From Panopea generosa (Eukaryota; Mollusca; Bivalvia; Adapedonta; Hiatellidae): a stretch of DNA of 64,000 nucleotides. The notes below the pieces were generated by a model, which was given only the letters and a program-made list of their open reading frames with translations, was not told the origin of the DNA and did no database searches. The position numbers and the translations under genes were made by a program. Positions 1-64,000 of this stretch are shown here, piece after piece (the stretch's first letter is position 1; each line of letters begins with the position of its first letter). The stretch covers positions 15,738,482-15,802,481 of the forward strand of contig CM055897.1 in the NCBI GenBank assembly GCA_029582155.1. Direction: 5' to 3'.

Positions 1-240
1 TAACGTGCTGGTTCGTCTTGATAAATTGTTAAAGTGTGGCCACATCTTGATATTTTGCAAAAGTGCTACCAAGTCTTAATGTATAAGTGTTGCTACGTTT
101 TTATATATTATCAAATCAACGTGTGGCTTCATCTTGATATGTTACTCAAGTGTGACTACGATTTGATATATTATTAAAGTGCTGCTGTGTCTGGTATATT
201 GTTAAAGAGTGGCTACGTTTTGATATATTGTTAAAAGTCT
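1..240. repeat. Degenerate ~30-bp tandem repeat, first block
   Basis: Diverged units of about 28-32 bp carry the recurring words 'gtggctacgt', 'cttgatat' and 'attgttaaagtg'. The same family resumes at 660-1370, so both blocks are probably one old minisatellite interrupted by unique sequence. The block runs off the left edge of the window. No coding signal is visible. Confidence 0.7.
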
Positions 241-659
241 CACTGAAGAATTACCCCCTTACAATACAATAGCAAGATTCTTACGCCTAAGAAATTAGAG
301 CTGTGTGAAGCGGTTGGGCAATTTGTTTGTTAAAAATGCATAAAATGTGCATATGGTAACATTGGAACATTTTCATGATTTCTGCAAAGTTTGGTGACAT
401 TGGGAACTGTTTGATGATGCTATAACAGTTTAAAGATGCGTAGTAATACACTGCAACAAATAGGCAGAATTGTTAAAAATGAAGGGGTGCCATCAAACCA
501 TCGAAATCGGATCAATCCCATGATTTTTTTCTGCATACTTGGACCAACAAAGGACTATCTATGGGAATAAGGCACTTTTAGAACCATTGGTAATGTATCC
601 AGTGTTCCAGAAGTGCATGTCTCTATATGTAGAACAGTACAAAATTAATTGGTGTGTGA
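241..659. other. No gene seen
   Basis: AT-rich sequence between two blocks of the same 30-bp minisatellite. I see no open frame of note, no tRNA boxes and no inverted repeat. Confidence 0.5.
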
Positions 660-1370
660 GACGTAAAGTGTGGTTACGTGTTGGTTTATCATTAAAGTGC
701 TGCTAGGTCTTCATATATTGTTAAAGTGCTGCTATGTCTTGATATATTGTCAAAGTGTGGCTACGTCTGCTTATATTGTCAAAGTGTGGCTACGTCTGCT
801 TATATTGTCAAAATGTGGCTACGTCAGCTTATATTATCAAATTGTGGCTATGTCAGCTTATATTGTCAAAGTGTGGCAACGTCTGCTTATATTATTAAAG
901 AGTGGCTACGTCCTGATATATTAATAATGCTTCTACGTTTTGAAATATTTATACAATGCTGCTTTAAGAATTTTGATATGTTTTATAGACTTAATGTTGA
1001 TACATATTGTTATATTGTTAAAGTGCTGCTCTGTCTTTATAGATTGTTAATATGCTGCTTCGTCTTTAGATAGTGTTCAGGACCAAGTGCTGTTACTTTA
1101 TGAGTTGTTTAAGTACTGCTATGGTTTGATATATCGGTTAAGTGCTGATATATGTTTATTTACTTTAAAGGCTTAGAGTTGCTTCATCTTGGGATGTTGT
1201 TAAAGTGATTCTACATATTAATATGTTTTGAAAACTTAGTGCTGCTATATCTTGATATATTATTAAAGTGCTGCAACTGTTTGATATATTGTAATATTTC
1301 ACCCCGTTTTTTATATTGATAAAGTGCTGCTAACGTATTGTGGTATTGTTAAAATGATGCTTCACCGAAG
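660..1370. repeat. Degenerate ~30-bp tandem repeat, second block
   Basis: About 20 diverged units of roughly 30 bp. The best preserved stretch, 760-900, repeats 'gtggctacgtctgcttat' with a 'attgtcaaa' spacer. Overlapping open frames here (84 and 115 codons) read cysteine- and tyrosine-rich repeats imposed by the unit and are not credible genes. Degeneration increases toward 1370. Confidence 0.75.
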
Positions 1371-1750
1371 TGTCATATACCACTTCATATATAACAGAAA
1401 ACACATTCCAGTCACATTAAGTTGACACCGAGTAACCCGGCCGGGATTCTAGCAAAACACACTAGGCCCGAGTCCACGTAGTAGTCTTTCAACTGGGCTC
1501 ATTTAGTATTTTGTATATTTGGAAGAATTATCTCTTTTTATATTTAACTATTGTTTATTTTATTGTGATAAATGTTAACATGTTTTATAACATTTCATAA
1601 CATTTTATAGCATCGTGAACATTATTGATTGCTATACCAGTGTCAGTTAAAATTATCATAAAATAAGTAAACTAATCACATATATTTATCTAAAAATAAC
1701 ATTATGTCATCAAATCACCAAATTAGTCAAGAAGTGCTATGTCACTAGAC

Positions 1751-1960
1751 CATAGCGAGGTCTAGTGGTAGAGCGTCAGCGTCGCATGTGAAAGATCATT
1801 GGTTCGATCCCCGGCCGGGTCATACCAAAGACTTGAACATTTACTACTAGAAGCTTCCTCGCTCGACGCTCAGCTCTACGGGGTTATGTCTAGGTCTGGT
1901 CGGCCACGGGTCAGTTTCATGTGACTTGGTGGGGTATCATAGCATGTGACTGTTGACATT
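1751..1960 (+). mobile_element. tRNA-Ala-derived SINE, degraded copy
   Basis: A tRNA-like head has an A box (ggtctagtggtagagcg) and a B box (ggttcgatccc), followed by the same body as the better copy at 21518: 'ataccaaagact', 'gcttcctcgct', 'taggtctggtcgg', 'ggggtatcatagcatgtg'. Anticodon-arm pairing is worse than in the 21.5-kb copy, so this is an older insertion. No 3' CAA tail is left. Confidence 0.8.
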
Positions 1961-2059
1961 ATAATCATATGAAACTAAACCAAAAAGGTGTAAAATTAAT
2001 AGGTGTGGATAATTCTTCATATGTTGACGCTTTTGTAAGTTGTTACTGATAAACAATAT

Positions 2060-2300
2060 GAAAACTTTCGAAAGGCAACTAACTACAGTACAATGCCTTT
2101 TTAAAATTCAGATTTTGTCTGATGAAAACGGTTTTAAATTGTATAAGTGCAAAACAAATTATACGCAAACAACACAACGGTACCCATATAACTTTAGATG
2201 GAACATCAATACCTGCTGTTGAGGAAACTATTATTTTAGGTATTAGTTTTGACCATAAACACATCTTAAAAATGATATATAAGTGTTATAAAGCAAGTAG
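2060..2300 (+). pseudogene. Jockey-like LINE reverse transcriptase fragment
   Basis: Two frames joined by a frameshift near 2150 read ...DENGFKLYKCKTN and then GTHITLDGTSIPAVEETIILG followed by ISFDHK. The pattern 'enGFk.skskT ... LdG..Ip.v.e..fLGi.fD.k' is the post-catalytic thumb region of Jockey-type non-LTR reverse transcriptases. Only about 80 codons survive; there is no catalytic FADD box and no poly-A tail, so it is a dead internal fragment. I am fairly sure of the class and less sure of the clade. Confidence 0.65.
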
Positions 2301-2304
2301 CTAG

Positions 2305-3030
2305 GAATAAAACGTTTATAAAGTTTTTTGTCATATTCATTTTTGGTATAAATAAAAACTGATGTTGACGTTTGTTTCATAAAAATCCGTTAGAATTAAG
2401 GATTAAAGGAAATTTAAACGTGTTTAATTTTGTGGCAATAGCTGTTTTTATGTAGCCTTACATGTTAATTAACACCATATGATGTAAGGTGTGTCTGAGA
2501 ATAACACTGTCACTGTTTCTTGGAAGTTCAATACTGTATAAGTGGCTGAAAACTTTAATAACGATGGTATATATAATCACTATACATGTATCTGAGAATT
2601 GTATATTGTGTCACTGTCTGAAAACGCAGTACAGCAAACATATATATTTTAAGGATTGTCATACATCTTGGATCGTGTCATTGCAAATGCTCAAATAGAT
2701 ATGAAATTATTAAGATAGTCAAGTGGATTACTCAAACATGGCAGTCTTCGTGTACTTACAAACGCTTTTATTTAGAATATTTTTTTAGAAGGCTAGCCTT
2801 CAAGAGCCATTAAATGGTCGGTAGTATCGCTTAAAACTGTGTCCCTTATAATTAAATCGCTCATACTATAATTGGATTCAAATTGTCATAAAAGTGTTAA
2901 ACGAAAAAAACAACAACACATTTATTATGGAAACAAAGCCGAATGTCTCTGCCAAATGCCCTATACAGTCATATAGTTAAAACTATTCAATTTTAGCTCG
3001 ATTACGAAACCATTAAAGCGTTGTGTAACT
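2305..3030. other. No gene seen
   Basis: AT-rich, low-complexity in places. A 69-codon frame at 2489 has no recognisable motif and no splice context that I could support. Confidence 0.45.
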
Positions 3031-3400
3031 AATCGCGCCCTTGAACGTCCCTTTCGTGGGTAGAACCGGTACAGGTTACTGTTTTTGAGAGATCATTATG
3101 TTTGCCGTAGGAGCGCAAACATGGTAAACATGGCCTAACACGGTACCACCATTATCTCCGCCTCGCAATGAGTTTATGTACTTCAAATCATCAAGGTTTT
3201 TACCTTTTAAAGCGTTTAGTAGGGTTTTACGTCATTTTCAATTCATTAAAGGTTATATATGATATATCAAGTTTTATGTATAGGGGAATACATCAAATTT
3301 CATCTGAGTAGAACCATCGTCTTACCACAAGTAACTGGACGCTTACATCTGAGTAGAACTATCGTCTTTCCACAAGTAACTGGACGCTCACATTTTTATA
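3031..3400 (-). mobile_element. SINE-tail-like fragment with a 47-bp tandem duplication
   Basis: The words 'ctgagtagaac', 'atcgtctt' and 'caagtaactggacgc' occur twice in tandem at about 3302-3395. Related words (tgagtagaactaccg, tagaaccacgcttcttccgc) recur at 49780, 52275 and 55555, so this is the 3' body of a dispersed SINE-like family, read on the minus strand. The region at 3031-3190 may be its other end but is less clear. Confidence 0.5.
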
Positions 3401-3600
3401 CACTAGAATTACAAATGGCATCTAAAATACATTATTCGAATAGTCCGATGGGTCATTGCAAACTGGATAATCGATGTTTAGGTCTAAAACTACAAGATTA
3501 TTCATTATATTATTTCACATATTTCACTAAACAGAAAGGTAACTCATCCTTACCTAAACCACTGCATATAGAGAAAATTAAGTTAATTACGTCCCTTTAA

Positions 3601-4410
3601 TCATAAACTAGTCAACTTGCGTGTTTGTCCAAGTTTATATTTTAGTTATATAACTATACTGGGCGATACAATGATTGAGGGATATTTGGAATAATAAAAT
3701 GTATTTTTAGTTTGTATTTCACGAATGAACTTAATCTTGATATTTCTTACCCACAAAAGAGTTTCAGATTTCTATGTGTTTCTGTGTGTCACAGATAAAT
3801 ATTTATATATTTTAAAAGAAAAAATGCAATAAAACTAGCTTTGCCCTTTTATATCATCATATTTGGTAATAGTTATAATGTATTTCCATTAATATGCTTC
3901 ACTGTATGTTTCCATTGGAAATGTTCAGTAAATTGCCTTTAATTTTCTGAACCCGTAAAATAACGTGCATGCAATATATATGTTGCTGGTAGGGTGTGTT
4001 TTAGTGTCTGGTACGTATAATTAAAACTCAAATTCAATACTGCTTTTCGTACCTTTTTATTCATAACCCCGTTGACGTTCAGTATCTTTTTGACTTTTAA
4101 ACAAAGACGTAACTGACAGCAAACCTAAAGTGTTATCCGGAACATCTTGGTTTTATCTAAGAAAGATGTCTGCATAATAATGGACCAGTTTCATCAACAT
4201 TCACATGTCTAAGATACTCTCACAAAAATATTTGTTACAACCACAGACGTTTTATCAACAGAATGTTATTCTGAAATTAAAACGGAATATTGTTAGAAGG
4301 CTCTTCGGAATGTTCAAAACTTACACTAATACGAAGTTCGTTAACCTACGAACGTTAGTGAACCATAAATATTCTTACATATGCACTTACAAATGCATAA
4401 AAACTTCATT
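3601..4410. other. No gene seen
   Basis: AT-rich sequence. A 69-codon frame at 4205 is rich in lysine, threonine and asparagine and shows no motif, so I do not call it. Confidence 0.45.
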
Positions 4411-4413
4411 TTA

Positions 4414-4415
4414 GG

Positions 4416-4448
<33 letters not shown>

Positions 4449-4500
4449 ATGTGTGGGCTCGCGCGCGCGTGCGTGTGTGGGTGTGTGCGCATGCGTATAT
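4414..4500. repeat. (GT)n microsatellite and alternating purine-pyrimidine tract
   Basis: About 18 GT pairs are followed by 'gcgcgcgcgtgcgtgtgt', a strict purine-pyrimidine alternation of the kind that can adopt Z-DNA. Confidence 0.9.
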
Positions 4501-5009
4501 TCGTGTACGTATGAAAGTACATGTACATAAACGCATATAGGTGTATGTTGTATGTTTAGTCCTACGTTAGTATGTACGCATGTAATTGTAATTAATTATC
4601 CCTTCCACCCCCAACTTATTTTAACTGTTGCCCTTGGTTATCACTACGATATCTGATAAACAGGTCAACGTTATTTAATTACCTGGAATGTTTTTCACAA
4701 AAAAAGTTACGACAAATTCGTCGTAAACGTAAACCAACAATTATTCATTATATTTTTAATTTTCATCCAAAAAAAGCCAAGTTGGCTCAAATCACGCAGA
4801 AAGTTACATATTGTCTGATACTACAATCGTTTTAAATTTCGATTATAATTTGAACGCACAACGGAGAAATTGTCAAATTGTAAGTTTTGTGTTAATATCG
4901 ATGATATATAATAGAAATGACCCCAACCTGAAAGCTTGACTGATTTGTTTGCAAGTTAGCAGCTCCATGAATATCACGATGAAATAAGATTGTTCATTGC
5001 TGTTCGTGA

Positions 5010-5170
5010 TGTGGGAGCTTTATAAACGGGACACTTTAGTCAGACTAGAGAGGCAGAGAGAGATTTCGATAGAGACTCGGAGGGGCAGTCTCTCACGGAG
5101 TGGATACTCTGGTCTGTCGCTTGGCACCTTACAATCTGTTGCTAAGAATTAAAGTACTGTTTGTTAAACC
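5010..5170 (+). promoter_or_regulatory. Promoter- or LTR-like segment, uncertain
   Basis: This segment is noticeably less AT-rich than its surroundings. It contains 'ctttataaacg' (TATA-like, about 5021), then a purine-rich stretch with an inverted repeat (gagact...agtctc, about 5071-5095), and ends with 'aagaattaaagtactg'. The order TATA, structured leader, AATTAAA-like signal resembles a solo LTR of a Ty3-type element. No terminal TG...CA repeats or target duplication could be confirmed. Confidence 0.25.
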
Positions 5171-5989
5171 ACGTGTTTGTCTTAAGTAATTGTCATAGTA
5201 GCACATGGTTTTTGTGAAACACAGCCCTGAAATCAAGGAAGTCATTCAAAATAGAGTACCGCTAAATCTGGTGAAGGAAACGTGAAGGGGGTTGCACAAT
5301 TCGTTATATGTCATGAATCAAATAAAGCATACTACTAGTTTTATGAATTACGTTCTGTGCTTTCAATATATCTGTTTACCAGATATTGTTTATATTTGAA
5401 GAATAATTCAAATATGAATAGTCGTATGTTTATTCAGGTTTCTATTTATTAAAATTATATATATTGACAAGCTATTGTAGCTATTTAATAACATCTCAAT
5501 TTTAAATGCTACTTCATCCTTGTAATTCTCGACATGAATTCAAATAGTATTCGCTTATTCTTTATTATCTGTATTGAATCGGTTTCATGAACAGTCTTCG
5601 TTACCCCCACACTCCTTAAAAGGGTATCATTGAATATTTCTTAAGTTCGTACTTTACTAGTTTTCATTACATTTTTCATTCCAGAGTTATTTTATTGAAA
5701 TGCGGTTTTATTACCCTATGAATGATGTATTGATATATTATTGGATGCATGTTTTATTGATAGAAAGCAATAAATAATCAATTCGATATTAATATTTTGT
5801 ATTTCGATATTTAAAGTACGAATCATTTTGGAGACTGACACGAAATATGTTAGTTAAATGTTGAATATCGAAAAACTAAAAATGAACACCAAATTAACTC
5901 CAGTGTGACTGTATATATACATACTATAAAGTTATTTGACAATGCACATTAATGAATGGTTTACAAGCTAATCATTTTCAAGTGAGTTA

Positions 5990-6090
5990 TATTATCATAT
6001 ACCTTTAAATATGTACCTTTATATATGTACCTTTATATATATACACACCTTAAAATATGTACCTTTATATATGTACCTTTATATATGCGA
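5990..6090. repeat. Short ~15-bp tandem repeat
   Basis: Five or six imperfect copies of 'tatatgtacctt' style units separated by a short spacer. AT-rich low-complexity DNA without coding potential. Confidence 0.7.
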
Positions 6091-6355
6091 TTTGAACGTT
6101 GATCTTTCAGGGATACAACACTGTTGAATGCGAATCAAGCTTGTAAACGTTTTAGTTATACATTGTCGGATAACAGCTGTATGCTGCTAAACTGTTCGCA
6201 TCATATTGATTAAACAATATTAAAATGTGGTGTACTACAGCTGATTGTTTGGTCGTGAGTAAAAGAACATGGATGTGGTACGATTGAGCGAAATACATAA
6301 ACATTCCTTTTAAGATAATAAAAATAAAAACGAAACAGCTCTTCTATAATTCTCT

Positions 6356-6361
6356 TTTATT
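6356..6361 (-). promoter_or_regulatory. Candidate AATAAA poly-A signal for the GTPase gene
   Basis: An AATAAA hexamer on the minus strand lies about 420 nt past the stop codon at 6783. The spacing is plausible for a 3' UTR but AT-rich DNA yields such hexamers by chance. Confidence 0.25.
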
Positions 6362-6529
6362 AACCTGTACCAGTTACTAGCTCATGAATTATTATGTTTC
6401 TTGTATTATTGATAAAATAGATATCTGAACATTTATCACAAACGATATAGCTATATATTTACAACAAGCACGTGATAGTGGTCAGATAGATGTTGCTTCT
6501 CTCTCCGTATCAGTCTGTTTGTCGCTCTA

Positions 6530-6565
<36 letters not shown>
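6530..6565. repeat. (C)n/(TC)n microsatellite
   Basis: A run of C followed by about 14 CT pairs, located about 220 bp past the stop codon of the minus-strand GTPase gene. Confidence 0.9.
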
Positions 6566-6570
<5 letters not shown>

Positions 6571-6782
6571 GAGGCAGTAAAATATATATTCCTTATACAC
6601 ATTGAATGTAATTGTCATTTCTCGCTATATTTGATATAGTATTGTGACAATACTATGTACTTAATGCACAAATAAATAGATATCAGTTAAATCATGAACA
6701 AATCTATCAACTCCAGTTTTTACGTTTTATGTCTATACAAATGATATTTTGTAGATGTAATGTCAAGTTGACAATGAACGAT

Positions 6783-7345
6783 TTACACAACGTTCAGCTT
6801 TGTGGCTAATGCATTGTATAACATGACTATGACGAGCAGACCGAGTATTGCCAGTAGCACCGTTTTCAGTTGCAGGTTTACATTCATATCTTGAACTAGA
6901 AACTGACAAATTGTGTTAAACATATTGTTGATCACCAATTGTACCCATGTAATCCAGCCGATTAAATGTTTATTGCTAGATTCGGGTTGTACTAAATCTG
7001 GCGTCATCATAAGTTTTAGGAAGGTAAGCCCGTTTTTTGTCATTCTTGGATTACACTTATATCCGATACTATCACAGCAATTCACCCAGCGAATTCTTTT
7101 ATAATCAAGATTTCCCCAAATGTTCAGCTTTTTAGCGATACGTTCCTCCATGCGTTTGAACTCATCCATACTTATAATGCCACGATTGCTAGTAGAATGT
7201 TCGTTCTCCATGTCATCTGGATTATTACCCTCTCCCGACATCATCTGTGCTCTACCACCTACGATTTCAATTTGGCCACAATCTGTATATTCATTTCCTA
7301 CTACACGGTCGTATTTCGTCAGGATGAGAAGTATGTCTACATCAT
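6783..7345 (-). CDS. GTPase gene, exon 5 (G4 motif and membrane tail)
   Basis: The exon starts after an AG acceptor at 7346-7347 and supplies the last two bases of codon 211. It encodes VDILLILTKYDRVVG with the TKxD guanine-specificity motif, a conserved-looking segment with RIRWVNCCDSIGYKCNP, and the tail segment VLLAILGLLVIVMLYNAL, ending at a TAA-complement stop at 6783. The 153-codon frame that begins at an internal methionine (7244) is only part of this exon. Confidence 0.85.
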
Positions 7346-10300
7346 CTTAAAGTATAAACATTGGACTAAAATTAGGGATCGATTTGCATTGCCCTCCAAA
7401 TCAATTATCTGAAAAATATCTATAGCATAATTTGCTTATATTTACATCTTGTATGCAGCGCGGCAGGTAAAATCGCTAGAATGTAAAATTAAGTTTTAAA
7501 TCAATATTTTTATATATAATTATTTCGTAAAATATGAGAAAACATGATATTTTATCAGAGTGGTGAAGATGATACTACATAAATATCGGGCACATACTCC
7601 TCTCGCAGATTCATTCTTGGTAAACCAAATTCAATAAATAATGACCATTATGGTGAATGAAATCGAAATCATGTAGCAGTTTTGATATATCCTAAAATGC
7701 ACTGCATTTTAATTCGGAATATTATTTTGCTCTAGCATTGAAAAGGCCATTGACGTTCCATTTCAATATTTTATTTTAACATTTTTAATAGATATTCTAA
7801 TGGCATTGAATAGTCACTTTGTATATATCTAAGCATGGTATTATTGCTATGGATAAACTGTTTCAATGACAATTCTCTTCTTGTGAATTTTGACTAACGT
7901 ATATAATTAACATTCCGATTTCAAGCGATGATTTGAATACAAATTTAATTTACTTACTACAGCAAAACAAAACGCCTTAACTTTGTAACTTTCCTGTTAT
8001 GTAAGTGTTAGCATAGTTCAATAGTATTTTAACTAATTCCAATTGGTAATGTAACTATTAAACTCTTATTGTTTGGTTTACTTATACACAATTCAATACT
8101 AAAACACCTAATTTTATATTCAAAACAAAAATACTCGCTTACACAGAAGTTTGCCGCTGGCGCCCACGGCTGATGTAACATCTTGTAAACACTGTATGAG
8201 GTTTGTAGGAACCTCTTCTAGGCAACTGTGTACAAATATTATCTTTTTGACCTTCAATTCGGGCTTTGCTTCTTTGAAAATATTTTCAAATTTAATTCCT
8301 TTCGATTGAAGTTCTTCGAGCGTCTTAATGGTAACCCCAGGATCAATGTAACCTGCAATATTACCTGTAATTTATATTTTTATCACGGGTGTTCATAAAC
8401 CAAACAATATAACTGTCAACAGTGTCTGTAGAATGAATACACTCTCCCAAATAGCAATGATGGGAAAGCCACAATTAAGCATGTTGATTGGTCAGTTGCT
8501 TCAACTTAAAGTTGGATTTCTTTCAGGCCAACCCTTCAAAGTATACCCCCATCCCCCGAAAAGAAACACACTTTTGAAGACTTGCTGACCACGGCCTAAA
8601 TGCCGCAAAGTAGTATCCCCTTGATATACTATTCAAACACTAAAAAATTGCAGACCCAAGGGCACTTCTAGTAGCAAAGCGTTTACCTACGAGCATATTT
8701 TTAGTACGGGAAATAGGAAAAGGTCACAGGAATAAGTCAAAGGAATAAGAGAGATGATCAAATTAAATAACATTTTCTTGTTCTAAGAAATATTGTACAC
8801 TGTTACTTTTGTGGACAGAATTAGTGTCACGAATAGGCTCTATGCCTTCCAAACATTTACTTCGGTGTTTATTTTGATAAAACATTTTGACAGATGTAAG
8901 AACATTATCTTTGTAAGACTTGCCTGTAATTGTTTTACCCTTTTTGCAAGGAATTTGTACAACAGGACCACTAGAATTGAAGAAAATGGCATATAAAACC
9001 TTATTGGCGCTTCTTGACCTCTTCGCTATGACTGGCCTAATCTAATTTTCACCAAGCTATTGTTTGTTATTGATGAGCCGTTGGGGCGAAGTATCATCCC
9101 CAATGAGCAAGTCAGAAATTTTTCTAGGATTACATTTTTTTTTCAAAAGTTTTTTAGCACAATCTAAACGCTAGGCCTTTCGGTCAGGTGTCAGCAGGTA
9201 TCCATCTAGCACAAAGCTTCTTTAATTTCAAACAGTTAGTCAGAATATGATGTACGGTGCCTTCTGAAATTCCAAGAATATAAGCTACCTTGGAAACAGT
9301 ACCGTCCATCTTCTTTACCATAGCTCTAACAGCACCAATGTTTCCCTTTGTTGCTGCAACAACAGGTCTACCTGGGCGGTTATCTTCTTGCAGTCTATGC
9401 TGACCCTCGCCCCCCTTAAATTCCTTAACCTAACGAAATACTGTTCTAATGTTACGATAGAACTATCATGTATACGACACAATTCAGAATAAATATCTTG
9501 TTGGCGATAACTGCAAAGAAACTCTGGCTTTAACGTAAGCCTTAATTTCTATTTTTTCTTCAGGTTTCATTATGACATTGAAATATAGCCACTGTACATA
9601 AGTGTGTATAATTCAACAATTAATATCTTGGTCAATTATAATCGTAGGGCCATTAGTGACATGATTTATTGAATGCCTCTCGTATATGTTCAATATTTGA
9701 ATTGCCTTTGGTTTATCTTTTTTTAAAAATCGATTGTAAAACAAGTTCTTACGATTTACCCCAATTAAGCTTAATGTCTTCCTTGGTAGAACCAGTACTA
9801 AGTATAATCGTGTAAATGCTCAATGACACAACATTAAGCACTGATAATCTTTACAAGGGATAAATACAAACAAGCTAATAAGAAGGCAATGTATAACTAG
9901 TATAAGCATCGTCGCCACAGATGTATTACACTAGTGTTATGTTATACGGTAGTTTGTATAAAACAGTTCAAATGTTATATAACACAAACGAATTGCTACA
10001 ATTTAGCTCACCGCCGATCACATATTCCAGTATTTCTCTAAGTGAGTCAGTGTTTTCATCTTCAAGCCCAGCAAAATCAAAGATGTGTGGAAGATTTGGT
10101 ATTATTTCACGTACAGCATCTTCGTTGTTTAAGTCATCCGGTATGTCAGCTAGTAACACGCCACAATTATTGTACCTGAAAATGTATTACTTGTAAATAA
10201 ATGCAATACTTCCGGTAAAGTACTTCACACCATCTTAGATGTTCCAATTTATCAATGGGACGTTATATTATAGATAAGCGTATTCTGTTCAAATATCTGT

Positions 10301-13300
10301 TTTGGTGAATCACTACTTTGTTAGCAAATAAGTAATTCCTTTGATTTTGGTAAAACCTGTTATGTAATAGATTTATTCAGGATATATTAATTTGACAATA
10401 AATTAAAGAAATACACGACCTATTTTAACAATCTATTCAAAACATATTTCTGGAAATTATATACCTAACCGATGCAAATATAAATACACCCGTATGTGAG
10501 CAGATCATAAATTTTATTTCTATCTGGAAAAGGCGTAACTCTTTACGAGAAATCATATTCGAATACATGAAGAAGATTTTAATATTTAATAATGGGTCTA
10601 GAGGGTTCGAGGCCACCCATACTTAACCGTACACGGTTGATATACAGCAAGTCAGTATTACTTGTGAATACTAGTAACCAAGAATACAAGCACGCACATT
10701 TCCATCAAATCTTTTAAACATTCAATGTAGGAAATCAGTGTGACTCAATTATCATGCAATACTTATCAAATGAAACAAAAATTTCAACAAACTTGACTAA
10801 TATTTACTTTTTACTAAAAATATGAGAGAAGAAATACATTGAGTAAGCATTTTGATAGTTACATATTTGTTTTAGATATTAAAGATTTACTTGTAAAAAT
10901 AAAATAGCAAATATACCAAATAAATACCAATGTGTTTTTCGCCTAATTAAAAATATTTAAATATATGACTGAATAATAAACTATTTACTGTAGTTATTTA
11001 TTTTATAGTTTGATCTACCACACTTTATATTTGGTATAGTGTTATTCACTTATTCAACTATTTAAGAATGTACTCAAATAGTTAAAATCATAATATCCTA
11101 ATTATACATCAATTATTTCATACATGTTTTAGTGTGTAAAACGTAATTTGTAATTTGCATTCATATCAAAATACCATTATACTTTTATACCGTGTAAGAA
11201 ACTTAGTTTTAGATTGTTCATCTCCTTCTCCAAGATCGGCTCTAGGTATGTACGTTTCCAAAAGTACACTTATCAGCGTATTTATAAAAGCACTTTTTCC
11301 AGATCCAACTTTGCCAATGAGAACAATTTTCCTGTCAACAGCTACATTGTCTTTCTGGCAGGACCGCTGAATTTCACTCATAAGACGTTTATTTTCAGCA
11401 ATTATATTTGTGTCCTCCGCTGATTCTACAAATATAAGTGAACAATTGAGAACAATTTACAATCAAAGATATTCTAGACCGCACTTGTTTGTCAACATAC
11501 CTAACTTCTAAACATCTACTGACTAACATTTTCTACAGCATGGAATGTCCGAATTTCATTACTTCCAGACCTTTTTTTCAAATGACCTATTTATGTGTCG
11601 ACGTGCCGTAAAACACCATTCATTCAAATATATACGGCTACTGAACATTTTCAGCAATCATTCTGATACAGCTATGGAAAAGGTTTTTACCTTTAATACA
11701 GACATGTTCAGCAACCATTCTGATACAGCTGTGGAAAAGGTTTACCTTTAATACAGACATGTTCAGCAATCATTCTAATACAGCTGTGGAAAAAGTTTAC
11801 CTTTAATACAGATATGTTCAGCAATCATTCTGATACAGCTGTGGAAAAGGTTTACCTTTAATGCAGACATGTTCAGCAATCATTCTGATACAGCTGTGAA
11901 AAAGGTTTACCTTTAATACAGACATGTTCAGCAATCATTCTGATACAGCTGTGGAAAAGGTTTACATTTAATACAGACATGTTCAGCAATCATTCTGATA
12001 CAGCTGTGGAAAAGGTTCACCTTTAATACAGACATGTTCAACAATCATTCTGATACAGCTGTGGACAAGGTTCACCTTTAATTAAGAACATGTTCAACAA
12101 TCATTCTGATACAGCTATGGAATAGGTTCATCTTTAATAAAGACATGTTCAGCAATCATTCTGATACAGCTGTGGAAAAGGTTCACCTTTAATACAGACA
12201 TGTTCAGCAATCATTCTGATACAGCTGTGGAAAAGGTTCACCTTTAATACAGATATTTTCAGCAATCATTCTGATACAGCAATCATTCTGATACAGCTGT
12301 GGAAAAGGTTTACCTTTAATACAGACATTTTCCATAACATTGTTTACGTCTATTTACATTTATTACCTGGCCTCTTGTTCTTTATATGGTCATGTACTAA
12401 CAAACAAAAAATCACTTAGTTAAATACTAAGAAATATATCCCCTACTGCAATACATTTTCCTCAGCTAGGTCCAGAAGTACAAAAGTCAGTAAGCTTAAA
12501 ACTTCATTAAGTAATATTTGTAGCTGTTGTTAACTTGAAACGTATTCACCGAATATAGTTTTGTTAATTTCTTTAGATTAGTTAAAACCACTTCAAATAC
12601 ATGCAACGTGTATTTTTATATGCAATATAACTGTACTTATACATTGCTAAAAGCAATGGTTTTGTTCCATAAGGATATTTTTGTCATTTTCGGAGCTGAA
12701 TTGGTTATAGTTAGATATATAATCCCAACAAAATTTGGGCAATGTATTGACGCGTCCACGTTCCCATTTGAATAATTTTAATTGTGGTCCATTGTATAAT
12801 TGATTACAGCGTATGGCCCTCGTACAGTTTTTATTCTCAGATGTCAGACTTCACCACCCTCTCCCTATGTCGTACTAACAGCTACTATTAATATTTCGGT
12901 TATAAATACACCTCATACATACTTTTAACAGCACTCTGTTTCTAAGGAAAAAATCAAGAACACAATCAATTTGCATTTTCGAATATTGTATTCATATTTT
13001 CCTGACGAAACTTGTTTTATAAACTGTTAATACTTTATTAAATGTAAAGTTTCGGATAGTGACATACGGAAATTAATATACTTTCGTCAATTTAACGATT
13101 GAAATGTGAGCATGAACAAAATCAATCATGAACATTTTGTCCCTTTAACAAATCTCTGAAATGTGAATTGTAAGTGAATTGTCTTATTTCCATTACGATA
13201 CTTTTAAAATTAAAACTAAGGTACACGTTTTTATACGACTATTAAACCAGTTTTTTTTTGTTATTTATCAATTCATTTTGTACTACTATTGAATATAATA

Positions 13301-13410
13301 CTTTATAAAAACCAGTTACAAAAGAAATACAGGTGACGCGAATCTTCAATGGCGAATCATGTTAATACACCGGGGTAATACTATATTTAACAAGAGAAAT
13401 TATCCTCAAT

Positions 13411-13468
<58 letters not shown>

Positions 13469-15415
13469 TTTCATCCATACAGAAGTATACTACGAGGAAA
13501 TTTAGAACAAAGATGAAATGCTGATAAATTGTTGAAATAAAGTATTTACAACATGTAAAACTAATCCGAAAATAAATTGAATACTGAAGAATCGAAGGTT
13601 TTAAAAATTGCCTAAGGCGTACGAACTGGTTAGTGTACGAATAAAATAATTAGACTGCGTCTCAAATTTTACATACAAAAAAATACGAAACTACCTTCGT
13701 AATAAGTATTAAAGCAGTCTAGCAAAAAATATTATTTTATTTCAGTCTTCAATATCATGTACTTTCAGTATAAAATGTGAACCAATGTAAAGCAGTCTGC
13801 CAAATCCCCCAGAGGAACTTTTTAACCCCGTATTAAATAATGCAGCCCGCCTTCGCAATAACCGATATAGACGCGCTATTCAGCTCTAAAATAATCAAAT
13901 TACCACGGTGTACAATGAAGTGTTAAGTCACAAAAAACATGTAGTGTACATAAAAGCTTTAATATACGTGACGATAATTATTTTAAACTATTGGTTCAAT
14001 TCACATCGTATGGCTACATATAGAATATGATTCGGATACGGCGGTATCCAATGGAAAGTGACATGCCTTTTTGATACTATTATAAGCAGGAGATATTTGG
14101 GGCGCTGGCCTCATTAAGAATGGTGAGAGAAAAAAGCGAAGACAGTTTGCGGATGTAATAAGTTTAAACCTCCAAGCTCAAAACGTTGTTTTTGAAGAAT
14201 TGTATTATATTTCCAACAGGTTTCAAACTACTACATTATAATCTTATAAAGATTGATTAAATATTTGGCTTCATTTTTATGCCATCAATGGCTAACAGAC
14301 GATCAGTTAACATAATCACTCTTTCCTGGGATCCTAGAAGGTTAACCAGTACTCGAGCACACCCCATCTCCGCAAGAAACTGATAACTTTCTCACTTGAA
14401 TAAGCGGTGAGAGACGAATGATAATGAGACACAAAGTCGTATATCAATCATCACGGAGACTGTGGCGGGCAGGGATTCGAACTCACGACCCCTGGATTGA
14501 TAGTCAGACGCGCTAACGACTGAGCTAATTATATGAAGAAATTTATAAACTATTTGTGCTGGGTTGTTGACGAGTGGGTTTAAACCATTGGTGAGTTTAA
14601 TGTCGCCTTTGATCACCCTATGCGGTGACCCCAGCCACTCTTTAAAAAATATTAAACTGTTAAATTGTAAGACAGCATGTTTTTCTTAAAATAGTCATGG
14701 GATAAATCGAATGTTTCATTCTTTCATGGGTCAAATTTACATTCAATGAAGAATCTTGACTTTCACTGAAAAAAAGAAAGAAAACGAAGATCACAAAGGA
14801 CACGAAGGTGGCGAGAACTGAAGGACTTTTACTCGACTGGCACTTATCGAGTCGAAAAGTCGAGGTGTAACTTCATATTTATACAAGGAACTGAACAAAG
14901 TGCCGGATTTACTTACGCGTCAAGACACGAAAGTCAACTATGAAAAACAAATCAAAATTGGAAATGGATGATAGAGCTGACAAACTATTAGTAAATATTA
15001 GTTGATGCTTCTTCAGACTTTAGATAGACGTTTCCTGGCTGATACGGCTGTAGATATTCCCGATAATCTAACTGAACATACAAAACCGATATCAAATGTA
15101 ACACACAGTTCTAACATTATCAACACTATTTTATAAAATTATAAGACTCGTCGTAGCCATTATATTTTTGAGCTGATACTAATGCACGATGTTCTTTATT
15201 AATATGCAAACGGAATGAAACCTGAAATGATTTTCCATTCCAGAATTAATATTTTAGAATACATTTCTTTTAAAAAGTTAAACGATATTTTAATGTATTC
15301 TTTTTTCAAAAAAAAAAAAAAAAAAAAAAGAATTGTCAATATGCTTAATAAAATCAACATCAAATGCCGATAATTAACCAAAAATACTCTTACCTTTCAG
15401 TTTAGAATTCGACAT
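6783..15415 (-). CDS. IFI44-like, tail-anchored P-loop GTPase (five-exon gene)
   Basis: Coding exons in order: 15415-15394, 11425-11191, 10175-10012, 8352-8143, 7345-6783. They sum to 1194 nt, 397 residues plus stop, and every junction keeps phase with GT-AG ends. The P-loop is GKVGSGKS (residues 45-52), followed by AFINTL; G3 is DFAG (119-122) in the context IFDFAGLED; G4 is TKYD (220-223). The order, spacing and the 'SKTKFLTRY' segment fit the interferon-induced protein 44 (IFI44)-like family, whose members bind guanine nucleotide and are tied to antiviral responses in animals. Unusual is the C-terminal hydrophobic segment (about 372-390) with seven residues after it, a tail-anchor arrangement predicting a cytosolic GTPase on an organelle membrane. 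The 22-nt first exon is inferred from splice phase and an upstream TATA box. GIMAP-type GTPases are the main alternative, but the motif surroundings fit IFI44 better. Confidence 0.82.
7346..8142 (-). other. GTPase intron 4, no other feature seen
   Basis: 797 bp of AT-rich intron with donor GTAAGC and acceptor TTTAAG. No mobile element is recognisable. Confidence 0.7.
8143..8352 (-). CDS. GTPase gene, exon 4
   Basis: 210 nt bounded by acceptor TTGCAG and donor GTAAGC. It begins with two bases completing a glycine codon and ends with one base of a tyrosine codon. The protein runs GYIDPGVTIKTLEEL..., then a beta-strand segment KKIIFVHSCLEEVP, which matches the position of the strand before G4 in IFI44-type GTPases. 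Confidence 0.85.
8523..9570 (-). pseudogene. mariner-family transposase, full-length but inactivated, inside GTPase intron 3
   Basis: Read on the minus strand with several frame changes: an N-terminal MKPEEKIEIKAYVKARVS, then an HTH segment (RPVVAATKGN, VRAMVKKM, SKVAYILGISEGTVHHIL and KLCARWIP), then PVIAKRSRSANKVLYAIFF, KKGKTITGKSY, and a C-terminus LQKCVSF..VYFEGL. These are the landmarks of mariner (DDD-type Tc1/mariner superfamily) transposases, and the 1048-bp span is the usual full length. Catalytic aspartates are still visible in GDDT, RDTN (normally HDNA) and YSFDL (normally YSPDL), but there are at least four in-frame stops and several frameshifts. I could not find terminal inverted repeats. 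The insertion lies between GTPase exons 3 and 4 and is antisense to neither: both read minus. Confidence 0.8.
9571..10011 (-). other. Rest of GTPase intron 3
   Basis: Intronic AT-rich DNA upstream of the mariner fossil. No mariner inverted repeat could be recognised. The donor is GTGAGC at 10011. Confidence 0.6.
10012..10175 (-). CDS. GTPase gene, exon 3 (G3 motif)
   Basis: 164 nt with acceptor TTTTCAG and donor GTGAGC. The peptide includes LPHIFDFAGLEDENTDSL, whose DFAG is the Walker B/G3 element. Both splice phases match the neighbouring exons. Confidence 0.85.
10176..11190 (-). other. GTPase intron 2, no other feature seen
   Basis: 1015 bp of very AT-rich intron between donor GTATAA and acceptor TTTTCAG. 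No repeat family or open frame of note. Confidence 0.65.
11191..11425 (-). CDS. GTPase gene, exon 2 (P-loop)
   Basis: 235 nt with acceptor TTTGTAG and donor GTATAA. It encodes KIVLIGKVGSGKSAFINTL (Walker A/G1) and DEQSKTKFLTR. An internal methionine (11381) could serve as a start, but the open frame continues upstream to a good acceptor, so translation more likely begins in the exon at 15415. Confidence 0.87.
11640..12340. repeat. 55-bp minisatellite in GTPase intron 1
   Basis: About 12 units of 55 bp with conserved words 'gttcagcaatcattctgat', 'acagctgtggaaaagg' and 'cctttaatacagacat'. The spacing is very regular (for example 11706 to 11761). Units from 12000 on share 'ttcacc' in place of 'tttacc'. 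One partial duplication occurs near 12265. Confidence 0.92.
12341..13410 (-). other. GTPase intron 1, middle part, nothing seen
   Basis: AT-rich intronic sequence with no recognisable element on either strand. Confidence 0.5.
13414..13467. repeat. (CA)n microsatellite in GTPase intron 1
   Basis: About 26 uninterrupted CA pairs. Confidence 0.95.
14250..14535 (-). mobile_element. tRNA-derived SINE (family B) in GTPase intron 1
   Basis: On the minus strand a tRNA-like head (tagctcagtcgttagcg, then gagttcgaatccc as B box) leads into a body with 'gtctcattatcattcgtc' and ends in 'gcataaaaatgaagcc' plus a CAAT-type tail. The same family is at 27195-27491 and 49012-49570. It lies in the same orientation as the host gene. 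Confidence 0.8.
15307..15331. repeat. Poly-A/T tract
   Basis: A run of about 22 A on the plus strand, 55 bp inside GTPase intron 1 from its donor site. Confidence 0.85.
15394..15415 (-). CDS. GTPase gene, short first coding exon
   Basis: ATG at 15415 opens MSNSKLK and one further base before a strong donor, GTAAGAGT (15393-15386). That phase exactly completes the codon opening exon 2 (E8-S9). A TATA box lies about 36 bp upstream and an in-frame stop precedes the ATG. The intron to exon 2 is 3968 bp. A different or additional first exon cannot be excluded. Confidence 0.6.
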
Positions 15416-15450
15416 CCTGAATGGATTTAATCTGCGGCAACAGAATGCCT

Positions 15451-15459
15451 TATTTTATA
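15451..15459 (-). promoter_or_regulatory. TATA box of the GTPase gene
   Basis: TATAAAATA on the minus strand, about 36-44 bp upstream of the proposed ATG. A start site about 30 bp downstream would leave a very short 5' UTR. I looked for an interferon-response element (GAAANNGAAA) nearby and found only imperfect A-rich matches. Confidence 0.4.
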
Positions 15460-16530
15460 TCCATTTGAAAGAAATCCTTCCGCCCAGCGATGTATGAAAA
15501 AAAAGAGTCCGAAACTACCGTACTAGAAAACTGATCAATAGTTGGGCTACACATTGGTGAGTTGTAATTTTGATTAATTTATTTCTAATATATAAATCAA
15601 TGGTTTCTTTCTGAAACTGACAAGACAGTACATATTGGTTAGTTTATAATGTAATGAATAACAAACAACAAAACATACAATGTTCCCAGCGATAGTCTAT
15701 GGCATTTCAACTATTACGTCTTTAGCCCACATGCATTACCTCATTTACGGAGCGTATGAATACAAGCTAGTATCTTGATTACGCGTTCTAGTTGTGTAAG
15801 TTTGTACTTTTCGAAGGTCGTCTTATTTGTCCTTCATTTTTTATAACTTAATTGAGGTTGACTGCCAATTTGAATTAACGGTCGTTACACTGATATCGAA
15901 AATAGCTACGGTTAATGGATGTTTGAAGTAGGTTATTTGAAATTTGGAAAATATATGTTTTAAATATTTTCTGTGCTAACACACTGGCAAATTTAAGTAT
16001 ACTTATAAAGTGAAGAGTATTTAGCTTGACGCTTTGATTGGTAAGTAAAACACATTTTATTATAAAATTCTTTTGTGTTCATATTTTTATAATTTTATGC
16101 TTGCTCAGAGTGCTAAACGTAATCTTGCAATATACAAAATTGTACTGAACTTGTAAATGTACCATATTCATTTAAGACTAATTTATTTTCACATATAAAT
16201 TTCTCTCTTTGTTTCACCCTTTGTCTCTCACTCTCTGTACCCCCTTCTCTCTCTTAACCAACTATCTATCTTTCTCTGTCGTCTATCATTATTTGTTCCA
16301 ATATTCTTCCCTACCATAACTTTATCGTGTTGTTGATGATAATATAAGGTTATTATACAGTTCACTGAACAATATGAATTTATATTGTACAAGTCAATGT
16401 CCAGATTTTCGGGACGCTTCAGGTTTGAAGCGTACAATAATGATTTCTTATGTACAATCACGTGGTACAATTGCTCGAAGTTCATTGGAATATATAGTTT
16501 AGGAGGATAATAATTCTACTTATTGTCGCC
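15460..16530. other. Upstream flank of the GTPase gene, no gene seen
   Basis: AT-rich region that should contain the promoter of the minus-strand GTPase. The only core element I can point to is the TATA box at 15451. A CT-rich stretch lies at 16200-16280. Confidence 0.45.
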
Positions 16531-16539
16531 ACCGTTTCC

Positions 16540-16775
16540 CTTATGGGCGACGCCTCCAGAAGAGTATTAGTAATTTTTGGATTTTTTGGAGGATAGTGCA
16601 GAAATACAGAATACCCTTTTGTAGTGTCCCCGAGTCTTTTACATGCCCGGTGAAAGCACCAATGCATGGGATCTCTATTTTTGTTAAAGTCTCACCCGAA
16701 AGACTGATAAGTATGGAGGAGCGAGGGATCAAACCTGCGACCCCTGGGTTCGAAGTCCCTTTATCCTCACTTTCA
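16540..16775 (-). mobile_element. SINE fragment with tRNA 3' half
   Basis: On the minus strand, 'ggggtcgcaggtttgatccc' has B-box character and is followed by a body that includes 'gggtgagactttaac', 'catgcattggtgctttcacc' and 'gacactacaaaaggg'. The 5' tRNA half is weak, so this is a partial or diverged copy. Confidence 0.5.
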
Positions 16776-16949
16776 CATTCTCCTTTTATGTTCGTTCCCT
16801 TTACATCTTTGTGTTCAAAATATTTCTATACAAACACACCAGTACCAGTGTTTTATGACTTGAGCAACACCGTGAAAATCACATGTTTATATTATATACA
16901 CTTAATTAAACATACGCAGATAAAAGTCTTGCTTAAGGACATTACACAT

Positions 16950-17020
16950 TGCTGTGGCGGGGTATCGAACCTGCGTCTCCCGAATCATGGGTCCGATGCT
17001 CTACCACTGGAGCAAACACA
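16950..17020 (-). mobile_element. tRNA-like SINE head
   Basis: Minus strand: 'gctccagtggtagagcatc' (A-box half) and 'caggttcgatacccc' (B box), about 60 bp apart, as in tRNA-derived SINE promoters. The body downstream is unclear. A tRNA pseudogene is the alternative. Confidence 0.5.
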
Positions 17021-17149
17021 CCACGAATCAGGCGTTTCAGGAAAATGTTGGTTACCTATTTACAAAAGGCAAACTTACATTTTGTGTAAACCACAACTTC
17101 GATAATTAATTTATATCAAGATACTTATTTTACTTTAATTTATGGTTAA

Positions 17150-19200
17150 CGCGTTTGACACTTAAACTACAACGCTACGTACATGATAATCACAAAAATG
17201 TACACATGTAGGATAACCTCACCTTTGATACCTTAATTACACAAGACAAAGTATCACATGCATGATAACTTCACGTTTGATACTTAAATTACAGAAGAGA
17301 AGGGCTAAATGTACCTGCATGATAACCATCCGTTTGAGATCTTTATTACACAAGACAAGTGCTACCTACAATATAGACACATGTTTGGAACGTTAGTTGC
17401 ACAAGACAAGCACAAATTGCATGATGACCACCAATTTGATACTTTAATTACACTAAAACAATCACCTACGGCATGATAACCATGCATTTGGTATTTAAGT
17501 AACACAAGACAAGCACCAGTTGTATGATAAGCACACGTTTGGTACATAAAGAATACAAGACACGTGTTACATGCATGGTAAGCACATGGCACATGTTTGG
17601 TATTTAAATCACACAAGACAAGCACAAACTCCACGAGACCATCCGTTTGGTACCTACATTACATAAGACAAGCCCAAACTGCATAATAAGCACACATTTG
17701 GTATCTCAATTACACAATAAAAGCACCAACGGAATGAGAGCCACACGTTAAGTACGTAAATTGCACACGACAAGCACCATTGGCATGAGAACCACGCGTT
17801 CGGTACCTAAATTACTTTAGTCAAGTACCAACTACATCATAAGCACACGTTTGGTACACAAGACAGACACCAACAATGTGAAATCCACACGTTTGGTACC
17901 TAAATTACACGAGACAATCACAAACTGCATTATATGTACAGGCATCAATGACATGGGATGATAAGCACATGTTTGGTACCCAAAATACACAAGACAGGCA
18001 TCAACAACGTGAAATCCACACGTTTGGTACCTAAACTACACGAGACAATCACAAACTGCATAATATGTACAGACATCAATGACATGGGATGATAAGCACA
18101 TGATTGGTACCCAAAATACACAAGACAGGCACCAAGGCCGTGAGATCCACACGTTTGGTACCTTAATTACACAAGGCAATCACCAAATGCATCAGATGCA
18201 CACGTTTGGAACTTAAATTACCCAATTGAAGCACCAATACCATGAGAGTCACGCGTTTGGCACCTTAATTACATAAGACAAGCGCTACTTGCATGAAAAG
18301 CACGTGTTTGATACTTAAATTACACGCAACAAGAACCATCTGCATGCTAAGCACACGTTTGGTATCTAAAATCACACAAAAAGGCACAAAAGGCGTGAGC
18401 TCGACATGTTTGGTACCTTAACTACACGAGGCAATCACCAACTGCATGATATGCACAGGCATCAATGACATGGTATGATAAGCACACGTTTGGTACCTAA
18501 ATAACACAACTAAAGCATCAACGCCATGAGAAGCACACGTTTGGTACCTTAATAACACGAGACAAGCGCTATCTGCATGATAAGCACGTGTTTAGTACTT
18601 AAATAACACAAGACAATTACCAGTTGTTTGGGAACCACACATTTGGAACCTAAATTACACAATACAAGCACCAATGGCATGAAAAACAAACCTTTGGTAT
18701 CTAAAATACACAATTAAAGCATAAACAGCATGAGAACCACACGTTAAGTACGTAAATTACAAACGAAAAGCACATGCGGCATGGGAAACACGCGTTTGGT
18801 ACCTGGATATCACACGATAATCAACAACTGCATAATAAGCACACGTTTGGTACTTTAATTTCACGATTAAAGCACCAATATCATGAGAACCACGTGTTTT
18901 ATATTTAAATTACAAGCGACAAGCACCAACGGTATAAGAACCACGCGTTTGGTACCTAAACTACACTATTAAACAAGCATGATAAGCACACGTTTCGTAT
19001 CTAAAATACACAAGACAGGCACCAACGACTTGAGAACAAGGCGTTTAGTACATAAATTACACACGACAAGCACAAACGGCATGAGCAACACGCGTTTGGT
19101 ACCTAAATTACACTATACAAGCAACAACTTCATGATAACGTTTGGTGCCTAAATAACACAAGACGATCACAAACGGCATGATATGCACATGAATGGTACA
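17150..19200. repeat. 51-bp degenerate minisatellite, ~2 kb
   Basis: About 40 units of roughly 51 bp built from 'cacacgtttggtacctaa', 'attacacaagacaagcacca' and 'gcatgataag' words. Divergence is high, but a local higher-order duplication is visible: a segment with 'tacag.catcaatgacatgg' appears near 17940, 18070 and 18460. Short minus-strand open frames here are imposed by the repeat. Confidence 0.9.
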
Positions 19201-19500
19201 TACTTTAGCATGGAAAATCCGGCCCCATATTAATTTTAAAAATTATACCATATCTTATTTAGTATTTCTAATGAAATATTGAAATATTAGAAAGTTATTA
19301 GATAATTTAGGAACGCACATATTCATTACTGCAGGATTGTTATTGAAAAATTACTCTTAACGGGAATGATATAGTGCATACAATAATCAATGACTGTTGA
19401 TGAACAGTAACTATTTTTGGGAATTAAACACGAATGATTTATAATTCAATTTAAAAGTTAATTAATTAATATAATCATAAACAATGAAAATAATTATATG
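19201..19500. other. No gene seen
   Basis: AT-rich spacer between the 51-bp array and CT microsatellites. Confidence 0.5.
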
Positions 19501-19502
19501 CA

Positions 19503-19503
19503 C

Positions 19504-19543
<40 letters not shown>

Positions 19544-19778
19544 CTATCTCTCAAGACGATACTTTTAAAAAGATATATACAAGAAAAAACAAAAACACAA
19601 AATCTATATTATAATTAACAAATTATATATATAAATTTGTCCTTTATATAGCATGTGAGTAGTCATGAATCCTTAACTGGATCCTACTCGTATAAAACTA
19701 TCAGTTCATGTATGTAAATTGTCCGTCCAGTCAAGATGTGTTACATGTAAATCCATAGTATATAAGTCATAGTTGACA

Positions 19779-19832
<54 letters not shown>
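19503..19832. repeat. Two (CT)n microsatellites
   Basis: CT tracts at 19505-19541 and 19782-19832 (the longer has about 25 pairs), separated by AT-rich DNA. Confidence 0.93.
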
Positions 19833-19838
<6 letters not shown>

Positions 19839-20272
19839 GGTTATAAGTATTATATTATTTGTTTGTCATGAATCATTATAATTTCTTAAAAGAAGACAAG
19901 AAAAAAATGGATCGCATGTCTTCAGGTAACTGTAACACGATAGTATGCAATTAGTTTAAGTGAATAGTAATCTTAACGGGACCAAATATTCCTGATATAA
20001 AGGATTTTGCATTCATTTAATACAATTGTATTGTTAGTGTAAATAATGCACCCACTTTATCCTGTTAATATCTATTAAGTGTGTAATTTTGAGTTAGATT
20101 TGTAAAATGGTATGTATTTATGCAAATCTTAAATGCGTCTTTATTTTGTAAATGGTTGAAGTGCATTGTATTTTGTATATTTGTGGTAATCTGAGACAAA
20201 ATTATCAAAATTATAAAAGTTATAAAAACTCTGCAAAGTGGGTCCACCGTCAATATATGTAAATATGACGTC

Positions 20273-20572
20273 ATGCCTTGGCGGTTTCAAATTAAACATA
20301 AATTACTCATCAAAGGCACTCGTGAATTCCTTCAGTATGTTAACTTTTATTTTAAAAATGTTTTAAGTTTCCCCAGGGTTCATTCTTTAAACAAAATTAA
20401 TATAACTATTAAAGAAAATAAGGATTTGTATGGTGGTAATTTTTCGGAAGCGAGGCAAAATATTGTGAAACAAATGCCTGGATTAAATCTCTTATATTTC
20501 CTTCAAAACACAATGGAAACTATATCTTTATATCTTTATTGTTGTATGATATATCAAACTAGCAATTCTTAA
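20273..20572 (+). other. Open frame of 99 codons, not recognised
   Basis: A stop-free stretch reads MPWRFQIKHKLLIKG... and ends ...MIYQTSNS. Composition is not obviously repetitive, and it has a mixed hydrophobic-basic character, so a decayed element or an orphan exon is possible. I see no splice sites, Kozak context or family motif that would justify calling a gene. Confidence 0.15.
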
Positions 20573-21184
20573 AGGTCATAAAATAAAATAAAGAATTAAC
20601 ATTCTTTATTTAGGGTCCAGATCTTTCTGAACGGTGCACGCGTAGAAACAATAGCGGCGAAATGATCATTTTCGGAAATGTATACACTTTGGAGAAACAT
20701 TTATCTAATTAAGCTTATTAAGATAACGGTAAAAATATCGGCGATTGAAAATATAATAAACTGAACGGTTATTTTGAGGAATCCATATTTGGTAGTTTTG
20801 TTATCTTTCGTGAATTAATGTTGTGAAAGTAACCAGTGACGCCGAAAATTACACATTGCTCGTAAATTAGTAAATTTTGGATGATTTCTTTTCTAATAAA
20901 AATTATATTGGTAACATTGACAATATCACCGATTGATAATGTATTATATCAAATGAGTTTTGCCAGGTTTCTTTCTTGAGTATCTTTAGAGAATTAAGGT
21001 TTCAAAAAGAATCCATTGAGGATAAAACTGCACATTTTGTCATTATCGATCGATTTTGGATGCAATTTTAAAGATTTTATTGAACGAAATATTTCTTCTA
21101 ACCCTTAACAATTTGATGGTTGGGTATTTTGAAACAAATCGTTGAAATATCAGTACATAACTTAAAGTAACACCAAATGAATAA

Positions 21185-21480
21185 GTATTAGTGTATACCC
21201 ATAAAGTGTGGACTTTCCGTAGTGCGTGTGAATCTAACTTGACACCGGTTCCTAATCTCCCGAATCAGGTCTGTTATTCCCCAGATGAAACTAACAGGGA
21301 ACTCCATACCTGTACCACAATTCATAGCACTTAAACGCTTACCAAACAGTGACGTCATTTGACTTCCGTTGAAGCACCTGACCATGCAGCGTGCTCTTAT
21401 CTCACTAGTCATGACGGGTCCAAGAGGAATAGGCTGGGTTCGCTCTATAGTCTCACTTAAAACAGACATCCATTGACCTC
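21185..21480. repeat. Dispersed repeat family D, copy 1
   Basis: Shares words with 33734-34060 and 35155-35365: 'ctcccgaatcaggtct', 'ccacaattcatagca', 'ttaaacgctta', 'gacccaat'-like and 'gggttcgctctatag'. The initial part (gtgcgtgtgaatc) is also found at 41350. No coding frame; a non-autonomous mobile repeat is likely. Confidence 0.65.
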
Positions 21481-21517
21481 GAATGTATATCTCAATACTT
21501 ATTCTCTTTGTAGAGAG

Positions 21518-21850
21518 ACCCCGGCGTGGTCTAGTGGTAGAGCGTCCGCCTCGCATGCGGAAGGTCGTGGGTTCAATCCCCGGCCGGGTCATACCAAAGA
21601 CTTTACAAATGGTACTGAAAGCTTCCTCGCTTGACAGTCAGCATTTAGGGGAGAGTTCTAGGTCTGGTCGGCCCGATGTCAGTATATTGTGACTGGATGG
21701 GGTATCATACCATGTGTCTGCGGCATGATACTCTAGTGTGACAGCGCTCAGAATACTGTCTCGAGTAGACACCGTCGCGATATGACTGAAAAATTGTTGA
21801 ATGCGACGCTAAACACCATACAACAACAACAACAACAACAACAACAACAC
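21518..21850 (+). mobile_element. tRNA-Ala(CGC)-derived SINE, best copy
   Basis: The head folds as a tRNA: acceptor 'gaccccg' with 'cgggtc', A box 'tggtctagtggtagagcg', anticodon stem 'tccgc' with 'gcgga' around loop 'ctcgcat' (anticodon CGC, alanine), and B box 'gggttcaatcccc'. The body includes 'taggtctggtcggcc', 'ggggtatcataccatgtg' and ends 'gcgacgctaaacaccata' followed by a (CAA)n tail at about 21820-21849. The intact promoter and tail suggest a relatively recent copy. Confidence 0.88.
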
Positions 21851-22440
21851 CATACAACATCTCTTTATAAAATAGTTTGAACCACTAGCCTCAATGAAAG
21901 TAAATAGTTGTCTACTATTATTATTCGCTATTTAGTTTCTTTCATGTCAGCACTGGTAGTGTTTTCTTTTTAAAGACATCAATAATAAATGATTTGTTTT
22001 TGATAATCAAAACATCATATGCAGGAAATGAATAACACAAATAATCGTTTTATTTACTTCAATTATGTTTGTATAACAGGAAATAATGAAGTTTTCATTT
22101 TTATTATTGAAAGCATTTTATAAGTATTGTTTCAAGATACACGTGTAAAAATAATACACACCTAGTTTGACTTTCCTATCTAAACGCAAAGTCGAAACCA
22201 TTGATTTAAATCAATTCTATATAACCGAACAAATAACCAACTTCCTCCAGAACACGCACATTGTATTTGATATTATTTTAGGGAAGGAATTACATTGTAC
22301 AATATATACTGAACAAAACTTCAAACTAAACCTAGAATAAAATTAGCTGTATAAACTCTATTAGTAAACCAAATTATTTGAAATTTGACACATAACAATA
22401 TCAAGATGTGAGGCACTGCATTGCTACATTTTGAATAATT
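21851..22440. other. No gene seen
   Basis: AT-rich DNA between a SINE tail and a Tc1-like fossil. No feature that I can support. Confidence 0.45.
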
Positions 22441-22450
22441 ATTACAGAAG

Positions 22451-22555
22451 TCAATATAGTGCATGTCCACCGTTGGCTCGAAGCACAGCAATACATCTCT
22501 GGGGTAAGGACTGAATGTATGATCTTATTGATGCTTAGGTGATGTTTTGCCATTC
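22451..22555 (-). pseudogene. C-terminal remnant of a Tc1-like transposase
   Basis: Minus strand reads EWQNIT, a stop, ASIRSYIQ, then SLPQRCIAVLRANGGHALY and a stop. The pattern 'EW..I....I...I.SmP.RC.AV..A.GGHT.Y' is the usual end of Tc1-type transposases. Only the last 35 codons are clear; an in-frame stop shows it is dead. Confidence 0.7.
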
Positions 22556-22699
22556 TCGATTAGTTTTCAATTTATAATTTCCAAACTCAATACAATGACA
22601 TTAATGTAGCTAAAATAATAAAGGTACCTGAACAGAAGACATCACAGCTCGGACCATGCCTATTTTTTCACCCTTTGTTCCGTACTTAATCTTGCCATA

Positions 22700-24615
22700 T
22701 TAATTTAATTTTGTTTTCCATACAGAGCTATCATCTGACTATACACTTTTGTTTTTTATACAGAGCTATCGTCTGGCTATACAATTTTGTTTTTTTATAC
22801 AGAGCTATCGTCTGGCTATACAATTTGTTTACCATACAGAGCTGTCGTCTGGCTATACAATTTTGTTTTTTATACAGAGCTATCGTCTGGCTATACAATT
22901 TTGTTTTTTTATACAGAGCTATCGTCTGGCTATACAATTTGTTTACCATACAGAGCTGTCGTCTGGCTATACAATTTTGTTTTCCATACAGAGCAATCGT
23001 CTGGCTATACAATTTGTTTTCCATACAGAGCTATCGTCTGGCTATACAATTTTATTTTCTGTACAGAGCTATCGTCTGGCTATACAATTTGTTTTCCATA
23101 CAGAGCTATCGTCTGGCTATACAATTTTTTTTCCATACAGAGCTATCGTCTGGCTATACAACTTTTTTCCCCATACTGAGCTATCGTCTGGCTATACAAA
23201 TTTTTTTTTCCATACAAACTTATTGTTTGGCTATACAATTTTGTTTTCCATACAGAGCTATCGTCTGGCTATACAATTTGTTTTCCATACAGAGCCATCG
23301 TCTGGCTTTACAATTTTGTTTTCCATACAAAGCTATCGTCTGGCTATACAATTTTGTTTTCCATACAGAGCTATCGTCTGGCTATACAATTTGTTTTCCA
23401 TACAGAGCTATCGTCTGGCTATACAATTTTGTTTTCCATACAGACCTATCGTCTGGCTATACAATTTTGTTTTCCATACAGAGCTATCGTCTGGCTATAC
23501 AATTTGTTTTCCATACAAAGCTATCGTCTGGCTTTACAATTTTGTTTTCCATACAGAGCTATCGTCTGGCTATACAAGTTGTTTTCCATACAGAGCTATC
23601 GTCTGGCTATACAATTTGTTTTCCATACAAAGTTATCGTCTGGCTATACAATTTGTTTTCCATACTGAGCTATCGTCTGGCTATACAATTTTGTTTTCCA
23701 TACAGACCTATCGTCTGGCTTTACAATTTTGTTTTCCATACAGAGTTATCGTCTGGCTATACAATTTTGTTTTCTATACAGAGCTATCATCTGGCTATAC
23801 AAGTTGTTTTCCATACAGAGCTATCGTCTGGCTATACAATTTTGTTTTCCATACAGAGCTATCTTCTGGCTATACAATTTGTTTTCCATACAGAGCTGTC
23901 GTCTGGATATACAATTTTGTTTTCCATAAAGAGCTATCGTCTGGCTATACAATTTGTTTTCCATACAGAGCTTTCGACTGGCTATACAATTTTGTTTTCT
24001 ATACAGAGCTATCGTCTGGCTATACAAGTTGTTTTCCATACAGAGCTATCGTCTGGCTATACAATTTGTTTTCCATACAGAGCTATCGTCTGGCTATACA
24101 TTTTGTTTTCCATACTGAGCTATCGTCTGGCTATACAATTTTGTTTTCCATACAGAGCTGTCGTCTGGCTATACAATTTGTTTACCATACTGAGCTATCG
24201 TCTGGCTATACAATTTTGTTTTCCATACAGACCTTTTGTCTGGCTATACAATTTTGTTTTCCATACAGAGCTATCGTCTGGCTATACAATTTGTTTTCCA
24301 TACAGAGCTATCGTCTGGCTATACAATTTGTTTTCCATACAGACCTATCGTCTGGCTATACAATTTTGTTTTCCATACAGACCTATCGTCTGGCTATACA
24401 ATTTTGTTTTCCATACAGACCTATCGTCTGGCTATACAATTTTGTTTTCCATACAGAGCTATCGTCTGGCTATACAATTTGTTTTCCATACAGAGCTATC
24501 CATACAGAGCTATCGTCTGGCTTTACAATTTTGTTTTCCATACAGAGCTATCGTCTGGCTATACAATTTTGTTTTCCATACAGAGCTATCGTCTGGCTTT
24601 ACATTTTTTCCATAC
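22700..24615. repeat. 36-39-bp minisatellite, ~1.9 kb
   Basis: About 50 units carrying 'ccatacagagctatcgtctg' and 'gctatacaattttg' with a variable T run that changes unit length between 36 and 39 bp. Because the unit lacks stop codons in several frames, open frames of up to 654 codons appear on the plus strand and others on the minus strand. The same reading cycles through all three phases, which is not expected of a gene. Confidence 0.95.
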
Positions 24616-24828
24616 AGAGCATACAATTACGATTTTCAAACGTTAATTTCATCTTGCAAAAAGTGTACACGGTGATTGTTTAATAAAATGCACGTGTATT
24701 TCACAATAATAATTACACAATGAATGGTCAATATATATGTAGTTAAAACGTTATTGCAAATCAAAAACAGTTTATTTAGATGTTTTGTTCAGTATATGTA
24801 TGTTTCAAATCAATACCATGTATTGAAG

Positions 24829-24968
24829 TGCGTAGTCCACGGCTATGTGTGGTGTCCTCTAGCAAGACACTTTATCCGCATAATGCTTAGTACTGGTTCT
24901 ACCCAGGAATGCTTTGAGCATGATTTGTCTAAGTTGTTTTAATTGTTTCACAATCGAATTAAAATGAA
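24829..24968 (+). mobile_element. SINE body fragment (family C)
   Basis: Contains 'cacggctatgtgtgg', 'atgcttagtactg', 'ttctacccaggaat' and 'gagcatgatttgt', the same body as the nested insertion at 49069-49225. The tRNA head is missing. It ends about 75 bp upstream of the start codon of the coiled-coil gene, so it may sit in that gene's 5' region. Confidence 0.65.
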
Positions 24969-25042
24969 TAAGTTTAGATTAAAAAATTACAATGTTTAAT
25001 TTTTAACTCACCAGGGCAAAGACTAGTGTTACAGTGCCATCC

Positions 25043-25859
25043 ATGGATCCATCGAAACGAAAAACAGGATTCAGATACGACAACAATCCGGCATTACAAG
25101 ATAAACAGACCATGGGCAAGCAACAAATAAATAATGTTATAAACACATTCTTGCATTTTAGACTAACGCTATTGTTGGTTTCTGTGATCGTTTTACTATT
25201 TGCCGCCCTATTTTACAGCTGGAGATTTCCACCTGCAGGAATGCATGGGGGCAATGTTAACCTGGACACATTGGCTGACATCTTATCATCTCAGCAAGAC
25301 TTTCTACGAAAACTTTCGGCACTTGAAAGACAAATTAAGAAGATGGAAGAAATGAATTTGGAAATAAACTATAATTTAACCACCTTAAACACATTGATTA
25401 CTGATTCAGTTAAAAAATTTGAAGAGACTAGAGAAGAATATAGATATACACAACAAAAAGCTGAAAAAGAACAGAAAAATATACTAAAACAGCAAAAAAA
25501 CATGGCTACTCAGTTTAAAAACATCAAGAGAGGGAGAGGTGCATCATTACATAAAATTAAACAATCTTTGATAGCTGAAATTGTAGAGAAAGCGAATGTG
25601 ATTGAAAAAATTAAATCATCATTTGATGAAACTGTTAGCCAGATAGAAACAGAATTTAAAAATGAAATACAAGCCTTAGGAGCGGAGAAAACTACATTCC
25701 AAAAAGAAATAGACAACTTTCAACACACTAAACAAAATATAACAAGCGATTTAGACAACTTCAGTAAAACTATTAAAAATAATACATTTTACTTTACCAA
25801 ATTTGTACGAGAAAATAAACAAACAGTTGGTCGGATCTTGGAAAACACTTTTAATAAAG
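25043..25859 (+). CDS. Coiled-coil gene, exon 1 (TM1 and coiled coil)
   Basis: Opens with ATGG in the context 'ccatccatgg' and ends at donor GTATGG after one base of codon 273. It carries the first membrane segment and the entire coiled coil. Repeated K/E/Q-rich heptads are seen, for example KKFEETREEYRYTQQKAEKE. Confidence 0.82.
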
Positions 25860-28800
25860 GTATGGTATTTTCCTTTTTCTGTACGAATCTTTATACTTTT
25901 TCTTTATACTAAACGCGTTCATGTCATGAAGTTTATTTAAGAAAGTGAAATAAAGAAAGATAATCGCAAGCGACGGAAGTTTCTGTCTGATTCGAAACAT
26001 GCACGAAGGACTATTTTTCTTATATATAAAACACTCTTCTTATTTTGTTTTCATATATCATTATATTTTTCACGATCGTGGTTATATAGTTTGATACACC
26101 ACATCATAGATAGTACAAATGTCACAGCGCGAGATTTTTTTATATCGACAATAATAGGCTATAAGGTGAGACAGAAACAATTAATAACGGTAGATAACGT
26201 AATAAATTATAGGGTACGAAAGAAAAAATATATGCTTACCAAGGTTAATAAAATAAAACAAAACAAAATTCAAAATATCTTATTTTAAATAAAAGCGACT
26301 GTGACAACTCATAATCTCAACACATTTAACATAAAAAAACTCGACGTTTAAAGGGCACAAACACGATTGTTTTATTATCGAGCTGTCGTGTTGGTGGGTA
26401 TACATATGTCGTGTTAGCACTCCTTATTTGTCGAGCTGTCGTGTCTCCGCCAAGTCAACACGAAAACGCGGCAAATAACTTGTCGGTCGAGTTTTCTTAT
26501 TGGCGGAGAAAAGACACAAAAACAGGAGAAAACAAAACGTATGCGACAAAAAAAAGGCGACAACACGACAGATTCAAACAACACGACATATTCATACCCT
26601 TATCCGTAAAATGTGTCGTGTTTTTGATATTGTGCCCCACCAACATGCCAAAACACATAAACTCGACAAATAAGATATTTGTTTTATTCGAGTTTATGTA
26701 TTTTTGTCCCGCCAACAAAACATCACAGAAATCAGTTACCATAGCAGTACAATTAACTCAGTGAAATAAGTGAAATGATAGTGATTGAATTATGAGAGCT
26801 TGGCAAAACCACTGTCGTGCCAAAAGCAGTCAATTTGCATGTCCAAGGTTGCAGCTAAATTTGACTTCCATCCATAAATTACAGTTCTGTTAAACGACTT
26901 ACTTTAATGAGATATCGTTTTCGTAGGTATAAACAGTATGTATGAACAAAACAAAAGTAGAAGTTCTTGATTTACAGATTTTAATAAGAAAATTGGAAAT
27001 GTATCAGATAGTTCTTTTTTCCGGTAAGATTTAAAACCGTTTTAAATTTATCAAGCAAATGAACAGTCTCAGTATATGAAGGCGTATTTAATGGTGATTT
27101 TAAAATTGACACTATTTTGTTACAGGCACAAATGTTACTAAAAATTTATTTAAGATTCAACGTGCTATTTTAAACAGTTTAGAAATAAAATAATTGATTG
27201 ATTGATTGAATGAATATTTAGCGTCATTTTTATGCCATCGAGGGCTAACAGACGATCAGTTAACCTAACCACTGTTTCCTGGGATTAACCAGTACTCGAG
27301 CACACCCCTGCAAGTATCTCCGCAAGTAACTAATAACATTCCCACTTGAATCAGCGGTGAGAGACGAATGATAATGAGACGCAATGTCGTATATCAATCA
27401 TCACGGAGACTGTTGCCGGGCGGGGGATTCGAACTCACGACCCCTGGATTGATAGTCTGACGCATAACCAACTGAGCTAATCGGGCCCGGCTAGAATAAA
27501 ATAAGCAATGGGTAATAAGCGGTTGATTTTACACTTCAGACATATTCTAAGATAAAATAACCCTTGTCGAGATTTCCGATTGACTTATTCAAAGTACTTC
27601 CGGTATACAAGTATATCAACAGTTCATTTCTTCATAGCCTTGAGTAATACATTTTAGCTAAATTATTTTTTATGCTTGCTGTTTCAGTCACCTTAATAAT
27701 AGCAATCATTTTGCTATACATACTTTACCCAATACTGGCAGCATCAGTGTACAGGTTGTCAAAACAGTCACATAGAAATTCAAATACGACATCTTCAGAT
27801 GGTGATGTTTCTAACGAAATGGCAATTGTAAGTATATGTGAAGTATGTCTGTAAGAACAGCCTGTTTATTTATGCTTTACCGAAAAGTATACCTAACTAT
27901 GTGAATATTGAATATTAAAATACTTGTTAATATGTTTTAATCAACCTTTTCGTGTTCATATTCCATCAGTCAGTCTTATGCTTACATTACTCTATGTTTC
28001 CGATTGTTGGGGTAACATGTCTTTGGTATAACCTGTTAAGTTATTTACCACCTAATATATTTCCTAAATATTTCTATTTGTTCATACATTAATTTATTAT
28101 AATTTTTATACTTATATAACTTATTATCATCTTCATATTCATTACCCTCACGCGCACAAACTGACCTACTGATGTGTCGACGTGCCATAAACTGTGCCAT
28201 TCGTTCGTTCACATATTCATTCATTCATTCATTCATTCATTCATTCATTCATTCATTCATTCATTCATTCATTCATTCATTCATTCATTCATTCATTCAT
28301 TCATTTTCTGGACAATTGTTATATAATATTTATGAATACCAACACTGTTTTTATGTCATTTTTTATTTAATTTTTATTAGTCTTTATTTACATGCAATTC
28401 AAAATAATGCAATTCAAGACAACGTCATTTCTTGTCAGTTTCGGAATATGCTTTATCAGTTTTGTCGTCACTGGAGCACCATATATTTTATAATTTAGTT
28501 TAGTTGTCAAACAATGATGAATAAGGTATAAAATCTTATGTTTATCATTCAATACTAAGAATGATTAATACAAAAGTATATTAAAAATCAATATGACGCA
28601 ATTGGGATTCGAACCCTTGTCTCTGATGATGTATTAATAAAACTCAACAGCTTAACCGAATGCACCACTGGTTTATAAGGACTCACACCACTAGTATCTC
28701 CCTTGAGTACTCCGGACCTACAGATGAAGGAGGTAGAAATAAAACTTTAGTTCTTTTTTCTTTTTTTTCAGGGCTTTGTACTGCAGTAATTTGTTTTTTT

Positions 28801-31800
28801 CTAGCATGAGTTAAATGGTCAGTATTTGATAAATCACCACTGAAAATTTGATGCTGATGCCAGCTTTCTGGACAATTCTGTGTCATCTCAGAATTGTTGG
28901 TTCGAACCGCATCATGTGTGAATAGTTGCCATATTATTACTCTGGAAATAGATATGTCTCACAAAAGCATTGAATTTGAGAAAAAACCTGGTCACGGTAT
29001 ACTTTTTATCCTTTATAAATGCATATCTTGAACCGGTGAGAATTTGAGCCCAGACACATGCTGCAGAATTTGTTTTTTTTACTGTGTTTTTGACATAAAT
29101 GCTACAATAGAGCCCTATGGGAAATGTAATAGTGGTGTGAGACGTAAATGTAACTACATTAAATACATATCAATCAAAACGAATGCATCTTTATCCGTGT
29201 AATTGTTCCGGTTTACCTGGTATCAATGCTAACATTGTCACTTTATCCGTGTAAGTATAACCCTGGTATAAATGTTAACATTGTCACTCTATCCGAGTTA
29301 ACATTGTCACTCTATCCGTGTAAGTGTTCCCCCGGTATCAATGTTAACATTGTCACTTTATCCGTGTAAGTGTTCCCCTGGTATCAATGTTAACATTGTC
29401 ACTCTATCCGTGTAAGTGTTCCCCCGGTATCAATGTTAACATTGTCACTCTATCCGTGTAAGTGTTCCCCCAGTATCAATGATAACATTGTCACTTTATT
29501 CGTGTAAGTGTTCCCCTGGTATCAATGTTAATATTGTCACTCTATCCGTGTAAGTGTTCCCCCGGTATCAATGTTAACATTGTCACTCTATCCGTGTAAG
29601 TGTTCCCCCGGTATCAATGTTAACATTGTCACTCTATCCGTGTAAGTGTTCCCCTGGTATCAATGTTAACATTGTCATCTATCTGTGTAAGTGTTCTCCC
29701 AGTATCAATGTTAAAATTGTCACTTTATCCGTGTAAGTGTTCCCCTGGTATCAATGTTAACATTGTCACTCTATCCATGTAAGTGTTTACCCGGTATCAA
29801 TGTTAACATTGTCACTCTATCCGTGTAAGTGTTCCCCCGGTATCAATGTTAACATTGTCACTCTATCCGTGTAAGTGTTCCCCCGGTATCAATGTTAACA
29901 TTGTCACTTAATTCGTGTAAGTGTTCCCTCGGTATCAATGTTAACATTGTCACTCTATCTGTGTAAGTGTTCCCCTGGTATCAATGTTAACATTGTCACT
30001 CTATCCGTGTAAGTGTTCCCCCCGTACCAATGTTAACATTGTCACTCTATCCATGTAGTTGTTCCCCTGGTATCAATGTTAACACTTTCACTCTATCCGT
30101 GTAAGTGTTCCCCCGGTATCAATGTTAACATTGTCACTCTATCCGTGTAAGTGTTCCCCCGGTATCAATGTTAACATTGTCACTCTATCCGTGTAAGTGT
30201 TCCCCTGGTATCAATGTTAACATTGTCATCTATCTGTGTAAGTGTTCTCCCAGTATCAATGTTAAAATTGTCACTTTATCCGTGTAAGTGTTCCCCTGGT
30301 ATCAATGTTAACATTGTCACTCTATCCATGTAAGTGTTTACCCGGTATCAATGTTAACATTGTCACTCTATCCGTGTAAGTGTTCCCCCGGTATCAATGT
30401 TAACATTGTCACTCTATCCGTGTAAGTGTTCCCCCGGTATCAATGTTAACATTGTCACTTAATTCGTGTAAGTGTTCCCTCGGTATCAATGTTAATATGT
30501 CACTCTATCTGTGTAGGTGTTCCCCTGGTATCAATGTTAACATTGTCACTCTATCCGTGTAAGTGTTCCCCCCGTATCAATGTTAACATTGTCACTCTAT
30601 CCATGTAATTGTTCCCCTGGTATCAATGTTAACACTTTCACTCTATCCGTGTAAGTGTTCCCCCGGTATCAATGTTAACATTGTCACTCTATCCGTGTAA
30701 GTGTTCCCACGGTATCAATGTTAACATTGTCCTCTATCCGTGTAAGTGTTTCCCTGGTATCAATGTTAACATTGTCACTCTATCCGTGTAAGTGTTCCCC
30801 CAGTATCAATGTTAACATTGTCACTATATCCGTGTAAGTGTTCCCTCGGTATCAATGTTAACATTGTCACTCTATCCGTGTAAGTGTTCCCCTGGTATCA
30901 ATGTTAACATTGTCCTCTATCCATGTAAATGTTCCCCAGGTATCAATGTTAACATTGTCACTTTATCCGTGTAAGTGTTCCCCCGGTATCAATGTTAACA
31001 TTGTCACTCTCTCCGTGTAAATGTTCCCCCAGTATCAATGTTAACATTGTCACTATCTCCGTGTAAGTGTTCCCCTGGTATCAATGTTAACATTGTCACT
31101 CTATCCGTGTAAGTGTTCCCCCAGTATCAATGTTAACATTGTCACTCTATCCGTGTAAGTGTTCCCCCAGTATAAATGTTAACATTGTCACTCTATCCGT
31201 GTAAGTGTTCCCCCGGTATCAATGTAAGCATTGTCACTCTATCCGTGTAAGTGTTCCCCTGGTATCAATGTTAACATTGTCACTCTATCCATGTAAGTGT
31301 TCTCCCGGTAACAATGTTAACATTATCACTCTATCCGTGTAAGTGTTCCCCTGGTATCAATGTAAACATTGTCACTCTATCCGTGTAAGTGTTCCCCCGG
31401 TATCAATGTTAACATTGTCACTCTATCCGTGTAAGTGTTCTCCCGGTATCAATGTAAACATTGTCACTATCAATGTAAGTGTTCTCCCAGTATCAATGTT
31501 AACATTGTCACTCTATCCGTGTAAGTGTTCCCCCGGTATCAATGTAAACATTGTCACTCTATCCGTGTAAGTGTTCCCCCGGTATCAATGTTAACATTGT
31601 CACTCTATCCATGTAAGTGTTCCCCTGGTATCAATGTTAACATTGTCCTCTATCCGTGTAAGCGTTCCCCTGGTATCAATGTTAACATTGGCACTCTATC
31701 CGTGTAATTGTTCTGGTTTACCTGGTATCAATCTTAACATTGTCACTTTTTCCGTGTAAGTGTTCCCCTGGTATTAATGTTAACATTGCCACTCTTTCCG

Positions 31801-34800
31801 TGTAAGTGTTCCTGTGGTATTAATGTTAACATTGCCAGTGTATCCGTGTAAGTGTTCCCCTGGTATCAATGTTAACACTGTCACTTTATCCGTTAAGTGT
31901 TCCCTTAGTATCAATGTTAACACTGTCACTTTATCAGTGTAAGTGTTCCCCTGGTATCAATGTAAACACTGTCACTCTATCCGTTTAATCGTTCCGGTTT
32001 ACCTGGTATCAATGTTAACATTGTGACTTTTTCAGTGTAAGAGTTTCCCCGGTATCAATGTTATCATTGTAACTTTATCCGTGTAAGCGTTCCCCTGGTA
32101 TCAATGTTAACACTGTCACTCTATCCGTGTAATCGTTCTGGTTTACCTGGTATCAATGTTAACATTATCACTCTATCCGTGTAAGTGTTCCCTCAGTATC
32201 AATGTTAACATTGTGACTTCATTTTAAACAAACTGCAGTTTTTAATAGCTTATTTACGCTACATCATTCGTTCTATCTCAAGTTTCATATACATATATAC
32301 ATATATATATTATTGTGTAATCTCTCAATTATTTATCATGGATTATTTTTAATCAGTTGAAACAATACACTTTTTTTACATGAGTTTCGTAATAAGCAGC
32401 GACCAACATTATTTAAGCGCTTGAAAGCAAGAGATACTATCGGTGGTAAGTAAAGTAGTTGAAGTATCATCAAAGTGTTTCACACGCTTATATATAAAAT
32501 TTTGTATTTTTCATGCTTCAAAAAGTGATAGAATTGGTTTTGTTTATCACCACTAAACCCTTTATTTTAAGAAATGAAACGAATCTAATTATTCAATATT
32601 TATTTCTGCTGTAGGGAAATATACCTAAAAGACTTTTGAATGCTATATGTGTAATAAGTTTCCATGAGGACACTCAAGTACACCATCGACAACTTGTGTC
32701 AACAATTACGGAATGCTTTAAAGACGACCGGATTAGTGAATTCAAAGTACTCTACCATCTGATACGCCGACACGAAGACATTCAAAGTATACCATCAGCA
32801 AGATTGCATTTTATGTGTGTTAACTTTTCAGAAAGGTGTGTTTTAACTATATTTCCAAGCATTTGGTTGTGTACTGTATACATATCTAAAGCATGCTCGT
32901 ATTTGTACGAATATAACAAAAATTGAATATATTTGCTTTAATGGAATAGCGACATAACATTTTGTCTTAATTATCAAATAGTAGCTTTAACAGTTTGGCC
33001 ACATTTAAGTGTTCAAATAAGCACAAGGTTGTGTTGTATATGGACAAAGCTTAATGTTGTTCTGTATATAAATATTTTATTTTATAATAATGTATTATTG
33101 ATTGTAACTAAATAAACATATTGTTAAACTGTATGGGGATATTTAATTTCTTTTTTTCAGGGGCTAACCAGAAAAGAACATATTTTGCCTAAGCATAATG
33201 TTGTACCATATATTTGATTTGATTTTAAATTATATGTAAGGCTTTAACCTCATCAACACATTTCATAATATCTAACCGTTAAAACATATCTTTAGTTTGT
33301 TAATGTAGCGTTGTGCAAAGTGTGCACTCTCATTATGTGGCATTTACCGTAAAACACATTTGATTAGCTAGAACTTCAGTTTCACCTATCGCGAATTGAA
33401 ATCATGTCCACTGTCCGAATAGTTTTCATATCCGAAACCATGTCAGTCCAACAAAGACACATTTCAAACGGTTATAAATTCTCAAACTGTTAAGACTTAA
33501 TGTGATAGATTCAACCAAAGTTACATGTTACAAAGTTTATAAACCATTTTTAGTATTGTTGTGTATTTTGTTACTTCTAAATGTAAAACAAATAACATTT
33601 TTTGTATTCATTACCTTTAGACCACAATTCTGTGTAATGTAACTAGACTGATACAACTATTCAAATTCTGTTCAATTGACTAGTTTCATCAATAAGAAAA
33701 AAACACAAAAAAAACACTTTCCTCAAACATTAACTATTCTATCCCAGAACCTGATATCACCCGGAACCTGATATCTCCCGAGCCTGATATCTCCAAGAAC
33801 CGGATATTTCCCAAACCGGATATCTCTAAAAACATGATATCTCCCGAACCAGGTCTATTAACCCCCAATGAAAAGGCAGAGAATGATATGCCTGTCCCAC
33901 AATTCATAGCAATTAAACGCTTATTAAACTGTGAGGTCATTCAAACTTTAAGTTGAAGCAAAGGACCAATCAACGTACTCAAATGTGGCTTTCCCAATAT
34001 TGCTTTTTATCGGACCCAATTAGGAGAGATTGGTCCGTTCTATAGACTAAACATTTACATATTATTGTTTTCATTTCAGGAATGTGATTATCGAGCAGCC
34101 GGGACTTGGATTAGGGGACATGAAGAAATCAACATATGAGAAAGTACGCTCATTTCATGGTAAGGCCGTTTATATATATTGATATACTTATGAATTATTT
34201 CATCGTAGAAAATACTCACTTCATATGACAGGACATGTTGGATACCTATTTTTATATTGTCTCTTTAATTGGTCCTCTGACTGCCATATTAGATCGTGGC
34301 CAATATGAAAAATCTACAAATGATCGATTTGATTTGAGATCATCTAAGTATAAACATAAATATACACTACATTTAATCAATTATCATTATATATAGGGTA
34401 TAAATAAGTATAGAAATTAAATGGAAGCATGAAATAAATATGAGACTAACAAACAATTTCAAATGTCTAATATGTTGCATAAAATCAATACTTAAAAAAC
34501 AAAAATGCGACGGATTTAACAGATTTTATATAAAAATGATTCGAACGTTCCACGGGACTAACAGAATATACATGAAAATGAACAGAAACTTCGACAGAAC
34601 TACTAGATTCATAATATTGATCGAAAGCTTTTAATATTTAAATGTTAATTCATATTTTGTCTACCTGCTGAACTATATCTGTATTTAAATAAAAACTGTT
34701 TTTATTTATCTCCAGGTGGTTTAGTGATAATATACGTCAGAGACCCCTACTCCCGCGGTCTCAGTCCCCACAAAAGGTACAATACGGATCTCGACTGTGT

Positions 34801-34930
34801 TAAATCACAACAAGAGTTGAAAGTGCTAAACGATATTGGCCGGTTTTTTAGTGTTTTTCAAACATTTACAGACTTTCAACTGCAATGCCTGCGAAATATA
34901 GTCTCGGAAACATTTGAAAAAATTTATTAA
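25043..34930 (+). CDS. Two-membrane-segment coiled-coil protein with unrecognised C-terminal domain (five-exon gene)
   Basis: Exons 25043-25859, 27688-27827, 32615-32835, 34080-34159 and 34716-34930 add up to 1473 nt, 490 residues plus stop; all junctions are GT-AG and in phase. Residues 1-40 are basic; the first membrane segment is about 41-59 (LTLLLVSVIVLLFAALFY), followed by roughly 200 residues of charged heptad-like coiled coil (75-265) with three N-glycosylation sequons (NLT, NIT, NNT). The second membrane segment is 273-293 (TLIIAIILLYILYPILAAS). Basic residues flank both segments outside the hairpin, predicting both ends in the cytosol and the coiled coil outside or in a lumen. Residues 320-490 form a domain with alternating strand- and helix-like segments (AICVISFHEDT, LHFMCVNFSERNVIIE, GLVIIYVRDPYSRGLS, YNTDLDCVK). 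I do not recognise this family. Translation could start further upstream, since the frame stays open to a possible acceptor near 25014. Confidence 0.8.
25860..26330 (+). other. Coiled-coil gene intron 1, first part
   Basis: AT-rich intron with no recognised element. Confidence 0.5.
26335..26760. repeat. Possible inverted-repeat element in intron 1
   Basis: The motif 'cgagctgtcgtgt' occurs twice, and its reverse 'acacgaca' occurs several times further on. Near 26655-26700 there is a local hairpin, 'ataaactcga' against 'tcgagtttat'. The GC content is higher than in the surrounding intron. This looks like a decayed MITE, but terminal repeats and a target duplication were not found. Confidence 0.35.
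26761..27194 (+). other. Coiled-coil gene intron 1, no feature seen
   Basis: AT-rich intronic DNA before a SINE. Confidence 0.45.
27195..27491 (-). mobile_element. tRNA-derived SINE (family B) in coiled-coil gene intron 1
   Basis: Minus strand: the acceptor-like 5' end 'gccgggc' pairs with 'gcccggc' after the B box; A box 'tagctcagttggttatgcg', B box 'gagttcgaatcccc'; body as at 14250; (CAAT)n tail at 27195-27212. It is antisense to the host gene. The near-perfect acceptor pairing makes this the best preserved family B head. Confidence 0.85.
27688..27827 (+). CDS. Coiled-coil gene, exon 2 (TM2)
   Basis: 140 nt between acceptor GTTTCAG and donor GTAAGT. Two opening bases complete the valine codon begun in exon 1. 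It encodes the second membrane segment and a serine/asparagine-rich linker with SDGDVSNEMAI. Confidence 0.82.
27828..28200 (+). other. Coiled-coil gene intron 2, start
   Basis: AT-rich intronic DNA, nothing recognised. Confidence 0.5.
28215..28305. repeat. (ATTC)n microsatellite
   Basis: About 22 copies of ATTC in intron 2. A 108-codon frame across it (FIHS repeats) is an artefact of the tetranucleotide. Confidence 0.95.
28590..28675 (-). tRNA. tRNA-like sequence, probably a SINE head or pseudogene
   Basis: Minus strand: 'cagtggtgcattcggttaag' and, about 40 nt on, 'agggttcgaatccc', a strong B box, then 'aattgcgtc'. The spacing allows a long variable arm as in Leu/Ser tRNAs, but the 3' end has no complementary 5' acceptor strand, so a working tRNA is unlikely. 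Confidence 0.35.
28682..29143 (+). mobile_element. 470-bp inverted-terminal repeat element (family E), copy 1
   Basis: Begins 'ctcacaccactag' and ends 'tagtggtgtgagac', so the ends are inverted repeats of about 12 bp. The whole sequence recurs in reverse at 41578-42047 with shared words such as 'ccagctttctggacaattct', 'tgttggttcgaacc' and 'gagccctatgggaaatgt'. No coding frame. It lies in coiled-coil gene intron 2, immediately before the 46-bp array. Confidence 0.8.
29190..32215. repeat. 46-bp minisatellite, ~3 kb, in coiled-coil gene intron 2
   Basis: About 65 units of 46 bp made of 'tccgtgtaagtgttccccc', 'ggtatcaatgttaacattg' and 'tcactcta'. Each unit holds the perfect palindrome CAATGTTAACATTG. 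A higher-order duplication of about 551 bp (12 units) is visible: variant units with 'attgtcatctatctgtg' occur at 29671 and again at 30222. Units degrade at the right edge after 31700. Confidence 0.95.
32216..32614 (+). other. Coiled-coil gene intron 2, end
   Basis: AT-rich DNA leading to acceptor CTGTAG; nothing else recognised. Confidence 0.5.
32615..32835 (+). CDS. Coiled-coil gene, exon 3 (start of C-terminal domain)
   Basis: 221 nt after acceptor CTGTAG, ending at donor GTGTGT. Encodes GNIPKRLLNAICVISFHEDT to HFMCVNFSER. The in-phase fit with exons 2 and 4 supports it. Confidence 0.8.
33734..34060. repeat. Dispersed repeat family D, copy 2, ending 20 bp before exon 4
   Basis: Opens with five tandem variants of 'cctgatatctcccgaa' (about 22 bp each, 33745-33855), then shares 'aggtctattaac', 'cccacaattcatagca', 'ttaaacgctta' and 'cggacccaat' with the copies at 21185 and 35155. 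Its end at about 34050 is next to the polypyrimidine tract of exon 4. Confidence 0.7.
34080..34159 (+). CDS. Coiled-coil gene, exon 4
   Basis: 80 nt, acceptor TTTCAG and donor GTAAGG. Encodes NVIIEQPGLGLGDMKKSTYE and KVRSFHG. It is too short for most open-frame searches and was found by splice phase. Confidence 0.8.
34160..34715 (+). other. Coiled-coil gene intron 4, no feature seen
   Basis: 556 bp of AT-rich intron. A 64-codon frame at 34440 has no supporting signal. Confidence 0.6.
34716..34930 (+). CDS. Coiled-coil gene, exon 5 (C-terminus)
   Basis: 215 nt after acceptor CTCCAG to the TAA at 34928-34930. Encodes GLVIIYVRDPYSRGLSPHKR through FTDFQLQCLRNIVSETFEK. The start methionine of the 68-codon frame at 34724 is internal. 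Confidence 0.83.
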
Positions 34931-35084
34931 CATTCAAGTGTTGACTGCTTTGTTTTAAATTGGAATATTAATTACAAAACAAAATTGTTCAAAATATGAT
35001 GATATAGACAATAGGTCATGTTAACAAATTCAATATGGATTTTATAAAGAGTATGTTTCTATAAAAGTTCCCTAAGACTCTAAT

Positions 35085-35090
35085 AATAAA
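35085..35090 (+). promoter_or_regulatory. Candidate AATAAA poly-A signal
   Basis: An AATAAA hexamer 155 nt past the stop codon of the coiled-coil gene, in a typical position for a short 3' UTR. Confidence 0.35.
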
Positions 35091-35154
35091 TGAGATTCTT
35101 TTATCCCATAACTCAGAAAACCGTTACACTACCATTTATTTTTAGGTTATATGA

Positions 35155-35365
35155 AACGTAGTCTATCCCAGACCCTGATATCTCCCGAATCAGGTCTATT
35201 AACCACCAATGGAAAAAAGCAGGGAATTAAATTGAACGCTTACTAAATAATGATGTCATTCAAACTTTCTCTGAAGCAACTGACCAATCAGCGTGCTCGT
35301 AACAATTGCTGTTGATCGGACCCAATCGGGAGAGCTGGGTTCGTTCTACAGACTAATATGTAATG
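35155..35365. repeat. Dispersed repeat family D, copy 3
   Basis: Starts 'ctatcccagaccctgatatc' and continues with 'ctcccgaatcaggtctatta', 'gtcattcaaactttc', 'accaatcagcgtgctc', 'cggacccaatcgggagag' and 'gggttcgttctac'. It lies 220 bp beyond the coiled-coil gene's stop codon. Confidence 0.7.
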
Positions 35366-36080
35366 AGAGTTAAAACAGGGTTTCATACATTCAATAGATA
35401 ACACTTTGTATATATCAGTTTCACTAAGTCATCGTATAACATGATGTCTCAAGATTACATCATTTTGCCAGGCCAGATCGACATCATTTTTGATATTACC
35501 GGTGTCACGTTAGATTCACATACACAAGGGAAAATCCATGCTCTACGTGTGTACAATAATGCTTAGTTTTGTAGTGTTTTTTTAAAGTTATGTATTGATA
35601 TTTGTTTGATTTGTTAATTCTCCATAATTACGTCAGTTTCTATGACCATGTTAATATCATCCGAACAGGTTAAGTTCAGCTTTCAATCAGTGTAGGTTTC
35701 ACTAAAATAACAGTTATACATTTATTAAAAATTGTGTTTAATCGTGATTTATTATTGGCGATTTTCCTTCATTAATAGTGGCCAAGAACACGTCCGTTTT
35801 CTTTCGTCATAAGTGTATGTTTTTAACAGTAAAAGAACACCACAATTGGATCATTTGCATATTTAGCCTATGGTTAAACAAAGAAACACGTTTTCAAATG
35901 ATTAATAACCTTTAAAACAAATGAGCAGTCCGTTTTGTTTGTTTACTTGAGAACATATATAAACATAACATTGACGACAGGTATTGTTCGTAAGTACATT
36001 CCGTGTATTTCCGTAATTTAAATTTCGGTGTCCGAACTCAGAAAGCGATATAACTGTTGATAAGCCAATACCTATACATT
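35366..36080. other. No gene seen
   Basis: AT-rich spacer between the coiled-coil gene and a LINE fragment. Confidence 0.45.
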
Positions 36081-36104
36081 ATTTAATCAGCATCATATCG
36101 AGAA

Positions 36105-37726
36105 TTCACGAATAGTGGGCAGAGTCAAATAATTTGCTTTCTGATTACCAATTTGGTTTCAGAAAAAATAAAAGTACTATAGATTGCATTTTTGTATTAA
36201 GTTCTATCATTATTAAAGTCATTAATACGGAAAAGAAAAAGTTATATTGTGCTTTTGTGGATTTTTCAGAAATCAAATTTTTTTGATGTTGTTTATCGTA
36301 ATGGAATTTGGTTTAAATTACTTTTATCAGGTGCATCAACAAAAATTGTTAACATGTTAAAACCAATATAAGAGGGTGTAAAGTCCTGTGTGAAAGTTGA
36401 TGGCCATGTTACTGATTATTTTAATAGTAATACGGGTGTAAAACAAGGAGAGCCCTTGTCCCCCTTCTTGTTCATTTTATTTGTAAATGACATGCATGAC
36501 TGCTTAAAAGATGACAATTTTGACAGTATTACCATTGATCAATTACAAATGTTTATGTTGTTGTTTGCCCACGATACAGTATTATTTTCATATTCAAAAG
36601 TGGGTTTACAAAGAATGCTCACAAAATTATTTATTGTGACAAGTGGGGTGCAACTGTAAATATAGCGAAAACTGTTGTTATGGTTTGTAAAAAAGGAAAT
36701 AGACAAGAAAATTTTGAAGTATTCTATAATAATAATAATAAGCTAAAAAATGTAAACAGATTTACCTATTTAGGATTTACCTTATCATCTAATGGTAGTT
36801 GTTACCAATCACAAAAAGCATTGTCTGAACAAGCCTCAAGAGCATTATACTCATTAAATTCATTATATGATATTGTTTCACTAGAAATAGGAGACAAAAA
36901 TGAAATATTTGATTCCATGATTTTGCCAATTTTGAATTATGGATCGGAAGTGTGGGGGTTCCATAAATCACCAGATGTTGAACACATACATCAAAAATTT
37001 ATGAAGCAATTGTTAAATGTAAGACAGCAAACAGCGAATGCTTCGATATATCCCGAGCTGGGTTGTGTTCCATTATATATTATAAGAAAGCTCAGAATAA
37101 TGAAATACTGGTACAAAATTATCAAAAATCCTGACTCCCTGGTACACAAAGTATTCAATTTACAGGATGAAAATGGTAATCATATAAACAATTTTGCTAA
37201 AAATGTCAACCAACTGTTAGATTCATTAGGATTCTCATTTATTTGGAATTCTAATAAAGTTATAAATGTACAACTAAATAACATTGTTCAATGTATCTAT
37301 GATCAGTATTTACAGCAGTGGTTTGCTGACCTTAGAACGTCACCCAAACTTGAGACATATCAAATTATAAAGAGCAATTTCGATTATGAAACTTATCTTT
37401 CAAGTGTTCAAAACAATAAATACAGAACTGCTTTAACCAGGCTTAGATGTTCTGCACACAATTTAATGATTGAGGAAGGAAGATACAGAAACATTGAAAG
37501 AAACACAAGATTATGTACTAAATGCAATATGAACTCGGTTGAAACAGAATACCATTTTGTATTAGTATGTCCATTTTATCGTGAACTAAGAATAAAGAAC
37601 TTACCTAGATATTTTTGCCACTGGCCTTCGATGACAAAATTTAAAAATCTGATGAATACGAAGCATAAACAATTATTGAACAAAGTAACAAAGTTTGTGT
37701 TTCTTGCTACAGAACAAAGGGGATGA
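36105..37726 (+). pseudogene. LINE (non-LTR retrotransposon) ORF2 fragment, broken
   Basis: The 5'-truncated reverse transcriptase starts near DYQFGFRKNKSTID (36140), then CAFVDFS, a frameshift, GVKQGEPLSPFLFILFVNDM (36437 on) and FAHDTVLF, where the catalytic FADD has become FAHD. After stops near 36371 and 36658 and a frame change, a 348-codon stretch (36680-37726) covers the thumb (FTYLGFTLSS, ILNYGSEVWGF) and a C-terminal Cys/His region, RLRCSAHNL...RLCTKCN...ETEYHFVLVCPFY. That C-terminal pattern is typical of one animal LINE group; the clade is not certain. Mutated catalytic residue, stops and truncation make it inactive. Confidence 0.85.
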
Positions 37727-37954
37727 TAAAATATTAGCTGACACATGGACAGTAATGTACTTGTAAACATTTATGTGATTAAATGTGATGTGTATATAAC
37801 AATCTGATAATATTGTAAATAACTTATTAACAATATATATGTGTGCGCATGTGGTTTCCTATAATGTAAATAATAACTAAATGCCATAAGGAAAGTCTAA
37901 ATTGCATGTTACAACACTGTGTAAAAACAGTTAGCAGAAATGTTCGAGTATGAA

Positions 37955-38727
37955 CCACAGGAGCTTAGGGAGTGGATAATAACGTTTAATGGGGGTGGGG
38001 GTCCTCTGGCATATATAAAGAGACAAGGAAAGAAACAAACGTTGACCCCTTCCCCAATCAAAATTAGAATTTCAATAGGCCATCAATTTTAACAAACCCG
38101 GTCTCGTTCTATCGCTGAATGATTTATCTTCAAGATCGTACCGATGTTTATGCATAACTCGGCCGTTTGAAGAAGATGTTGCACTGAGTTCCCAAAAAAC
38201 GGCGTATTTTTTTATCCTCAACAGTTATGGCAACGGATACGACATCATTATCGTATGGAGCAAATACGAGGTCGTGTCTGGTTGGTTAAAATTCGCTGTA
38301 TTTTAAACGTCTTCCTATCCAAGTCACGGAGACGATTACGCTTTCAGTATCGACTCAATTGAGCCTCAGCGACTTGGATCAGAATGGCGCGCTTTGGGGC
38401 GTGGCCAATTTGAAAAAAAATAAAGCCGAGAATATCCGAACATGCTACTTCCGTTGCCATAACTGTTGGTGGACAAAAAATATGCTGTTAATTCCGAACA
38501 TTTACATTTAAACATCGTTTTTGCTTTACTTACCGGATCGATCTTGAAGATAAATCATTCAGCGATAGAACGAGACCGGGTTTGTTAAAATTGATGGCCT
38601 ATTGACTTAGAAATTCTAATTTTGATTGGGGAAGGGGTCAACGTTTGTTTCTTTCCTTGTCTCTTTATATACGCCAGAGGACCCCACCCCAATCAAACTT
38701 TATTATCCACTCCCCAAGCTCCTGTGG
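37955..38727. mobile_element. Foldback/MITE-like element with long inverted repeats and 6-bp target duplication
   Basis: The ends 'ccacaggagcttagggagtg' and its reverse complement at 38708-38727 begin inverted repeats of about 200 bp or more (for example 'gacaaggaaagaaacaaacg' at 38028 against its reverse at 38643). The element is directly flanked by 'tatgaa' on both sides (37949-37954 and 38728-38733). A further inner inverted pair (cagttatggcaacgg and ccgttgccataactg) means almost the whole 773 bp can fold on itself. No transposase is encoded. Confidence 0.9.
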
Positions 38728-39340
38728 TATGAACAGGTCAATTATTGCTGAGAAATCACATATTATCTTGTCACAACTGCACAACGTAACTCATACTATC
38801 CATAGATTAAAGTGTCATTTATTAATAATATGCTGCAGTCAATATTTAGCTGTACAATCATCTCACATAGATTAAATTTTCAATAATCAGTTACTTTTCG
38901 CAATGCGCTGAATAAAAATCATGGCATGTCAGACGATTCTTCGGCAAGTAAATAACAGCCGATAACCCGTTGTCATCATTCATGCGTTATATATTTCAGC
39001 AGCAATAACTAAGAATGTTACTCTTACCAATACTGCTGGCAAACAACACTGATAAGAACTTAAAAAATCCGATTATTATGTGACACTTTTCCCCCCAAAA
39101 TAGAACATGTGAGAATTCTGCAAGCATCTAATGGATCTGGACTTTCGGTGATTAGGTATAATAATCGCCCTACAAAAATTATTATTGATTATTATCATCG
39201 TCATAATAAATTTGTCGTACTTTTTTCAATATTGATTGTAAGATATGAATTGGATTTTCTTTATGGAAATGTTTATATAATGAAGTCTACTTATAAATAC
39301 TGTAACAAATGTTATATCATGTTTTTCCACAAAGTATTGT
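38728..39340. other. No gene seen
   Basis: AT-rich DNA; an 80-codon frame at 39109 has no recognised motif. Confidence 0.4.
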
Positions 39341-39344
39341 GTGG

Positions 39345-39525
39345 TGTGTGAGGTAGCTGTGTGCGTGAAGTGTGTGGTGTGCGAGGCAGCTGTGTGCGTG
39401 AAGTGTGTGGTGTGGGTGTGTGAGTTTATGGCTTTGTTGTTATATTTATTATTGTAATATCATGATAGCCATACATAAGGCGATGTATATGTTTTTGCTA
39501 ATAAAATTTTGACTCTGACTTTGAC
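39345..39525 (+). mobile_element. LINE 3'-end-like tail
   Basis: GT-rich repeats ('gtgcgtgaagtgtgtggtgtg') are followed by 'gctaataaaattttgactct' and then 'gactttgactttgg'. A closing AATAAA-like word and a short direct repeat of GACTTT is the usual look of animal LINE 3' ends. No coding part is attached. Confidence 0.45.
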
Positions 39526-40440
39526 TTTGGTGCGGAAAATAGTGTCGAAGATTAATGAGTGTCAGGTAAATATTTACGGACAATATTCAACCATGAATTA
39601 CTTGCATAACAAACTGTAAATATCCGCTTTACCGATATGTCCGTGCAATGATGAGCCTGTCCAATAACATGCACAAACTATGTATAAGGCAAACTATAAT
39701 TTATTATGATAAATAATATGCATTATGACTGATATTTGTTTATACAAATATGATTTTAATTAGTGGATTGAAAGTTAAGCAATTTATGATTGGATAATTA
39801 AAGGACTAATGGGGGTGATTAGGTTAATGATAGTTAAATACTCCTATATCTATTGTTACAAACTGAATGACTTAAATGTGATTATGATTGATAATTACTA
39901 AAACAAAGTTAAAGTTGTTTACCGTAATACAAACAAATGACCAATTATCATTTTAGTGCCTATATATTGGGTCATGTTTAGTATTTTATCATCATTCATT
40001 CAATATGGCAAATGTGCAAGTCAACATAAGGCTCATAGAAAACAGTCGTGGTGGACAAACTCTTATTCATAATGAATTCATGTTCAGTCTCAAAACAAGG
40101 GTATATCAATATGTGTTACATGTGAATACATATGGGTAAAAAGGCTTCAAAAAAGCGAACTAAAATTCACTGTATATTTGTGTGTTATATGTCATGCTCT
40201 TCTTGTTTATAACAGCCTTTATTGAATTGTTACGGTGATGAACATTGTATGATAGAATTAATTTAATTGTACTTACAGTTTATATTTTAAGGATATTTTC
40301 GTCAGCAATACTTAATTGTGAATGAAATACTCATATATGTCGCCTTCTCCGCACAAATGATACAATAAGTATAAATTATATAATACAATATATACATTAA
40401 ACTAGTTGACACTGAAAAGACGAAAACAATATTAAGATAA
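39526..40440. other. No gene seen
   Basis: AT-rich intergenic DNA with no supported feature. Confidence 0.45.
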
Positions 40441-40444
40441 ATGT

Positions 40445-40520
40445 GATTGCGTGCGTGTGTGTCCATGTACATGTGTGTGTTTGCGTGCGAGCGTGCGTGT
40501 GCGAGTATGTGTGTTGCGCG
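40445..40520. repeat. TG-rich low-complexity tract
   Basis: Imperfect (TG)n with GC and CA interruptions. Sequence downstream ends in 'gtaaataaagataaactg' (about 40690), so this could be another LINE 3' end, but that is uncertain. Confidence 0.7.
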
Positions 40521-40707
40521 TATGTTCGTTGTATTTATTTGTACATATTAATATGTTATTATTGCACCATTTGTTATATAAATCGTAACATGTTGTAGCC
40601 TCACAGGTCTTAATTTCGATAGCTATCTATATTATGTAATTATTTATGTTCACTCTTGTATTGTTGCATGCATGTAGTGTATTGCTTGCGTAAATAAAGA
40701 TAAACTG

Positions 40708-40900
40708 TATAAACCAAATACGTTATTATGAAACTACGTCATTCTTTTTATAGTTAGACTCGTCCAATACAGGTAACACTTTTGATATTGAATCTATTGT
40801 ATTGTATTATGTATTACAGATGAAGTGCTGTCTCCCTAATGCGGTAGGTTCAATCTAAAAATAGAATGACGTAGTTTCAAAATAGTGTATTGGGTTTATA
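40708..40900. mobile_element. MITE, copy 1 (193 bp)
   Basis: Inverted ends of about 35 bp: 'tataaaccaaatacg...' with 'gaaactacgtcattc' against 'gaatgacgtagtttc' and 'tattgggtttata'. The inside has no open frame. Confidence 0.82.
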
Positions 40901-41230
40901 TCAACCAAATTCGCTATTATGAAACTATTTCATTCTATTTATAGTTAAATTCGTCCAATACAGGTAACACATTAATATTGAATCTATTGTATTGTATAAT
41001 TTATGTAACAGATAAATATGCTGTCATCCCTAATACGTTGGGATATGGTAAAGTAAATGTGGATAACTTTTTTTAGACTGTAAAAGTTGCTAAAAATTTG
41101 GAAATAAGCCAGTGATATTATATAGTTAGTAAAAATAAAAGGCTTTAAAAGATTTGAAATATAGCCCATTACGGTCCCACTACCTTAAAATAGAATGACG
41201 TAGTTTCAAAATAGCGTATTCGGTTTATAT
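40897..41230. mobile_element. MITE, copy 2 (about 334 bp), adjacent to copy 1
   Basis: Same family and orientation as the preceding copy: 'aaattcgctattatgaaact' at the left, 'gaatgacgtagtttcaaaat' and 'ggtttatat' at the right. It shares 'cgtccaatacaggtaacac' and 'tattgaatctattgtattgt' with copy 1 but has about 140 bp of extra internal sequence. Confidence 0.8.
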
Positions 41231-41284
41231 ATTGAAAAAAATCTGTTCTGTTCTATAAATTAGTCGATCCAAAACAATAACAAA

Positions 41285-41400
41285 TGCGTTAGACTTTCTC
41301 TCGTGCAGGCCTCGTGACACGAACGGTAGATTCCCACCCGTGGACTATCGGGAGTGCGTGTGAATCAAGCGTGACATCGGGAAGTATAGCTCGTAATTTT
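41285..41400. repeat. Dispersed repeat family D, partial copy
   Basis: Shares 'gtgcgtgtgaatc' and the surrounding words with 21220. Only the first part of the family is present. Confidence 0.45.
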
Positions 41401-41409
41401 GCGTACAAG

Positions 41410-41475
41410 TACGGTGTTCCGTTAGAGCCATCGTGCTATCGCTTTGTCAACAAGCATACGCGATGACACGATGGT
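41410..41475 (+). repeat. Left terminal inverted repeat of the 11.9-kb element
   Basis: Begins TACGGTGTTCCGT; that 12-bp core (acggtgttccgt) is itself nearly palindromic. It matches 53248-53311 in reverse complement. Confidence 0.75.
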
Positions 41476-41577
41476 GATGGCACGATAGTACGATAGCACG
41501 ATGGTGATGGTACGATGACACGATGGTGATGACACGATAGCACGATGACGATGACACGATGACACGATGGTGATCGT
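41455..41577. repeat. ACGATGGTG-type short tandem array (left)
   Basis: Repeated 'cacgatggtgatgg' and 'cacgatagcacgatg' words, about 12-15 bp each. The same vocabulary makes hairpins at 48461 and 52925. Confidence 0.9.
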
Positions 41578-42047
41578 CTCACGCCACTATTACATTTCCC
41601 ATAGGGCTCCATTGTAACATTTATGTCCAAAACAGAGTGAAAAATTAAATTCTGCAGCATGTGTTTGGGCTCAAATTCTTCATTGGTTCAAGATATACAA
41701 TAATAAAGAAAAAAAAGTATACCTTGACCAGGTTGTTTTTTTTAAAATCCAATGCTTTTGTGAGACCTATCAATTTCCAGAGTAACGATTTGTCAACTAT
41801 TCGCCCTAGATGCGGTTCGAACCAACAATTCTGAAATGACACAGAATTGTCCAGAAAGCTGGTATCAGCATCAAATTTTTTAGTGGTGATTTCTAAAATA
41901 CTGACCATTTAACTCATGCTAGCAAAAAACAAAACACTGCAGTACAAAGCCCTGAAAAAAGAAGAAAAAGAGAACTAAAGTTTTATTTCTACCTCCTTCA
42001 TCTGTAGGTCAGGAGTACTCAAGAGAGATAATAGTGGTGTGAGTCCT
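41578..42047 (-). mobile_element. 470-bp inverted-terminal repeat element (family E), copy 2
   Basis: Reverse-complement relative of 28682-29143, with ends 'gtctcacgccactatta' and 'taatagtggtgtgag'. It separates the GATG array from the 1.36-kb satellite. Apparent short open frames on the minus strand are not conserved in the other copy. Confidence 0.82.
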
Positions 42048-42049
42048 GA

Positions 42050-45000
42050 AGAGGACTTTTTTTATAAATTTAAAATTCTAAATTTTCATATTATGTAACA
42101 ATACTCAATACAAGTTCAATAAAGCTAAATGCATCCCCATATCTGAACTAGTTCTGAAATAAAATAAGTTTTAGTGACACATGGTTTCAGTCAAAATGCT
42201 GCCATTTCATGTAAAAAAGCAAGAATTCACTACCCTACAGTCTAAATTTCATGATAACTTGACCAATTGTATCTAAAAAGGTCTGAAACTTTCACAACTA
42301 CATGGTAAAATGAAAAGGTGTCTGAAAATGGGAAGAAAAACAGACATCTTGATTACAAAAAAAATGATATTGTGGAACAAAACTTATTAAACTTAACATA
42401 TTTTAGATAAAATTTCAATATCAGAATGATATGGCAGCAGCACAAGCAAACAATTCAAGCTATTTTCATGCTAAAGTACTCCATTACCCTGTCTACACAT
42501 CAATTCCAATATAAGAAGGGCAACACAGGCTCAATAGATAATGCATACATGACATTCAATGTAAAATTCTGCATATCTATAGCATTTTCTATAAAAATGG
42601 AGTACAAGCAAAAACTTCGCCAAATTCAATGATTCGACGCAGAATTTAATGCGACGACAACCGAAAACAACCGAAGTTAACCGTAAACTGGCCACTTGGC
42701 AAGATTGCAACCACTGCCTTTTCATAATTAAACAATAAAAATTAGTACAAACTCCCAGTCCACTGTAAATATGCAATTTATTTCATTTTGCAAACAATTC
42801 TATTTTTGTATTCAGAAATAAGTGGGTTGGGTAATAAATTAATGTAAATATCAGCTTAAAATTCACAATCTGAGCAATAAGCATGCCCACTGGAATTCAG
42901 TGTGATCTTGCAGATACTTCAACCTGAATTAAGGGTTGGTTGTTCTACAGAAACATGGCAAAACCACACATGATGGAGAGAGTGTCACAAATGGGATCTG
43001 TCTATGAGGACAGGTGTTCATGAAATATGAGACTGGACACTGCTCATAAACCTAAACTTAGGGCAAGGAAACACCAAAATGACCATCTACAGAGTAAACC
43101 AGCATTCTGCCATGCATTAGACATGATGTATCTCTCTTTTTGTTTCCACATTTAACAGAATACTAAATCATACATGGATAACATGAATATCAAGAAATTG
43201 ACATATACAAAGTTTGGTCAATGTGTGTAATCTCTATCATAAATGCATGGGAAAAAAATGCAAATCTGCACCATCAGTTATATTGAAATGTTTAAAAACT
43301 CAGATTGTGTTCAACTATTCATAACATGTCCAAATTATAGTTTAATACCTTCTATTTAAAGAAATCAGCATTCCTCAATACTGCAACATGCAGATCTGCC
43401 AGTTTCTGTTAAGAGGACTTTTTTTTAAATTTAAGATTCTAAATTTTCATATTATGTAACAATACTCAATACAAGTTCAATAAAGCTAAATGCATCCCCA
43501 TATCTGAACTAGTTCTGAAATAAAATAAGTTTTAGTGACACATGGTTTCAGTCAAAATGCTGCCATTTCATGTAAAAAAGCAAGAATTCACTACCCTACA
43601 GTCTAAATTTCATGATAACTTGACCAATTGTATCTAAAAAGGTCTGAAACTTTCACAACTACATGGTAAAATGAAAAGGTGTCTGAAAATGGGAAGAAAA
43701 ACAGACATCTTGATTACAAAAAAAATGATATTGTGGAACAAAACTTATTAAACTTAACATATTTTAGATAAAATTTCAATATCAGAATGATATGGCAGCA
43801 GCACAAGCAAACAATTCAAGCTATTTTCATGCTAAAGTACTCCATTACCCTGTCTACATATCAATTCCAATATAAGAAGGGCAACACAGGCTCAATAGAT
43901 AATGCATACATGACATTCAATGTAAAATTCTGCATATCTATAGCATTTTCTATAAAAATGGAGTACAAGCAAAAACTTCGCCAAATTCAATGATTCGACG
44001 CAGAATTTAATGCGATGACAACCGAAAACAACTTAAGTTAACCGTAAACTGGCCGCTTGGCAAGATTGCAACTACTGCCTTTTCATAATTAAACAATAAA
44101 AATTAGTACAAACTCCCAGTCCACTGTAAATATGCAATTTATTTCATTTTGCAAACAATTCTATTTTTGTATTCAGAAATAAGTGGGTTGGGTAATAAAT
44201 TAATGTAAATATCAGCTTAAAATTCACAATCTGAGCAATAAGCATGCCCACTGGAATTCAGTGTGATCTTGCAGATACTTCAACCTGAATTAAGGGTTGG
44301 TTGTTCTACAGAAACATGGCAAAACCACACATGATGGAGAGAGTGTCACAAATGGGATCTGTCTATGAGGACAGGTGTTCATGAAATATGAGACTGGACA
44401 CTGCTCATAAACCTAAACTTAGGGCAAGGAAACACCAAAATGACCATCTACAGAGTAAACCAGCATTCTGCCATGCATTAGACATGATGTATCTCTCTTT
44501 TTGTTTCCACATTTAACAGAATACTAAATCATACATGGATAACATGAATATCAAGAAATTGACATATACAAAGTTTGGTCAATGTGTGTAATCTCTATCA
44601 TAAATGCATGGGAAAAAAATGCAAATCTGCACCATCAGTTATATTGAAATGTTTAAAAACTCAGATTGTGTTCAACTATTCATAACATGTCCAAATTATA
44701 GTTTAATACCTTCTATTTAAAGAAATCAGCATTCCTCAATACTGCAACATGCAGATCTGCCAGTTTCTGTTAAGAGGACTTTTTTTTAAATTTAAGATTC
44801 TAAATTTTCATATTATGTAACAATACTCAATACAAGTTCAATAAAGCTAAATGCATCCCCATATCTGAACTAGTTCTGAAATAAAATAAGTTTTAGTGAC
44901 ACATGGTTTCAGTCAAAATGCTGCCATTTCATGTAAAAAAGCAAGAATTCACTACCCTACAGTCTAAATTTCATGATAACTTGACCAATTGTATCTAAAA

Positions 45001-48000
45001 AGGTCTGAAACTTTCACAACTACATGGTAAAATGAAAAGGTGTCTGAAAATGGGAAGAAAAACAGACATCTTGATTACAAAAAAAATGATATTGTGGAAC
45101 AAAACTTATTAAACTTAACATATTTTAGATAAAATTTCAATATCAGAATGATATGGCAGCAGCACAAGCAAACAATTCAAGCTATTTTCATGCTAAAGTA
45201 CTCCATTACCCTGTCTACATATCAATTCCAATATAAGAAGGGCAACACAGGCTCAATAGATAATGCATACATGACATTCAATGTAAAATTCTGCATATCT
45301 ATAGCATTTTCTATAAAAATGGAGTACAAGCAAAAACTTCACCAAATTCAATGATTCGACGCAGAATTTAATGCGATGACAACCGAAAACAACTTAAGTT
45401 AACCGTAAACTGGCCGCTTGGCAAGATTGCAACTACTGCCTTTTCATAATTAAACAATAAAAATTAGTACAAACTCCCAGTCCACTGTAAATATGCAATT
45501 TATTTCATTTTGCAAACAATTCTATTTTTGTATTCAGAAATAAGTGGGTTGGGTAATAAATTAATGTAAATATCAGCTTAAAATTCACAATCTGAGCAAT
45601 AAGCATGCCCACTGGAATTCAGTGTGATCTTGCAGATACTTCAACCTGAATTAAGGGTTGGTTGTTCTACAGAAACATGGCAAAACCACACATGATGGAG
45701 AGAGTGTCACAAATGGGATCTGTCTATGAGGACAGGTGTTCATGAAATATGAGACTGGACACTGCTCATAAACCTAAACTTAGGGCAAGGAAACACCAAA
45801 ATGACCATCTACAGAGTAAACCAGCATTCTGCCATGCATTAGACATGATGTATCTCTCTTTTTGTTTCCACATTTAACAGAATACTAAATCATACATGGA
45901 TAACATGAATATCAAGAAATTGACATATACAAAGTTTGGTCAATGTGTGTAATCTCTATCATAAATGCATGGGAAAAAAATGCAAATCTGCACCATCAGT
46001 TATATTGAAATGTTTAAAAACTCAGATTGTGTTCAACTATTCATAACATGTCCAAATTATAGTTTAATACCGTCTATTTAAAGAAATCAGCATTCCTCAA
46101 CACTGCAACATGCAGATCTGCCAGTTTCTGTTAAGAGGACTTTTTTTTTAAATCTAAGATTCTAAATTTTCATATTATGTAACAATACTCAATACAAGTT
46201 CAATAAAGCTAAATGCATCCCCATATCTGAACTAGTTCTGAAATAAAATAAGTTTTAGTGACACATGGTTTCAGTCAAAATGCTGCCATTTCATGTAAAA
46301 AAGCAAGAATTCACTACCCTACAGTCTAAATTTCATGATAACTTGACCAATTGTATCTAAAAAGGTCTGAAACTTTCACAACTACATGGTAAAATGAAAA
46401 GGTGTCTGAAAATGGGAAGAAAAACAGACATCTTGATTACAAAAAAAATGATATTGTGGAACAAAACTTATTAAACTTAACATATTTTAGATAAAATTTC
46501 AATATCAGAATGATATGGCAGCAGCACAAGCAAACAATTCAAGCTATTTTCATGCTAAAGTACTCCATTACCCTGTCTACACATCAATTCCAATATAAGA
46601 AGGGCAACACAGGCTCAATAGATAATGCATACATGACATTCAATGTAAAATTCTGCATATCTATAGCATTTTCTATAAAAATGGAGTACAAGCAAAAACT
46701 TCGCCAAATTCAATGATTAGACGCAGAATTTAATGCGACGACAACCGAAAACAACTTAAGTTAACCGTAAACTGGCCACTTGGCAAGATTGCAACTACTG
46801 CCTTTTCATAATTAAACAATAAAAATTAGTACAAACTCCCAGTCCACTGTAAATATGCAATTTATTTCATTTTGCAAACAATTCTATTTTTGTATTCAGA
46901 AATAAGTGGGTGGGGTAATAAATTAATGTAAATATCAGCTTAAAATTCACAATCTGAGCAATAAGCATGCCCACTGGAATTCAGTGTGATCTTGCAGATA
47001 CTTCAACCTGAATTAAGGGTTGGTTGTTTTACAGAAACATGGCAAAACCACACATGATGGAGAGAGTGTCACAAATGGGATCTGTCTATGAGGACAGGTG
47101 TTCATGAAATATGAGACTGGACACTGCCCATAAACCTAAACTTAGGGCAAGGAAACACCAAAATGACCATCTACAGAGTAAACCAGCATTCTGCCATGCA
47201 TTAGACATGATGTATCTCTCTTTTTGTTTCCACATTTAACAGAATACTAAATCATACATGGATAACATGAATATCAAGAAATTGACATATACAAAGTTTG
47301 GTCAATGTGTGTAATCTCTATCATAAATGCATGGGAAAAAATGCAAATCTGCACCATCAGTTATATTGAAATGTTTAAAAACTCAGATTGTGTTCAACTA
47401 TTCATAACATGATATTGTGGAACAAAACTTATTAAACTTAACATATTTTAGATAAAATTTCAATATCAGAATGATATGGCAGCAGCACAAGCAAACAATT
47501 CAAGCTATTTTCATGCTAAAGTACTCCATTACCCTGTCTACACATCAATTCCAATATAAGAAGGGCAACACAGGCTCAATAGATAATGCATACATGACAT
47601 TCAATGTAAAATTCTGCATATCTATAGCATTTTCTATAAAAATGGAGTACAAGCAAAAACTTCGCCAAATTCAATGATTCGACGCAGAATTTAATGCGAC
47701 GACAACCGAAAACAACCGAAGTTAACCGTAAACTGGCCGCTTGGCAAGATTGCAACTACTGCCTTTTCATAATAAAACAATAAAAATTAGTACAAACTCC
47801 CAGTCCACTGTAAATATGCAATTTATTTCATTTTGCAAACAACTCTATTTTTGTATTCAGAAATAAGTGGGTGGGGTAATAAATTAATGTAAATATCAGC
47901 TTAAAATTCACAATCTGAGCAATAAGCATGCCCACTGGAATTCAGTGTGATCTTGCAGATACTTCAACCTGAATTAAGGGTTGGTAGTTCTACAGAAATA

Positions 48001-48453
48001 TGGCAAAACCACACATGATGGAGAGAGTGTCACAAATGGGATCTGTCTATGAGGACAGGTGTTCATGAAATATGAGACTGGACACTGCTCATAAACCTAA
48101 ACTTAGGGCAAGGAAACACCAAAATGACCATCTACAGAGTAAACCAGCATTCTGTCATGTATTAGACATGATGTATCTCTCTTTTTGTTTCCACATTTAA
48201 CAGAATACTAAATCGTACATGGATAACATGAATATCAAGAAATTGACATATACAAAGTTTGGTCAATGTGTGTAATCTCTATCATAAATGCATGGGAAAA
48301 AAATGCAAATCTGCACCATCAGTTATATTGAAATGTTTAAAAACTCAGATTGTGTTCAACTATTCATAACATGTCCAAATTATAGTTTAATACCTTCTAT
48401 TTAAAGAAATCAGCATTCCTCAACACTGCAACATGCAGATCTGCCAGTTTCTG
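42050..48453. repeat. Satellite array of ~1361-bp units (4.7 copies)
   Basis: Units start at about 42050, 43411, 44772, 46134 and 47407. Each begins 'gaggacttttttt' and ends 'gccagtttctgttaa'. Neighbouring units are about 98-99% identical by eye, so amplification is recent. The fourth unit is cut at about 47408 and joins the fifth unit inside its first third at the shared word 'acatg', removing about 400 bp. A 68-codon open frame repeated in each unit has no motif and I do not regard it as a gene. Confidence 0.95.
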
Positions 48454-48460
48454 TGAAGAA

Positions 48461-48590
48461 GCGATGCCACGACAGCACGATGACGATGACGCGATAGTAC
48501 ATCGCGTCATCGTCATCGTGCCATCGCACCACCACCATCGTGCTATCGTACTATCGTGCCATCACCATCGTTCTCCTTCTTTTTCTCCTT
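48461..48590. repeat. ACGATG-type inverted repeat (hairpin)
   Basis: 'gatgacgatgacgcgat' is followed after a short centre by 'atcgcgtcatcgtcatcgtg'. It closes the satellite on its right side, as the array at 41455 does on its left. Confidence 0.85.
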
Positions 48591-48662
48591 CTTCTTCTTC
48601 TATAACTAGAAATGGAAAATCAAGGGGAACGCTTACTCGTGTACTTTATTTTAAAACGACAA

Positions 48663-48663
<1 letters not shown>

Positions 48664-48709
<46 letters not shown>
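48664..48709. repeat. (TA)n microsatellite
   Basis: About 21 TA pairs. Confidence 0.95.
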
Positions 48710-48711
<2 letters not shown>

Positions 48712-48834
48712 ATATAATTAATGTATCTAAATGAATTCCAGAGTTTTCGTAGTGAATTACTTAATAAAATATCCATATTGAAATAGTGATATGATTATAA
48801 ATGATGTTGCTGCTGTTTCCTGTCATAATATAAA

Positions 48835-48950
48835 CCGATGTGGTGGTCTAGTTGTCTAGAAGGTCTTGGGTTCGGCATGATACCCAACATGTGCCAGCAC
48901 TGAACAGTTGTTGAAAATGGCAATAAACACCCAACAATACAATGCAATGT
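48835..48950 (+). mobile_element. Short tRNA-like SINE fragment
   Basis: 'tggtggtctagttgtctaga' resembles an A box and 'cttgggttcggcatg' a degenerate B box; the end 'ggcaataaacacccaacaat' resembles the 3' end of the Ala-type SINE. Confidence 0.4.
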
Positions 48951-49011
48951 ATACATGTATTCAAATATCACTTGAACACAGAACTTGTTCACTCTTCTCT
49001 TACCATTTAAT

Positions 49012-49570
49012 TGTTGAGTTGAGTATTAAGCGTAATTATTATGCCATCGAGAGCTAACAGGCGATCAGAGGGTCGTGGATTTGATCCTCCGCCACGGTTA
49101 TGTGTGGGACGGACACTATATCCGTATATGCTTAGTACTGTTTCTACCCAGGAATACACCGAACGTGATTTGTTATAATAACTTGTGTCACAATCAAAGT
49201 GAAATAAATACATTTTAGGTAGTTTTAACAGACGATCAGTTAAACTCATTTGCGCAACTAACTGATATCTTTCCCGTTTGAAACGGTTTAAGAAATAATC
49301 AATTTGGACGACTTGTCTTTTGATGGGACGAGTTGTCTTTAAATAGGGGACAAATTGTCTCGAAACTTGTCTCAAAATGTGGGACGAGTTTACTTAGGGG
49401 CGACTTGTCCATAACTCTTTTGAAACAGTGGTGAGAGACGAATGACAATGAGACTGATAGTCGTTTATCAGTTGTCACGGAAAATGTGTTGTATATTACT
49501 GGCGGGTATTCAAACGCATGGCACCTGAATTGACAGTCAGACATGCTACCAACTGATCGAACAGGGCCCG
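49012..49570 (-). mobile_element. SINE family B interrupted by another SINE
   Basis: Minus-strand family B copy: head at 49570-49500 ('gcgggccctgttcgatcag'), tail at about 49020-49060. It is split by the insertion at 49069-49225. The head shows more substitutions than the 27-kb copy. Confidence 0.75.
49069..49225 (+). mobile_element. Family C SINE nested in a family B SINE
   Basis: 5'-truncated plus-strand SINE with a tRNA 3' half ('gggtcgtggatttgatcctc'), the body words 'atgcttagtactg' and 'ttctacccaggaat', and an A-rich end 'gtgaaataaataca'. It is flanked by 'taacaggcgatcag' (49055-49068) and 'taacagacgatcag' (49226-49239), a 14-bp target duplication with one change. Confidence 0.75.
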
Positions 49571-49990
49571 CTTTTACCATTTATGACCAATCCACTTCAG
49601 TGCTCACTACATGAAATTAAAATATTATTTTACATGAAGCAAAGATTTACTTTTTATTTACTACACTTATGAGTTAAGTTTGATAATATGTGGATATCAT
49701 TATGGGGTCTAATGTCATTTTCAACACATAACATAATCATCAATGGTATATCCAATGGTACTGTTGGAGGAATGTATCAGAATAAATCTGAGTAGAAACA
49801 CCGTTCTTCTACAAGACATTGTGGTCATTGGACGGCAGTGCCTTGGATCATTCGACCAAGGAGGACCCAATTTATTGATAAAATAGTGGACATTGGAATA
49901 ATAACGTCCCATTAAATTGAACTAAAAAGATCATTGAAACTATAATGATAAAGTTTGTTTATACTATTCTTTGTAAATGGGATAGATGCT
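49571..49990. other. No gene; a SINE-tail fragment may be present
   Basis: 'atctgagtagaaacaccg' at 49788 matches the SINE-tail family seen at 3302 and 52275. Otherwise featureless. Confidence 0.4.
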
Positions 49991-49999
49991 TTCTAACTG

Positions 50000-50170
50000 T
50001 CGAGTAAGCAAACCGAGTATCGAGTAAGGACAGTCGAGTTAGGAGATCGAATGTCGAGTAAGAAAATCAAATGTCGAGTAAGAAAGTCGAGTGTCAAATA
50101 GGACAATATCGAAAGACGAGTAAAAAAGTCGATTGTCAAGTAACAAAGTCAAGTGTCGAGCAAGAAAGTC
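50000..50170. repeat. GTCGAGTAAG-type short tandem repeat
   Basis: About ten imperfect 'gtcgagtaagaaa' units of 14-17 bp. A second, smaller cluster of the same word lies at 50765-50845. Confidence 0.85.
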
Positions 50171-51525
50171 AAAATACTTATATATATGTAAAGTTTATTG
50201 GTCTAATGATTATTTAAATCAGCATGATCACAAGTCATTATGAAAATAAACTATTCAAAAAGGTCAAATATTTAAAAAAAAAAGTTTTATAAAAAAAATG
50301 ATGTTTTACTGCTTTTTATTACAAAAACAATACTTAGCAGTAAATTAAACTATTTTATATAAAGAGACACTGATAAGCAATGAATGTTATACCCATGATA
50401 GGGTAACAAGACAGAGACGGCAGAGACAGAGACAGAGACAGAGACCTAATATATCCGTTAAATTGGCCAGAGTTTGTTTACAAAACAAATTCTCTGCTGT
50501 TGGTATAACCCATAATAATTCAAAGAGTTTTTCATCTACATGACATTAATTTAAAAACAAAATAAATATTGTTTAATGTGAGGTAGATTTTTTGTTGAAA
50601 ACCATGAACGTTTCTTCCTTATTTTGAACCCACATAACAGTTTTGAATGACAGAGAAAACTGCAGACTTCTCCTACAAAAAAGTAAGGTATGTGAAACAA
50701 GTGTTTCTTTAATATGTTCAGTTGGAATTTAAATGGGAGGTCTAACTGTTGGGTTTAAAAAATTAGTGTCGAGTTGAAAGTCAAATGCTGAGTGTCATGT
50801 AAGAAAATCGAGTGTTGATTAACAAAGTCGAGTGTCGAGTCAGAATATAGAAATCCATCATGAGAATTCTTGTATAATAGAAAAATCTCACCCTCTGGGT
50901 GACAAGACTCTGCCAAATCCCCTACACCAATTTTGACCCACAGATCACGTAAAGCGCATTGACTGAAATATGAGGATGTATTTCCGCAAGAATTACAATA
51001 TACAAAACACAGAAATTTTGCTAAGTGTAAAGGCAATAAAACTGCATTGAATTAAGTATGTCACCCGAAAACTGTGGAAGTAAGTCACATGTAACAGTTG
51101 TTGATGGACCGACTGACCAACCAACCGCCAAACGGATGGGCGGACGAACGGACTGACGTTCTTACGAGAGTGATGTTATGAGGTTAGGTCTTTATCTCTT
51201 ATAAAAACATATTTTTATTTCATAAAACAATACAAAACCTCGTTTCTTCCTAATCCAAATGTCACAAACCTTGATATCTAGTCCTATTGTTACTAATAAG
51301 AAATGAAAATTGGTAAAAAAGATAAAAGAAAAATGCGTTAAATAATGGAATTAACCCCACAATAGCATTCTGTACAGGTATGACATTGTGGGGGGTACTT
51401 TGCGTCAATCGTATACTTGTGTGGCTAAATTTTAGAAAATTTTAGCCACGTAAAAGAAAAAAAGCCAAATAAAAGCCGTTTTAAGTGGCAACTGGCAACG
51501 CAACCCACAACTGCCGCTCCAGACG
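50171..51525. other. No gene seen
   Basis: AT-rich. Contains a (GAGACA)n stretch at 50412-50442 and a near-palindrome at 51421-51449 ('gtggctaaat' against 'tttagccac'). Confidence 0.45.
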
Positions 51526-51570
51526 TACGGACGGACGGACGGACGGAGGGAAGAAGGGACGGACGGACAA
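51526..51570. repeat. (GGAC)n microsatellite
   Basis: Repeated 'cggacggacggacgg' with minor interruptions, of the type common at the ends of molluscan repeat elements. Confidence 0.85.
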
Positions 51571-51669
51571 ACAGACAGTCATGTTAGTAAAGAGCAGAAC
51601 AGAGCATATCTTTATTTATTATAACTTGAACATGTTCAATTCATCGTTGTCATTAATATAATAGATAAA

Positions 51670-51700
51670 GTGAGAGAGAGAACTAGAGAGAGAAATAGAG

Positions 51701-51739
<39 letters not shown>

Positions 51740-51760
51740 GTGCGTGCGTGCGTGCGTATG
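51670..51760. repeat. (GA)n and (GCGT)n microsatellites
   Basis: A GA-rich tract of about 65 bp is followed by 'gcgtgcgtgcgtgcgt'. Confidence 0.9.
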
Positions 51761-52920
51761 TGTATGTGCCAAATTAGAGATGGTCGTGTAGCATGTGTCT
51801 ACTAATTCATATTTAAAGTGTATACCTTCACAATTTTCTACAGTGACCAAAATTTAACTTTGGTTAAATACTAATTTACAAACAAGAGTACTTTAATTGT
51901 AAGTAATATGATGTTGAATAGGGTATTTTGGTAATGAAACAAGATAGTGAATTACGTGACAAAATGTATTGTGATATACTATTTATTACGTGCATGGCAA
52001 CTTGAATCTGATTAGTGTTCATACTATGATGTCGCTTCAGTCCATATCTCCGCAAGTGACATTTCAACTAACGGTAACTGATGGAAAAAGAACAACAATG
52101 AAATGATGACAACAATGACTTTCCAGTGCAATTTGGTCGAGCTGTATTTTCTCTTCATGTTTTCAACTTATAAATGACAGAGCTTTACGTATCATTTTTT
52201 TAAATGGGATTTAACGCCATTTTCAGCACCTGATAAAGTATATATGACATATTAGGTTTTATTGGTGGCTGAAAACTGAGTAGAACTACCGTCCTTCCGT
52301 TAATAACCGGCAAACATTTTAACACAGAGGTTCTGGATCGAGCGGGGCTTTCTGGGTGTGTGTTATAGCCCGCATTTATATACAGCATATGCTTTTGTCG
52401 TGTAAACAATACATATTCAGTTGGATTCTTTTTAAAAATCGAACCCACAACCTCCAAGTCAAACATATTTAAAAAATATATATAACACGTTATGAAATGA
52501 TACGAATGAAAAGGAAAAGAAGGAAAACTCAACCCAAAATAGATGTAGTTGTATAAGTAAAAGTGTCAATTCTACACAACACTATGCCACGCATCGGTAT
52601 TATATACACCAACTATTTTATCATTTAAGATTTGTCTGTTGTTCAATTTTTGTAAATCTGTCGAAATTACTATAATCATAATGTGTACCTTCTCAATGAT
52701 TTGTCATTCACGTAATAACAGATTTGCACGCGTAAATAGCTCACTTTCAGTGATTATAATATAAAAAGAAAAAACACATGATTGTTTATCTGATATAAAT
52801 TCCCTTTTTAGTGCTCAGCAGCATTTTGTATTTCCGGGTGTGTTGAAAAGAACACACATTAACCCCGAATACTTGAATCCATGATGTATTCCATTATTTA
52901 CTTTTTTGCGCATGTCTTAC
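51761..52920. other. No gene; SINE-tail fragment at 52270-52345
   Basis: 'actgagtagaactaccgtcc' (52278) belongs to the dispersed SINE-tail family. The rest is AT-rich with no supported gene. Confidence 0.45.
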
Positions 52921-52924
52921 AGGA

Positions 52925-53275
52925 AGGCGATGCCACGATAACACGATGGCACGATGGTGATGGCACGATAGTACGATAGCACGATGGTGATGGTACGATG
53001 ACACGATGGTCATGGCACGATGACGATGACGCGATGACACGATGCCACGATGGTGATGGTACGATGACACGATGGTGATGACACGATGGCACGATTACGC
53101 GATGTAATATCGCGTCATCGTCATCGTGCTGTCGTAGCATCGCTTCATCACCATCGTGTCATCGTCATCGTGCTATCGTGTCATCACCATCGTGTCATCG
53201 TACCGTCACCATCGTGCTATCGTGTCATCACCATCGTGTCATCGTGCTATCGTGGCATAGCGTATGCTTGTTAAC
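52925..53275. repeat. ACGATG-type long hairpin at the right end of the 11.9-kb element
   Basis: A left arm of 'cacgatggtgatgg' words (52925-53100) is mirrored by a right arm of 'catcaccatcgtg' words (53112-53265) around the centre 'gcgatgtaatatcgc'. Arms of about 165 bp could fold into one imperfect hairpin. The right terminal repeat starts inside its right arm. Confidence 0.9.
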
Positions 53276-53311
53276 AAAGCGATAGCACGATGGCCCTTAC
53301 GGAACACCGTA
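53248..53311 (-). repeat. Right terminal inverted repeat of the 11.9-kb element
   Basis: Reads 'gcgtatgcttgttaacaaag' and ends 'acggaacaccgta', the reverse complement of the left end with about four differences. Confidence 0.75.
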
Positions 53312-53466
53312 TACAAGAGACGAACTTAACGGACAACATGATCGATAAATCTGTAGTAATATTGTTTGAGACTATTAAATCACAGTAAAAATATGCCGCA
53401 TGGTTATAACATTGTTACACTCCTTGTGCCGGGTTAGTCATGTGTTAAGTCGAAATGTCGTATTAA

Positions 53467-53578
53467 CCTTAGGTTTACAAAACAGAACATATATGGGAGT
53501 ACATGTATCCATATATAGTTTACCTAAGGTTTACAAAACAGAACATATATGGGAGTACATGTATCCATATATAGTTTA
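53467..53578. repeat. 56-bp perfect tandem duplication
   Basis: 'aggtttacaaaacagaacat' through 'ccatatatagttta' occurs twice at 53471 and 53527 without differences, so it is recent. Confidence 0.95.
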
Positions 53579-53829
53579 AGAATCGAAAAAATAAGGTTTA
53601 AACCAATACACACTCTAGTCTGATGTACACGACTTATGAAGTAGACGAAAATGTTTCATTAAATAAATGTTGTTTGTTTTTCAATACTTTTGATATCAAA
53701 ACAAAATATATTGGTAAACAGCACACATATAAACCGTATAAATTATGACGACATATACAACTCTGATGGAATGTGTAAGTTTTAAAAAAAAATCCCCGTT
53801 TTAATCACCAATTTAATAGTATACATTTC

Positions 53830-54175
53830 TAAACTTTACCTATATATGTGCATGATAACCATCCTATATCTCCAGTAACTGCATAATTTGGTGTGTATTT
53901 ACCCACATTAAAAAATACCTAGCCGCTCTATTCTGGACAGCATTTACGCAACTAAAGTTATGTGTACCCCAATCTCCCGCCACATACGCAATACTGGAAA
54001 ATCAAGATTATCATATAAGTTTGTAATTTTTCATTTGGAAAACCTCCAAAAGCTTTCGATTTTGCAGTAAGTAAACCTAACGCTCTATTTGCATGTCCCA
54101 GCACTGGCATGGTGGTATTACGAAATCTACTCGCTGTGTCTCTCAAGCATTTCAAAGCTTTACTAAATCCAGAAA
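53830..54175 (-). pseudogene. LINE reverse transcriptase fragment, inverted part
   Basis: Minus strand reads LKCLRDTASRF, ANRALGLLTAKSKAFGGFPN and, after a frameshift, VGKYTPNYAVTGDIGW. 'aNRALG.l.aK.Ka.GGfp' and 'vGKyTPn.av.GDmGW' are landmarks downstream of the LINE RT catalytic core. Frameshifts and stops make it dead. Confidence 0.75.
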
Positions 54176-54427
54176 AAATCTTTATTTGAAATTCCTTTCT
54201 TGTATAAAAAGTATCTTGCCCACTTTCGGTGCTCTAGTCAAAAGCAGAAAATAGAAACTGGTCACCGATATTGTACATATTTTTATATTCATGAAAATAT
54301 AAACATTCTAGAAGACGAAAATCATCAATTGTATTATTTTTATGTGTCCGATATGTGCGGATCTGAGACTACGCTTTTACAGTCTTGGTATTCCAGTGAA
54401 AACTATTTGGTCAGCTACTACAACTAA
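54176..54427 (+). pseudogene. LINE C-terminal fragment, sense part
   Basis: Plus strand reads YLAHFRCSSQKQKIETGHRY and EDENHQLYYFYVSDM, equivalent to the 'RlRCS.h.l.iE.GRY ... .E.H.ll.CP.Y' end of LINE ORF2 (compare RLRCSAHNLMIEEGRY at 37438). The usual cysteines are partly lost. It abuts the minus-strand fragment at 54175, tail to head. Confidence 0.65.
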
Positions 54428-54563
54428 ATGATACCTCCCAAATTAGAAATATAGCTGCATATATCCCTTTTAGGCTTGCCCCTACGGTGACTTTTTTGTC
54501 ATTTCCCACGCGAAAAGCGAGTAGGCCTAAAGGCTCAGAAGTCATTTATTTATATTTTATATA

Positions 54564-54687
54564 ATAAAACAGTTATGGACTTTTCAGCTGTGTAATATGA
54601 TGTGCTACCGCCTCGGTCAATATTCAATTTTCTGGTGCATAGCACATCATATTGCACAGCTGAAAAGTCCATAACTGTATAATATTT
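54564..54687. mobile_element. Hairpin MITE-like sequence
   Basis: 'cagttatggacttttcagct' and 'gtaatatgatgtgct' on the left are mirrored by 'agcacatcatatt' and 'agctgaaaagtccataactg' on the right, arms of about 42 bp with a 33-bp loop. No further copy is seen in the window. Confidence 0.75.
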
Positions 54688-54689
54688 CA

Positions 54690-55670
54690 TAAGTTGAAAA
54701 TATAAGCTTAACATGAAACAAGTCAGCTAAAGTGCAAGGGTTCTAAATACGCGTTGTGATAAGTGAACATTTGATAAGTGAAAAATAACACTAGTTACGG
54801 CTATATTACGTAGATAATATTTTGTAAGAATTTAGAAGATCGACACCTGTCTTACCTTGAGACTGTTAAGGACATGCAATTAACACAATGTAGGCCTAGG
54901 TTTACTAAACACACGTACTTTAACAGGTATGCCTACATTATAAAATCGTCTTAAGCTATTTCGCATTTATTATATTGGTAATTTGATAACCATTATCAAT
55001 CAATGCAATCGAACAAGCAGTATTTTATAATATATTCGTTCTTTGAAAATCGATCGAATAACGCAAAAAGCACAAAGTATGCCCCCACCAACCAGTTAAT
55101 TAGTAATAAAAAATAACGCTGATTAATGTAATTGATACTTAAGAGTTATTTTGGATCTAACCCGTGTTATTGCGCTTGTAGATTCTTTTGTGAGGCGTTT
55201 AACTTAATTATATGTGTCAATACTGGTATCACTGACGAAATCTGTTTCTTAAAAACAGGATTAGTTTATGTTACCCAAATAGTTTCGCAATTGATTCATA
55301 AAGCAGGTCGAACACGTGGCTTAAGTGATTGTATATCGAGGCCCGAACAATTGAAGGGATAGGTTTGTTTTATGACATGAATTCAGCAAAATAATAGCTA
55401 TAGCAAATTAGGATAACTTTACACTATAATGTATTCTTTGCTGTACATGCATTGCGAGTATGTCACATATGGGCTTATTATGTCCAACATATAAAATATA
55501 TTATATATGCCATCTAGTAAAGGCAAACCTAAAATGCACACGTATGACTCTATGTAGAACCACGCTTCTTCCGCAAGCAACTGGTTAACTGTCTCACATA
55601 CGGTTTTCAAACCGAGCTAGGCCCGAACCACCCACGACTTTAGAGATGACCATTTAAGTATATGTTATAT
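54690..55670. other. No gene seen; SINE-tail fragment at 55550-55640
   Basis: AT-rich. 'gtagaaccacgcttcttccg' at 55553 matches the SINE-tail family. A 76-codon frame at 55132 has no motif. Confidence 0.4.
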
Positions 55671-55675
55671 ATCAT

Positions 55676-55800
55676 GGTTATAGAGATGTTTTAACAGTTT
55701 AATTTTCGAATGAGTGGAGCGTAGCAGAACAAAATGGGACAGTTAATCTGTTAAACATCTCTATATCCCCGTGGGGATTCGAGCCCGGGTCACCTGTGCG
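55676..55800 (-). mobile_element. Small inverted-repeat element with tRNA-like end
   Basis: 'tatagagatgttttaacag' (55680) is mirrored by 'ctgttaaacatctctata' (55748). Adjacent on the minus strand is 'acccgggctcgaatcccc', similar to a B box and acceptor end. Confidence 0.5.
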
Positions 55801-57115
55801 ACTTTCGCGAAAAGAATACGTAATTAATCAAATATTAAATAACAAAATTAGAAAGTATCTAAAATAGTTCCAGGCTAGCTGGTTTGGATCTCCAAATTAA
55901 ATTAGAATAATCGGCGATTCGGAACTAAACTGTGGAACTTTTCCCGTGCGTCCTTCCGTTTTGAAAGTTGTTACCATTTATAGAAGATCTAGTCTACAAA
56001 GTTTTGAAATGCGACTACTAAACATAGGTCAAATGGCCAGGTAAAACGAGTCATATTCACGACTAATCTTGAGTAACCTATATGAGATTTAGAAATGGAA
56101 ATGCGCTACTATACGGTGTATGACTATCGCTTAACACAAAACGTCACCCAACCGCCACTTACGCACCCACGCACGCACAAACTCGAGCTTTTAAACACAG
56201 TGAAATCATAGTTAGGCTTCAATCCTGTAACCTGAATCCTCCCTTAGTAACGATGAATTACCAGATGTTTTTTTGTCATTAAAATATAGCTTCGGAACTC
56301 CTTCACTCTGATTGAGCCTTGGGCACCCCGTTCTGGCTCACAAGGATGATAAAAAATCTGTTTCTTTGTCAATTTTAAGTAATTGTTGGACATAACCTGC
56401 CCTGAGGTCTGAACACCCCCTGAAAAACAACGAATAACGTTTCGTTTTACCTCAAGTAAGGTCACGGAACTACTTTTAACACACTTAAATCACGATTTGA
56501 CAGTGTGACTATTTTCGAAAACATAAACCCACACATCGCCTGGGCATGCTTATAGTGATTATCTCAGCATTTCTTTGTTAATCTCAAGTGTTCAAATTCA
56601 TACACTTGATATGATCTTCGATCATGATCCTTTTTTTACCCCTAGACCACCGCTGCGGTATAGACTAGATAGTCATTGCAAGAGTAGTGTAGACAATTAT
56701 ATTATATTAATTGTTTTTTTATTTAAACTGGAAACGAGCCAGCTGAATAGAAACTATGATTAAGGACATTTGTTATGTAAAGCCAACGTTGTAAACAAAT
56801 GCTTAATTACAACTGTTCATTTGAATATGTCTAACGTATAATTCATTATTCCTATTTCCCAATTCCATATGATTAGTTCAAAATTCTTAATGCCAAAATG
56901 CCGGATTCTTAATGCAATTTTTATCATTTGTATACAATGTCTATCAATTTTCTTAGTTTACGCCAAATTATAAATCATATATTTTTAAATAAAAAATGCT
57001 TATAAATTATGTTTATTATAATTACTTAACTCTTAATTCTTTATACGTAATGTGCAATTCTATGCCAATTGCTATTTTTTTTTAAATAAAACTCGCCAAG
57101 AATTGTGGGATGCAA
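55801..57115. other. No gene seen
   Basis: AT-rich intergenic DNA without a supported feature. Confidence 0.45.
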
Positions 57116-57124
57116 GAATCTTAG

Positions 57125-58455
57125 CTAAATTTAATCGGAATTTGGGATTTGTATAGAAGTTGTGGATAGTGTAGAGCATGGTTTGGCGGGATATGTATAG
57201 GGTTGGGTGGGGTGTGTAAAACAAAAATTTGGCGGGATATGTTTAGGGTTGGTTGGGGAGTGTAGAACAGAAATTTGGCGGGATATGTATTGTGTTGGTT
57301 GGGGAGTGTAGAACAGAAATTTGGCGGGATATGTATAGGGTTGGTTGAGGAGTGTAAAACAGAAATTTGGCGGGATATGTATTGTGTTGGTTGGGGAGTG
57401 TAGAACAGAAATTTGGCGGGATATGTATAGGGTTGGTTGAGGAGTGTAGAACAGAAATTTGGCGGGATATGTAGAGGGTTGGTTGGGGAGTGTAGAACAT
57501 AAATTTGGCGGGATATGTATAGGGTTGGGTGGGGAGTGTAGAGCAGAAATTTGGTGGGATATCTATAGGGTTGGGTGGAGAGTATAGAACAGAAATTTGA
57601 TGAATATGTATAGGGTTGGTTGGGGAGTGTAGAACAGAAATTTGGCGGGATATATATAGGGTTGGGTTGGGAGTGTAGAACATAAATTTGGCGGGATATG
57701 TATAGGGTTGGGTGGGGAGTGTAGAGCAGAAATTTGATGGAATATGTATAGGGTTTGTTGTGGAGTGTAGAACAGAAATTTGGCGGGATATGTATAGGGT
57801 TGGTTTGGGAGTATAGAACAGAAATTTGGCGGGATATATATAGGGTTGGGTAGGGAGTGTAGAACAGAAATTTGACGGGATATGTATAGGGTTGGGTGGA
57901 GACTGTAGAACAGAAATATGGCGGGATATGTATAGGGTTAGGTGGGGAGTGTAGAGCATGGTTTGGCAATATATGTATATGGTTGGATGGGGAGTGTAGA
58001 ACAGAAATTTGATGGAATATGTATAGGGTTGGTTGGGGAGTGTAGAACAGAAATTTGGCGGGATATATATAGGGTTGGCTAGGGAGTGTAGAACAGAAAT
58101 TTGACGGGATATGTATAGGGTTGGGTGGGGAGTGTAGAGCATGGTTTGGCGGGATATGTATAGGATTGGTCGGGGAGTGTAGAACAGAAATTTGGCGGGA
58201 TATGTATAGGGTTAGATTGAAAGTGTAGAACAGAAATATGGCGGGATATGTATAGCGTTTGGTGGGGAGTGTAGAGCATGGTTTGGCTGGATATGTATAC
58301 GGTTGGGTGGGAAGTGTAGAACAGAAATTTGGCAGGATATGTATAAGGTTGGGTGATAATATAGAGCACAGTTTGGCGAGATAGGTCATGGATTGGGTGG
58401 AGAATGTAGAGCAGAGTTTGCGGGATATATCTAGGATTGGGTGGAGAGTTTAAAT
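57125..58455. repeat. 46-bp G-rich minisatellite
   Basis: About 29 units of 46 bp built from 'gtgtagaacagaaatttgg', 'cgggatatgtataggg' and 'ttggttgggga' words; spacing is exact (57261 to 57307). The plus strand is G-rich with several G runs per unit. Minus-strand open frames of 422 and 299 codons are produced by the stop-free unit and cycle phase because 46 is not a multiple of three. Confidence 0.95.
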
Positions 58456-58825
58456 AGTTAAATAACTCTGTTATTTTGTTACAGATTTTAATGCAATTAG
58501 ACTTTTACATATTTTTTCTAACAATTCAAGTTTATATTTTCCTTTTTCAATGATTTCACTTGATCAGATTTGTAACAGATGTTTAGATGTCCTTTTAAGT
58601 TTATGTCCCATCCTCTGAGTTAAGGTTTGTATCACTACCTCTCGTTTTGTACATATAGACCTGAACTCATGCTTAATCTAAGAAAAGTTTCCATTAATAC
58701 ATTTCTGTCTTCCTTTTTCAACATATCAAAAGATTCTGTATAGCAGATTGATGCAGTGTCATCTTCATCCAAATCCTCGTTTAAGCAGCTTTTCCATGTG
58801 GTGGGAAGTCAAAAGTGAAAATTAT
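58456..58825. other. No gene seen
   Basis: AT-rich spacer between two minisatellites. Confidence 0.5.
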
Positions 58826-58827
58826 CT

Positions 58828-60415
58828 GCAAAAACAAAACACAGACATTATACGTCAAATGTGTAAATAAACACAGACATTATATGTCAAATTTGTAAAT
58901 AAACACAGACATTGTATGTCAAATGTGTAAATAAACACAGACATTATAATGTCAAATGTGTAAATAAACACAGACATTATAACGTCAAATGTGTAAATAA
59001 ACAGACATTATACATCAAATATGTAAATAAAGTCTGATGTTATAACGTCAAATGTGTAAATAAACACAGACGCTATAACGTCAGATGTGTTAATAAACAA
59101 AGACATTTTAACGTCAAATATGTAAATAAACATAGACATTATACGTCAAATATGTAAATAAACACAGACATTATACGTCAAATGTGTTAATAAACAAAGA
59201 CATTTTAACGTCAAATATGTAAATAAACACAGACATTATACGTCAAATATGTAAATAAACAAAGACATTTTAACGTCAAATATGTAAATAAACACAGACA
59301 TCATACGTCAAATATGTATATAAACACAGACATTATACGTCAAATTTGTAAATAAACAGACACTATAACGTCAAATGTGTAAATAAACACAGACATTATA
59401 CATCAAATGTGTAAATAAACTCAGATGTTATACATCAAATGTGTAAATAAAGTCGGACGTTATAATGTCGAATGTGTAAATAAACTCAGACATTATAGGT
59501 CAAATGTATAAATAAACACAGACATTATACGTCAAATTTGTAAATTAACAGATATTATACGTCAAATGTATAAATAAAGTCGGAGGTTATAACGTCAAAT
59601 ATGTAAATAAACACAGACCTTATACGCCAAATATGTAAATAAACACAGACATTATAATGTCAAATATGTTAATAAACAAAGACATTTTAACATCAAATAT
59701 GTAAATAAAAACAGGCATTATACATCAAATATGTAAATAAACACAGACATTATACGGACATTATACGTCAAATGTGTAAATAAACACAGACATTATACGT
59801 CAAATGTATAAATAAATACAGACATTATAACTTCAAATGTGTTAATAAACAAAGACATTATAACATCAAATGTGTAAATAAACTCAGATGTTATAACATC
59901 AAAAGTGTAAAAACAACACAGACATTATAATGTCAAATGTGTAAATTAACTCTTTGTTATAATGTCAAATGTGTAAAAAAACTCAGACGTTATAATGTCA
60001 AATGTGTAAATAAACACAGACATTATAACATCAAATATGTAAATAAACACAAACATCATAACGTCAAATGTGTAAATTAACTCTTTGTTATAATGTCAAA
60101 TGTGTAAATAAACTCATCTGTTATAGTTCAAATGTGTAAATAAACAGACATTAAAAACACCAAATGTGCAAATAAATACAGATGGCAAAACTTCAAATGT
60201 GTAAAAGAACTCAGACATTATAAAGTCAAATGTGTAAATAAACTCAGACATTATAACGACAAATGTGTAAATAAACACAGATATTATAATATCAAATGTG
60301 CAAATAAACACAGACGGTATAACGTCAAATGTGCAAATAAACACAGACATTATAACATCAAATGTGCAAATAAACACAGATGGTATAACATCGAAGGTGA
60401 AAATATACACAGGAA
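58828..60415. repeat. 32-34-bp minisatellite, ~1.6 kb
   Basis: About 48 units with 'acagacattatacgtcaaat' and 'gtgtaaataaac' words. Variant units ('gacattttaacgtc', 'tctttgttataatgtc') recur at intervals and indicate multi-unit duplications. Confidence 0.95.
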
Positions 60416-60639
60416 TTGAATAAATACAGTTTATTGTCCTTAATTATAACTAAATGGATTCATATTCAGTCCTACTAAACTACTTGCACCTTCGAACCAA
60501 CAACAATCATTCCAGGCACACATGTTTTATACTTTTGCCACTCCAGAAGAAGCTGGCCACCATGTTGACCAAGAACTGTTTTGTCTAGTCTCTGACATAT
60601 TCTGGGTGCACCACTATTCTCTTCCCGCAAAGGGTTTTC

Positions 60640-61500
60640 TGTAAACTGCTTCAGCTGAAATCGTACAAGGTTGTCTCATAAGTGCTTCAGCTGAAATGGT
60701 ACAAGGTGGTCTCATAAGTGCTTCAGCTGAAATAATACAAGGTTGTCTCGGAAGTGCTTCAGCTGAAATAATACAAGGTTGTCTTGGAAGTGCTTCGGCT
60801 GAAATAATACTAGGTTGTCTTGGAAGTGCTTCAGCTGAAATAGTACAAGGTTGTCTTGGAAGTGCTTCAGCTGAAATAGTACAAGGTTGTCTTGGAAGTG
60901 CTTCGGCTGAAACAGTACAAGGTTGTCTTGGAAGTGCTTCGGCTGAAATAATACAAGGTTGTCTTGGAAGGGCTTCAGCTGAAATAGTACAAGGTTGTTT
61001 TGGAAGTGCTTCGGCTGAAATATTACAAGGTTGTCTTGTAAGTGTTTCAGCTGAAATAATACTAGGTTGTCCTGGAAGTGCTTCGGCTGAAATAGTACAA
61101 GGCTGTCTTGGAAGTGCTTTGGCTGAAATAGTACAAGTTTGTATTGGAAGTGCTTCAGCTGAAATAATACTAGGTTGTCCTGGAAGTGCTTCGGCTGAAA
61201 TAGTACTAGTTTGTATTGGAAGTGCTTCGGCTGAAATAATACTAGGTTGTCTCGGAAGTGCTTTTGCTGAAATAGTACAAGTTTGTATTGGAAGTGCTTC
61301 GGCTGAAATAATACTAAGTTGTCTCGGAAGTGCTTCGGCTGAAATAATACAAGGTTGTCTTGGAAGTGCTTCGGCTGAAATAATACTAGGTTGTCTTGGA
61401 AGTGCTTCAGCTAAATAGTACAAGGTTGTCTCAGAAGTGCTTCAGCTGAAATATTACAAGTATGTCTTGGAAGTGCGTTGGCTGACACAGTGCTAAGTTG
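60640..61500. repeat. 36-bp minisatellite open on both strands
   Basis: About 23 units of 36 bp carry 'gcttcagctgaaataataca' and 'aggttgtctcggaagt' words. Because 36 is a multiple of three, the plus strand reads a 12-residue repeat of the type SASAEIVQGCLG over 240 codons, and the minus strand SAEALPRQPCTI over 269 codons. There are no splice signals or flanking coding sequence that I can support, so I annotate a repeat. Some substitutions are at positions silent in one reading, but the data are insufficient to claim selection. Confidence 0.9.
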
Positions 61501-61660
61501 TATTGACTTACAAACTTGTCTGTTTCAATCAACAAGTGACACCTATTTCTAACATTACAACAAGCAGACACTTTTACTTTACTAACTATTTAATCAACAA
61601 GTGACACTTATTTGTTATGTAGATATTAAATCATCAATAGTGTATTGCAAGCACTACTTA
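61501..61660. other. No feature beyond a short direct repeat
   Basis: 'aatcaacaagtgacac' occurs twice (61528 and 61591). Confidence 0.5.
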
Positions 61661-61664
61661 AGTA

Positions 61665-62335
61665 CCCAACTGGTTGTCCAATTTGGCTGCCACAGCAACC
61701 AAAATTTTTGTCAGGTTGAAAAAGTAATAAAATGATGTTTCTGATCTCCTTGTTGCCTTCAATCCACATGCTGAGTTTCAGAAATGTAGCTGAGAAACCT
61801 TTGTTTAGTAATCTTCCAGCCGGATGCACAGACACCCCCAAAACCTCCAGGCTTCTGTTTCACCAATATTTTACATAAATTTAACTAAGTTTTGACTTTT
61901 ATATCATCAATATCATTGAAACAATATGCTGTTTTAATGAAAGCAGTCTAAAATCATGATCACCTGGTTGCTTTTCTTCGATTTAAGATTTTAAATATTA
62001 AAGTATATGTTAATGAGACAGGAGTCTGGTTGTATCTGTAATTTAACCTCCTTTTTAGCCAAAGTAACCACATTTTTTGTCTGACAGAAAAAATAAAAAG
62101 AGCTACATTTTATTCTTATTTCCCTCTAATCCAAATCGAAAAATTTCACAAAATGTAGCTTTTTGTGTAACCAATGGATCCAGATTGTATCTGTAAGGTT
62201 ACCAATTTTTTTGCCTTAGCAACCACAGATTTTGTCAGACTGTAAAAAATAAAATGACCTGCATTATCACCTAATTGCCTCTATATGCATGCAAAGTTTC
62301 ACAAACCAAGCTTGGATACTTTAAAAGTAATTTCT
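61665..62335. repeat. Three-copy dispersed/tandem repeat with 'gcc..agcaacc' core
   Basis: Related segments start at about 61670, 62045 and 62195, each with a 'gcc(a/t)...g(c/t)aacca' core, then 'ttttgtcag.(t)tg', 'aataaaatga', and a 'gcatg..aagtttca' segment. The core resembles the palindromic X-box type sequence (GTTGCC..AGCAAC), though none of the copies is perfect. Likely an old non-autonomous repeat. Confidence 0.5.
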
Positions 62336-63925
62336 GCAGCCCAACACACAAACAGACGAATGCTGACAGAAGATTAACAAGCAGACAAGTTTGTAATCCA
62401 AGATATTAATCCATAGAGGGCAAAGTCACCTTTAAAAATGCTACATGTTTTTGAGTAGTACCACACAACTAAGGACCAAATTTGGTAACTAAGTCAAACA
62501 GTTTTTGAGAAACAAGAGCTAAATGCATACATGTAAACGTAAAGGTAAATTGTAGATGCCGATGAAAAAAACAACTTTGCCCATTTTTCTTCTTCAAAAA
62601 GGCACATTAAAAATTTAACAGCAAAAAATTTCAAAACCTATGTAGTAAGTCCTGTACACATGGGTACTGGGTAGTTTGGATTCATTTTTGTATTTAGCCT
62701 CACTTACGTTTTGTATGGAATAATGCACACCACTACTAAATATCTTTCATGTTTCATGCACAAAAAAACTTCAAATACTTACACATGCTTGAGACTCTGT
62801 TAAAGGTTTTTGTCTCTACATTCCATTTTGAAGTTGCTTGAATGTTAGGACAGCAACTACATGAAGATCGACTAGTATCGTGGAACACACATATTGTTTC
62901 AGATATTAACTAGCTAGGTTTTCCACTCTCGATATACAAACAGACTTAATTGTTTATGTTGATACTCAAAGCACAAAGTCATGAATTAATTACCTAAACA
63001 ATGGACAACACAGCTTCTGTATTATTTTCCATAACAATATACTTTCCATTTTTACATTCAATTTTCAAATCTGGATAGGATGTAATGTCTATTCCTTTAA
63101 TTGACTTGCTTTGTGTGTATAACGTGCCATTTCTGTTAAATATAATAATATAATCTACTTACAAACATACAGGTGGTTTATATAATAAGGACAATATTCA
63201 AATGTCCAATCATTATTAAATTGAATAATTATTCATGTAGTTAAGTACACAGGCAACTGTATTAAAAATTGAAGATGCCCAAGCTGTAAGCTTTGATAAA
63301 ATAATTAAAGTATAATTAAAGGGAAATAACTGCTTTAAAATCCATGGAGCAGAATGTGATGACAATAAATACAACTATAACAATTCAGTTGAATAGGAGG
63401 TAGAGCTAGGTCAAGATTAACTGTTAATAAAAAACAGCAATAACTGCATCATGTTAAGTTGATATACTTGAAATAGCCCAACAAGACTTCTTACTGAAAC
63501 TCCCTAGCAAGTTTAGCAAAATTCAGTTGATAAATTAAGGATGAATACTTCAGACAAAGTATGACGGAAATTTGTATGGGCAAGAGCAACTTTATATCAC
63601 TTCACCACCCCTTTATAAATGATGGCAGCATATAAACTGCTACAAAGTACAACAAAAAAAAACAACATTAAACTACTGTTTGTTAAAATCACAACCAACC
63701 TTTTTCAAGCTGAAACTGTTTGAATATCAATCATGATCAATCATCAGAACATCACTTTGGTCAAGTTCTATTTTTGGCGACATTTTAAACATTTGAATAG
63801 TTGAAATATACTTCATTTCAAGTTTACAATTGTATAGTGACGATATACAATACACCGACATTTTAAAGGACTGTAATGCCTGTGGAGAAGTCTGTTACTG
63901 GGTATAATTTTCTTTGAAAATAAAG
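62336..63925. other. No gene seen
   Basis: AT-rich DNA. I found no open frame, splice pair or repeat that I can support. Confidence 0.4.
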
Positions 63926-63928
63926 GTT

Positions 63929-64000
63929 CCTCCATGGCTGAGTGGTCTCAGATGCTGTCGTCTGATGACAACTTCACCTTTATATGCTGTGGTAGCAAGT
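63929..64000 (+). mobile_element. tRNA-like SINE head cut by the window edge
   Basis: 'cctccatggctgagtggtct' has A-box character (Leu/Ser-like 'tggctgagtggt'), followed by an anticodon-like arm 'gtcgtctgatgac'. The B box would lie beyond the end of the window, so a real tRNA gene and a SINE cannot be told apart. Confidence 0.4.

Follow-up and report, generated by a model that had tools for sequence, protein, structure and literature searches.

In the window, the whole 64-kb stretch of DNA that we analysed (C4:15738482-15802481), we found a gene on the plus strand whose five exons, as the earlier note had proposed, can be spliced without a break in phase into a 490-residue protein. Every border is GT-AG, and the frame closes with TAA. 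The features of this gene are as follows, with the basis for each in brackets where there is one.

25015..25042, plus strand: 28-base stretch before the ATG at 25043, from an alternative acceptor-like caccag/GG (frame open from 25007)
25043..25859, plus strand: exon 1, first-stage version, with a possible start ATG, TM1 and the whole coil, ending NTFNK-G/GT (splice join, frame length)
25162..25859, plus strand: exon 1, version suggested by the paralogues, with the acceptor gcattttag/A directly before TM1 (same-phase AG in nine places)
25160..25222, plus strand: TM1, about residues 40-60 (hydropathy)
25262..25813, plus strand: coil, helices 74-161 and 167-257, a predicted hairpin (hydropathy, periodicity, AlphaFold2)
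25526..25540, plus strand: predicted hairpin turn, residues 162-166, near the middle of the loop (AlphaFold2)
27688..27827, plus strand: exon 2, TM2 (about residues 273-294) and linker (homologous exon in ten paralogues; candidate TM exon in the C5 pair)
29297..32218, plus strand: 46-bp minisatellite, 63 copies, within intron 2 and outside the protein
32615..32835, plus strand: exon 3, first part of the C-terminal domain, ICVISFHEDT ... VNFSER (splice join, paralogue alignment)
34080..34159, plus strand: exon 4, NVIIEQPGLGLGDMKKSTYEKVRSFH (80 bases here and in ten close paralogues)
34716..34930, plus strand: exon 5, GGLVIIYVRDPYSRG ... ETFEKIY and stop (splice join, paralogue alignment)
35085..35090, plus strand: polyadenylation-like signal of the AATAAA or ATTAAA type, 155 bases after the stop, with a second such signal at 35226

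The open frame of exon 1, 301 codons from stop to stop, is longer than the longest frame in 200 Markov-simulated 64-kb windows (maximum 195). By a simple score applied to all sites in the window, the splice sites of exons 3-5 and the donor of exon 1 lie in the top 2.1%, while the sites of exon 2 are weaker (acceptor top 7.8%, donor top 6.0%). When amino-acid composition was used as a coding test, exons 2-5 were indistinguishable from chance. The gene model is firm because ten close paralogues share its exons, their borders and their phases; judged from sequence, the predicted gene is genuine, one of a small, lineage-expanded family in the same genome. Repeats of the CCTGATATCTCCCGAA type are alike in intron 3 (33742-33850) and 3' of the gene (about 35160-35210).

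The rest of the window holds gene remnants and repeats. On the minus strand, positions 6786-11456 contain pieces of what may be a P-loop GTPase-like gene: the stretch 11169-11456 includes GKVGSGKSAF, and matches to AIG1, IIGP and further P-loop families are weak and below cut-off. Among these pieces lie a hydrophobic C-terminal stretch with no Pfam match (6786-7346, minus strand) and mariner-like transposase remnants (8766-9548, minus strand; Transposase_1 E=0.0072, below cut-off). A LINE-like reverse transcriptase remnant occupies 36372-37723 on the plus strand; RVT_1 matches 36372-36656 with E=2.5e-8, and no Pfam family matches the longer frame that extends to 37723. Directly 5' of the gene, a 38/75-bp minisatellite (22707-24620) is open for about 660 codons in two plus-strand frames, most likely a repeat artefact. 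Between 42411 and 47674, a 73-codon frame recurs five times at a spacing near 1.36 kb, once 0.96 kb, suggesting a longer tandem unit.

Paralogues in the same genome

With the C-terminal domain as query, the genome from which the window comes (G000; 39 contigs totalling 1.474 Gb) gave at least 37 matches at E<=10, 35 of which group into 13 gene copies; counts from the genome searches are lower bounds. Besides the window gene (C4a), the copies are C4b, divergently oriented at a distance of about 82 kb; eight copies, C1a-h, in C1:23.71-24.12 Mb; one copy on C11; and two distant copies on C5 (71.38 and 71.41 Mb) that are 26-30% identical in aligned parts. A second search with a C5 domain as query gave at least 15 matches and no gene beyond the 13. 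Matches on C7 and C18 (E 1.7 and 1.84) were dropped when inspection gave no credible exon match.

Paralogues with the same TM-coil-TM arrangement, which the earlier note had suggested seeking in other bivalve genomes, exist within the window's own genome: a TM-coil exon, TM2, domain and the intron phases are kept in 11 of the 13 copies. In the ten close paralogues, exon 2 encodes a membrane helix and is always two bases longer than a multiple of three (a script score chose its borders, except in C1b, where they were placed by hand to agree with C1f), exon 3 measures 212 or 221 bases, and all sites are GT-AG in the same phases. Exon 1 ends in NTFNK-G/GT in the window gene and nine close paralogues, and C1a has NAFNK; a TM1-coil exon with NTFNK-G, a TM2 exon and the phases of exons 3-5 occur together in the window gene, C4b, C1b-h and C11. 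Exons 3 and 4 are fused into one in the C5 pair, both of which have a candidate TM exon, and C5a has a TM-plus-coil-like frame upstream. Domain identity to the window copy is 50-74% in the seven close copies aligned and 26% in the aligned C5 copy. The two C5 loci (C5:71379200-71389100 and C5:71411900-71421800; L044 and L043) are about 94% identical in DNA and, going by the aligned copy, are without the GLGLGD loop.

The C1 copies lie in two four-copy blocks (23.71-23.82 and 24.01-24.12 Mb) with the same +,+,-,- order and 93-99% identity. Comparing C1a-d with C1e-h, three of the four pairs are 97.5-98.7% identical and the fourth, C1d-C1h, 92.8%. The second block may have arisen when the first was duplicated recently, or the blocks may be an assembly duplicate in which both haplotypes stand side by side in a single contig; if both sets are one, there are only about nine distinct copies.

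N-terminus and membrane topology

Both hydrophobic segments that the earlier note had described, TM1 and TM2, are clear. Its basic N-terminus, in contrast, is doubtful: the first 39 residues have no support from the paralogues and a same-phase AG stands before TM1. We found an AG in one phase directly 5' of the TM1 segment in all nine places inspected (C4a, C4b, C1a, C1b, C1c, C1d, C1e, C1h and C11, a sample without C1f, C1g and the C5 pair). On our acceptor scale this site scores above 1 in five of the nine; C1a, C1e, C1h and C11 show the same ttgtag/G in their DNA with a score of at most 1. The window residues from the ATG at 25043 to the acceptor have no visible counterpart in C4b, where the frame closes about 50 bases upstream. 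Because of this acceptor-like AG and the missing counterpart in C4b, the basic stretch may belong to an intron, in which case translation would start in an exon farther upstream. An upstream coding exon common to the window gene and C4b could not be distinguished from chance, and an exon running from the acceptor-like site at 25015 with ATG 25043 as its start stays open as an alternative.

Lysines and arginines are more numerous after TM2 than before it in 10 of 11 copies (3 against 3 in the window gene), and because of this excess a cytosolic C-terminal domain is favoured. Of the earlier proposal that both ends are cytosolic with the coil outside, these charges favour the part concerning the C-terminal domain. 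Sequons are present in nine of the ten coils counted (none in C11), and C1b, C1c, C1f and C1g carry 4-5 cysteines after the first hydrophobic segment. Both features agree with an outside or luminal coil and do not prove it, as sequons in asparagine-rich coils can arise by chance. In the window gene the loop has four N-X-S/T sites (111, 232, 239 and 246), one more than the three first counted.

The coil

The coiled coil of about 200 residues that had been read from the sequence is borne out by its periodicity: residues 63-271 have a hydrophobic period of 3.52-3.58, a strength reached by none of 2000 shuffles. The coils of all ten copies measured (without C1a and the C5 pair) are likewise periodic, at 3.54-3.64 (0 of 500 shuffles each). 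When exon 1 alone was modelled by AlphaFold2 from its single sequence without an alignment, it folded as a hairpin (mean pLDDT 64.9, pTM 0.41), and we predict with moderate confidence that the window coil is an antiparallel hairpin. A Foldseek search of this model against PDB gave 353 matches at E<=10 and none at E<=0.001; the top neighbours are generic coiled-coil arms, all non-significant, and exon 1 compared with PDB by sequence gave nothing significant.

Coil length after the hydrophobic segment ranges from 95 residues (C11) to 484 (C1c and C1g), with 208-218 in C1d, C1e and both C4 copies, 300 in C1b and C1f, and 231 in C1h (208 when counted from the homologous point). Because C1b aligns with both halves of C1c (67% and 38%), the sequences suggest that coils grow by internal duplication; comparing C1c with itself at E<=1e-3 did not show the repeat.

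The C-terminal domain

The earlier observation that the domain carries no recognisable family motif held across our searches: against Pfam, NCBIfam, PADLOC, PHROGs and PDB, by sequence and by profile, the domain gave nothing significant, nor did it against viral and prokaryote contigs. Going by sequence comparison, it is a domain absent from the libraries searched and conserved in the family. In an alignment of nine of the 13 copies (A1; C1f, C1g, C1h and C5b omitted as near-duplicates), 15 columns are invariant. A Pfam scan of these nine members at E<=10 listed three families: Symplekin_C (one member, 0.035), Tautomerase (three members, best 0.039) and DUF5500 (one member, 0.1). Families of the TIR, SEFIR, caspase and Rossmann folds were not among them. 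The profile of the nine against PDB sequences gave 12 matches at E<=10 (best E=0.02), none of them TIR or caspase; ten are Nup98, which count as one family and not as ten independent matches. We take these weak matches as chance because they are mutually discordant.

Read from the pattern of residues, the domain would run from a strand (ICVISF) through a helix, a strand-like YHLI, a strand (LHFMCV) and VIIEQ-GLGLGD to a further helix, followed by a strand VIIYVRDP, an FFSV strand and a last helix. This order has some backing from a poor model of exon 3 alone, which gave strand-helix-helix-strand at a mean pLDDT of 46 but makes the YHLI segment a helix; such a model is too poor to set against the five-strand flavodoxin-like fold of TIR and SEFIR domains. 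Chou-Fasman prediction was too weak to use.

In line with the earlier note's comparison to Rossmann- or TIR-like folds, the domain could still have one of the known alpha/beta folds (TIR, SEFIR, caspase-like or Rossmann), in a form so degenerate that sequence searches no longer detect it, a reading of the domain only that is compatible with every view of the whole protein set out below and that we regard as a real possibility falling somewhat short of an even chance. It is favoured by the low-confidence exon 3 model, by the conserved hydrophobic strands and GLGLGD loop, and by exons 4-5, which by eye recall what we take to be the third and fourth caspase strands. Against it stand the absence of these folds from the profile matches just described and the loss of the GLGLGD loop in the aligned C5 copy. 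For caspase (PF00656) we found no profile match and no invariant cysteine in A1, and the only invariant histidine, H53, lies outside any motif like the SHG of caspases. The classical Rossmann dinucleotide-binding motif is GxGxxG after the first strand; GLGLGD does not have this form and does not follow the first strand-like segment.

Divergence of coil and domain

To compare the two parts of the protein, we calculated dN/dS by the Nei-Gojobori method in ten overlapping, non-independent pairs of our own choosing. In six of these the coil value exceeds 1 (range 1.10-2.19): C1b-C1c 1.64, C1d-C1e 1.47, C1d-C1h 1.53, C1b-C1f 1.10, C1c-C1g 1.75 and C1e-C1h 2.19. C11-C1d (0.98) and C4a-C4b (0.90) fall just below, and two distant, nearly saturated pairs give 0.56 and 0.27. 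Domain values are 0.18-0.86 in the eight pairs where they were computable. In C4a-C4b, 126 of 171 domain residues are identical (74%) and 53 of 209 in the coil (25%). Taken singly, pN exceeds pS in the coil at p<0.05 in one of seven pairs tested (p=0.044); pooled over C1b-C1c and C1d-C1e, p=0.017. Of seven pairs, four have a higher Nd:Sd ratio in the coil than in the domain at p<0.05.

We also compared exons with introns in nine pairs, counting only aligned intron sites, and because of this the intron divergence is somewhat lowered. The coil exon exceeds the pooled introns at p<0.05 in five pairs (C1d with C1e, C1h, C1a and C11; C1c-C1g). When C1d is set against C1e and against C1a, divergence amounts to 16% of sites in the coil exon, 11-12% in the introns and 6% in the domain exons. 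Tested against intron 1 alone, the coil is the more diverged in three pairs, which is close to a single contrast because all three involve C1d; C1d-C11 (0.059), C1b-C1c, C1b-C1f, C1c-C1g, C1e-C1h and C1a-C1e fall short of 0.05. In six pairs the domain exons are less diverged than the pooled introns at p<0.05, the exceptions being C1a-C1e, C1b-C1f and C1c-C1g; in C1a-C1e the order is reversed (domain exons 3.7%, introns about 2%, coil 0.6%).

The C1d-C1h contrast of coil with introns is confounded by what looks like a mosaic. The left part of C1h resembles C1a and C1e (92-97% from 2 to 5.5 kb, against 82-92% to C1d) and the right part C1d (96-100% from 6.5 kb on, against 86-93% to C1e), with a switch point near 5.5-6.5 kb of the oriented locus. 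C1h thus looks like an a/e-type coil half joined to a d-type domain half by recombination or gene conversion, although a haplotype switch in the assembly could mimic this.

Taken together, these comparisons give a clear split between a fast coil and a constrained domain in the more diverged pairs, and they are suggestive of positive selection on the coil. Relaxed constraint explains part of the fast change, because coiled coils tolerate change.

Possible functions

We propose, at close to an even chance, that the window gene encodes a member of a lineage-expanded family of two-pass receptors, in which the outer coil would bind a variable partner and an undescribed cytosolic domain would signal. 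Both protein ends would lie in the cytosol, and the segment linking TM1 to TM2 would form, on the outer face of the cell or within a lumen, an antiparallel coiled-coil hairpin, or a bundle in longer copies. Binding of a variable partner, most likely microbial or self/non-self, would displace both membrane helices or alter how the protein clusters, and this change would act on the conserved domain. That domain, about 170 residues long and from a family without a description so far, would relay the signal. A coil that varies much more between copies than the end domain is as expected of a recognition receptor. Of the sensor or scaffold suggested earlier, the fast coil with its conserved tail indirectly favours the sensor, the scaffold being a lesser possibility. 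We regard the receptor reading as the best supported, though the membrane orientation, the hairpin (modelled in the window copy only), the ligand binding and the signalling on which it rests are inferences. Its wider form, a new class of animal recognition receptor whose hairpin is diversified by internal duplication, coil-exon reassortment and positive selection and whose cytosolic signalling domain is new, is distinctly doubtful.

A tether or scaffold on an organelle membrane (ER, vesicle or mitochondrion), with the coil as a drifting spacer or oligomeriser and the domain docking a fixed partner, is rather unlikely and has several observations on its side: the coil keeps its period while identity drops to 20-25% between distant copies, its length varies freely, its best Foldseek neighbours are spacers or arms (SMC arms, the PI3K regulatory-subunit coil and SH3BP5, all non-significant), and it fails to exceed intron 1 in six of nine pairs. 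Drift alone, however, reaches the intron level only, which the coil exceeds in C1d against C1e and C1a, and the sequons and the cysteines of C1b/c/f/g suggest the lumen of the secretory pathway or the exterior. It is improbable that TM1 is instead a cleaved signal peptide, at least in C1b/c/f/g, leaving a single-pass protein with a free coil end and parallel oligomers; the hydrophobic stretch of these four copies is weaker (1.7, Kyte-Doolittle) and followed by the cysteines, but it is ambiguous because an acceptor directly precedes it, the upstream exon that the acceptor implies would make the stretch non-N-terminal, and TM1 is very hydrophobic in C4a and C4b (2.6 and 3.4). Fast change, clustered copies and mosaics are also typical of allorecognition and gamete proteins, and the fast coil, clustering and mosaic-looking C1h would suit homophilic self- or gamete recognition, in which the coils of matching copies on different cells bind each other and the tail signals that they match, but with perhaps only about nine distinct copies, should the two C1 sets be one, we consider this improbable.

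If the receptor reading is true, the invertebrate recognition repertoire would extend beyond Ig, LRR, C1q and lectin modules to a coiled-coil hairpin, and there would be a new cytosolic signalling domain whose pathway is yet to be traced. On a modest reading, an uncharacterised expanded group gains a model of its genes and their layout, together with a contrast of fast coil and constrained domain that can be tested.

Comparison with known systems

Judging the literature by title, we recognised no description of such a family. Passages of PMC8382680 and PMC8905726 report TIR families expanded in bivalves and mention expanded orthogroups that are uncharacterised or unannotated; the present family may be among those orthogroups.

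The family resembles the membrane receptors with TIR domains (Toll-like and other TM-TIR proteins) in having an extracellular part, a membrane helix and a putative cytosolic alpha/beta-like signalling domain, and differs from them in its two passes, its coil and the lack of a detectable TIR sequence; Toll-like receptors carry leucine-rich repeats where this family has the coil. Prominin (PF05478) is alike in its helical loop between membrane helices and weakly matches residues 77-281, which span the coil and TM2, with E=0.0028 and a score of 16.3 bits where the cut-off is 34.3; this match ranks below two other weak coil matches, KIF21A_4th and Baculo_PEP_C. Prominins have five membrane passes, whereas the present protein has two hydrophobic segments. 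Among the 11 Pfam families listed, none is a HAMP or methyl-accepting family. Bacterial chemoreceptors and sensor kinases, in which TM1, a helical outer domain forming a periplasmic bundle, TM2 and a cytosolic output domain follow one another, share the layout of the predicted protein, a likeness by analogy only, as the gene described here is of the animal type, with introns.
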